Below are positions 1 to 64,000 of a DNA stretch of 64,000 nucleotides, piece by piece. Below the pieces are notes generated by a model that searched no databases, was not told where the DNA came from, and saw only the letters and a list, made by a program, of their open reading frames with translations. The position numbers were made by a program, and so were the translations under genes. Positions within the stretch are counted from its first letter, which is position 1. Each line of letters starts with the position of its first letter. Source of the stretch: Homalodisca vitripennis (Eukaryota > Arthropoda > Insecta > Hemiptera > Cicadellidae); the NCBI RefSeq assembly GCF_021130785.1, contig NC_060213.1, positions 135,980,001 through 136,044,000 on the forward strand, given 5' to 3'.

Positions 1-245
1 CTACTATTTGAAGCTTCACTAACGCTCAGTGCCCCAACTCCCGACGTTGGAGGGGGGTTTTTAGTCACTCGGTAACGTAGTAATACAAGGTCAATCTGGA
101 AACCAGCACGAATCGCACTAATTATAGTTGCAAGATTTAAAAACCCCTAAAATTGACGACAAAGAATTTGCCTTTTAGAGCATTAACCAGGCTTACGGAA
201 AGATAAACGACAAAAAAAAGCTACTGGAACCTTTTTTGTTGATTT
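1..245. repeat. First copy of a dispersed repeat (direct-repeat partner of 2362-2625)
   Basis: A segment with the landmarks 'cgctaacgctcag', 'ggtaacgtagtaat', a run of G before 'ttttagtcact', and then a decayed 'ctactggaacc' block recurs in the same order and orientation at 2362-2625. The two copies are clearly homologous but heavily diverged. The region between them looks like one or more tandem or nested copies of an old transposon-derived repeat. No coding capacity was recognised. Confidence 0.6.
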
Positions 246-1200
246 CATATAAATAGCTAGTTATAAAAAGTTTTTAAACATTTAAGCTACGGCCAACGGA
301 TTTCGGCCACTATCGAGCCCAAAATGTAAGTTTTTTTTAAGTGAAATTTTCGACATAATCACGTTTTTACGGCTAAACCATGGAAGATAGAGTAAATAGT
401 CACTGGAACTTTTTGTGTACATCGCATTATTTTGTATTAAAATCAAATTTTTATTCTGGCCTAGGACTAAGATTTTGTCTGAAATAGAAGCACAGAAAAC
501 AAAATCTTACGTTAAACTTAAAAAATCGATACTTTTATAAACGCGTAATGCGGCCAAACCATTGGGGATAGGGCAATAAGTTACTTGACCTTTTTTGTAG
601 ATCACGCGATTTACTAAATCCCATTGAAAATTTGTTTTGAGCTACGACCACCGTTTAGCGCGTTTAGCGCTATCGAGCCCGAAAGGTAAAATTTGTAGGC
701 GAAAATTTTCAAAATATTTTCACTTAATCGCGTTTTGCGGTCAAACTAATGGAGGTATAGTAAAAAGTCACTCAACCCTTTTTGTAGATCATATTATTTC
801 CTAAATCTAACCTTTGTTTTATTTTGACTTCCTCCAATGGTTTTGCCGCTATCGACACCAAAAACAAAATGTTCACGTAAATATTACAAATAAAATTGCA
901 CATAACCACGTTATTTTGGCCAAACCAATGCAGATAGGGCAAAAAGTTACGGGACCTTTTCTATAGATCACATAATTTGCTAATTTGATGGGGTCAATCA
1001 GATTTGAGCTACAACCTACCGTTCGGCCGCTATCGGGCTCGAAACTTTATTTTAAGCGAAAAAAATCTCTGGAATGTCAAATGTTCGAGCGTTTTGTCGC
1101 TTAACCATGGAAGATAGAGCAAAAAGTCACTGGACCTTTTTTGTAGTTCATTTCATTCCTGATTATGAATTTTTTCGTCAGATCCGAGCTAGCTCTAACG
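185..1200. repeat. Degenerate ~180-bp tandem repeat, about six units
   Basis: A block like 'aaccatggaagatagag...aaaagtcactggacctttttgtagatca' recurs at about 192, 377, 557, 744, 924 and 1104, giving spacings of 185, 180, 187, 180 and 180 bp. A second recurring block ('gctatcgagcccgaaa') keeps the same register. Related single blocks occur near 1830 and 2565. Divergence between units is high. The short ORFs in this region are chance frames. Confidence 0.75.
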
Positions 1201-1471
1201 GTTCGCCCGCTAGCGGGCTTACAAGAAATGCCTGCAGGGGTAAAGAATGCGCGATTTTTCGGGAATTTTTTTTTGAGGGGTTTTAGAAGTAAAAAAGTCC
1301 GGTTTTCAGACTTTTCCTCCGGGTCATATTGTGAAAGGTACCTGCGTGCCAAATTTCAAGTTTCTAGCACTTCTAGAAGTATGTTAGAAATTTGTATATA
1401 TCTGTCAGTCAGTGAGTGAGTGAGTGGTTTCACATGCGGCTGTATATAATATAGGACTCGCCTTCGGCTCG

Positions 1472-1490
1472 CTGGGGGCTACGCCCCCAG
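1472..1490. other. Perfect GC-rich hairpin in repeat
   Basis: An 8-bp perfect stem (ctgggggc / gcccccag) with a 3-base loop lies in a G+C-rich patch within AT-rich repeat DNA. It follows 'gactcgccttcggctcg'. Such hairpins occur near the 3' ends of some Helitrons, but no clear CTRR terminus is visible here, so the role is unknown. Confidence 0.4.
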
Positions 1491-2045
1491 GCCCCCAAAG
1501 TAAGTGCCTTAAATTCGGGGATAAGAGGGATTTAGTGATTGGTTTAAATTCAGACATGGAGGTCTCGAAATTTCATGTATTGGTTCTCAAGAAATCTTAC
1601 GGGTCGTTATGCCTTCGCTAACGCTAACGCTCAGCCAATTGATGTGTGGTTGTATAATAATAATCAATAGATATCTTAGAACATTTTAAGTTATGTGTTC
1701 GCGAAAGAAATTAGAAGACAAGAAGAATTTGATGGTGGTAACTAAAGTCAGAGATTATGTTTGTATATCGTAGTTTTAATTTTCCGGATTTACCCAAAGT
1801 TTTGACTTCGGAAGCGTTTTAAGGCTTAACCGTTTAGAGTTACGACAAAAAGTGACTGGACCTTTCTTGTCGGAAATTTAATTTTATCTTTCGATTCTGG
1901 TGTCCGATTTTAGCTACGACGTCTGGTTTAGCCAGTACGGAGCCTGTGGGAGAAAGGACTGCACTGGTGGCGCTATTGTGCATTGTTTAGTGTAAATTAT
2001 AACAAAAACCCAACCCTGAGTCATTATTTTTTAAGTTGTTTAGGG

Positions 2046-2300
2046 AGTTTAATTTACTCAGAAGGTTATCTGGTCATACCAGAATATTTCCGGGGGGGGG
2101 GTTAATGTTACCGGGGGTTAAGACATCAGTGGGTTTAATTTACTCAGGATGTTATCTTGGTCATGCAAGAAAGTTCCAAGGGGGGGGTTAATGTTTACCG
2201 GGGGTTAAGACATCAGGGGGTTTTAATTTACTCAGGAGGTTATCTGGTCATACTGGAAATTCCAGAGGGGGGTTTATTGTTACTGGGGTGTTAACACACA
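2046..2300. repeat. Triplicated ~87-bp tandem repeat with G runs
   Basis: Three successive units each contain 'tttaatttactcag', 'ggttatct', a run of 6-10 G, 'ttaatgtta' and 'gggggttaagacatcag'. The third unit is diverged at its end (gttaacacacac). The repeat sits between the 180-bp repeat field and the second copy of the dispersed repeat. Confidence 0.75.
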
Positions 2301-2361
2301 CGTGGTTCTCTTTTAGAGGTTGTTGTGTGTGTGTTAAAATAAATAAATTCTCTCTGTCACT

Positions 2362-2625
2362 ATATACTATTGACGTTTCGCTAACGCTCAGCCAATTCCC
2401 TAGGGGGGTTGTAATCACTAGGTAACGTAGTAATAATTGTTCAATCCGGAAACCAGAATTAATTGAACAAATCATAGTACCAAAAAAATTTTAAAACAAC
2501 CAAAATGTGCATTTTGTAAAAAACACGATAAATATTTTACCATTGAAAGCGATTTACAGGCTTACTAAAGGATATAAGACAAAAGGCTACCGGACCTTTT
2601 TTATAGATCTCATAGTTTTCTAGTT
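2362..2625. repeat. Second copy of the dispersed repeat found at 1-245
   Basis: This shares ordered landmarks with the window start, including 'cgctaacgctcagcc', 'ggtaacgtagtaataa', 'caatccggaaaccag' and one copy of the 'ctaccggacc...tagatc' block. It ends shortly before the C15A minisatellite. Confidence 0.6.
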
Positions 2626-2685
2626 ACTGAATTATAAAAATTTAAACTCCAATCAACGGTTCGGCTGATATCGACTCCAGAAACA

Positions 2686-2785
2686 CCCCCCCCCCCCCCA
2701 CCCCCCCCCCCCCCCACCCCCCCCCCCCCCCACCCCCCCCCCCCCCCACCCCCCCCCCCCCCCACCCCCCCCCCCCCCCACCCCC
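2686..2785. repeat. C15A minisatellite, 16-bp period
   Basis: Poly-C is interrupted by single A at 2700, 2716, 2732, 2748, 2764 and 2780, an exact 16-bp period. The minus strand is G15T repeated. The same repeat with the same period occurs at 35146-35244 with unrelated flanks. The minus-strand glycine-rich ORF here is an artefact of the repeat. Confidence 0.95.
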
Positions 2786-3711
2786 ACAGTACAACCCATA
2801 ACTGAACAAACCAACTGCTTCACACTTCTTCTGGTCAGTCTGTTTAGGTGTTTTGAAAGCAAAATTTATTTAATATGTAACTGCAAAGTTTTGGAAGGAA
2901 TACTTTGTTAATCAAATCCCATAAACTGTTTTTGCATTATTAGTTACTTTTTGTATGAGCTTATAAAAATAATGGGGGGGGGGATAAAAGTATTCATTGA
3001 GGGGCAAGTTTTCTAAATTGCCTTTTCAAAAATTAGTAGCTATACCCATCCACTCTTCATATGTAAAATCTGCTTGAGATTACAATGAAGTTAAAAACCC
3101 TGATTATTATCTGTGAAATGCTGGGATAATAACACTTAAGGACATTCCTCTATAACTTGGCTTTCTTTACAGCCCTTAGATTTAAACATTTTTACCCTCC
3201 ACTGAGGCTTTATTTTTTTTACTTGTTTCTAGGCTGAGAATACCAAAAATGCTGTTTGGTCATTATTCAATAGGACGGAGTTCAAGACATTCAGTTCAAG
3301 AACTTTGAAACCATTTCCCAATTATCTTCACAAACATACCTAGATACTGGTTTATTTTGCCTAAATAGTTAGTATCTTCATCAAGTAGACCACTTCTTAT
3401 AGTACATCATATTGTTGGCAAATGTAGTTTCTACTTCCACCTTTTTTCTACATCATAACTTTTAGTTTTCGCATTCCAATTTCCTTACATATAGTTTTCC
3501 TACAGATCCCTTTATAAAAATCACTGTTGTGCCAGCTATTTACAATTTCTAGAGGACAGTGTTGAGATTTGGCAGCATTGATTAGAACTGTTTGGGTGTT
3601 GGCCACTGGAAGTAAACAAATAACAACTCAACTCTGTTTCCTCTGCTTGCACCCTTCAGATTTCATGGAGATCTTTTCCTTAAATATTTCACACTAGAAG
3701 CCTTTAGGTAA
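2786..3711. other. No gene seen
   Basis: AT-rich DNA with scattered stops in all frames. The only notable item is a run of ten G near 2973. No repeat ends or protein similarity were recognised. Confidence 0.6.
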
Positions 3712-3925
3712 CCGGATCAAGCAACTGTCGAGCAATGGTTGCTGCTTGGATGGGAGTGGACCGCTGAGTGATCCTGCCCTTGCAAGCAGCCCGCCTGCCC
3801 GGCCCATTGGTGGTGTGGGTTCGGAAGTTCACCTTTAAGCCTTTGGTCACCAGGTTAAGTTGTTGAGAGAGAGCTATCTTTAGTCCTAAACTTCAGCCTG
3901 GGTTAAAATTAAGAACATCTTTACT
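3712..3925 (+). mobile_element. 5S rRNA-derived SINE-like fragment (possible)
   Basis: The stretch 'gatcaagcaactgtcgagc ... tgcttggatgggagtggaccgc' resembles the internal promoter half of 5S rRNA (the region containing 'cttggatgggtgaccgc'), as in SINE3-type elements. It is followed by a G+C-rich body ('gcccgcctgcccggccc', 'aagcctttggtcaccagg') unlike the flanks. It is not a functional 5S gene: the 5' half is absent and the box C region has insertions. The SINE interpretation is inference. Confidence 0.45.
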
Positions 3926-5935
3926 TTTTACTTTACTTTTTTAATTTTATTTTTTAGAAGTCAGCTTATATTATTTTTTTTGTTTATTCTATGCATTCAT
4001 TGTTCTTGATTTATGTTTTGTTTCCCCACCACACCACAATGGACTTTGGTAGTAACATTTTAACTTGTGTTGTAGATTGGTTTCTCCTTTGTTGCCTTCT
4101 ACTACATTTAATGACAATAAAGATAGTGTAACTTCCATCGAAAACTTCAAACTAGTTAGTTGCAGAAGTCATTTCACTTCAATAATCAAGAATGTTTTAA
4201 TGTCATCCCATATAAAAAATGTATTGACAAAGTCATTGTTTGATAAAATATGTCTAAAAACATACATTAAAATATAATTATAAACCCAAAATTTAAAAAT
4301 TGGTCTACAAGAATAAAGCTTATAAACTTATCTAACACATTAAAAGCCACAGAAAAAAAAGTACAGATTACATGAAAAATGCAGTCACTTACATACAGGA
4401 ATATATTTCTTTCAATAGAATAAAAGCTTTTGGTTTTACTATTTAGACACAAATGTTTTAATATTTTTACTAGAAGTGTTTCTTAGAACTAATGGTACTT
4501 ATTAAAGAGTTTTATGCCTAAATACTGATATGTATTTTGTCTTTTTGACAGTCTAGCAAACTTCTGGTTGATCAAGTCTTGGTTTCTGGTATAATAATTG
4601 TGGATTGAGCTTCTCAAATCAAAAAATTGTAGATTTTATTTTACATACATTAAAATATGTAAGAGAAAAATAGAGGGAAGCGTAAGTATATCATGTTCTA
4701 TGAAATATTGTTTACAAGTTTCATTGTAACTAAGAAATTACACGTACAGCCTTCTTCTGGCACTAGAAAACTTTAGTGCCACTAGACCCACCCCAGAGAA
4801 GGGTATCATACAAAAAGTGATAGTGGAAAAGAGAAAAATAGGCCTTTAAAACTAAATTGGGACTAGTACAAAGTTTGTTTTTGAAGTAAAATCATAATTC
4901 TAGATAGGCGAGTATATAAGGAGTTCTCCAGATGAGCTTAGAGTCAAGATGGAGACCTAGTAACTAGGACAGATTTATTCACAGAAACTTGCTGAATATT
5001 TATTATGTTAAGAATGAATTTTTCATTTTTCCTGTTGTTTTTTTCTATTACCACTCTATTTATGTGTGAGCTCCTTGGTACAATCATGTTAAACACTGTT
5101 ACTTTGTCACTATTTAATTCCAGATATATTTAAAGTATAGTGATTGGAAATATGAGCAAATGTTATAAGCCATTTTATTTTATTTTTATATACAAAAACA
5201 CACTTTGTGAGAACCCCTCCTATTCAGTATTATTTTTTTCAAGTCCTTTCCCATACAAATAATCTTCTATTGAAGACATTTCCTGAACTATACCATCTTG
5301 GTCCAATTTCCTTGGATTATCTTCAACCATTATTAGATCATTTTTAAAGGATAAACCTATGACCTTTCCTATAGTGTATGTATGACCTTTACAATGTTTT
5401 TATTTTTACCCAATTACTTGAGGAAATCAGTTTCCTTGGCTTCTAAAAGCTGAGGGTCACAGCAAGGATCATAACTTATTAGCTAACATTCTGTTTACAT
5501 TTAAGCCCTTGGATACATTAATCCATCTTGATTCACATTGCTTATTGATTTCAAACCAGCACATTTGTTGAGAGTGACAGGTTTTTAATAAAGATGGATA
5601 AAATCAAATATAACATTTCCTAAAATTCAACAAAAAGCTATACCGTTTGTTTGGATAAGTTAGAATTGGCTGATACGCATTTATTCCAAGATATACCTTC
5701 ATGTAGTAGAACTTGCAAAGCAATAGAATCACTGACAGAAACCTATGAAGATTTTTGAAGAAACTTCCAAGATTCTATGTAGTAGCCTAGTCCGTATGAT
5801 GTTTAACTTTGGATGGATCATCTCCATCCAGTCATACTCCTGACCTTCGAGCATCTACAGCTTTCTAAGACCAATCCTACACAGCTTTAGAGATACACCT
5901 CAGAAACTTATTGATTTCATTCTTCCCATTTAAAG
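3926..5935. other. No gene seen
   Basis: Two kilobases of AT-rich sequence with only short ORFs (61-70 codons) of low-complexity composition. No splice-flanked conserved block, repeat end or RNA gene was recognised. Confidence 0.55.
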
Positions 5936-6193
5936 CAAGAACGCGGCCAGGGAAAGAATTTTGGGGGGAGGTCTAGACAACTGATATTTTTCCGTAGTGG
6001 ACAGAGAGTTAAGGCCCCATTTTGTTCCTTAAAAAGTTCTTGACCTGTTTCTGTGTACACAAATGATCTTTCAACAGTACACGTCAGTAATACTTATTTA
6101 AATAATAATAATCGTTTACTAAAAAAGTAATTTAAAAATTGAAAATTTGGGGGGTCTAGAGTCCTTGGACCCCCTTGCTGGTTACGTCCTTGG
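5936..6193. mobile_element. hAT-type MITE (258 bp)
   Basis: The ends form imperfect inverted repeats: left 'caagaacgcggccag', right (reverse complement) 'ccaaggacgtaaccag'. Each is followed internally by a G-rich run with 'tttggggggtctaga'. The flanks carry a near-identical 8-bp duplication, atttaaag (5928-5935) and attaaaag (6194-6201). This is consistent with a short non-autonomous hAT element. It has no coding capacity. Confidence 0.6.
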
Positions 6194-6201
6194 ATTAAAA
6201 G

Positions 6202-7368
6202 TCCTTCAGGAACACTTAGAAAAACTTTGCAGGAAGGCCAAGCATTCAATCTTTACACTATTCGTAAATAATATTTATAGCCATTTTTGTCTGGAGTGAA
6301 GAAATATTTATTGTTTGTTCTCAGGGTTGGATGGAGGTGTCTAAAAGTACAGCTAATTTGACAAGTACAATCACTTCATAGATTTGAACTCTAGACACAG
6401 CAGTAACCACTAATTCTGGTGGAAACCCATAATCGAGGTTCCCAAAATCAGTGAAATCTTCCAGCCTCTGCTTTTAGTAAACTATGGAAGATCCATTTTG
6501 GGTTTATATTTACAAACTTCTCCCCCACTCCCAATCATATTTCACTGACAACCTCCTTAGAGCACTAAGAAAACCTAGCAACGCAACTGCTTCCCAAACA
6601 GTGCTCAAGACAATTATGGTGTGTCATTTATATTACAAGTTTACCCCAGCTTTTATAAAACTTTTAACTTATTTGATGCAATAAATTAAATTAAATGTCA
6701 TTATATAATGCCCATCTTGTAATATAAAATTGGATAGCAAGCCAAAATATGTTGAGCAAGTCCAGGAGCTCTTAACGTTGAGGGCATCTGTTCTCTCTGA
6801 CAAACAGAGAGACAGGCATAAGAGAAACATTTCCTTCCCTCTCAGTTACAGATTTTGCTAATATTCAGCCAATTACTAATGTATGGAGAGTAAAAATTTG
6901 AACAATTTGTTTACTTTTTTCAATCAGAAATTTCTTAACCAATACCTCAGGGTGCATAAAGTATGATAACCCAACCATCCTCTCAAAACAATATTACATT
7001 TGTTTCAAGTACCTTTATAATATTAATATAGAGGGGTTTAAATTGGTTAGAACTTCAAGCATCCATTCTAAATATGCCTCTTGTGAATTTAAAGATATGA
7101 CAGAGTACTTTGTGGACCTTAATGCAATTTTTAAGAATGGTATGCTTCAGGATTTAGGGTGTAAGGGTGTCATGAAGTATTCACTTATATTTCTGTAATA
7201 TTACTTCATCTGTAGGATTGAACAAGAGTTTCAACAATTTCGATTACCTCCTACTTTTTCATTTAAAGATAGATATGATTTCTTGAACTCTTCAAAAGTT
7301 ACACAGATCAAACAAGATGAACCTTGAATATTTAATGTTGAATCTTTCTATACAAATGTACCTAGTAA
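6202..7368. other. No gene seen
   Basis: AT-rich sequence. The 66-codon ORF at 6484-6684 has no recognisable motif or splice context. Confidence 0.55.
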
Positions 7369-7376
7369 GGGCAGCA

Positions 7377-9388
7377 CAGGCCTGTGCTGGCCGGGGGGAC
7401 AGGGGGACGTGTCCCCTGCGCCCTCGCCTTAAAGGTAAACCGGGCGCCCTCTTGAAACTAGACGAAAAAGCAAAAAAAATCATTCGAGAAAAGAGCTAAA
7501 AAGGAAAAGGAAACAGGAGAGAGAAGAAAAAGGTTAGTCGGACAAGAGGTAGCCACGTGACATTTCTCAGCAATACAACATTGATTAAAAATTGTTTAAA
7601 ATTCTTTGTGATGAAATTGTAAGTAATATATCAGCTCAAGTGAAGGAACCGGTAAACTTCTCCATTTTAATGGACACTACAATAGACATATCAGGAAATG
7701 ATCAATGTTCATACGTTGTTCGGTTTCGTAAACGGAGGTCAAGTGCAGGAAAAGACTGATAGCTTTACAATGTGTATCATCAACTAAAGCCGATGCTCTG
7801 ATGGATTTTTTAGAAAATACATTTTAAAAATGTCGGAATCCCAGTGGAAAAATTGTATAGCTAATGCTTTTAATGGGGCCGTCTCAAATATGAGTGGAGC
7901 CTATGCAGGCTTAACTGCGAAATTGTCGGAGAGAATTCCGAACCATATACACACTTGGTGCTACGATCATGTTTTAAACCTAGTTCTTACTGATACAGCA
8001 CAAATACTTCCTTCAACGATCACATTTTTTGGTTTGCTCCAAGAGGCACAAGTATTTTTGAAGGAATCATTAAAGAGACAACAGTTTTATTCAGCAGAAA
8101 ATCCTGTTTTTAAAACTCGGCGCTATTGGTGCTTACACGTTGGCAGAGTAAGAGTGATGCTACCACTAAGATATTTGGCAGGATTGATAATTGGACAACA
8201 AGCACCCCACTTGACCCTTCAAGCCAAACATGTATTCCATGAACTGACCGTAGCGTTACAAAAGATTTCCTTGTCCCCTGAATTTAACACTACAGTCAGG
8301 AGTATTGCAACAGGACTTCTTAGTAAGTTTCTAGAGTTTGAAACAACAGTTATTGCAATTACCTTCCTGCAAATATTTAAAGTTACTACACCGTTATCAG
8401 ACTACCTCAAAACGAAGAATCTTGACTTTGCTCAAGCCTGGAGGCTAATAGGGTCAGGCAACTGAAAGACTGAAAGACCTGCAAATAGGTTTTATGAAAC
8501 TCTAGAAGCAGCACACACATTCGTTAGGAAAATTCAATAAGAAGATCGAGGCGTCCTCAGAATTTGAGGATGTGAAAGAATTTGATGATGGAAACTACAT
8601 TCAAAAAGTCCAAGGTCAAGGATAGTAAAAAAAAATGGCGGTGAAAAATGTAGTGATGAAAGTGGTTGCCTCTTCTCCTGAGGATACTTCTTTCAGGATT
8701 AACTGTCTATAACTGTGTTGTAGACACTATAATACAAACGACGGAAACTCGTTTGAGTTAAAATGTTGTTTATAAATGTAACATGTAAGCCTTGCCGAAT
8801 TGCTGACTGAGCGGGTCTGCACATCTTGCGCAGTTGGCAGTGGGCGATTCTATAACGCAGTCGTGTTGGGGGAGGGTAGGAAAGAGGAGATGCTTGAAAA
8901 CATAAACAACTTAATTAGTTAAAAGTGTTTGCAACTAACTACCATTTATTTTATTTTCCTTTTACGAGGTATATACGTTTCAAATTTATTGATTTCATTC
9001 TTATTTTTTAAATTGATAATGCACAAAAATAAGCAATGTTCGTTCATTACAATTTGTAAGTGTCAAAATAAGGTAAAAAACGCAGATTTAAGTGGTTTAT
9101 TAAATTTTTTTGTATCTTTGATTTGTGTTGCATTATTTGTAATGTTTTTACAATGAACAGGTCTTTGCTAAAGTGTAAATTTTCTTCGTTACTGCTTGAA
9201 GAAAAATGTGCTTCATGTAGCTTAAAAACACGTTTTTATGGTGTTTATTTTTTTCAAAAATTCCCGGGGGGGGAACCCCGGACCCCCCGCCAGCCTGGGG
9301 GGTATTCCATACCCCCCACACCTCACAGTTGGTTGGCGCCCTCACCACCCCTGTCCCCCGTTCTTTCGACGTACCCAGCACAGGCCTG
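7377..9388 (+). mobile_element. hAT transposon, ZMYM1-like, degenerate
   Basis: Inverted terminal repeats start CAGGCCTGTGCTGG at both ends (left 7377-7390; right 9375-9388 read on the minus strand). Both are followed by a subterminal 'gggggacaggg' and 'gagggcgcc/gcgccctc' block. The flanks show an imperfect target duplication: gggcagca at 7369-7376 and gggctagca at 9389-9397 (one-base insertion). The interior carries a broken transposase (7590-8625) and then about 600 bp of AT-rich non-coding DNA. The right end is G/C-homopolymer rich. This is an inactive element of about 2 kb. Confidence 0.85.
7590..8625 (+). pseudogene. hAT transposase remnant (ZMYM1/DUF4371 type)
   Basis: This reads as the RNase H-like portion of a hAT transposase of the zinc-finger-MYM-type-1-like group. 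The longest open piece (7830-8465, 211 codons) carries 'SNMSGAYAGL', 'WCYDHVLNLVL' and 'FFGLLQEAQVF', typical of the region after the first catalytic Asp. Upstream, in another frame, 'ILMDTTIDISGNDQCSYVV' supplies that Asp motif. Between about 8115 and 8275 the family sequence ('LTRWQSKSDATTKIFGRIDN') continues in a different frame from the long ORF, and the original frame returns near 8276. The ORF's middle is therefore out-of-frame sequence between two compensating frameshifts. After 8460 the frame shifts again ('FEDVKEF'), and the C-terminal dimerisation domain is missing. It is non-functional. Confidence 0.85.
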
Positions 9389-10003
9389 GGGCTAGCATCA
9401 AAATAATCAAGGGACTGGCTGATTTCTTTAAATTTGGAAAATAATATTGTTAATAAATACATGAATTTAGTAAATGTTCATGTCCCGAATTCTGTTTCAA
9501 TTTCTAGAGAAATACTACAAAAATTTGATAGTACTGACATGGAAAATCTACTTTTATGTTTTACAGTAAACTTATTTCTTTTTATAATTTGTAAAAACAT
9601 ATGTGGCAAATGTTTAATGATTTGCAAAGGATGTGAATATGTGGATTCCAGGTAAGTTTAAAATTAGTCCCAGGAGCTTAGTTTCTTCTTCGCTACCTAT
9701 GTTTTGCAACATAGAAATTTGTTCCCTTCTTCCAAATGTCATTTGTTTTCGTCTTGGAGAGGTTTGCAGCAAGGTCGTTCGAAGGAAAGTAGTCAATGGT
9801 CATATTTAGCACTATATAGTCTTTTTATGCTAAGGTTTTCCATAGTTTCACTTTCAAGCAAGAGGGTGCTGTCGCCTGCAAACATAACTGCTGAGCTGAA
9901 GTCTTTAAACATAGTCAGGGAAGGTCAGTAGTCAAATAGAATAAACAAGACAGGGCCAAGCACAGATCCTGAGGGACTCCTCTAGTCATTGGTCGTGGTT
10001 TTT

Positions 10004-10859
10004 GACCTGACTGTCTGAGTTACTCCATTAGTTGTGTAGTACAGCTCCACTAATTGGCTTTATTCTGTAAGATAACTTTCAAACCAGGTTATAGGAGTGC
10101 CCCTCGAGTTTGTCTATAACAACCAAGAAGTAAATATATTAATAGATAGATGCATATGATAGGACATACTCATTTTTAAAGGCTATACATCTCTATTAAC
10201 TTAATTGTGGATATTTTCACACAGTTTACACTTTGGCATAATTCAATAATTAATAAAAGTCACAAGAAAACTCATAAGTTTTTAAAGTTATAACACTCAC
10301 CAAAACACTACACAATGTAAACAAGTTTAAAATAACTTTATGTGGACAGTAAACTACAAAACATTAATAAACTATAATAAAATAATCCAACTGATTCTAG
10401 TTTAAATGGCATTCAATTTTTTTTAATTGAAGACCTGGACTGTCTGAGTTACTCCATTAGTTGTGTAGTACAGCTCCACTAGTTGGCTTTATTCTGTAAG
10501 ATAACTTTCAAACCAGGTTATAGGAGTGCCCCTCGAGTTTGTCTATAAACAACCAAGAAGTAAATATATTAATAGATAGATGCATATGATAGGACATACT
10601 CATTTTAAAGGCTATACATCTCTATTAACTTAATTGTGGATATTTTCACACAGTTTTACACTTTGGCATAATTCAATAATTAATAAAAGTCACAAGAAAC
10701 TCATAAGTTTTTAAAGTTTATAACACTCACCAAACACTACACAATGTAAACAAGTTTAAAATAACTTTATGTGGACAGTAAACTACAAAACATTAATAAA
10801 CTATAATAAAATAATCCAACTGATTCTAGTTTAAATGCATTCAATTTTTTTTTAATTCA
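10004..10859. repeat. 428-bp tandem duplication (two copies)
   Basis: The block from 'gacctg(g)actgtctgag' to 'caattttttttaatt' occurs at 10004-10431 and again at 10432-10859. The differences I see are one substitution (ctaattgg versus ctagttgg) plus about eight one-base indels, nearly all in homopolymers (aacaacc/aaacaacc, ccaaaacac/ccaaacac, atggcat/atgcat). It lies inside the minus-strand LINE. Confidence 0.9.
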
Positions 10860-10892
10860 ATATAACCGCTTATGGTTATCTTATGTCCTATG

Positions 10893-11053
10893 CAGGTCCG
10901 TACTCAGCTTTAGTGGGCTCCGGAGAAAAGATATTTGGCTGGGCCCATCATGTCCCCTTCAAATAGATGTTTGGTGGGGCCAGGCCCGGGCCCCCTAAGG
11001 GCCCAGACCCCAGTAAAATCGTCCAAAAAAAATCCGGTCTGAGTACAGGCCTG
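10893..11053. mobile_element. 161-bp hAT MITE with perfect target duplication
   Basis: Terminal inverted repeats are CAGGTCCGTACTCAG on the left and CAGGCCTGTACTCAG on the right (read on the minus strand). A perfect 8-bp target duplication GTCCTATG lies at 10885-10892 and 11054-11061. The core is G+C-rich ('gggcccatcatg', 'ggtggggccaggcccggg'). A diverged relative lies at 48933-49083. Confidence 0.93.
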
Positions 11054-12480
11054 GTCCTATGTAGCAAATGCCTTTGAATGGTCGTTTAGTAGGGCTGTTT
11101 AAACATTCTGTCATCAAGATAATCTATAATATACTCTATAAGATCTATTCAGATTGATGGCTGTGTTAGTCGACTTTCCCTTGATAAATTGGAACTAAAG
11201 AAAATATAGTTCCATTAGATGAGCCAAAAATCTTTTTAATACAATTTTTCTAATATTTTTGAAAATGTAGGAATTTGAAATGGGGCGGTAATTTTTCTAC
11301 TTCAGTTTTATCCCCTTTTTTAACTTTTGGTACATTTTGACTTCTTTAAGAGCGAAGGGAAAATCCCATTTTTATAGAACCTGTTTATGATGATAGTCAT
11401 TGGTGCCAAAATAACATCCACACAGTGCTTTATCAGTTTACCTAAGATTTCATCAGTATTGCGTGAGGTATTATTTTTGATCTTGGAAATTGTATTCTAA
11501 CTTCAATTTTGTTTGTTGGAGAGAAGATCAGATTTAGTTTTACTGTGGATGTTTATTAGTAATTAATTTACTTTTGATATTTTGTTTGTTAGCTTGTAAA
11601 GTGTTTTCAGCTATACTGGCAAAGTATTTATTAAATTCTTCCACATTTTTATTAGATTTGTTTAATTCTGTGCCTACTGTAACAAGTTTCATAGGTTGGA
11701 ACATCTTTTTGCTATCCTTTCTTATTTTATTAGGTATCTGCTAAACTGCTCTTCAATTTGTCCGACTGGGTGATTTGTTGGATTGCTTCTTCTTGCCAAG
11801 CTTGTTTCAGGTTGATGTCATAACATTCCTTCTTTTCAACCACAGTGGTTTTGTCTTCTATTCGTCTGGTTGACTAGTACCTTTTAAGACAGCTGCGATA
11901 AAATTGTTTTAACTGCATTGATCTTGTGTATGCTTGCACTTTGATTTTAGTTCTTTGCTTCATTTTCCTGACAGGGCGAGCAAGAAAGCACTTATGATTT
12001 CATTTGCAGTCTCTGGAGCATATACTCTTTTCCAAACATGGTTTGATAGGTTGACTTTCAGCTGTTCTAGTGATATTTTATTCATCTGTGTTTTTTAGTT
12101 TTGTAAAATGTTGCGTTTTGTTCTATATGCAATGTCTAATGTGCCAAAAACTGGCCTTTATGATCCAATAGGCCTGTTTCTAGGATAAATCTCTTTGACA
12201 TTGTCACAAGGCTGGTTTGTGCAGACACAGTCGATAGAAGTGAATAAAGTGAGGCTTACTCTAGTAGCTGGAAGTTTTGGCCATGTGATGTTGTGTAAAA
12301 ACAAGAGTTTAAATCAAACTTAGTAATGTTTTTTTTTAATGAACACTGGAATTATAAAGGTCAAAGGAGGCGAAGGCCTGAGATCAGAGGTGTAACAACG
12401 TACCACGCATCTTTGAATTGAACATTGTTGTCTTTGAAAAGTTTCATGACATTTAATTCATTAGTTTTGATACTTTGTGA

Positions 12481-13039
12481 TGTATGGCATTGCAGATTAC
12501 AAGTGTAACACTAATCCTTACACTTAATCTAATCTGAAAAAGTTAGATGAGGCTCCCATTCATCCTTACACCTTACCAATCCTCCCACTGTTCTTAAGTA
12601 AAGAAACCAATCCTGTGCTCGAATCAAGATACGCAATGCACCGTCTGAGGACTTGAAGAGCAGCAGCCTACAGAACCAAAACCTGCAGAAGGAACTCCAG
12701 ACCTGGTTTTAGGAACAAGTCTTCCACAGCCTGGAGGAGTTCTTCATTTGGAGGAAAAATTGCCATGGGGAATCCAACTGTGGAATAATGAGATGTTTTT
12801 ATCTCTGTGTACTAGATTTAATAAACTTCTAAGAAGAAAATTGACATGTATTCTAATCTTGACAATTATGAATTAAATAGTTTCTGATTTCAAAACTGCT
12901 TCCTTGGTCAGAGGAGATTAACTTGTTGTTATCTCTGAGAAGGCCAAGATCAAATCTACCAGTCTCAAATCCTTCAAAAAAAAAGAAGGTTCTTTTTAAA
13001 AATTAAAAATAATTAATTGGATTGTAGGCATGAACACTC
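12481..13039. other. No gene seen
   Basis: Non-coding spacer. The segment at 12590-12770 is slightly more G+C-rich, but no family was recognised. Confidence 0.5.
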
Positions 13040-13040
13040 C

Positions 13041-13079
<39 letters not shown>

Positions 13080-13088
13080 ATATATATA

Positions 13089-13120
<32 letters not shown>
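13040..13120. repeat. AT dinucleotide microsatellite
   Basis: (AT)n with a few interruptions (tata/tagt) over about 80 bp. Confidence 0.95.
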
Positions 13121-13123
<3 letters not shown>

Positions 13124-14112
13124 ATGAGACTTTGATCAAAAAGTGAATTCTGGGTATTTATTTATTTTATCAGTATCATGTTCCAAAATTCAGTATTATA
13201 CCGTTTACCAATATAGAAAAAAATTAAAACAATAGAATAAGAAGTGTGTGATTACAGATGGATGGATTATTATGTCATTTTATAGTCTTCATTATGGAAG
13301 ATGAATATTTTTCTGAAGTTTTGATGTTGATACTACTTTTGTTCTATGTCTCTTCAGCTACAATATGGGCATGTGTGATTTATGCTGCTCTGTGTTTGTT
13401 ATTCAGGCTTCAGATTCTATTCTAAGTTAAATTTAGTACAGGTTTGGACATTTTTATTTTGGCAATATGCTTGTGTACGAGGCTTTCAGTTTTTTGCTGT
13501 TTACAGGAAAACTTAATAAACATTTGCTGCTGTTACAAAATAGTGTATTCCTTAAAACTAGGAGAAATTCCGCATTAGGTACATATTTCAATCTGACAGT
13601 TTTAGTGTTTATTTTATAATTTGTAAGTTAAACTATTATGATTTTATTTTAAACGTAAGTGGAGAGTAAATATTACTAAATTATGTAAATGTATATATTT
13701 TAACCCCTATAAATGTAGCAATATCTGTATTATGTACTCAATAAATTTGGAATTAGTTTTTAGAGAATTATATTATTTTATTGTCATTTTTGTATTATCA
13801 GTAAAAATTAATTAAAAAATAAAAATTTATTCAGTAAAATTATCATAATTCCTGTGAACCAACTCATTTCCTTCAAATTTCAATTTATAAATAATATTAT
13901 GATGGTAATAATATATGTTTAGAAATTTGCAATAAAATACAACACTTTTTATACTCTGGTAGATTTTTACTAATTTTGAAATTTGACTATATTTAAAACT
14001 ACTACATAAAATTTATTTGTGACTCTTATTCAGTAAAATTTCAATGATTCGGATTAATTGGGACCCAACGCCACCCGGATTTTTGTAATGAATTAAAAAA
14101 AAATGATAAAGA
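13121..14112. other. No gene seen
   Basis: Very AT-rich sequence with no ORF over 60 codons and no recognised repeat end. Confidence 0.6.
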
Positions 14113-14120
14113 ACTAATAA

Positions 14121-15829
14121 CAAGGGCGTACCCAGGATCAAAATTTGGGGGGAGCCATGGTGATTCAGTTTTCACATTTTAGCACGGAAAAGGTGAATAA
14201 AAACCAAAATGTTAAGAAATTATGTTTAATTATAGCAGAGTTTAATCAACTATGTTATTAAAATTATTTGCTTGGAAAGTATTTTTATTCTAGTTACATG
14301 TCTTATACCAGTATAACTTTTATTTGATTTGTAGAAAACTTGTTCAAACCTCTCGTTTTAATATAATTCCGATTTTCCTTAAAGAATTTTCTGGACGTTC
14401 ATCAAACACAACTCAGTCAATCTGTCCTCTCCCATTGTACTTCTCAGCCAGGTCTTTACCATTGAAAGCGTACTGAAAAATCGTTCAACAGTAACCATAG
14501 TGAATGGGAAAGCACTTAAATGAGGAGTTCATGCTTTCTTGTAGGGGGAAAAAATATTAGCTTCCTCCAAAAATAGTGCAGCCACTTCAATATCCTTTAA
14601 TTTTTCTCCTGGTATATCCTCCTTTTTCCACAGATTATACTATGAATATAATTCTTCAGTGATATCGCCCAACTAATAAATTTTCATGACAGACTTTGCA
14701 TCCCTTTTCCCAAATCTATTAAACTAATTATTCTTAGTATGTATGAAGGATAAAGATTGGACATGACAAAAAGCAGGTTGTAAGAATCTAACATTCAATG
14801 TTAAAGTTAAGGAGTCAAGATAAGGAAAGATCAACAACTGTCTCCAATATTCAATTACAGTCTCAGGTAGTGAATTACTTCTGTGCATTTGCTATTGAAG
14901 AATTCATGGAGCTGTAAACTCTATGCCAAGTTCTCTGCGATATCATGTGATTTTTAAAGTAATTCATCAGAAACGTTCAATTTCCTGTTGATCCTCCTTG
15001 ATAACATCAAGGATTTCACCAATATGTTTCTGTACCAAAATAAAACCCATATTTTTACTTTGTAGAAAGTTCACAACGAATTCCAAGATAACAGAGTACT
15101 TTGCAGTCATGACTAAACCTACAATGAAAATTGGTTTAGTAACTGCACAGTCAAGTTGATAGGTAATTTCCTCGTAGCATAGTTTCCTGTGGCTAAGAGA
15201 TGTTTTTAGATAGAGCATTAACTACTTCAAGGAAGCTGTCTAAAAAATTCCCAATCCTCTTGTATTTCTCAGACGATCTGGTCTCACAAAGTCTTGATAG
15301 ATTAGAAGCCGAATTCCTGCGGGCTGGTGACTTACAAAAGATGGATATTGTACCTATAAACTGACGCAATGGTTTCTTATTTTCGGTACTTTACTAGTAT
15401 CTTGGACCACAAAATGTAGTTAGCAGTATAAAAATAAATTTTGTAATTTTTCTTTTAAAATGGCTAGAGACCTCTCCCTCTCTTGAATCATACTAACTGA
15501 CTCATATAGATTCCTCTACCAGTCGCTAGGAGGCCCTAGATCAGTGTAGCAAGATGTATGACTATTATATTATCCTATTTGTGGCATTATTTTTATGTTT
15601 TCCTATAAAAAATAATTGTGTATGATTGTGCGAAAATTTTGATTGTCAGTGTTGATTGAAACACCCTAATTTCGTCATTTTCAATAGTATCTTTACGATT
15701 ATTAAAATAGTTATTTAATTTAAGACCTGTAATAAAATTTCAGTAACAAAATTTAATAACAACTCACTATAATTTAACTTCTAGGAGCAGGCATCAGCCC
15801 CTCCCTGCCCAAAGCTGGATATGCCCCTG
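14121..15829 (-). mobile_element. hAT transposon, BED/zinc-finger type, degenerate
   Basis: Inverted ends: left 'caagggcgtacccagga' followed by 'tttgggggga'; right (minus strand) 'caggggcatatccagc' followed by 'tttgggcagggagggg'. The flanks actaataa (14113-14120) and gcgaataa (15830-15837) match at 6 of 8 positions, as expected for an aged hAT target duplication. The transposase remnant lies inside on the minus strand. Confidence 0.8.
14390..15218 (-). pseudogene. hAT transposase remnant with C-terminal dimerisation motif
   Basis: Minus-strand frames at 14519-14400 read 'FPFTMVTVERFFSTLSMVK' followed by 'TWLRSTMGEDRLTELCL'. This is the conserved hAT C-terminal dimerisation motif (family form TVERSFSTLRRIKTWLRSTM). 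Upstream, 15218-14967 is an 83-codon open piece ('VMTAKYSVILEFVVNFLQSK') consistent with the middle of the same transposase. The pieces are separated by stops and shifts. The 5' half, with the BED finger and catalytic residues, was not found. Confidence 0.8.
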
Positions 15830-15837
15830 GCGAATAA

Positions 15838-17042
15838 CCATAAATCACATTATTTACAGAAGTGAAGCATAAATAAAAGTATTCATTATTGTTGTAATAA
15901 AAAAGCTTTAAAATGTTTAAATTTCAGAAAAAATATAATAGTCATATTTTGTGTAAAGTATATCTGGGTAGGTTATATTAAACTAAAATACTGAACCTAA
16001 CCTAAACTGTGAATAATAAATAAGTTAATTACGAAATATTTGAAGTTTAAAATATTATCTGTTATGGATTTCTGAACCACTGTGACCGTCGTTTTTTTCA
16101 GGCAAGTTCTCTTTTTTTGTTAAGGAAAACTAGTTTAGTTGGTATACTTTGTCTGTTTTCAAACCACGCCACACAGGTGAAAAGACACCTGATAATAAGT
16201 TGATTTTTTGTTAGATAACGTGGGTGCTAAAATTATACTACTGTTGAAGTACAAGATTTACGTTAATCAGCTCGCCGATGCCGGGGTTTAGTATTATTTC
16301 GCCCCGTATCATCGCCCGTCTGTCTAATCTACAGACGGTAGCCGGCCATATAGCCACAGCGTATTATTTACATTGTGGAAACCTAACGGATCACTCCACA
16401 ATACATGCAACTTTCTGCCGGGTGGCCGTTTTTTTCGGAGTTAGCAGAAAGACTAACAGACATTGGGGAAAACCCATGCTGCCTCAGCATTTTCATCTAG
16501 CATAGTTCTTGCCTACTGCTTCAAATGGAGTCTACTGTGTCAAATTCTGACCATCTTATGTTTTGGGATATTTTTTAAAACAGATAAGTACCTAATCACT
16601 GAAATCTAAAGCGACGTTAAAAAATATTTTCACTCACTATAAATGTAATGACACCTGGTCAGGACAATGGTCAAACACCTGCTTAACCTAATCTTTGTCC
16701 TTTATTAAAAAAAAAAACATCGAGTTATGATTGCGTTATAATGCATACAAATATTATTACAGTTAAGATCTAAATGGTTTGACAATTTGGGCCTATGTAG
16801 GATAGCTTCTTTTCGTATACAGAAATGTGGTGTGCAGAAAGTGTGTACTGAGATCTACTACAGCGGCAATAGCCATACTATTGTGGTGGGTGGAAACTCT
16901 CTACTATAGGACCGCTTCTCTATTGTACAGTGATACAGCCTTCCACACAACAAAATTGGATGAAACAATGATTGCAGTTGATTTGTATATAGGAGCCTAA
17001 AGTGATTCGATATATTATATATTATCATTGTTTACATCTACA
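15838..17042. other. No gene seen; possible 5' UTR of the CR1-like element at the end
   Basis: A 75-codon ORF at 16278-16505 lies in a G+C-richer patch, but I recognise no motif in it. The last 100-150 bases before 17043 may be the 5' UTR of the following retrotransposon; the exact start is not visible. Confidence 0.4.
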
Positions 17043-18900
17043 ATGGCGAACGGTGAAGATGAGTTGAGTTGTGGTTCCTGTAAAAGAAAAGTTACCGCGC
17101 CGAAGTAAAGCTGTTACTTGTTCGGGAAAGTGTGGGAAAATGTATCACACGTCTTGTGTAAACATATCTGACATGGATTACAATAATTTGAAAAGTATTG
17201 GTGAAGTGAGCTTGTGGTTATGTGCATCATGCCGGTCCTGGTTAACCTATATGAAATCTGCTTACCGTAAAGATTATGAAAAAACCTACCAATGCGGATA
17301 AATCAGTTTGTTGCGAGTGTTTTGATTATATTAAGATCTTAACGGATCAAATCTCAGTATTATCCGAAAATTACAAGAAAATGTCCTGTAATATGATCAA
17401 TATTGGTTTGTTGAATTTTTTTTGTACATATTTTAGCTCATCTAAATTTTGTATATCTTGTAATTATTATCTGATAGCATGTATCTGTTTACTTTTCTGC
17501 CCTCACTATAAATGAATTAAGTTTTTTGTTGAAGCTGATATGCATTTGGTGTATGTTGTAGCTTTTGTGTGTTAATTATTCGTTGTAATTACATACTTTT
17601 ACCTCTTGTTATGATCATTGTCAATATTTGTTACAAGCCATGTATATTTATCTATTGCTATGGCTTTTGCTAAAGTCATTATTATAAATTATATTGGTTC
17701 ATTTTTTTGCTATTTATGTCTAAGATTATATATATAAAGTCCAGTTGCATGTTTGGCTTGACCCATAGCTTGTAAGTAATAGTTTGGTTTGAGTGATGTT
17801 GCATGTTTGGCTTGACCCTTTGTAACTGAGTTTGGATTTAGCCGCCTTTGTAGAATTATATTTGTAATATTGTTGTATATTGGTCCTCGACCGTTGGAAG
17901 TTGAAACAGAATATGTTAAGTTCTCATACATACATATATATATTTATCTTTTGAATTTGTTATAATATTGATTCATACTTTGCATGTTATGTTACAGGTT
18001 ACCGTATTTAATATCATAAATTATTCTTTTATACTGAATATATTGTTGTTCATCTTGATGTTGGCTGCAAGTAAAATTACTGTATATTGTAAAATGGTGT
18101 TAACCGTATATGAATAAATAAATAAATATGCGTGACGAGCAAATTGAGGTTAGAACAGTATTAAACTCTCATTCTGATTATATTAGGCGTGTACATGCAT
18201 CTTTACCTCATCAAAAATCAGTCTGACTCGTCACTTATTGATAGTGACCAAATTGAAACAAATTTAACATCTATCAACCAAATCCAGACCTCAATAAACA
18301 ACAGGCCTACCAAGCCTAATATGATAAATGTAATTAAACCAACCCCTGTTGTTGAAAAGCAAACTTACTCTGAAGTACTTGCACCTCCCAAGGAAACTGC
18401 ACCAATTCCTTCGCAGATTAGTCAAGACAAATCTGTTGAATTTCAAACTAGTCTCATCTAGGAGGAAGAAGATGCAAAGTAACCAAGCCCAAAGACAAGT
18501 TGGTCTTAACCAAAACAAGCCTAGGCCTAAGCCTACTGCAATTATTGGTACCAAATCGACTGCTGACATCCCCACAGTAAGTAGAAATAAATGGCTTTTT
18601 ATTTCTAGGCTTTCAACTAAAGTAGATGAAAACACACTCTCAAATTACGTGAAATGTAACATAGGATCTGAAGTGGTTATTGAAGGGTGGACGTCTAAAT
18701 ATAACACCTACAAATCCTATAAAATTGGGTTGCCAGAGCACAAAGTTAAAGATGCTCTAAATCCAGAGCATTGGCCTGAAGGAGCTCTGGTAAGAATGTT
18801 CCGCCCCCCTCGTAACCCTCAAAGTCAACTGGAGGCTAAGACCAACTCTGCGGATATAGATTGTTTAGAAAAAGTTGTGTCCTCTTTAAATCCAACATAA
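17043..18900 (+). pseudogene. Retrotransposon ORF1 (PHD finger), interrupted
   Basis: ATG at 17043 begins 'MANGEDELSCGSCKRKV'. After a frameshift near 17108 the frame at 17110-17301 continues with 'CSGKCGKMYHTSC' and 'WLCASC'. Together these give Cys2-Cys2-His-Cys-Cys2 spacing of a PHD-type finger. The coding sequence shifts again into 'DYIKILTDQISVLSENYKKM' and is cut by the nested insertion. It resumes at 18128 as 'MRDEQIEVRTVL'. The C-terminal part (18462-18897) has 'KWLFISRLSTKVDE' and 'YKSYKIGLPEHKV...NPEHWPEGALVR', typical of ORF1p of insect PHD-containing LINEs. The last codons overlap the first ORF2 fragment. ORF1p likely binds RNA; the function is inferred from the family. Confidence 0.8.
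17396..18130 (+). mobile_element. 735-bp nested retro-insertion with aataaa tail
   Basis: The ORF1 reading frame runs up to 'aatatg' at 17390-17395 and resumes at 'aatatg' 18125-18130, so the insert is bounded by a 6-bp duplication. Its 3' end is 'gaataaataaataaa', which suggests a 5'-truncated non-LTR copy containing only 3' UTR, or a SINE. It contains two copies of 'gttgcatgtttggcttgaccc' 60-65 bp apart. It has no coding capacity. Confidence 0.7.
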
Positions 18901-21115
18901 ACAACAGTGTGAGATCTGTGTCTCCTAAATCTGAGTTTAAAGTCAATTCTGACTCAGGATTTAGAGCTAATCGGAAAATCTTATTTGGCAATGTACAATG
19001 CCTAACAAACCAAGTGCTGGAAATTGAAGCTTTGATGACCACTGAACTGTTCTCAGTCATTTGTTTTGCAGAACACTGGCTAAATCACGACAACTGTACT
19101 CTGTATAATTTCAAGGGATTTAAATTAGCTTCGATTTATTGCAGGCGTCACTCGATTCATGGTGGTGCTGCTGTGTTTGTCTGTGATGCAATAAAATACT
19201 GTGTGGTTGATGTTGAGAGGTTCTGTATAGAAATGAACTTTGAAGCCTGTGCTATTAGACTATTTTACTCTAAAACAATCGTATTAGCTATATACAGACC
19301 AAGTGGAAATAACAGTAAAATTTTCTTTGATCAATTGGAGGCTCTATTGGAATATCTGACAAAATTAAATTGTGACCTTGTAATTTGTGCAGATTTTAAC
19401 ATCGAGCTCTGCGGAAATTCGAAGGAAACTACTGTGCTGCAAAACATTCTTCGCTCTGCTGGTTTGTATTGCACGAACTATGAACCTACTAGAGACCTAG
19501 CATGTATTGATAACATTGCTACCAATTTTGACTCCCTCATCTTACCTGACTGAGGTTTTGGATTGGCCTATTTCTGATCATAAGTTCATGAGTATCGAAC
19601 TTCTTTCACATTCAAATCTGTGTACCAATGATGTACAAAATCAAAAGGTTTTGCCTATTAAACACCGCCCATTACCACTAGGTGCTCTTACAGATTTCAA
19701 ACGCTGCCTGGATACACTCGATTGGGTAAGCATGCTATCTGATGTGGACTCTGAAACCTCATATAATAGGTTCCATCAAACTTTTGTCTACTGGTTGGAC
19801 ATTCATTTGCCAGAAAAGAAAATAAAGCCTTCAAAAAAACCGGCTAAAAGAGCTAAGTGGTATACACCTGAACTGGACAATCTTAAAAACATAGTGATGA
19901 GCTTGTTTCGTCGTTCCCAAACAACTGGCCTGGAGAGTGATATAAACTCCTATAAAATTGCCAAGAAACGCTACAAAATTCCTGTACCAACCGAGAGTTT
20001 CCGATGGAATACAGTCAGCCCTAGTGATATTGTGAGTGTAGTGGCCAGGCTCAAGTCAACCAAAAGTTGCGACATCTACAATATGTCCGCTGTACTTATA
20101 AAAAGTGTCATACATGAAATTGCCGTTCCCTTATCCATGTGTATAAATAATTGTCTCGTGGAAAGCAATTTTCCAGCCAAACTTAAAGTGTCAAAGGTTG
20201 TTCCAATATTTAAGAAGGGTAACAACAATGAATGTGACAGTTATAGACCGATCTCCCTGGTCCCTGTCTTCTCCAAAATTTTTAAAGTAGTTATAAAAAG
20301 TCAGGTGAGTACTTTCTTTGAACAAAACAATATTTTTAGCACTAGTCAGTTTGGTTTCAGGCCGGGGAGGTCCACGATCGATGCAGTCGATGAGCTTATA
20401 TCCTTCATCCATTCTAACCTTGAAGTGGGATTATCTCTGGTGCCGTCTTGTGTGACCTATCAAAGGCCTTTGACTGTGTCGATCGGGACATACTCCTGAA
20501 AAAACTAGAATTGTATGGTGTGATTGACCGTCAACAAGCTCTTTTCAAGTCATACCTCAGTGAAAGGTACCAAACAGTTTGTTCAAATGGAAAGTTTTCT
20601 GAATATTCTGAGGTTAAGTACGGGGTACCACAGGGGTCGGTGCTGGGTCCTTTTCTATTCATAGTTGTGGTAAACGACTTGGTTTCTTGTGTAAGCTCGA
20701 AATCTGTAATGTTTTGCTGATGATGCAACTTTTGCCACATCACGCTTATCAATCGCTTCCTTGCAGACAGAGACGGATAGTTTACTTATACAGGCGAATA
20801 ACTGGTACAGAGCCAACATGTTTCTGATGAATGTAGAGAAAACAAAAAAAAATTATTTTTCTTTTAGTAACCATGGAAATAATGACAGTAGCCAAACGGT
20901 GAAGCTTTTGGGAATTATACTTGATCCGAAGCTATCCTGGAATCCTCATGTTGACTATGAGTGTAAAAAGTTGCATAGAGTGATTTACCTTCTAAGACAC
21001 CTTAAACTATGCATACCAAATGATAGCTTAAGAATGGTTTATTTTTGCATCTTTTCATAGCACGATAGCTTATGGTTTGCTTTTTTGGGATTTAACTATG
21101 AATTTACTGCACGAT
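18861..21115 (+). pseudogene. Retrotransposon ORF2: endonuclease and reverse transcriptase
   Basis: The endonuclease (18861-19553) shows 'GNVQCLTNQVLEIEAL', 'FAEHWL', 'LAIYRP' and 'CADFNIEL'. The frame at 19507-20499 carries the end of the endonuclease ('WPISDHKFMSIEL', the Ser-Asp-His motif) and the RT finger ('YRPISLVPVFSKIFKVV', 'QFGFRPGRSTIDAV'). 20448-20720 carries 'LSKAFDCVDRDILLKKL' and 'YGVPQGSVLGPFLF'. A frameshift then gives the catalytic 'FADDATF' near 20715. 20761-21060 is the thumb ('KLLGIILDPKLSWNPHV'). At least three frameshifts and a deletion between 'KKRYK' and the RT start near 19980 make it non-functional. The catalytic FADD box is intact. Confidence 0.9.
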
Positions 21116-21246
21116 TGATTACCATTGTTTATATGTAATGCATATTTATTTGAATGTAATTCTTGATCTGTTTTAACTTGCAAGTTGTAATTGCATCATA
21201 TTGTGACGAGATCCATTGCATGTAAATGTTTAAAGATCAATAAAGA

Positions 21247-21265
21247 TATCTATCTATCTATCTAT
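21247..21265. repeat. TATC microsatellite tail of the CR1-like element
   Basis: (TATC)n directly after 'aataaagatatc', marking the element's 3' terminus. Confidence 0.9.
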
Positions 21266-21269
21266 TTAT

Positions 21270-22900
21270 ATTGTAGAATCTTGGAGCATTGGAAAAACTG
21301 TTTTTTGTAGTATCACTAGATAAAGGAATACAACATTTTCTAATATATAATTTTTTATATGCAATTAATTATATACAAATAATATACAATTATTTATATT
21401 GTTATGTTTTAATGCGTTGTTTCTCTATGTCCTATTTCCTACCGCCTCTCCTTGTCATCACTTGAATGGTGTATTCTACAATAGTCCACTGCAAAATAGT
21501 GCAGTAGTTTAAAGAGTTCTATGTTTAAAAACAACTGTCAACAAGCTTCAAAATTTATTATTTTGAGTACAATGTTGAAAGATTTTCCGGGGGAGGACCC
21601 GGGTCCCTCTTTTTGTTGAAAGGTCCCCCCCTCAAACCACACGGTATGTCAGGCAACTCCAAATCATGAACCCGGCACACGCTTATGGTAATAAACTTTA
21701 TATACGAAATGTTATATATATTTTTTACAAGGGCTAAACTTGGAATTGTAGTTTAACGACAAACATTTTGGTTGTTCTACACATAGGAGAGTAATGTAAT
21801 GGTTACAAATAATTATACTCATTATCTAAAATCAAAGAAAATTACTTTGTGAATAACGCCGTATGGAACATGGTGGGATAAGTATGCAACCTTTATAAGT
21901 ATTCCAAATTTACCTTACAAAAACAACAAAAATACCTTGCCAGTTATAGAGGTTTATCATTGACAGTTCTTGGGTTATAGTTCATTAGCAAGAAAAATAT
22001 GTATTCAAATGTTAGTAAGCTAAATATTTGGGTAATGACACTATATAAAAGTGACAATGTTGATGATTTTTTACCAATCAACACAGGTTTCTGATCTTTA
22101 TCCAATGAGGATGGTCTCCGCACACTTAATAATGACAAATAAATATAAAATTTAAAAAAGTAAAGCTAACACGTATTGTATTTTGATTCGGTATTTAAAT
22201 CTTTATCGGTACTATGCAATCTCAACGTCAAAATTAATCTACTCAATGAATCGTTCAACATCATCTGCAATGGCATTTTCTGTGTAACAGCTTACTACAA
22301 AAAAGGATTAAACTTTACACAAATTTAAAGTATTTTATTTTAGGTTATGAAATAGATTTTTCATTAGGCTAATGAATAATAAAATATCATTGAATAGTAC
22401 AGAACACCTGCCAACCATTTGTCATCGAGTTAAATTCCTGTTGATTTACTAGAAAAAATGTCCCTAGACTTACAAACTGCTTTCTCATGGGGTTGTACCC
22501 CAAATGGCAAAGTGTAATAAAAGGGACATTAATTTAAAAGAGACAAAATCTGCTCTTTGGAAGCTACAACACGTTATCATTTTATATGTTGTTTACCTAG
22601 AGCTAAAGTTGATATTACTTTGAGAGAGAAGAAGGCATTTGCATTAATATACAATGGTAATTCTGCTTAATTTGTAAGTAGAACTAATGTAAAAGTTTCC
22701 AAATCAAAGTTTATCTAAGTCAGGAACTAGTTGCAATAACATCAACAACTTTGTATTCTCAAACGCAGAGGGTTACTGTGCGACAGATTTAAAGATCACT
22801 CATTTTGCCGGATCTTTTTGTGTTGACATTAGTATTTGACGTAATATGTTAAAGCAACATCCTGTAACAGTTGACGGAGGTATGTAAAGGAAAGTCTTAA
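21270..22900. other. No gene seen
   Basis: AT-rich sequence. A G+C-rich patch at 21578-21635 ('ccgggggaggacccgggtccc') looks like a fragment of a transposon subterminal region, but no inverted partner was found. Confidence 0.5.
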
Positions 22901-22904
22901 ATTG

Positions 22905-24840
22905 TGTGGTCTTGCAGCAACGGTAGTTCCTCCAGCCGAACTGTTTATACAGCTCTTTGTTGACTGTAAACCGATAACTGTCAAGTCTCGTTCTTGTTTA
23001 TAAAAGTGATAAGGAGTTGATTAAAGACGAGGTAGACAGACTGACTATTGAAAGAAAGAATTATAGAACGAAGCAAATCTCCATGGCGATCACAAGTACT
23101 GGTCACATTAATGATGGACACAGGAAAGATTGGTAATAGATTACCCTTAGACTATTAACGAATATACTCTATTGGATGCTTATACTCTAAAACAAACTAT
23201 GATATCATTACAAATATATCCCGGTAAAGCGTATCCTGTAAGATTGATTTAAAAAGTGCATCACAAAATTTGTACACCATACCAGGATAAAGCCTACACT
23301 GTTTTTGAAGCATGTGGAATTTATGTAAGGTTTGTTGAGTCACTTTGGAGTCACAAGTAGGGTCTCAAGTTTCCAACGAGTTACTGATAGTTTAATTAGA
23401 AACAATCGAGGAGGTGATCTACATCTAGATCTAGATTAATGTCGTCGTTTGTAATCGGAACAAAGAAGAACATGATAAGAATCTAAAGAAGTTTCGTGCC
23501 GTTGCAAAGAAGTGAATTTTAATATTGTCAATGAATTAAAAAGACAATTCTCTTTGAATCTGTCACTTACTTATCTATACAGTTATTCATAAGATGATCA
23601 GACCTGATCCAAACGTCTGAGACCACTTCTTAGACTTCCTTTACAATTTGATTCAAAATCATTGCACCAATGCATCTTTACACGTTACGCTAAATGGGTA
23701 ACTGATTTTTCTGAGAAAATACATATGTTAACCTACTATAACACTTTCTCTGCGGGTGCACTGGAAGTTGTGGTTTCCAAGAAATTTAAATATCTAAATC
23801 GGTAAATAAAATCATTGATGATCTGGAACCCTTTACGATTAAAACCAACATTTCCGATTATGCAGTTTGGGGGTCCACTTTAGCAATCCAATCGTCTTGT
23901 TGCACTTTGTCTCAGATCTTTGAGTCATAGTCAACAAAGACATTCTGCTGTGTAGAAAGAGACATATACCGTAATGGAAACTGTACGTAAATACAGACAA
24001 TTTTTACTGGACGATTCTTCATGGTTTGAAACCGATCTGAAATCTGTCACCTTCAAGTAAAATACAAGTTCATACATATTGGATAAATACTATAACAGTG
24101 CTTGAACAACTGCCATATTCGATAAGTATTCTTGAGGTTACATGTGTTAATATGGCATCTGTAACAGTAACACGACGTCTAACCTAACCTTTCACTCTGT
24201 TCGATGCACCAACTTACGTTCATTCTGACTGAGGTTTCATATCCCAATAGATCAAATTGTTTCTAACATCTCACGGAGAGGGTCCAAATCGTATAACACC
24301 TTACAATCCTCAATGCAATGTTCAAGTCGAATGATACAATGGGCTCACATGGACAACAATAAATTTGACCTCAAGGTCAACAGGACTTAAGATGTATCAA
24401 TAGCAATCTTTATCTCCAGATCCGTTACATTCTATTCGTTCTCTTCGGCGTCCACCTCTAACGTGATCCCTCACGAACGAATATCTACAACAGACGTTCA
24501 ACTCAAAGTCAGTAGATTCCTGTTTGTTTATGCCATCCTGGCTCAGTGGTATTAAAACGTCATGTTAGAGGAAACAAATATCCTCTGGTTGAACATGAAG
24601 TCACTCTGATTGAATGCATCCCTTCAAAGGTTCACGTCCGCTTTCCTGGTTGTAGAGAAACCACTGTTTCTACTCGCCATCTAGCGCCCAAGTAGGAAGT
24701 GGAGATCATCCAAAAATGGAAACAGTCATCCAAACAAACCATCTCTACCTGATGAAGATAACTTTGAAGCTTACGAAAAGATTTCCCTGGACCTTGAGCT
24801 CCTACAGTGACTGAATGTAGGCGCTCTAACCGTGTCAAGA
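22905..24840 (+). pseudogene. Gypsy pol remnant (RT, RNase H, integrase)
   Basis: In shifting plus-strand frames I see an RT start ('DKELIKDEVDRL', 'LNDGHRK' region near 23012-23130) and 'DKAYTVFEACG' (23291-23323). The region of the catalytic Tyr-x-Asp-Asp motif (about 23405-23445) is corrupted. 'NKEEHDKNLKKF' with small shifts follows at 23459-23490. An RNase H trace lies near 23960-24010, and an integrase piece near 24298-24365 ('PYNPQCN'). The integrase tail has 'EDNFEAYEKISLDLELLQ' (24757-24810). There are numerous stops and frameshifts, and part of the integrase (zinc-binding end) seems deleted. The minus-strand ORF at 24632-24838 is antisense to this tail. Confidence 0.85.
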
Positions 24841-24889
24841 TATCTCCACAAACATTACACGATTACACGATTATCTGAAGGGGGAGGGA

Positions 24890-25052
24890 TGTGATAGACC
24901 ATATTTATATCTGTCACGTGTTATTTTGTTTTGAGTTTTTGTTTAGAGTCTCCAATCTTTGTTTGAATAAAGCTGAATTGTAAGATAAATAAAGCCTATA
25001 TTTAGGGTTTTCTAAGTTTTATTGCAACCAAACTTAGTAGTTTCATCGTACA
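24890..25052 (+). repeat. Probable 3' LTR of the gypsy element
   Basis: It begins TGTGATAGACC directly after the polypurine tract and contains 'aataaagctg' and 'aataaagcc' polyadenylation-type signals. It can be ended at 'cgtaca', giving TG...CA boundaries. No second LTR is present in the window, so the right boundary is provisional. Confidence 0.6.
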
Positions 25053-25653
25053 TTTTTTGCAACATTACTACTCAAATAACACATGAAAGGGCAGACGCCA
25101 AATCTACCAACTGCCAATATATACGTTAAAAATATCTTTCATAAAAACTTTTAAAACTGTCCTCGAGCGCTTACGCATCATACTGTTTAAACTTATCTCT
25201 TTTTATGTATTACGTAATTTTTACAAATAATAAATATAATTAGATTGGACGCCAAGATGTCAAACTCACAGTGGTTTAAGTGTTTTTTTTCGTTCCAATA
25301 ATTGATATGTTATAAAAAGTCATTTCGGCCGCCAGTAATATGTACTCGCTTGGAAGATCTCCGTGCAGGCCCTCGATCAGTCAACAGTTGGTGACTTGGC
25401 AGATGCAGGGGTTTAAATGTCTGGTGACAACAATGTGTCCAGAAAGTGGCACTGCACAAGTAGTTATGTTTTGTCCCCCATGAATAAAATTAGAATATAG
25501 TAATTATTTTTGAATACAGGGCTCAGAAATTTATTTTTTTAATCAATATCTCAAGTTGCGACCCTTATTCTTTTTCCTTCGATCCAAACGTGACTAACTT
25601 TGTTTATTCTCCACAACAAATTCCTAACTAATTTTACGTATGATTTCCTTTTG

Positions 25654-25655
<2 letters not shown>
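25053..25655. other. No gene seen
   Basis: AT-rich spacer with no feature recognised. Confidence 0.5.

Positions 25656-25702
<47 letters not shown>
25656..25702. repeat. TA dinucleotide microsatellite
   Basis: Pure (TA)n of about 46 bp. The ORF reading YIYIYI through it is an artefact. Confidence 0.95.
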
Positions 25703-25705
<3 letters not shown>

Positions 25706-26351
25706 ATGATCTGACTGACTGACTCATCAACACTTAGCAAAAATGATTAAAGATAGACATTACATTTTCTGCATAGGTTTATTTTGTGCCCTAAAGACTC
25801 ACTAAGGATGGATTTTTCCCTCCGACCTCAGGCCTCGCCCCACTGGCCTCTAAAGTGTGAACATTCCTGTAAGAAATTCATCGATACAATCACATGTGAT
25901 GATTAACTGAAAGGACCAGTTAAATGTAAACATTGTATTACGACAAAACTGTCATCACTTTAATTACAATTGTAAATGTGTGTACTCTTATTAAGCCACA
26001 GAGTAAGCTTGAAAGTTACAACTCTTCTTATAAATTCAACCTGTACTCGAAATAATAAAATTGAAAGTTGTAGTAAAACTATTTTTAATCGTACATTTTA
26101 GCAAACATTAATAGTGTAGCACTTGGTCAGTAGTGTAATGAAGATATAAAAGACAAAGTTACCGTCCAATTTTACTGTAGTTTTTAAGACCAGTATACTT
26201 ATATTAGTTTGTGTTTTTGACATATTGTTCGTCTAATATGATTCAACTTACTTAAACCGTTGTAGCTTAGAATGACATTTCAGAGCAATATATCCACAAT
26301 GTCCCAGTGTTTCAGTAGGAAATAGCGTGCTAAGCCACGGGTAACTGCTAG
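25690..26351 (+). mobile_element. Helitron-like non-autonomous fragment (possible)
   Basis: The left side 'tatatatataaagatgatctgactgactgactcatc' and right side 'gcgtgctaagccacgggtaactgctag' resemble the two sides of the repeat at 50226-50941 ('tctatatatataaaaatg' and 'gcgtgcgaagccgtgggtaacagctag'). A CTAG terminus fits the Helitron 3' rule, but no terminal hairpin is clear. No target duplication is expected for this class. Confidence 0.45.
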
Positions 26352-26639
26352 TAAACTATATTTTTTGGAGGGGCAAAAACTGAAAAGGAACGAAAATGTG
26401 TGATTGTATATAGTTTTATGTAGTAATTGATTGATAATATCAAGGCTGTTGTTTTGATTCTTTGCAATTGTCATTATTTATATTTAAGTTCAAATTTTAT
26501 AATCAGAATTTTTAAGTTTATATATTCACTATTTTTTACAAAACTGGTGGTTGCTTATATATTTAGAGAACAACATATAAATTAATTTATACAGTTTGTA
26601 TTCCGCAGTTATTTCAACTGTCATTGTTGGCTCACCTGG
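26352..26639. other. Upstream region of RpL23
   Basis: AT-rich DNA between the Helitron-like fragment and the putative RpL23 promoter. No further feature was seen. Confidence 0.4.
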
Positions 26640-26660
26640 CTTTTCCGCTCTCTTCCATTT
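26640..26660 (+). promoter_or_regulatory. Putative TOP-type transcription start of RpL23
   Basis: The pyrimidine-rich tract 'cttttccgctctcttcc' lies about 130 bp before the RpL23 start codon in otherwise AT-rich DNA. Ribosomal protein mRNAs characteristically begin with a C followed by a 5' terminal oligopyrimidine tract. The role is inferred from position and composition. A short 5' UTR intron ending at 'ctgtttaag' just before the ATG is possible. Confidence 0.5.
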
Positions 26661-26756
26661 TGTTAGATCGTGGGCTTAGAGATGTGCACGTTGTGGTTCT
26701 GATTCTCGAAGTTGCATTGTATTAGTAATTGTAATAAGTATTTTGTTTGATTATAG

Positions 26757-27727
<971 letters not shown>

Positions 27728-29065
27728 GGGGTAGGGTATGATAAGCGGGCCCGGTTTTTATATCGAAATTGGCAAACGATATTACTTAATCAAACCATCG
27801 ATATAATCAATCGATACCGATAAATTATTTTGAACAATTAACTTTTAATAATCTCTATCAACAGCTGTAAACACTTTCAAATAATACTCGTAATGTAATA
27901 TTTCAATTTTATATAAGTAACATTTGATTATTAAAAACGGCAGTCAATTTTAGAAAACTACACGACATTGCTTTGAAAGATGATAATACATTTTTTTGGT
28001 ACCTTGGGATTATACCGACCACACCCAGACATGAATCGTTATTTGACATTTTGCTTCTACTGATTACTAGATTAGCGTAGAACAATATTTCGTCAATATA
28101 AAACAGGAATTGTTTTATCGCAAACCCCTCCCCATCCTCAGACAGAGGTCAAAGTCGAGCGGTCTAGTAGATAACGTGATTGCAGAGTCTCGCCGCCCGT
28201 TCAGCTGGTGCGTCGCTTTGTTGTACTACCGTACGTTTTACCCCTACATTTCTTCAAAAACAAACATTACCAAACTAAAACTAAACTCTTTACTGAAAAA
28301 AAACACTCAAAACTTGTTTTTATTCTTGATCACACTCTGCCACCCAAAATGCGAGTGCCTCCGGCCATCAGCGTGGGCTTCGGCAGCACCTTTGGTGCTG
28401 CGCCGCGCTGATGTCAACGAAAGAAACACATCCCTCGAGATAGTACCTATCAGTAAAATATCAAATTCTAGAGGGTCTGATCAGTAATATAAAATTGAAT
28501 TGTAATGGAAAGGCAATTATGTACCGTGCAAAAAACTTAAATAATCATGTGATGCCACGGGGCCTGCCGTGATTGGGATTCTCGAGAAAGATAAGATAAC
28601 AGCAACAACAATACTGATCACAATACCTGGAAATGCTTGTAATTTTGTAATTTATTTAAAGAGTTGTTTTTTTCGTTCTGTCATGTTTGTTTCTATAAAT
28701 TTATATTATTTTGTTCTTCATACTGGTGTGGTCGGTATAATCCCAAAGTACCCATTTTTTCGTGATTTCAACATGTGGGACTCGTACCGAAAAACCCATT
28801 ATGTGAAATTTGTGGGAAAGAAACAACTGTAACTGTGAAAGGAGCAAATATGGCCGTCTTCAGTTTTCCTAATTTTGGTTATAATAATTTGTTTGATCAC
28901 TGTAAATATTAAATTCGTATTTTAATTTAAAATATATGATTGTTATTGAGGACTGAAGATACTTTTATATCGATTGATAGTCTAGGATTTGAGATGCAAA
29001 TATTAGGTATCAATGATTACATTCTTTGATATAAAAAACCGGGTCCGCTTATCGTACCCTACCCC
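27728..29065. mobile_element. 1.34-kb inverted-repeat DNA element with 6-bp target duplication
   Basis: The left end GGGGTAGGGTATGATAAGCG and right end (minus strand) GGGGTAGGGTACGATAAGCG continue as matching inverted repeats for about 45 bp ('cccggtttttatatc'). TTCAAA flanks both ends (27722-27727 and 29066-29071). The interior has no transposase. A second inverted-repeat pair at 27998-28752 is nested inside it. The superfamily was not recognised from the termini. Confidence 0.85.
27998..28752. mobile_element. Nested 755-bp inverted-repeat element
   Basis: 27998-28025 (ggtaccttgggattatacc...) and 28725-28752 are inverted copies matching at 27 of 28 positions. Catttttt lies immediately outside on both sides (27989-27996 and 28753-28760), suggesting an 8-bp target duplication, although the T run makes this weaker evidence. 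ORFs at 28110-28487 and 28569-28832 inside have no recognisable motif. A G+C-rich patch at 28366-28412 contains 'agcacctttggtgct', an inverted repeat. Confidence 0.7.
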
Positions 29066-29071
29066 TTCAAA

Positions 29072-30074
29072 GAACTACATTACTAGAAATAACAGACTAT
29101 TTGATTTACTGTGAAAATGACGTCATGATTATCGGTTATTGTTTTCTGCCTCTCGGAAGTAAGCAATGTCGGCAAAAGTACTCTGTTCCTATTTTTTGTT
29201 GTTATTACTTAGATAAGTAGGTTTAGATTACGTTACTAGTACACTAATATCATGTGATTGCCTTTACTAGTGCTCACATGATATGAACTTGAATTTTGGT
29301 ATTTATCTCAAGGGATCTTTTTTTAAGAAACGTGGATGGTACTTTCCCAACCTCAGATCATGCCCAGACGTCTGTACCATCCCACACTTCTGGTGAAAAC
29401 AGAAAAACATCCTTTGAGATAGTACCTAAATTCATGCTGAAATCATATCAGCACTCGTAAATGTCATCTTGGAACTTTTTAATATTTTATAATATGTATG
29501 TATACATAGCCTAATAATTAATAGTAGATAGGGACAGAGTTGCCTACAGGAGGCAGAAAACAAGAACCAGTTGTCAAAATGACTTGTAATTTTCATAATA
29601 ATTCAGTCTGTTCTTTACAAAGACATTATTAAAATAATAAAGTATTTTTAAGTCTTCAGTAAGAGAAACTGCTCTTAAAATAGTGGCCTCCAGATTTAAA
29701 AAAATTACTGTAATACTAATAAAACAAAAGTGAATAAAGGCCTAAAAAGCTAAAAGTATACATTCACCCCTCAAGGGAGAAAAATTCCTCTTTAATAGGC
29801 TGGTAAGCTCTCTTGTAGGGCTAATGGCTCTTGAGTAGTGTTTGGCTTTTGGACATAGTTGTAAGGTAAGGTGTTTGATTTTCAAGTAGAGCGGTAGGGT
29901 AATAGGCTGTTGGGTAGGACGGTTTACCAAATTTTGTTCACTAAATTTCACACAAGTTGGATTTTTGAAACATCTTGTAGACTATTATGTTTCTGTGCGT
30001 ATCCTACTAGTCATGTTTGTTTTTTATCCCATTATTTTATAATTAATAATTATATTGATTTCATTATTTAGTAA
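29072..30074. other. No gene seen
   Basis: The segment 29330-29430 ('aaacatcctttgagatagtacct') resembles 28425-28450 inside the nested element ('acacatccctcgagatagtacct'), so a diverged fragment of that family may be present. Otherwise blank. Confidence 0.45.
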
Positions 30075-30078
30075 TTAA

Positions 30079-31142
30079 CCCTTTTAAGGCCAATGACCAA
30101 TTGAGTTGCACTAGTCTCAAAGGCCAGCTCCTGATATTGTACCTATGCCTCAGGTACCTTGAAGGCCAGGCTATTTTAGTTCCTTTTTGCATAGTTTTAG
30201 TAAATAAGCTGTAACTTCCACATTGCTTAGTAAAAACTGATAATTCTTTTTTTAATTTGTTTGTAAAATTATAGGCTTAGACAGGAAACTATAAGGTTGG
30301 TCATGTAAAATTAAAAATATTTTTTACATACATGTTTGTATGTAAAATTTGGAAGCGTAATTTACTTTTTTTTTGTTTTAACACCTCATAAAAAATACAA
30401 AAGATTGTTTTGCACCCAAGGAACATATTTTCTAAAACTACATATTATTTACAACAAACATGCCAATTTTCAAGTGCTTTCCAATAACATAAATGAAGTA
30501 GGCACAAATTATTCAAAATCTGCAACTGCGGCTTATTTGTGAAAATTGTAGAAAAGCTAGTCGAGTCTTCAGTTTATATAATTTTTCTTCACAGAACTCT
30601 CAGGAATCCATACAAAATAAACACAAAACATTGTTAGTAATTAAAAAGTTTTAAAATTATTATTATTAGGCATATTTACATTTTTTGGTCAATAAATTCC
30701 CAAATCCTAAATCTCCAACACCGTCAACAAACTGAACACCTGTACCACTAGCAAGTAAATTGTTTACTAAAGTGTTTTCACTTGTAGGTGATTTGCCTCT
30801 CATTCTTTTGTACATATTATTTACACTTAATAGTTCACTGCAAATACTCAGAAATACCTATAACATTGCACATAATTACTGAATTACATCAACAAAATAT
30901 AACCACAACAACTTTAACCTATGCACTACAACGCCGTTGTAGTAAGACAGACGATTTCATCGAAATGCATAGATGTATAATAATAGAAATTATGTAAGAA
31001 ACTGCAGTGTTTGTGTTTACTCATGAAGCCCATCTAACCCCAAACAAGAAAATATCATGGTTGGTGGCATTTGGAAAGTTTACTGGGCAGTAAACCGGAA
31101 ATAATGGACGGCTACCTATTGTAGCCGTCGGCCTTATAAGGG
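30079..31142. mobile_element. piggyBac-type non-autonomous element (1.06 kb)
   Basis: Bounded by TTAA at 30075-30078 and 31143-31146. Terminal inverted repeats are CCCTTTTAAGGCC on the left and CCCTTATAAGGCC on the right (minus strand). TTAA target duplications and CCC-starting ends are diagnostic of piggyBac. The interior has only short AT-rich ORFs (30336-30542, 30788-30997) with no transposase similarity. Confidence 0.85.
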
Positions 31143-31146
31143 TTAA

Positions 31147-31433
31147 ATAAAATTTGTTTTATGACTAAAAAATAAAATAATTGTATAACAAAAGTTTACG
31201 GTATGATTTTATATTGTTTGACTTTTTTCTCTGAGAGACAAATTAGCTGAAGAGCAAGTCCAATTTCAAGAAAATATTATGTATAGAGTTTTAGATTTTT
31301 AAGTAAAACACTCCCTAAGTCAATTTGAGCTGAACATTTTAGATAAGAAAAATTTTTTTGTGAACAGTGCAAGTTTTTGTTACTATCAGTTCAAATATAA
31401 AAAAATTAAATATATATGTTATGATTAATATAA
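31147..31433. other. No gene seen
   Basis: Short AT-rich spacer between two DNA elements. Confidence 0.4.
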
Positions 31434-31435
31434 TA

Positions 31436-31780
31436 CAAGGTCCGACAATAAAGTAATGAGAATTATGTGAAAAAAAATTGATTACAGTTTTAATCAAGTT
31501 CAGTGTGTTCCCCTTCAAAGTAGTTCCCCTCTGATTGCACACACTTTTTCCAGTGCTTCTGCCACTGATAGTAACATTTCTGGAACTCATCTTCTGTAAT
31601 ATCCTCCAAGACCCTCGTCACATATTTTTGAACATCTTGCGTTGTTTGAAAATGGTGTCCCTTGACCAACGTTTTGACTGTTGGAAACAATAAAACTACT
31701 AACCCGTGGCGATCAAGGTACACCATACACCTTGTCACTATGGCTCATTGCGGTCAATGAGTTAATGTTCATCAAAGTTC
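31436..31780 (-). mobile_element. Mariner 3'-end fragment with transposase C-terminus
   Basis: On the minus strand, 31738-31490 encodes 'HHFQTTQDVQKYVTRVLEDI' and 'FQKCYYQWQKHWKKCVQSEG' 'NYFEGEH', the conserved C-terminus of mariner-family transposases. It ends near the inverted terminal repeat 'acaaggtccgacaataaagtaatgag' (read on the plus strand from about 31434). The N-terminal and catalytic parts and the other terminus are missing, so it is a dead 5'-truncated copy. Confidence 0.85.
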
Positions 31781-32517
31781 AATCATTCATCTGAAGATTC
31801 TAAACTTTATATTAGCCTAATGTATTCACTTTTACAGGAATATATATTGAAATATAATTCTTTTAACCGAAGAAGCTGATGACTATATGATCTTGGTGTG
31901 AACTCAACAGCTGTCATCTTTCAAAACAGCTTTTTTAATTCATTCATTCATCACTATGTCAAGATTCTGGGTTGCAAGGGTAGTTTGATAGGTCTAGTCT
32001 ACTGTGGGAGATGACTCTTGGAGTTGGTGGTGTTCGTTCTGTAAGTGCAAGATCCTTAGTAAACTGCCACTCCCTGTCTGCTTTGACTGGAGAGACTGGT
32101 TCAGAACATGCTCCCCATTCTTCCGCCTTAAGATTAGTGCCATAAATTGTTCCTCATGGATCTCGACAGGAGGCGGCCTGTACCCCCAACTTTAATCCAT
32201 CCAGAATATTCTGTCACTCGGAAACAACGCAAAGATCCTTAAAGGGCTAGGAGTAATTTTCTAAGTTTCTTGTTCAAACAGAATATAAAATACATTTATA
32301 GTAACCTTCAGCATTTCTGGAGGATGGGACTAAAGAGCTCATGATAATTAACTGTTTGGTAACAGAGTTATTGTTATGAGGCTCTAACAATAGGTTTGTA
32401 ATAATAGATTTTCTTGTAATTGTTAATAATCTCCTTTTTTCGTTATAAATTCTTAACAGCTCCATAAAGACACATATACCATGTGAAAGTACACAACATA
32501 CAGTATAAATTAATATA
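31781..32517. other. No gene seen
   Basis: AT-rich. Two 63-codon ORFs here (32004-32195 plus, 32274-32465 minus) have no recognisable motif. Confidence 0.45.
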
Positions 32518-32519
32518 TA

Positions 32520-35007
32520 CAGTAGAGTCCCGCCGATCCGAACCCCGCCAATCCGAAAATCCGCCTAATCCGAACACGGCTAGGAGAAAATATAAAATTG
32601 CTAAAAAGGCAGGAAAATAAATTAAAACCAGTTATTATAGTAAAACGTAAGTTTTATTTCTCAAAGCATTTACTTACTGACATATAGAAACTGAAATTAC
32701 ATTTGAAACGTTAGATGATACATACATTGTACGGAAATTTATACTGTTAATAAATGAAACATAGTACTGTACTGTACTGTATTTTATAATGTACAAACCC
32801 CTACGCAAGGCTTAGCAAATAATTTGTACTTTAACTTGGACACAATAAGGGATAAAAACGTAAAACAAAACACTGCAAAAACCCAACACTTTCTTAAGAC
32901 CTAAAGTCAGTGATCTTCTTTTGACGCAACACACTAAAACGACTGGGACGATGCAATGTTTCGCCAAACGCCGAAATGAACATTACGTCATTGGGAGTAG
33001 CAGCGGCATGTTGCTCGACGTAGCGTAGAGCGAGGTCAAAGGCACTTGCAGCTGCGCTGTGTGGAACAATATCTGTAGTTTGGGCGTCTCCCTCATCCTC
33101 ACTGCTACATGAGTCATCAGCTGGGACTCCTTGCACCTGTGCCACGATGTCTTCGTCTGTGTACTCCTCGAAGCCTTTGTCATCTACAGCCGTCCACTCA
33201 TCAACACACTCCTTCCTCTACATTTTCGCATCCCGGTATTTTTTTTACAAGAGGAAGAAGTTCGCATTCATTTACCGGTGGAACAACCTCTTCAACAAAC
33301 TGCAGATCAGGCCAAAGATTTTTCCAAGATTTCTGCAGAGCTCCTACGCTTGTGTTCTCCCAAGCCTCTGCCACCCAGAAAATTACATCTTTGATCGTGA
33401 TTTTCTTAAGCTTTTGGAGAATTGTGAGGTCTTCATTTTTCTCAAGCAGGCTTCGGAGCAGCTTTTTTCCCGATAATTTTGCTTCAACGCTTGTAGAACT
33501 CCTTGGTCCATTGGTTGTATGATCGAAGTAACGTTCGGTGGTAGAAAAATGGCTTTTATATCACCAATAACCAGCTCTAAGTCATCCGGATGGGACGGAG
33601 CGTTATCTATGAGTAAACAACGCTCTATCAGGCAGTCCATTTTCCTTCATTGTAGGCTCTCACGTTGGGCACAAATTGTTTCTCAAACCATTCTTGAAAC
33701 AAAGCACGATCCATCCAAGCTTTCTTTTGGTTTTTATAGTAAACCGGCAGAGCGTTCATATTCATGTTTTTAAAACATCGAGGTTTTTTGGATTTACCGA
33801 TAACCATCAAAGGTATCTTATTGGTGGCGGAAGCGTTGCTGCATGCTAATACGGTTAGTCGTTGCTTATCCACTTTAAATCCTGGAGCGGACTTTTCTTC
33901 TCTTGAAGCTAGGCTCTTTTGTTGGCAACGCTTTGAAATTTAGCCCCGTTTCATCAGCATTGTACACTTGCTGGGGTGAGTAGGAGGATGTAATTTCTTT
34001 GAACTCCTGAAGATACTCTGCGGCTGCGTTGCTGTCTGCAGACATCTTTTTGCCAGTTACAGTCAGTTGCCTGATACCGTGCCTTTTTTTTCCACCGATC
34101 TAAAAAACCGCAACTAGCCGAAAATGACGGATCGCCTCCCATAAGGATGTTTAGTAGAAGCGCCTTTTCTTTAATAAGAGGGCCGGTAATGGGAATGCCT
34201 TTTTGTCTCTCTTGAGAAAACCACAAGTAAAGTGCTTCATCGAGTTTGTCATACGATGACACAGTAGTAGTTTGAACGTTTTTCTAGAGTGTTTTCACTT
34301 GTAACAGAGCAAAATTGTTCGATTTTTGCCCGCTTCTTTTTTCCAGTCACTGATCGTCGCTTTAACCGACACCAAATTCAATTGAAAGTTGAGTAGCACT
34401 TTCACCATTGTCTAGTCTTTTGAGAACTTCGAGTTTTTCTTTTAACGTACACGAGTTGTGTTTACGTTTACTAGCCATAATGATATCGGATATACGCACA
34501 GAGCAGAGCAAAGAAACAAAACTGCAAACCACAAACTACAGAATACACAGTAAGAGCACGTGCTGCGCGTAATGGAAGATTGCACTAAACTGTCGTCTCG
34601 CCACTCCGTCACCGGGGTGGGTGGTGGAGGGGATAGGGGTGAGGTAGTGGCAGTCCAATAGTTTTGCGCGCCACACTGTTTTCAAGGTCACCGACCAACT
34701 CGCCCCGCCCACCGCAGACAGGTGGCTTCTACTAGATTCATTACGCACAAACAATGGCACTCAGTTTTCGACCCACGCGATGTTTACCGTACAAAGACAG
34801 GAAGCTGTAATATTATTATTACGTTTAATACGTACTTACTATTGTTTATTGCATTTGATTATTGTATGCATTTAATTGTTTTAAAACCACGTAAATTGCG
34901 ACTTGAAAGTTGATAAATGGTACTATTTAACAAAAATCCGCCTAGTCCGAATTTCCCGTCAATCCGAACAAGGTTCGGTCCCAATTAGTTCGGATTGGGA
35001 CCGCTGA
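32520..35007 (-). mobile_element. Tigger/pogo-type transposon
   Basis: The left end (32520) reads cagtagagtcccgccgatcc after a TA, typical of Tigger elements, with repeated 'aatccgaa' motifs. The right end (34930-35007) holds the inverse motifs ('cctagtccgaa', 'tcaatccgaac', 'gttcggattgggac'). The right tip is diverged and the second TA is not clear. The element encodes a broken transposase on the minus strand. Confidence 0.88.
32894..34480 (-). pseudogene. Tigger/jerky-like transposase, frameshifted
   Basis: Order on the minus strand: N-terminus near 34480 ('MASKRKHNSCTLKEKLEVLK', a CENP-B-type N-terminal helix-turn-helix); CENP-B HTH at 34262-34050 ('LWFSQERQKGIPITGPLIKE'); catalytic segment 1 near 33955 ('ADETGLNF', first Asp); 33873-33628 ('TVLACSNASATNKIPLMVIG', 'WFEKQFVP'); catalytic segments 2 and 3 at 33640-33470 ('[10 protein letters not shown]', '[14 protein letters not shown]'); C-terminal tail 33145-32894 ending 'VLRQKKITDFRS'. 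The three catalytic Asp residues are visible, but at least four frame changes separate the pieces. Plus-strand ORFs at 33109-33773 are antisense shadows. Confidence 0.9.
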
Positions 35008-35145
35008 GCTCTTTGTTATGAAGCTCCTTTGAATTAGTCATATCTACAATATGCTTGTAACTGGTACACTTATTTTTGTCAAAGAAACAGAACGGCTCCA
35101 TAAAGCAATACAAAAAAGTATACACACTACAAAATAATAATGGTT

Positions 35146-35244
35146 CCCCCCCCCCCACCCCCCCCCCCCCCCACCCCCCCCCCCCCCCACCCCCCCCCCC
35201 CCCCACCCCCCCCCCCCCCCACCCCCCCCCCCCCCCACCCCCCC
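35146..35244. repeat. C15A minisatellite, second array, 16-bp period
   Basis: Single A at 35157, 35173, 35189, 35205, 35221 and 35237 in poly-C, an exact 16-bp period, same unit and orientation as 2686-2785. The flanks (aataataatggtt / aaacattatgttg) are unrelated to those of the first array. Poly-Pro and poly-Gly ORFs here are artefacts. Confidence 0.95.
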
Positions 35245-35388
35245 AAACATTATGTTGTAATATGAGAAAGATCGAGGTTGACCCATATATTTGCTTAGAA
35301 TTACCGTTTTTCTTTCAGCACTGTTCCTGAAAAAGTTTCAATAATAAATTACTAATTTTAAATTTAGATGTTCTCTTTTTTTATTTAA

Positions 35389-38153
35389 CCTCTTCATGCA
35401 TGAATTTATTAAATAATTAAAAGAAAAATTTTTTTACTTGTTTTTTCTTGTTAAATAGGCTTGCTTGATAACAAAAATAATTTTTTCAGATTTTTTTGCG
35501 TCTTAGTTAAAAAATGGCTGACCTGACGTCATATGACACCACCATGCAATAAGGAAACAAAAAATGGAATGTTACCTTTTTTTATAATTTGTTTTATTTT
35601 CTGTTACATGTACATGGAACAAGTACTATGTTTAAGTTATAAATGTATAAAAACGTATTTAATCTCTTAACATTAAATATTGTCAAATTTTGTAAAATAA
35701 AAAAATATTTATTTTTTCAAATATTAAATTTTAAAACTAAAAATCAATTTATTTTTTTTTAATATCCATATAAGAACATCCTATTTACTATGGAAAGCTT
35801 CCATACAGTCTGGGACATACATGTAAACCACATTTTTTACACTGGAATCTGGTTTTTTTTCCTGCAGAGTTCAAAGCGGCATCGCTGCTCCCTGGCGTTT
35901 TTCGACTTTCGATGGCCAGTGGTCAACTTTGTCGTATCTCAGTTCCGGTATTATGTTTACTGGTAACTTTTTTTTTCTTAAGAGTTGGAGTGTTGTTAGG
36001 AGACATTGAAGAGGGCCTTCCTCTCTTCTTCATGTCACATAACCCTTTTGCAATGAGGGTGTTGGCTACAGATGATTTTGAAAGACAACAAATCTATTTT
36101 TCCATCAACTGAATTTCCTGTAGCACAACCAGGCATTCACTAGGGACACATTTAAGAGGTGAAAGAATACTCTAAGATACCACTTCTTAGACTTTATGCC
36201 ATGAGGGTAATGTGCTATCATTCTGTCCGCCATGTCAACTCCTCCCATGAAGGTGTTATACTCGGATACAGCATGAGGACGAGTGATCGTTATAACTTCT
36301 TTGGTTTTCCTGTCCATAACGTTTTGCAGTATCTTCTGGGATTGCTCCAGCATAAGTAGAGGCAATATGAACTTCCTTGTTATCCAACCACCTAACAATA
36401 GTTATATTGTCACTTGATGTGGTTATTGATGAATTACCTCGCTTTAGTAATTTGCCTGACACTAAATGTCTTTGCAGCATCCTTGATCCGGTTAAGCCTC
36501 ACTGTACCCAATACATATATGCCCTTTTCTGTTAACTGTCCTCAGCAGAGGTAGTGTCCACAAAATAATTATCCATAAAAAGTTTATGGTTTTTGTTAGT
36601 GATGTCGTGGCACAATCTTACAACCATGTCCTGCAACTGGACCTAAGGCTGTAACAGCATGTTTTCTTTCCTCCGTAGAGCTCCAAAGCAATGAAACATA
36701 GCCATTTCTGCTTGCCCTTACCCACATTTTAAATCCCATTTTTTTGGGCTTATTCTTTAATATACTGCTTAGATGTATGGCGACCTTTGAAGGGAATCAT
36801 CATCTCTCATCTATTGCAACATGTTTCTCCCTCACTTTGTGCTTTGTGAAATGATTCATGTAGACTTTCTACAACTGATTGTAACTTCCAAAATCTGTTA
36901 CCATCATCTACCCTGGGTTCTTCATTATTTACAAAGTGTAAATATCTTCTAATTTCTTCAAATCTGTTCACTTGTCATGGAATCAGCAACTAATGAAAAT
37001 CGAAGAGCTGACAACGAGGACCAGTACATTCTCAACCTCGGGTAATGAATGTAAGTCATGGACTATGTTGATTCCCAAAAATATCCTTAGCTCTTTAGTT
37101 GTGAGTTTGAAGTGCTCTTTACTATGTTGAAGAGCATATCTATTCGTTTCAAAAGCTATTTTTTCAATAAGCTCATCAGTGAAGAGATGTTGAAAAAACT
37201 CATAAGGAGTTGCAACCAGTTTATATTTTACAAACCTGTTGTCCCAGAAAGGAGGGAGCACAATTTTTATCCTCTACCACAAATCGGTTGTCCTTGCCAG
37301 CTTCCCAAGTAACATCTGCAAGTGGAATAGGCCCATTGTCATTATTCTCAGTGATCGCATCAGGGGGAGGTAAGCGTAGCATAGGTGCTGCCACTGGCTG
37401 AGGTGCTGAAGACGGCTCCGGTTTGATCGTTAAAATTAGCTAGCTCATCATTTTCCGGAAAATTTTGAAAATCTGTGCAAATTTTCAGAAAGGTCTTTCT
37501 GGTATTTCAATACCTTCTAAAATATTCTGTGAGGTAGCATCAAGTTCAAATAGTTCGTCACCTGAATAAACTTACACTCGTCATCCTCTGACCCAGATGG
37601 AATAAAATTCTCACTAGGTAATTCCAAGTATTCGGCAATATCACTATCATCCAAGACAGAAGTATCCATTTTTTCTTACACCTAAAAAGAAGAAAAAAAT
37701 AAAATAAGTGGAAACTATACCAATCAGTAATGGGCATCGGGATAGTTTCACTTATCGCATGGTGGCGTCATTTGCCACTCATCAATAATTTGTGGCTAAT
37801 TTTGATTGTATTAACAATTTCGAAAATATATATTAGTATATATGTTTACTATATAATACCTAAAAACAGAAAATAATTTTTCTTACCTGATAAAATTTCG
37901 TCATTAATCCAGGAAAAAAATGATAAAACTTCCAAAATAACCTCTCACTAATACCATCAATGCTGGGACTGAATAAAAATGGAGGGAGAAATGAACTGTT
38001 TGCTTTCTCTGTGCTGTAGGGTGGCTTGTACTGCTAACCTATGAGCCCTTGAGTGAACTAGATGAGATAGAGGACAGTTTGGAGTACATCTTATATTTTA
38101 TATATATTTTATTTATTGAGTGGTGTCAAATGACATCGTCATGCATGAAGAGG
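35389..38153 (-). mobile_element. piggyBac transposon (2.77 kb)
   Basis: TTAA at 35385-35388 and 38154-38157 flanks inverted ends CCTCTTCATGCATGAA (left) and CCTCTTCATGCATGAC (right, minus strand). The interior carries a piggyBac transposase on the minus strand with the usual domain order. About 1 kb of the element is AT-rich subterminal DNA. The full-length structure with both ends suggests a fairly recent arrival, but the coding frame is broken. Confidence 0.95.
35800..37669 (-). pseudogene. piggyBac transposase, frameshifted
   Basis: Start 'MDTSVLDDSDIAEYLELPSE' at 37669 (acidic N-terminus). 37261-36983 carries the start of the DDE_Tnp_1_7 domain ('FFQHLFTDELIEKIAFETNR', 'LTTKELRIFLGINIV'). 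First catalytic Asp near 36820 ('HVAIDER'). Second Asp near 36575 ('KLFMDNYFVDT'). 36480-36256 ('IVRWLDNKEVHIAST'). Third Asp at 36398-36105 ('YNTFMGGVDMADRMIAHY'). A C-terminal Cys-rich piece near 35870-35810 ('FELC', 'CKKCGLHVCP') corresponds to the family's zinc-binding tail. All three Asp residues are present. The breaks are frameshifts or single stops, several near homopolymers. Confidence 0.9.
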
Positions 38154-38157
38154 TTAA

Positions 38158-39331
38158 ATGATAAAATAAATAACAATTGGCCATTAGATAACAACTTTAC
38201 AACTTTTTACAATAATCTTGAGCGAATTTCTGAAACTATATTTGGATAATATCTATAAAAAAACCTTTGGGACTTCTACTGGTTTAAGGCTTTTTGTTAA
38301 ATACAATACAATAAATATTGAATTTAAATCATTAAAACTGTATAAATAGTACTAATATATTACTCACCAAGTAACTGTGAGATGTTGTTCTCTTTCCTAC
38401 TAATGTACAGTACTGTACTTTGTACTATAAAGAGAAAGTAAACATGCTACAACTGTGTATTAACTGTAAATAAAGAAGAATAGTAGTAGTTACTCACCAA
38501 CTACTACGTTGTTCACTTAGGAGGCTTTATCAGACAACAAATAAACCTGTTCTCAAGGTCACTTCAATAACATTTAGACTGGAGCATGATGGGAACTGCA
38601 TTGTCATTCTAGCATTGATAAACACTTTTATTGCTCTGCTAAACTTACAGTAAAACAGTTCCTTTTAATCTTATAAAAAAATGTATTGTTTATTTGAACA
38701 TTACTACATTATATTTATAAAAATATTTTAAAATCTTATAATATAGTAATTATAACACATTAGTAAGTAAATAAGAGAACTTAATTAGAAAACAAATATG
38801 GGACACTGTATTTTTAAATGGCTATGTTTCTTTCGATAATATGACATGTTGGTAAAATTAAATTATATTAATTCAAATAAAACGTGTATTACTCAAGTGA
38901 AGTAAAGTCATGTTTAAAATATTTACACATAGTGGGTAAGGTTTTAATGAAAAAAAAATAATTACTCCCTTACTGTAACCACAAATAATTACTTATTTGA
39001 ACTAACTAAACTTTAGGTAAAAGTAAATTTATTTCTAAACATTTCATACTTTTGTTGTATTAAAATTTAAAATTACCTGTTACAATAAGGGTAATGTAAA
39101 AACTAAAAGTGCCCTCCTCCCCTCTATAATAAGACGAAAATCAGTTTTAGATCCCCACTTGATTTTGCAAACGTTAATATTATGCCAAACACTATTTTAG
39201 TTAAAGTACAATTAATATTTCATCATAGCATATAAGTTTTACATTATTTTTCTTAACACATTGACAATGGTGCTAAGGGCAACCTTATTCTCCGTAGGAC
39301 TGACTATGTGGACTTTTTGTTTCAATAATTC
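38158..39331. other. No gene seen
   Basis: AT-rich; short repeats 'gtagtagttactcaccaa' and 'agtaactgtgag' near 38370-38510. No element ends were recognised. Confidence 0.5.
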
Positions 39332-39333
39332 TA

Positions 39334-40117
39334 CAGGGTGGGCCGAAAGTCACTTTACACTACTAGTCACTCAGTATCAATAATTCAACTCTAGTTGTAA
39401 TCTGTCAGCTGTTACAACAAAACAACTTACAGTAATTAGGTTGTATTTGAGTTATTTTGAAGTTAGCATCTTGTTAGAAGTCGTTTTGGTAGATTAAGTT
39501 TTCTAAATAAATAATTAAGTTAATCATGAATAATAAGCTCCCAATAAGAGAACGTGTTAATGCTGTTAATTACAATGGCATGTTACATGAGGTAACAGTT
39601 GAATTGGAAAATAGTCCTGCATTCAAACAACTACAACCTATTCATGAAAAATTGATTTGGCAGCAAGATGGTGCAACTCCTGTCTACGGAAACAATGTGA
39701 GAGATTTCTTGAATGAGACCTTTGCAGAATTGATAGGAAGACGAGGTACAACTGAATGGCCTGCGTGTTCACTCGCTATCACCCCAATGGACTATTCATT
39801 TTGGGGAATTGTAATAGACAAAGTTTATTCAGAGAAACCAAGGGATCTGCTACAATTAAGACGACATATTGAATCAGTATTTGATGAATTACCTACCAAA
39901 GCCATCACTGATACCATATGCGCTTCTGTGCTCAAAAGATGTTACATTTGTATAGAAAATAATGGAGGAAACTTTGAAAAATTTACTTTAGGTATGTCTC
40001 TGTTATTTGGTATGACAATAACAATTATAAACATTTATATTTAACAGATACTTTATAATAAATTAATACTCTTACTATCACAATGCATTTTTGTCAAGTG
40101 ACTTATGGCCCACCCTG
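39334..40117 (+). mobile_element. Internally deleted Tc1/mariner-superfamily element (784 bp)
   Basis: Flanked by TA on both sides (39332-39333 and 40118-40119). Inverted ends are CAGGGTGGGCCGAAAGTCAC on the left and CAGGGTGGGCCATAAGTCAC on the right (minus strand). It holds an uninterrupted 172-codon ORF formed by joining the transposase N-terminus to its catalytic C-terminal half. Confidence 0.93.
39526..40044 (+). CDS. Internally deleted Tc1/mariner-type transposase, open frame
   Basis: 172 codons starting 'MNNKLPIRERVNAV', a helix-turn-helix N-terminal start. It joins after about 18 residues to the second half of the catalytic domain: 'LIWQQDGATPVYGNNVRDFL' (second catalytic Asp), 'LIGRRGTTEWPACSLAITPM' and 'DYSFWG' (the family normally has PARSPDLTPxDxxxWG, so the SPDLTP stretch is altered to SLAITP), then a normal C-terminal helix region. 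Family members are usually about 340-400 aa. Most of the DNA-binding domain and the first catalytic Asp are deleted, so no transposition is expected. The frame remains open across the junction. It could make a truncated protein; whether it is expressed is unknown. Confidence 0.85.
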   Translation: MNNKLPIRERVNAVNYNGMLHEVTVELENSPAFKQLQPIHEKLIWQQDGATPVYGNNVRDFLNETFAELIGRRGTTEWPACSLAITPMDYSFWGIVIDKVYSEKPRDLLQLRRHIESVFDELPTKAITDTICASVLKRCYICIENNGGNFEKFTLGMSLLFGMTITIINIYI

Positions 40118-40119
40118 TA

Positions 40120-40657
40120 GAATGTTATAAATATGAATAATAATTGCAAATTTAAAAAGATGATTAACAATTAAATTTTATGAATATTCATCGTTACAAA
40201 ACTGAGAAAATAATTTAATTTAAAATTGTTTGTTGCTTAAAAGTTGCATCTTTTGGGTTATAAGCCCAAAGATCTTTCATTGTAATTTACTTTCATATTG
40301 TATTTAATAAACACTAAGTTTTATTGAACGATGTGCGATTCAAGTTTATTCTTTGTGTAACGGAATGAATATGAGACAGCCTTTCACTTTATGGCTATTT
40401 GCTCTATTCTAGTAACAATTCAAAGAAAGTGGTTTGGGAATAGCATATTAAGCATATTATTATTAAGAAGAATTTTTCATGGAAAGGATTGACTTCAATT
40501 TGAAAATATGAGAGATGCGTAGAAAATGCGATGGATCTATGAATTTAATTTCTACAATTAAAAATATAGTCTAAATTTTAAAAAGTTGAGCATAACATTT
40601 GTAGGAATCCAAAACTAAACTAAATTCAAACAAATATTATATTACTGAATATAAGTA
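40120..40657. other. No gene seen
   Basis: AT-rich spacer between two TA-flanked elements. Confidence 0.5.
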
Positions 40658-40659
40658 TA

Positions 40660-41133
40660 CAGGGGTGCTGAAAAGTCCCGGGACGGTCTAATAACTTTTG
40701 AACTAATTACAATATAAGAACCAAAATTTACATCAAGCTTTTGCTCATATAAAACTATTATTTTATGTATTTCACCATGATATCCTGCTTATGGGGGACG
40801 TCCCGCTAGGGGTTGGTGAAGATTCTTAAATAGAAGCATAGGTCGAGTCGTACATCAAATTAAAGCTCTTTTAATTAGAAACATTTTGGCGAAAATCTGG
40901 CGTAAAACAGTTGACGCATTACAAAATGGCAGACACTCAAAGATTATAAAATACAGAATTTTTCAAATGCAAACATTCTGGTTGTTAGAGAAAACTGAGA
41001 CACTTAATCTTTTATTTTACTTCTTTTACTTCAAATCACTTACCAAAACAGTTATAACAAATGTTCAAAGTGTTTGCCTTCAGTTTGCTGACAATATCCC
41101 AATCGATTGTAGAACGCTGATATCGCATTGTTT
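40660..41133. repeat. Left inverted arm of the 40660-42162 element
   Basis: Near-perfect inverted copy of 41682-42162. It includes the last codons of the minus-strand transposase (stop at 41052-41054), so coding sequence is part of the arm. Confidence 0.95.
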
Positions 41134-41528
41134 AAAGCTTGGACAGGAACACCCTGAGCTTCTCTTACAATACGGTTTCTCAACTCATCCAAATTTTGAG
41201 GTTTTGTTTTAAACACTTTTTCTTTGAGGTAGCCCCAAAAGAATTAGTCTAAAGGGGACAAATCTGGAGAACGGGCAGGCCATTCTATTGTTCCCCTTCT
41301 ACCAATCCACTTATGTGGAAAGACATTGTCTACAAAATGTCTTACATGTACGCCATAATGTGGAGGGGCTCCATCTTGCTGAAACCAGATATTTTCATTA
41401 AACAGATGCCTTAGCTCATCACATGATCTAATACGGTCACCAAACCCGCGCATCATTAATAAAGTTATTCTTTCTCTCTCGGAAAGCGCCATAGCAAAAT
41501 AAACTAGCACTACTGAAACTACTTGCAA
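41052..41528 (-). pseudogene. Tc1/mariner-type transposase, truncated, one nonsense codon
   Basis: Minus-strand 41528-41244 encodes a short N-terminal piece ('ALSERERITLLMMRGFGDR') joined to the catalytic half: 'IWFQQDGAPPHYGVHVRHFV' (second Asp) and 'WIGRRGTIEWPARSPDLSPL' + D. A TAA stop follows directly. The same frame then continues 'FFWGYLKEKVFKTKPQNLDE' and ends at 41052 inside the left arm. The upstream half with the first catalytic Asp is missing. It belongs to a different subfamily from the 39526-40044 protein, although both share the WIGRRG/LIGRRG motif region. Confidence 0.88.
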
Positions 41529-41681
41529 AATTAGGGCTTAAAGACTTCTAAGTGACTGAGTTGATAAAACTACTGTATCTGTCAGCTGGCAATTTCATTG
41601 TTGTCTTTTTGGTCTTGTTTGCTGATTACCTTCCAGATAAGGAAGGTAATAACCTTACCTGCTGATAAGGAATTTCCAGAT

Positions 41682-42162
41682 AAACAATGCGATATCAGCG
41701 TTCAGCGTTCTACAATCGATTGGGATATTGTCAGCAAACTGAAGGCAAACACTTTGAACATTTGTTATAACTGTTTTGGTAAGTGATTTGAAGTAAAAGA
41801 AGTAAAATAAAAGATTAAGTGTCTCAGTTTTCTCTAACAACCAGAATGTTTGCATTTGATAAATTCTGTATTTTATAATCTTTGAGTGTCCGCCATTTTG
41901 TAATGCGTCAACTGTTTTACGTCAGATTTTCGCCAAAATGTTTCTAATTAAAAGAGCTTTAATTTGATGTACGACTCGACCTATGCTTCTATTTAAGAAT
42001 CTTCACCAACCCCTAGCGGGACGTCCCCCATAAGCAGGATATCATGGTGAAATACATAAAATAATAGTTTTATATGAGCAAAAGCTTGATGTAAATTTTG
42101 GTTCTTATATTGTAATTAGTTCAAAAGTTATTAGACCTTCCCGGGACTTCTCAGCACCCCTG
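41682..42162. repeat. Right inverted arm of the 40660-42162 element
   Basis: Near-perfect inverted copy of 40660-41133. It holds a second, inverted copy of the transposase 3' end (plus-strand frame at 41695-41786 ending 'DIVSKLKANTL'). A short internal duplication 'cagcgttcagcgttct' near 41695 is absent from the left arm. Confidence 0.95.
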
Positions 42163-42164
42163 TA

Positions 42165-43655
42165 TGTGTATAGTGGATGTATGTATGTATTGTATGTGTC
42201 TGGGTTTATATGTATTGGCTTTACACAATATTACATTTTCCTTTAATTTCTTATAATTTCAAGTAGTATTTGAATTGCCAAAGTTAAAACTACTATAGTG
42301 TTTGTACAAAACTACTTTTTGTATTAACTGAAGTTGTAGAAAGTGTTCAGAAGTGCCAACCAGACAGACGGTTGAAATGACCATTGTATTTAGTGCTTAA
42401 TGTTTGTTCCATAACTTGGACGAATTAAATACAACTTTACTAGTCTAAAGAGCCAAAAGATCATTTCCTATTAAGTTAGTGAGTGTATTTTGTTTTATTT
42501 CCACTACATAAATAAAGCACTTTTTCTTCTTCTTAAAAATTTAATCTTCTGCATCGTAAGTCCATAAAACTTTTATTGTAATTGATTTACATATTTTATT
42601 TAATAAATCAACTCTTAAGTTTTATCTAGTGACATGCGATTGTGAGAGATTCCAATTGAAACGTTTCAATTGACACGTTGAATACATTCATTGCATTCGA
42701 TTGGCCATTATAATGTAATTCAAATGATCAATTTGCATTTGAAATATTGAAATTAATACACATTATTTTGTTATCACGTAATTGGTTCAATGCAATCACT
42801 GAATTAATGCATTTACTTGCAAACTAAACACAGTTATTTTATTGTAAAAGTAAAAAATATAATAATTACTACATAAATACTTTTACACAACTGAAAAAAA
42901 TAAATTTTTTACAGAATATTCATAAAACAAGAACCTTTATTTCTACTAGTAGCTTACAAAGTTATAGTGAAATATTTTAATCTAAAAATTTATAGAAATT
43001 GATTGCAATAACATTGCGTTTGAGAAAATATAAACTCATCTTGTAAAAACAAATGTTCAATATGCAAATGATATTTTCTGAAATATATTTTGAAAAATAT
43101 AATAAATTCTAGGGTGTGTTATAGTTTTAAACAAAACAATGTGTCCTCATTTTCTTTTCTCTAAAACGAGTAATTTTTAACAACAATATTTTCGTTGATT
43201 TAATACCTTATTGAAAAAATATTGTATTAAAAATTAATATCCTTAAAGGAAACCACCTGTCAAAATCAGCCATAAATGACACCAAAATTACTGCAGTTAA
43301 GATATAATCTACTTGTTTCTTCGCCAGTTTGGTGACAAATAAAAATTACCAGCTAGTGCTAAATTATAAACGGTTGAACAGCTCACACTGGTAAATGTTT
43401 AATTTTTAATGTATAATTCCATATTCAGGTAGAAAATAAAATACTTCATGCAGAAGTAAAAATAATCTAGTCTAAATATTTGTATTACTTTTAAAATGAG
43501 AATCTTTAAGAGTGGTGATTGGTATAGTAATTGCCTACAAACAAAGTTTTTGGACATTTTTTTATTACATAGGATCCAAGAAACATGCAGTTATTTTTGA
43601 ACAGTAACACTTTCTATGTCACTGAAATTACTAATAAAATGTGAAGTACTCAGAT
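42165..43655. other. No gene seen
   Basis: About 1.5 kb of strongly AT-rich DNA. 42540-42660 resembles 40250-40350 in the order 'aagtccataaaac/agcccaaagatc ... tttattgtaattgatttac ... tttaataaa', and both end in 'tttta..gaacgatgtgcgatt / tttatctagtgacatgcgatt'. A diverged dispersed repeat is therefore likely present twice. Confidence 0.45.
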
Positions 43656-43960
43656 TCAGATTCTTTATTGTACATATTTATGGAGAACAGAACAAAAGTA
43701 AAAAATATGTTTGTTACAGGAAGAGTGTAAAAGTCAATGTTTGTAAATTATACTTTCTCTTTTCTAGTTAGAACCCTCCAGAAAAGTCTTTCTCCGTGGA
43801 GAAAGGTCTGTCCTCCAGCCATTACTAAAGGCACAAACAACACAACAAGAACAAGGACAAGGTCTGTCTTGTTTTCTACTAAAGTGCTGTCCATTTACTT
43901 TCTTGAGGTGGTCAGGCACATTTTTATAAAGCAAAGCTCCTTTATAGTTAGGTTTTTTTA
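43656..43960 (-). mobile_element. Possible 3' end of a retroposon
   Basis: The plus-strand start 'cagattcagattctttattgtacat', read on the minus strand, is an AATAAAGAATCTGAATCTG tail. This style of 3' terminus is seen in insect non-LTR elements. The following 300 bp is more G+C-rich than the surroundings, with a hairpin-like 'ctttctccgtggagaaag' at 43788-43805. No coding remnant was identified. Confidence 0.35.
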
Positions 43961-44097
43961 CATAAAAACATAAATGAGTTGGAAACTCAATTTAAGTTGG
44001 CATTCAATGAATTTGTGTCAGAAGAAGAGGGATCAATACATTATACTTATATATATATATATAGTAAGTATAATGTGAACAGGAGAGATAGGAATAG

Positions 44098-44103
44098 TTT
44101 ATT
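44098..44103 (-). terminator. Candidate polyadenylation signal of GST-A
   Basis: AATAAA on the minus strand about 217 bases beyond the GST-A stop codon. It is chosen by position only. Confidence 0.45.
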
Positions 44104-44319
44104 TGTATAAAAGAAATTTACCTGTGTACTTAAATTTTAGAGTACACATCATCCATACAACTTTCAAAATAAACGTTCAAAATTACGTTTTATATACATT
44201 GTATAATATAATACACAATAACAAATAAAATGTAGTATATGGTGTGATAAATACGGATATAAATCAAAAGCCAAACCAGAATTGTCAAACAACAAAACAT
44301 CAATCCCTTTCAATAGAGT

Positions 44320-51458
<7,139 letters not shown>

Positions 51459-53141
51459 TGTCAACAGTAAAAATGGTACACTAGCTGCACATACACTGGA
51501 CTAACTAGATATGTCAGATGATTGACAGTGTTATCAAGGATTATGAAGGCTTTTAAAATACCAGCTGTTATTGAGCACTACAGCTGATTAGATCATCTTT
51601 GGAGTCAAGGTCAAATTGGTACTCCTATTACATATTCACTCATTTATTTTATGAGTTGATACATTCATATCCTAAGACTGTATATCTCATTGATCTATGA
51701 AATATTAACAGTAGTATAAAATAATTTATAATGTAGACAAGGTAAAATACAAAACTGAATTATTTTTCATGGACTTGCCAAAAACACCAGGGCAAAAATG
51801 GCACATAGTGTAGAGCTGAGAAAAAATGCATAGCATTTTCTTGCTTTTTTATTGATGTGAGTTCTTTTTTTATGTATGGTAAATAAGTGTACTATTATTA
51901 GATATAATAATTTTTAACAAAAATCTATTTTAAAAAATTGTATATATAAAAAATGTTTAAACAAATATTTTTACGTTTAGACATTTTCATTTCAAAAAGA
52001 TTTTATTTCACAGTATTGAAAAAATTCACAAGAGACTGGTACAAAACAAAAACATCAAACCATATAAAACCATCAATCATGAAATGTTGACAAACTTAAA
52101 AATAAGTAAATAATAATATAATCTTCAAACAAACAAAATGTAAACAGTGAAAAAGATTTGATAGAAAGGTTGAAAAAATAGTTGTTCCTAAAACTGCTCA
52201 ATTTTATTCAATGCATATTTCTTACGATATTCACAAAATTTGAAGAACTTATTTTTACGAATACAGAAAGCACAACCAATTCAATGAAATGTTGTGTAAG
52301 CACTTTTTAACATACTTTCTCAAATGTTTATCACTAAAACCACATTCTGCATACTTTCGTGAATTTATAAGAATTACACTATAAATAATTAATTCTGAAA
52401 TTTATTATATTTCTAAAAAAGGTAATATTACCATTTTACATAAACAATGAGACTTACTCTTACAATCCTTCTATTTAAATTCATATTTTCACTCACTGGA
52501 GATTTTTCCCTACAATGTTGACTCGTATTTGACTAATAATGACATTATTCAACAAGGATAAACAACAGGTTTCAATCACGCAAACTCAACAATTGATCAA
52601 CAGTCAATAATGATTGATGTTGATATCATCTGACGTGATATTGGGCTAAAAGGGTACATGTATACTTGTAAATGAAAAATCTATCTTTGTCACCAGCTTG
52701 TTGAAATTTATCTCCACAATAATACGTGTTTTCTATCAAAGTTGATTTTATATTATTTTTTAAAGTAAATTAGACCATTAGTAAGTTTTAAGTATAAAGC
52801 GAGTTAATTGTAATAATACACTCCAGAAAGTATCAGTTGGTACCTGTGAGTCTAGAGAAATTACCGTGCCCAATGAAAAATCTGTAAAAATATCAAATTA
52901 CTCTCATATTTCATGATACGTTTTACATACCATAATGGTCATAAAATAAAATAGGTTTCATCATATTTGATTAGATCTATGCTGTAAGTCTAACTGTTCT
53001 TTTCTGTTCCAGGAATGCAAGAGGAAATCCATGATTCTGTAAGACGTTACAGATTAGAAATATCCATGGTAAACCATTATCAGAGCCTTTTTGTCCAGTA
53101 ATGGACACAAACTGCGGAGTGCAAAACTAATACAACTTTGT
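51459..53141. other. Intergenic region upstream of GST-A; no gene seen
   Basis: Includes the GST-A promoter region by position; no core promoter motif stands out. The rest is AT-rich. Confidence 0.45.
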
Positions 53142-53374
53142 GAATGTTGAGTTTACCTCCAGTTCACCTTCCTCTTAGTGCAACGACTGGAATCTTATGC
53201 TGTCTCAGACTTGTGGAATCTGGAGTCATGTTCGTCTGAAGAGATCAAAAGAAATCCGTGACGAAGAAGCTCAAAATGAAGTCTTTACATCGTTTTGACA
53301 TCAGAACCTTTGACTGCGGAAGATTCTAGATGCTGCACTAAGAGGAAGGTGGACTGGAGCTAAACTCAACATTC
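53142..53374. repeat. Foldback repeat between the GST genes
   Basis: The ends are inverted copies: 'gaatgttgagttt..cctcc' with 'caccttcctcttagtgca', and 'tgcactaagaggaaggtg' with 'aaactcaacattc'. The interior contains 'gaagaagctcaaaatgaa' and 'tggaatctggagtcatgtt'. A related copy lies at 60296-60750 inside GST-B intron 1. Confidence 0.8.
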
Positions 53375-53653
53375 ACATTGAATCAACCCTTCCCACTGTA
53401 GCTACATTATGTATAATACAACTTTAATTCACACAAAGCCCTGAAGAAAATTCTATGGTGGGCTACTGTCAAGAGTCGGTTCCAAAAACTAATTAAAAAA
53501 ATTAATTAAGAATCTCAGTGATTAGAGTCAACAACTTTAATTAAAAATTGGAGAAATAAAAATACTCCTAAGTTCAATAATTTCATTTCTTTTTTAATTT
53601 CCAAAATATATCGCTTTAAAAACAAGACATTCTATTTCACTTTGTTCACACCA

Positions 53654-53916
53654 CAGAGGCGTAACTAAGGGGAGAAGATGAGGGAATAAAACCACCCCAA
53701 AAAAGATTTAAAAATATATGTATAATGGCAATCCAACTTGTTTGAAATACACTAGTCAAAAGTTTCACTTTCAATTATGTTTACTAAATTTATTAAAATT
53801 TAGATTTATTCAGGTTTATTCCGTACCCCGTTTCCCCCCCTCTCCCCAAATCACAGGTGTGGTGTGTTTTTCAATCGAATTCGTCCCCCCAAAAGCAAGT
53901 CCTAGTTGCACCACTG
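53654..53916. mobile_element. hAT-type MITE (263 bp)
   Basis: Inverted ends are CAGAGGCGTAACTAAGG on the left and CAGTGGTGCAACTAGG on the right (minus strand). The flanks tcacacca (53646-53653) and acgcacca (53917-53924) match at 6 of 8. The interior has no transposase. Confidence 0.7.
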
Positions 53917-53924
53917 ACGCACCA

Positions 53925-54882
53925 GTTTTGTTTCCAGTTTAATCACTGTTATTTAAATAAATGTATCATCACGGTAAGGTCTCATTTTCCGGGATATTGA
54001 TACACTTTCAATTACTGTATACAAAGTAACAATTAAATATTGTTAAAATAAAATATTTTGTAGCTGTGAGTAATCCCATTTTAAACTATTTATTTTACTA
54101 TTAATGGTGACAAATTAATCGAAATTACCTAATTATTTTTAAAATGTTGGTTTCAAGTCAAAACTCCTGTTTTCTTGGAAAAAATCATTTAACAAGTATA
54201 AAAAAATCAACAATTTTGAATTGTAATTGTGTAATTGAAAAAAAAAACAGGGTTATTACATGAAATGATTTAGTTATTCACAATGAGATTTACAAACACA
54301 ATTTCATTAAAATCAGATAATTCAAATACAAACTGCTGGATTGCATCATGTTTCAATAAAAAATCAATAAATTCAATGTCATAAATTTAGCAAAAACATT
54401 TTACAGACATGAAGTACATATTATTTTGTAGGTACTATAACATTTTTACACTATGGAAAATGATTTAAGTTATTTAAGAATCCGTGCTCAAATTCAGTCT
54501 GTTCACATTGGCTTAGAGAATCTCTGAACTGACATTCCCACTTAAAACCTAAATTTCATATTTTAGCCATAACAATATTTTCTTTACATGTACATATAAT
54601 AAACCTAAAACAAAATTCAAAACAATGTATGAAAAAAGTTATATTTTATACTACAGCATTAAAAAAAGCAATTGGTCTGCAATTCATGACATACAAAACA
54701 TCATTTTCTGACATTGTTCTAACAATATTACACTTTACTATAATATAAGAATATAAAAATATAACTACACACATAACTGATGATATAAATTAATATATTT
54801 ATGATTAAAACAGTCAAAACTATTAAAAACTAATACAATATAAACATTTTAAATCTTACGGTATAACATTTACAAGTATAGT
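53925..54882. other. Intergenic; no gene seen
   Basis: AT-rich DNA with no recognised feature. Confidence 0.5.
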
Positions 54883-54888
54883 TTTATT
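54883..54888 (-). terminator. Candidate polyadenylation signal of GST-B
   Basis: AATAAA on the minus strand about 155 bases past the GST-B stop. It is chosen by position only. Confidence 0.4.
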
Positions 54889-55041
54889 TGAAATGTCAAA
54901 GTTATCTCTATTATCACCCCAAATACTAAAATTACGTAAACTTATTTTAAAAGTTGTTTTTCAAAACCATACAATTTTAAAAGTTTAATACTTAAAATGT
55001 GTGGTTCTCAAACATTCTAAATTGAAATAGCAGAAAACATT

Positions 55042-55239
55042 TTAATATATTGCAGCAGACGTTAGGGCACTGTGACGATGATGATTCTTAATAAAGTACT
55101 CTTTGATGGAAGGAAGATTGTGTACATTTTTAAATATGGTTGTAAATGGTTGATTCCACTGGGAATGGACAATGTCCTTTCCCAACATCTCATTCAGGAG
55201 GGGGTAGAGCCCATAGAAGAATATGTCAGCCCAAGACAG
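55042..55239 (-). CDS. GST-B coding exon 4 (terminal)
   Basis: Acceptor ttctag|ctgtcttgg. 'LSWADIFFYGLYPLLNEMLG' to 'KNHHRHSALTSAAIY', then stop at 55044-55042. The plus-strand ORFs over this exon are shadows. Confidence 0.93.
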   Translation of the reverse strand: MSWADIFFYGLYPLLNEMLGKDIVHSQWNQPFTTIFKNVHNLPSIKEYFIKNHHRHSALTSAAIY

Positions 55240-58200
55240 CTAGAACAAAACGCAGTTTTAAGAGCTCTTGGATAAACAGCAATAAAACAAGACTCTCACT
55301 GATAATTAATTTATTAATTAATAAAATAGAACTTATATATTCTTATTGACCAATCTGGAGCTGGTTTAAAAATATTATTTACCGCATGCGCCATCTCCTA
55401 ATATAAATGGCAGGACATTTTGTAATTTAAAATTTTAATGTTTATGGAATCTTTTTGTTTGTTTTAGTTAGTTGCTTACTTTCAAGGTCAAACTAAAAAA
55501 TTAATTACAATACATTTTTTATATACTTTGGTAAAAAACCTGATCTTGAGAACATGTAAACACATAAATACATACATTTATACGATTAAGATCATGGTAT
55601 AAGACATACAATATTACTGACTATAAGGATTAGATACTTCCAGATGTGTTACAGATCTCAAATCTGTTACACTATTTCATTTGCAGGTATTTCATCTTGA
55701 AATATCAGATTGAAGTGACGATGATCACTCAACAGTTTTGAGGGTCTTCGTTGTTCACTCAATGCATTGCTCATTGCACTTAATCCTAAGAGGACTTTTG
55801 CGCTTGCTTCCAGAATGAAAGGATTTCAGGATGGATAAGGGTGTAGAGGATGCCTACTGTTGAAAATTCATGAGTAGGGATAACGGACTCTATATCTCAG
55901 TCATGTTACTTTGGAAGAGACTTAAGGGAGACTAGCTTTGTTCCATCTTCCTCCAGTCACAGAGGGTAGATGAAGTACTCTCTTGTGTTTAGCGTTTAAA
56001 ACAATGGGAGCTCTACCCATTCCAACAGTCAGTTACTGTCTTGACACTTGTAAGTATACAGATGGTAACCATAATAATACATAAAAGCATGTAAAAAAAT
56101 GAAACAAAATATTTATAAAAATAAATTTTTTACAACTTATTTACCTTATCAATCAAGAAACTTTTGGCTCCTGCCATGTCACTTAGCTTATTGATGTAGT
56201 AGTAAAAGTTCTTGTAGACAAAATCTCTCAGCCCTTCTTTTACGCCAGGAAGTGGTTCATAATAATACATTGCCAGATCTGAAAGAACATCAGTTTTACA
56301 TTTTATTACAGTAACATCATGAAACTTATGGAAAAGACAAGTGATGTAATAATAATATAGATTATAAAATGATTTTCAGAAGTTCTGATTTGTTAATTAT
56401 AGAACTAGGGGTTCCCCAAGGTTGTGCGCTTCGACCCAATTTGTTTATAGATTTTTTAAATTATTTAGCTCTACTACATGAGTTCTTTAAGCTGATGATG
56501 GTACAGTGGGTTAAGTTGGAAACTTATTCCAATGTTTGTGACTGACCTTAATAAAGATTACAGATATCTAGCGGATATCTTAAGACAGCCCTGTTGAAGG
56601 TCTGATACAGCGAGAATGGATGGAGTGTGGAATTTCTCTCACTAATTACCCTTGAAGGTTTCATAATCAAGGCTATTACTGACCTAGGTAAGCCTTAAGA
56701 TATCACACTCTCTATGTAAAGTCTATGTAATTTACTTGCTGTAATGATTACACCTCTATCCCAAGAGCTTCCTAGTCTGTTGTTGCAAGAAAAGATTGAG
56801 CTGTAACTATCCAATGATAAGAGGGGTCTTCCCAAATCTGACTTTAAAATATCATGCCATCCCAGTGAACTAAATAAAGTGCATCAGTATTTTACACACT
56901 TTATCGCACCTGTGGTACTCATATGGTAAAACTTGTTTCTGTATTGATCACTTTGTAAAATACAAGATTTTATGTTCTCTATTACCAACTTGGAGGTAAT
57001 AAGATCGCCTAAATCAGTTCACAGAGCTATTGGAGGTAGAAACTTGTTTGACCTGAAAGGGTTGCTATTTAACACAAAATGGGAAAAAGTGTACACCTCT
57101 TTGGACTCGGAAGAAGCTTACAAGAACTTCAAAAACATAGTAACAGTTGCCCTAGATACTGCGTGCCCTCTCATATCTGCCCGAAGCAAAAAGAGAAAAC
57201 CAAAACACCTTGCTGATGCAGAAGCACTAATGCTCAAGAATGAATTCCTAGCTTATCTTAACGAGTACGAAACTACAGGAAATCTTGATGACAGAAACAA
57301 AACGATGGATTTGAAAAAACCTATGACCAAAAACTGAAAACTCTAAGAAGCCAAGCTATTGCTAAGAAAATTTCCAGAAAACAAATCTAAAACAATTTGA
57401 GAAACAATTAATACTGTCCGATCAAAAAAAAATAGACACCTCACCTGAATTAAAACTAACCATCGATGGAAGACCTGTTGAGGTTGCATATTTGGTTGCT
57501 GAACATTTCAATAACTACTTCACCAACATAGCAAAAAACACCATTAATCTCAAAAAGAACACTTCAAGAAAACCAGTTGAACTTTTCGTGGGAACTCACA
57601 TTAATGAACTCAGCTCACTAAGACCCACAACTCAAGAGTAATTAAGATCAATTCTAAAGAGCTTTAAATAAATAAACTCAGCTGGAATTGATGACATATC
57701 CACAAAAATACTAAAACTCTGTGCAGAAGAACTTATCCGCCCCCTTACTGACATAGGTATTCAATAAATCTTTCAACAAAGGTCTCGTTCCCTCAGCACT
57801 AAAAATATCAAAAATCTATCCTAAATTTAAGGCTGGGAGCAAAGCAGAATTAAGTAACTACAGACCCATCTCATTACTACCAATAGTTTCAAAACTTTGT
57901 GAAAAAATATTTCTCATCAGGCTATTAGAACATTGTAATGTGAACAACCTGATAAGTAGTTCTCAGCATGGTTTCATCAAAGGCAAGTCTACTATAACAG
58001 CAATGACTGACTTAGTGGAATCAGTGACTGATAGCATAGAAAATGGAAACCTGACTACAGCTGTCTTTCTGGACTTAAGTAAAGCCTTCAACTGTCTGGG
58101 ACATGACTTCATAGAGAAGAAACTAAAAGAATTGAGTGTAACAGCAACAGCCTTGAAATGGTTTGAAAGCTACCTCAAAGACCGAAGTCAAGTAGTTGAA

Positions 58201-61200
58201 CTAAAATCAAATGAAAAAGAACTAACCAAAGCAATCCAATCTCAACCTCAGCCTATACAAAGAGGTGTGCCACAGGGATCTGTGCTGGGCCCAGTGCTGT
58301 TCATTCTCTTTACTAATGACCTTCCAGAATACTTACATGAATCTCTAAAACTTTGATGTATGCTGACGATACAACTTTTACTTGACAACAATACACCATT
58401 GCTGTCAACATGGCATATCAATATTGTGATGGCAATGACTTAATGGTTAACCCCTCTAAAACTAACCAACTAGGGTTTGGGAGAAGAGCAGGAAAAATTA
58501 ACTGTCTACCAGATGTCAACTTGGTTGAACAAACCAAATTCCTCGGAATCATAATTGACTCAAGCTTATCCTGGACTCCTCACATTGACCAGCTCTGTAA
58601 TAGGCTAAACTCAAGCCTATATGCACTCAAGCAGGTTAAAACCATCGGTGACTTGACGACAGCATGTACTGCCTATTTTGCTCTGTTTGAGATACGGTTT
58701 AGCTGTTTGGGGAGGGACATCAAATGCTAATATGATCAGAAATCTGATACTCCAAAAAAAAGCAGTTAGAATTCTTGCAAATCTCCATTCCCGGGAGAGC
58801 TGCAGAGAGGCCTTTGCAACATTAAAGATCTTGACCGTGACAGCTCTCTACATCCAAGAAGTTGTCCTGTACGTTGATAGAGAAAACCTATCAAGACTCG
58901 AAGACCTACACTACTACAATACCCACAACTCAACGATGTATCCACTTCCCACTCATCACTTAGCACAGTACGAGAAAAAAACCATCCTACATAGGAAGAA
59001 AGCTGAGCAACTGTCTGCCAACACAAATAAGAACGAAGAGTGGGAAACAGCTCAAGTTCGAACTCCGAAAACTGCTCTCACGCCAGGCCATCTACACGCT
59101 CGAAGAGTTCTACCAACTGACCAATCATGGACTTTAATGCTCTATGCAAAACGTTACAAGTTACCAATTAATTTAACTGCCTTTTGACACTATCTCTGTA
59201 CTTAATGTATATGAATAAAGAAAATGTTGACTTTGACTTCTCTTAGGACAAGAAGCTTATAAATTACACTTAGTCCTATAAGAACCTTAGCACTGATTCC
59301 GGAGTGACAGGATATTCAGGGTGGGTAAGGTTAGGGGGTAGGGGCCGCCTCCTATCGAGATCCATGAGGAAGAATTAGTGCACTAATCTCAAAGTCATGT
59401 TCCCCCGGAAGAAGGGGATGCCATCTCTGAACCAGTCTCTCCAGTCAAAGCACGCAGGGGTAGCACACTCTTGTTGAGGTTATCAAGAACCTCTGATACT
59501 TAGGGAACAAACTCCAACAGTCATCTCCCGCAGTAGACTAGACCTATCAAATTACCCTTGCACATCAGAATCTCAACATTTGCGGTAAGTGATGTGCCAC
59601 TACTGGACATCCATAAGGTTGCCCAGATTTATGTGACACATTAGTTTTTGCTGTGCCCAGTGTAGGTTCAACTGGAAGGTATAAACCAGCCAAAAGTGAT
59701 CCCTGCTGGGTAAAAATACAAGTTACATGGACCCCAAAATCGTACTTCACAATACCTAATAACATAGTAAGCATGACATGCTTAAATTCAACTAAACAAT
59801 ATAAGGCTCCTTAAATGTAATTTTCTTTTTCCAACACCAGTTTCATTTAGATTCTTCCTAACATGATACAAGCTTATTCGGTATCATGTTAAAAAAAGCT
59901 AAGTCAAAAATTTTGTCTGTATTACGGAACAGTATTCTGTTCCCTATTTTCTTCCCATTAACAGGCATGACATTTTGATTTAAGAAATGCCGGTAAGGAA
60001 TATTGGTGTTTCAGAATTGACCCCAGCAACTCACCTTGTCTCATGTCCTCAATTGTATCAACAATGATGTCTATCTGAAGATTCTCATGACTGTTCTTGC
60101 CCCAGAGTTCATCAGCGCCCCACACACAAGCAAGGTAACGGCAGATGTTCTTGATTCGTACAATTTTCTTGCCGTCCTGCTCCACCAGCACAGGGCTCAT
60201 TCCGAAAGGGGTTACTGAATCATACAACCACAGAGTTTCTTGTAAATATTAAACTTTATTTAAACTCGTCGTCCAGCTATTTAAACATAACATAGATGTG
60301 AATGTGAGATTAGCTCCACTTCACCTTCCGCTTACTGCAGTGTCTGGAATCTGACACTGTCACAGAATTGACTCTTGGAATCTGGAGTCATGTTGGTTTG
60401 AAAAGATCCAATAAAATTGGTGACAAAGAAGCTCAAAATTAACTCTTTACATTGTTTTGGCATCAGAGACACCTAGACTACAACATGTAGTTTAATCTAG
60501 GTGAATGGATATTCGCATTGTATAATCAGGTGCAGAATTGAGAATTATAACACCTATTCACCAAGATTAGACTATATTTTCATATTTTGTTGTGTAGGTG
60601 ATGTCAAAACGATGTAAAGAGTTCATTTTGAGCTTCTTCGTCATTAACTTTTTTCGGATCTCCAAGAGATTCCAAGAGATTCTCCAGATTCTGTGACAGA
60701 CTCAGATTTCAGACGCTGCACTGGAAATAAACTCAATGTTCATATTAAATCAAAACTTCCCACCACAGTTACGTTATAACTTGAGCACTCTGTTTTTTTT
60801 TTGTCTTTGGAATTCAGACTGCACTGACTTAAGGCAACAGATAAGTATAGTAAGAAGAATAAATTAAATCTAAGAATCTAGAGCTGACTGAGGAAATCCT
60901 GGAGTGGAAATCAGTAGGAAAATACCTAGGGATGGTTCTTGATACAAAAACTCACATGGAAAAAATGTTGATGATATTATTAGTATTAATACTGGTTCAC
61001 CCAACAACTAGAGTCACAATTGAGTCAAACTGATATCACTCACCTGCTTTGTGTTTCGTGTTCCATTCTGTTTCAGTACAGAATTCCACTGTGTACGATA
61101 AATTCAGATACTCCATTAAAAGAATGACAGGTTCAACAAGCATTTCTTGATTCTTGAGTGCGATTAACTGGTATTGGAACTGTGTCTCGTTAGATAAGTC

Positions 61201-61203
61201 CAT
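55042..61203 (-). CDS. Divergent sigma-GST-like protein (GST-B), four coding exons, catalytic residues lost
   Basis: Coding exons on the minus strand: 61203-61044, 60214-60035, 56278-56145 and 55239-55042. They give 672 bp, 223 aa. All junctions are canonical and phases (1, 1, 0) equal those of GST-A, so the pair arose by tandem duplication. GST landmarks remain: cis-Pro61 in 'GMSPVLVEQ', 'RYLACVWG' (the RYLG helix in GST-A), 'NLQIDIIVDTIEDMRQ' and the N-capping box 'LSWADIFF'. The N-terminus 'TQFQYQLIALKNQEMLVEP' has no Tyr at the catalytic position when aligned on Glu-Pro (Leu16; the nearest Tyr is 11). The glutathione-contacting Gln-Ser pair is Arg73-Ile74. The tail is long and His-rich ('NHHRHSALTSAAIY'). 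Open frame and intact splicing argue for a functional protein without standard GST activity. The role is unknown; ligand binding or a structural function is speculation. Confidence 0.9.
55240..56144 (-). other. GST-B intron 3
   Basis: Contains the dispersed repeat at 55770-56045; the rest is AT-rich with no other feature. Confidence 0.5.
55770..56045. repeat. Dispersed intronic repeat, copy 1 (partner 59258-59530)
   Basis: Shares ordered blocks with 59258-59530: 'cacttaatcctaagagga' / 'cacttagtcctataagaa'; 'aggatggataagggtgtagagg' / 'agggtgggtaaggttagggg'; 'tctcagtcatgtt' / 'ctcaaagtcatgtt'; 'ctccagtca'; and 'actctcttgt' / 'cactcttgtt'. Both are in the same orientation, in introns 3 and 2 of GST-B. 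Confidence 0.7.
56145..56278 (-). CDS. GST-B coding exon 3
   Basis: Acceptor tttcag|atctggc, donor ataag|gtaaat. 'LAMYYYEPLPGVKEGLRDFV' to 'AGAKSFLIDK'. It is nine bases shorter than GST-A exon 3 but has the same phases. Confidence 0.92.
56395..56510 (+). pseudogene. Reverse transcriptase fragment
   Basis: Reads 'LGVPQGCALRPNLFIDFLN' and, shortly after, 'ADDGT', the RT motif 5 plus catalytic ADD region of a non-LTR element in a very short space. The sequence between them is collapsed. It is distinct from the LINE starting at about 56750. Confidence 0.65.
56750..59228 (+). mobile_element. Non-LTR retrotransposon (jockey-like), 5'-truncated, in GST-B intron 2
   Basis: Antisense to GST-B. The endonuclease is mostly missing. 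A linker, RT and thumb are present in shifted frames. It ends 'aataaagaaaatgttgactttgactt' shortly after the last ORF. No target duplication was identified. Confidence 0.85.
56972..59187 (+). pseudogene. Non-LTR ORF2 remnant with intact RT motifs
   Basis: 56972-57337 is the endonuclease-RT linker ('FNTKWEKVYTSLDSEEAYKN'). RT fingers lie near 57838-57900 ('YRPISLLPIVSKL'). 57940-58356 (138 codons) carries 'QHGFIKGKSTITAMTDLVES', 'AVFLDLSKAFNCL' and 'RGVPQGSVLGPVLFILFTND'. After a one-base shift 'MYADDTTF' supplies the catalytic pair. 58410-58730 carries the thumb ('FLGIIIDSSLSWTPHI'). 58678-59187 is the C-terminal region, ending 'RYKLPINLTAF' before the stop. At least five frame changes. It is the best-preserved RT in the window together with 20448-20720. 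Confidence 0.88.
59258..59530. repeat. Dispersed intronic repeat, copy 2 (partner 55770-56045)
   Basis: Directly follows the LINE 3' end. See copy 1 for shared blocks. It is more G+C-rich than the surrounding intron. Confidence 0.7.
60035..60214 (-). CDS. GST-B coding exon 2
   Basis: Acceptor gattcag|taacccc, donor acaag|gtgagt. 'TPFGMSPVLVEQDGKKIVRI' to 'DTIEDMRQ'. Contains cis-Pro61 and the altered Arg73-Ile74 pair. Confidence 0.93.
60296..60750. repeat. Foldback repeat copy with split arms
   Basis: The left arm 60296-60475 ('gaatgtgagattagctccacttcaccttccgctta', 'gaagctcaaaattaactctttacattgttttggcatca') and right arm 60608-60750 ('gatgtcaaaacgatgtaaagagttcattttgagcttctt', 'aaactcaatgttc') are inverted relatives. 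About 130 bp lies between them. Same family as 53142-53374. Confidence 0.75.
60855..60970 (+). pseudogene. RT thumb fragment of a non-LTR element
   Basis: 'LTEEILEWKSVGKYLGMVLD' followed by 'TKTHMEK' matches the thumb motif (xxKYLGxxLDxKLxW) of jockey-type reverse transcriptases. It is an isolated scrap. Confidence 0.6.
61044..61203 (-). CDS. GST-B coding exon 1
   Basis: 'MDLSNETQFQYQLIALKNQE' to 'TEWNTKHKA' plus one base; donor gcag|gtgagt. The start is the first ATG in the exon, placed like that of GST-A but with a longer leader. Confidence 0.85.
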
Positions 61204-61556
61204 TTTTTAAGATGAATTATATCTAACAAAGAAATTATATAAAAGAGACAATACATGTTGAAAATAGGCAAATAAGAATATAATAATCAGGATGCTTTTG
61301 TTTTCAAAATCACTTTCAGTTATTGAGTGGGAATCACTGATTTTTACACAAATGTTAAGTTAAATGTAGTGGATTTAGTTTTAAATTATTCAACACTGTA
61401 CAATAGTAATCTTTATAAAACATAATTAATTTTTCTGTTAAAAACAGATTCAAATTTTAAATTATTGACGGCCAAATTAATAATTTAATAACTACTGAAG
61501 AGTTAAAGAATATTACACATTTTCATAATACAGAATATTATTTAAAGAATTATAAT

Positions 61557-61857
61557 TTAATAATAATAATAATGAACATGTTCACTCAAAAACTGAAAAA
61601 AATCACGTTGCAAGTTTATGAGGAAATGTGGCACACTGTTACAATGTGTAAAATGTGTTGCAATAGAGTCCAAAACAATGTCTATCTCATTATTAGCATG
61701 TGGAAATAAGGATAGGCTACAATGCTGACCAATTTTGAAAATATTAGCTCTTATTTCGTCTTTGAAATTTTCCAGCACCTGAATAGCATTGAATTCCCTA
61801 CATAGAGACACATTTTTAAAATTATGTGGTGAGTTTTCTTTAATCAGACACCTCTGC
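61557..61857 (-). other. Unrecognised minus-strand ORF, about 100 codons, possible exon
   Basis: An open frame that could follow the acceptor ttaattgcag| at about 61858. It includes 'NNEIDIVLDSIATHF', which faintly resembles the GST 'xxIDxIVDxIxDM' helix in exon 2 of both GST genes. It ends in a run of Tyr from a microsatellite-like 'attattatt' tract, which argues against a conserved terminal exon. No firm family. It could be a decayed third GST copy or chance. Confidence 0.2.
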
Positions 61858-62463
61858 AATTAATTTTGAAAATTACAGAATTTTTAAATCCTTTTAAAAC
61901 ATGCTCTTTATTATAAACTTTAAAATAATAACCAATTTATATTTTTACTCCAAATTAGCCACAAGAGGGGCAGAAAACCAACACATAATAAAGGATGAGG
62001 TGCAAACTTGGAAACCCCACTTAGTAAAATAGTTCAGAAAGATATACAAGTATTTTTAACACTTAAAATATGTTAAATAATAAAATCATACCATTTTTTT
62101 TTTATTCATAGAATTCTAAGTTCTTAGAATTCTGATCAATGTATTCTATTTTAAACACCCTCACTCTATGTCTAGTTGTTTATGTGATTTTCCAATCTCT
62201 CCTAGATAAATTGGATGATGAAACATATTGTGCTTTATTCAGAATAAAAAATATATGGCATAGGACAATATAAATATTAAATAGCAAAAAATAGTGTCAT
62301 TGGCTATGAGACTCCTCCCAAAGGAAGCTAATAGAATTTATAAGATCACCATCAAACATAAAAAATTTTTCTATGTTATGATTAAAATAGGAATACTGTA
62401 TTGTAAGTAATTTCATACTCTCACCCATGGCATGCAGTTTTGGTGGGGGTTTCAATCCCCCCT

Positions 62464-62537
62464 CCTAAAATTTAGGAGGAATATGTCTTTGATACACATA
62501 CCTAAAATTTAGGAGGAATATGTCTTTGATACACATA
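62464..62537. repeat. Perfect 37-bp tandem duplication
   Basis: The unit 'cctaaaatttaggagg...gatacacata' occurs at 62464-62500 and again, without change, at 62501-62537. Each unit starts with a near-palindrome (cctaaaatttagg). Confidence 0.93.
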
Positions 62538-64000
62538 CAAACACTTTATAAACATTTTTTTATTTTACCATTTAAACAATGCAGGCTTGTGGAACACTCC
62601 CCCAAAATATGTTTGCAAAGGACACATAACATTATGCATTGGAAGACACAAACACAATTTTAACAAAATAAACCATAAGAGTTGGGTTTAATCACAGAGC
62701 CAGGAGATCACTCTTCATTCCTTTCGATTCCAAATTAATGTTAATCTCAATTTTTTTCTCAAATGTATACAAATAATTTAATATTAGTAATTAAAATACC
62801 TTCAACGTCACTTTTAAACTTAATTAACCTCCAGTTCTCAAAAAAACTCGTTATTTATTTTGAAACATATCTAGGATAAAGAAAGTTATCACTCCTTAAC
62901 CTAAAAGAAAACATTTCAGAAACAATTAAAACTAATTTATTTAACTCTTACCAAAGAATGTTAAAAACTGCAAATATATTTTAAGAGAAGCAGACAAACA
63001 CACGAGCAAATGATTTAGAATTTCAGTTCTGTTACTGGCTGATAAGATTAATTTTTGCCTCTTCAATAGATGAACTTCCAACCAAACAAACTTGAAATTC
63101 GAAATGATAGCAGTATGTGAACTTTGAAATCACGTCATAACAAGTTCAGTTAGGAAAAGTTCCAATATTTCAGGAAGGAAATGAGTTATCTGGTTGTGGT
63201 ATTTAATCTATTGATATCGCGAAGGCGAATTTACCATCAGTAGCAGACACTCTCTTAGTCATTGTGGCGTACCCATCTATCTACAAACAAACATGATAAC
63301 ATATCTACACTTGGGTACTTAAGCGGAAACGAATTAAAGGAAGTTCTTTTCTAATGTTAATGAGATAATTCAGTACATAATTCAGTCAAACAGAGCGCTC
63401 ATTACATAAATTACAAACGTAAAGTATATAAATAACATAGCGGCCTTTTATAGTTATAGAGAATTAAATTGAGGTTAGTTTTGAAATTAATGATATTGAT
63501 AGTTATTAATAATATAAAGTGACTACTAAAACTAAAGTGCTTTATCAATAAAATAGAAAATAAATATCAATAAATATATTTGGTGCACGCACTATCTTAA
63601 TGTAGTGAGGAATAAGTTTTTACTTCTATGAACAACTTGGTTATATAATAAAATTGTAAATTGTGTTTGTTTTTAAAATAATGGTAGTTAAAAAGGTTTT
63701 ATAAAATATGACACCGTTCTCATCGTACAACGTACAATTTTGTGAATAAACAGTATTTTTATTTATTTTCATTACAATGTGCTGTTGCAACAGTGTTGAT
63801 AAATCCATAGTGAATTGATTGGAATGCGACACAATAGATCGCGTTTATGTTAGGTCGTCCCGTACCTACCTGAATCCGGGAGTTACTGCTTATCAGTAAT
63901 TTCTGAAACAGATAAGCTTCTGTAGCATTCTGTCGATAAATAGAAAATGCATCGTCGGCAAACAGGGTACCATATCCTGACCCAATATTTCTGCACAAGC

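What the first reader, a model, noticed from the sequence alone, without database searches (positions are those of the whole stretch)
55042..61203. A tandem sigma-GST paralog that has lost the catalytic Tyr and the glutathione-binding Gln-Ser pair but keeps an intact gene
GST-A and GST-B share exon number and intron phases. GST-A has Tyr9 and Gln64-Ser65. GST-B has no Tyr at the aligned position and Arg73-Ile74 in place of Gln-Ser, yet all four exons are open and all splice sites canonical, with no premature stop over 223 codons. That pattern suggests selection for a non-canonical role (ligand carriage, structural or signalling) rather than decay.
Basis: partly seen in the sequence, partly recalled or inferred. 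Interest (0 to 1): 0.75.

Follow-up and report, generated by a model that had tools for sequence, protein, structure and literature searches.

The report
Sharpshooter GST lacking catalytic residues
A leafhopper gene that descends from a detoxifying enzyme has lost the parts of the active site that hold and activate glutathione, yet closely related species keep it intact, so it probably does a different, non-enzymatic job.

Summary
Confirmed. GST-B (window 61203-55042, minus strand, four exons, 223 aa) is intact with canonical splice sites and shares intron phases with GST-A, 3.6 kb away. The window is most likely Homalodisca vitripennis. Colinear 223-aa orthologs exist in H. liturata (98%) and Cuerna arida (83%), species with published adult transcriptomes. 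All three have Ala15 at the catalytic Tyr and Arg73-Ile74 for Gln-Ser; Tyr stands in 185 of 187 other sigma GSTs examined. Structure comparison puts residue 15, not Tyr11, at the catalytic place.

It is not decaying: orthologs differ at 2 of 61 sites where GST-B keeps the family residue, against 36 of 162 others; changes are conservative. It does evolve about 2 to 5 times faster than two catalytic paralogs, and it is not GST-A's sister.

Best reading: a sigma-GST-derived pseudoenzyme of sharpshooters that does not conjugate glutathione. A ligand-binding or partner role is inferred. Catalytically dead GSTs are known, but S-crystallins keep the glutathione anchor lost here. dN/dS and expression in H. 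vitripennis were not obtained.

The parts
55042..61203 (-). GST-B gene, start codon to stop codon, 223 aa
   Evidence: spliced translation, canonical splice sites; colinear 223-aa orthologs P0001 and P0002
61044..61203 (-). GST-B exon 1: beta1 with Ala15 at the catalytic Tyr position, Ile27 and Phe41 in place of arginines otherwise invariant, Trp47 kept
   Evidence: strand 10-16 in the model of the H. liturata ortholog
60035..60214 (-). GST-B exon 2: cis-Pro61 kept, Arg73-Ile74 in place of Gln-Ser, Arg79 and Asp102 kept
   Evidence: residues 60-82 identical between the window and C. arida
56145..56278 (-). GST-B exon 3 (C-terminal domain)
   Evidence: PF14497 in ortholog P0001 residues 109-207
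55042..55239 (-). GST-B exon 4, with a C-terminal tail (RHSALTSAAIY) identical in all three orthologs
54883..54888 (-). AATAAA about 154 nt past the GST-B stop, candidate polyadenylation signal (an ATTAAA lies nearer, at 54989)
   Evidence: pattern only
56279..60034 (-). GST-B intron 2, which holds an antisense broken retroelement (reverse transcriptase at 57757-58356, + strand)
44320..51458 (-). GST-A gene (exons 51458-51323, 47861-47694, 45797-45655, 44505-44320), canonical sigma GST, 210 aa
   Evidence: 96% identical to C. arida P0004

Best explanation
GST-B is a maintained, non-catalytic sigma-GST-derived protein (a pseudoenzyme) of sharpshooter leafhoppers. Shown: an intact gene, colinear orthologs in two further species, loss of the Tyr and the Gln-Ser pair in all three, a predicted sigma fold, and purifying selection since Homalodisca and Cuerna split. 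Inferred: without the Tyr that stabilises the thiolate and the Gln-Ser that holds the gamma-glutamyl end, it no longer binds and activates glutathione; it probably folds as a GST-type dimer and uses the kept C-terminal domain and a remodelled N-domain pocket (Arg73, Ile74, Lys75, Asn76) to hold a ligand or a protein partner. Ligand sequestration is my first choice of role, at about 0.4 on its own.
Against: No activity, binding or expression data for H. vitripennis. GST-B diverges faster (185 of 223 identical, Homalodisca-Cuerna) than GST-A (201 of 210) or a third pair (186 of 204), so constraint is looser than in these catalytic paralogs. Part of the G-site remains (Trp47, cis-Pro61, Asp102), so weak glutathione binding is possible. 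Absence of stops alone is weak evidence (10-11% of neutral runs).
Confidence: 0.72

Rival explanations
1. GST-B still is a GST-type enzyme: another group activates glutathione or another cofactor, or it catalyses a reaction that does not need the Tyr.
For: Trp47, cis-Pro61, Arg79 and Asp102 kept in all three orthologs, Lys52 in two of three; predicted fold intact.
Against: No Tyr, Ser, Cys, Thr or His in residues 12-31; Gln-Ser replaced by Arg-Ile in all three species; residue 59 is Met, Met, Arg where relatives have mostly Lys or Gln (Arg in 4 of 187).
Confidence: 0.13
2. GST-B is a regulatory subunit (a version of the pseudoenzyme reading, counted within it): it pairs with an active sigma GST such as its neighbour GST-A in heterodimers and tunes its activity or stability.
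For: Same strand and neighbourhood as GST-A; Arg79, Glu97, Asp102 and Asp110 are kept (that some of these lie at the dimer interface is recalled).
Against: No interaction data; the H. liturata GST-B is only about 31% identical to GST-A's C. arida ortholog and GST-B is not GST-A's sister, so interface matching is doubtful.
Confidence: 0.2
3. GST-B is an early pseudogene that happens to be open in these individuals.
For: Fast evolution: the branch joining it to the other sigma GSTs is 2.4 to 3.0 changes per site in three trees; no NCBI record from H. vitripennis appears among the three hits; intron 2 carries a retroelement.
Against: Three species keep the same 223-codon frame; 2 of 61 against 36 of 162 sites; conservative changes.
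Confidence: 0.06
4. Alignment error: Tyr11 is the real catalytic tyrosine.
For: A Tyr lies four residues upstream in the same strand.
Against: Tyr11 aligns with a different beta1 Tyr found in 160 of 193 relatives. Structural ranges put residue 8 opposite 47 of Drosophila GST-2, so, without a gap, 15 opposite 54, its thiolate-stabilising Tyr. In the control model of GST-A's C. arida ortholog Tyr9 ends strand 5-9; in the GST-B model, strand 10-16, residue 15 lies near the end and Tyr11 near the start.
Confidence: 0.03

Closest known systems
Canonical insect sigma-class GSTs (Bla g 5 4q5r, Drosophila GST-2/GSTS1 1m0u, Nilaparvata lugens PGD synthase 5h5l)
   Same: Fold; Trp, cis-Pro and Asp of the glutathione-site region; 28-32% identity
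   Different: Catalytic Tyr, Gln-Ser and two otherwise invariant Arg lost; several inserts of one to three residues in the N-terminal half; a different C-terminal tail
Cephalopod S-crystallins
   Same: Sigma-GST duplicates that gave up most enzyme activity for another job
   Different: The octopus S-crystallin keeps Arg14, Gln64 and Ser65 and binds glutathione, and has a long alpha4-alpha5 loop (PMC4976375, abstract and passages); GST-B loses Gln-Ser and the Tyr and has a short loop
Non-catalytic, ligand-sequestering insect GSTs
   Same: Sequestration without catalysis is reported for insect GSTs (PMC9576527, abstract and passages; PMC13397897, search listing only)
   Different: In GST-B the conserved G-site residues themselves are gone; no ligand is known
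Sigma-GST expansions in Hemiptera (21 sigma genes in Halyomorpha halys, PMC7071726, passages)
   Same: GST-B belongs to a lineage with many sigma GST duplicates
   Different: The passages seen do not speak of catalytic-site loss

Membership tests
Sigma-class GST (by descent and fold) | Groups with sigma GSTs in sequence and structure | tested here: met
Catalytic sigma-class GST | Tyr at the end of beta1 | tested here: not met
   Ala15 in all three orthologs
Catalytic sigma-class GST | Gln-Ser pair that binds the gamma-glutamyl group | tested here: not met
   Arg73-Ile74 in all three
Catalytic sigma-class GST | Glutathione conjugating activity | not testable with these tools
   needs recombinant protein
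Ser- or Cys-type GST (delta, theta, omega) | Ser or Cys at the end of beta1 / start of alpha1 (recalled) | tested here: not met
   no Ser or Cys in residues 12-31
S-crystallin | Kept Gln64 and Ser65 that hold glutathione | tested here: not met
   Arg73-Ile74; S-crystallin residues from PMC4976375 passages
S-crystallin | Long alpha4-alpha5 loop (long-loop members) | tested here: not met
   helices 95-119 and 124-149, loop of four residues as in the control model, 83-107 and 112-140
Pseudogene | No constraint on protein sequence | tested here: not met
   2 of 61 against 36 of 162 sites differ; conservative changes; codon dN/dS not computed

The most novel reading that the evidence does not exclude
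Sharpshooters have turned a sigma GST into a glutathione-independent binding protein whose remodelled G-site (the stretch 60-82, unchanged between Homalodisca and Cuerna, with Arg73-Ile74-Lys75-Asn76) recognises a new ligand or partner tied to xylem feeding, one of several separate erosions of the catalytic site among sharpshooter sigma GSTs (Ser in P0180, Asp in P0016, Gln to Trp in P0023).
Probability: 0.2. Interest if true: 0.6.

Novelty: new variant of a known kind. Interest (0 to 1): 0.4.

Why it matters
Sigma GSTs are expanded in some hemipterans and tend to be counted as detoxification genes. A conserved member that lacks the residues for GST chemistry warns against counting genes as enzymes, and offers a natural case of enzyme-to-binding-protein evolution in a vector of Xylella: unlike the octopus S-crystallin, it lost the glutathione anchor itself.

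Tried and rejected
Tyr11 as displaced catalytic Tyr: rejected. GST-B as recent tandem duplicate of GST-A: rejected (p-AU 0.004); membership in the wider leafhopper cluster is neither supported nor rejected (p-AU 0.27). A 'burst then brake' history suggested by the first tree was dropped: in the closer tree GST-B is roughly 4-5 times faster than GST-A both on the whole path and between Homalodisca and Cuerna, and 2 times faster than the third pair between the genera (sums of branch lengths, done by hand). Long-branch attraction remains a caution; the attachment of GST-B is unresolved. A GST-B ortholog outside Homalodisca and Cuerna: none (3 hits of 86 candidates) or among the 120 of 251 hits listed, although eight Graphocephala sigma proteins appear in the lists; weak evidence of absence, as transcriptomes are partial and the lists capped. 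The frequency counts lean to canonical GSTs (120 of 164 and 120 of 251 hits listed). Rows dropped before counting: P0005, P0055, P0080, P0084, P0115 and P0130 (mis-annotated or truncated); P0005, P0055, P0080 and P0115. dN/dS: no ortholog DNA was obtained; the window's own genome could not be searched and I tried no other collection for it. NCBIfam gave no match above a cut-off. Ten paper searches listed no title on a sharpshooter or leafhopper sigma GST without catalytic residues; apart from the papers named in this report (and passages of PMC8496328, the H. vitripennis genome paper, where 'glutathione' and 'sigma' do not occur in the main text) only titles and abstract starts were seen.

Full report
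What is there. On the minus strand, GST-B consists of exons 61203-61044, 60214-60035, 56278-56145 and 55239-55042; all introns are GT-AG, the CDS is 672 nt, 223 codons plus TAA. GST-A follows 3.6 kb downstream on the same strand (51458-44320), also four exons, 210 aa, with the same intron phases 1, 1, 0. A tblastn with eleven sigma GSTs (two of them GST-A and GST-B) found no third sigma locus in the window at E 0.01.

Where it comes from. GST-A is 99% identical, over 79% of its length, to J6590_003665 of Homalodisca vitripennis and 96% to a Cuerna arida protein; J6590_003664 and J6590_003660 are further sigma GSTs listed on a contig of the same length, 3,781,429 bases, so the pair probably belongs to a cluster. 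GST-B's closest proteins are P0001 from H. liturata (98%, 223 aa) and P0002 from C. arida (83%, 223 aa); the third and last hit is an ordinary Lygus sigma GST at 35%. Among the five canonical relatives aligned with P0001, the highest identity is 40%, to a Clastoptera protein. Both orthologs' species were sequenced as whole-adult transcriptomes by Tassone et al. (PMC5467018, first of two parts of the text read); that the two protein records derive from those assemblies is my inference. None of the three hits carries an NCBI H. vitripennis record, so the gene seems to be missing from, or mis-modelled in, that annotation.

What is lost and kept. On an alignment of 196 proteins, after dropping six mis-annotated or truncated rows, 187 other sigma GSTs have Tyr at the catalytic column in 185, Gln in 183 of 186 with a letter and Ser in 169; GST-B and both orthologs have Ala15, Arg73 and Ile74. 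They also lose two arginines present in 187 of 187 (Ile27, Val in C. arida; Phe41). Kept in all three are Trp47, cis-Pro61, Arg79 and Asp102; Lys52 is kept in two and is Gln in C. arida. Across 46 columns conserved in at least 90% of 117 relatives, GST-B keeps 31; the lowest of the 117 keeps 35. Pfam recognises the N-terminal domain of the orthologs only from residue 26 on, while GST-A's ortholog is matched from residue 6. The set was gathered with GST-A and mixed queries from capped lists, so it leans to canonical members.

Is the Tyr really gone? Tyr11 aligns with another beta1 Tyr, present in 160 of 193 relatives. The AlphaFold2 model of the H. liturata ortholog (pLDDT 88.7, pTM 0.88) aligns with Drosophila GST-2 from residue 8 opposite 47, with Bla g 5 from 8 opposite 2, with squid sigma GST from 9 opposite 1. 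Only range ends are given, but without a gap in the first residues these place residue 15 at the catalytic Tyr (Tyr54 in Drosophila, passage of PMC9576527; the other Tyr numbers are recalled). The control model of GST-A's C. arida ortholog has strand 5-9 ending in Tyr9. If the one-residue insertion is moved, Leu16 takes the place; neither can replace Tyr. No Tyr, Ser, Cys, Thr or His lies in residues 12-31.

Decay or constraint? Between the window and C. arida GST-B differs at 38 of 223 sites, with no indel. Where GST-B keeps the majority residue of the family (61 columns, 50% threshold) 2 differ, against 36 of the other 162 sites (hypergeometric P 2.5e-4; at the 70% threshold 2 of 45, P 0.006; at 90%, 1 of 29, P 0.024). 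Neutral simulation from the window CDS to the same divergence gave mean BLOSUM62 of -0.41 and -0.33 for two mutation settings; the observed 0.53 was reached in 0 and 1 of 2000 runs, while 10-11% of runs had no stop. The stretch 60-82 that holds the altered Arg-Ile pair shows 0 of 23 differences (P 0.011, a stretch chosen after seeing the alignment; of the eight stretches tried only this and the overlapping 54-84 fell below 0.05, and the longest identical run was no longer than chance). Against strong constraint: identity between the genera is 185/223 for GST-B, 201/210 for GST-A and 186/204 for a third sigma pair.

Descent. In trees of 46, 34 and 39 proteins the branch joining GST-B to the rest is 2.4 to 3.0 changes per site (in the first two it is the sum across a midpoint root). 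Sister to GST-A is rejected (p-AU 0.004); inside the leafhopper cluster is not (0.27). With closer taxa it falls among cicada, spittlebug and leafhopper proteins, apart from one planthopper and one cockroach protein (95/91). No ortholog was seen from Graphocephala, although eight of its sigma GSTs appear in the lists.

How it probably works. Thiolate-stabilising Tyr and the glutamyl anchor are both gone, so glutathione conjugation is very unlikely; this is inferred from residues. Octopus S-crystallin shows the contrast: it gave up most catalysis but keeps Arg14, Gln64, Ser65 and binds glutathione, and its authors write that Gln64 would seem essential for binding and catalysis (PMC4976375, passages). 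GST-B should therefore be a GST-fold protein acting by binding: ligand sequestration first, partner subunit second. Neither is tested.

Verdict. A real and conserved pseudo-GST, a new variant of a known kind (catalytically dead GST paralogs). Interest is moderate: unusually complete G-site loss and a clear path to testing, but the class of event is familiar.

Noticed in passing
P0180 (H. vitripennis), P0016 (Graphocephala), P0023 and P0045 (H. vitripennis): Other sharpshooter sigma GSTs with altered sites: Ser at the catalytic Tyr with Gln-Pro; Asp at the Tyr; Trp for Gln. P0016 groups with the Tyr-bearing P0013, so its loss is separate.
   Followed up: partly
window 44320-51458: The public model of GST-A (J6590_003665, P0005, 286 aa) has extra residues between exons 1 and 2 that come from intron 1 (some lie in the open frame at 48655-49098), most likely an annotation error.
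   Followed up: partly
window 56948-59187, + strand: A broken retroelement lies antisense in GST-B intron 2 (reverse transcriptase domain at 57757-58356; the other open frames are assigned to it by eye).
   Followed up: partly
window 33628-33939 (-) and 36983-37273 (-): Fragments of DDE_1 (pogo-like) and DDE_Tnp_1_7 (piggyBac-like) transposases (the element names are recalled).
   Followed up: no
P0082 and P0083/P0086: A protein labelled Bombyx mori is nearly identical to Nilaparvata lugens sigma GST, probably a mislabelled or contaminated record.
   Followed up: no
window 26757-27035, + strand: An open frame resembling ribosomal protein L23 (recognised from memory, frame).
   Followed up: no
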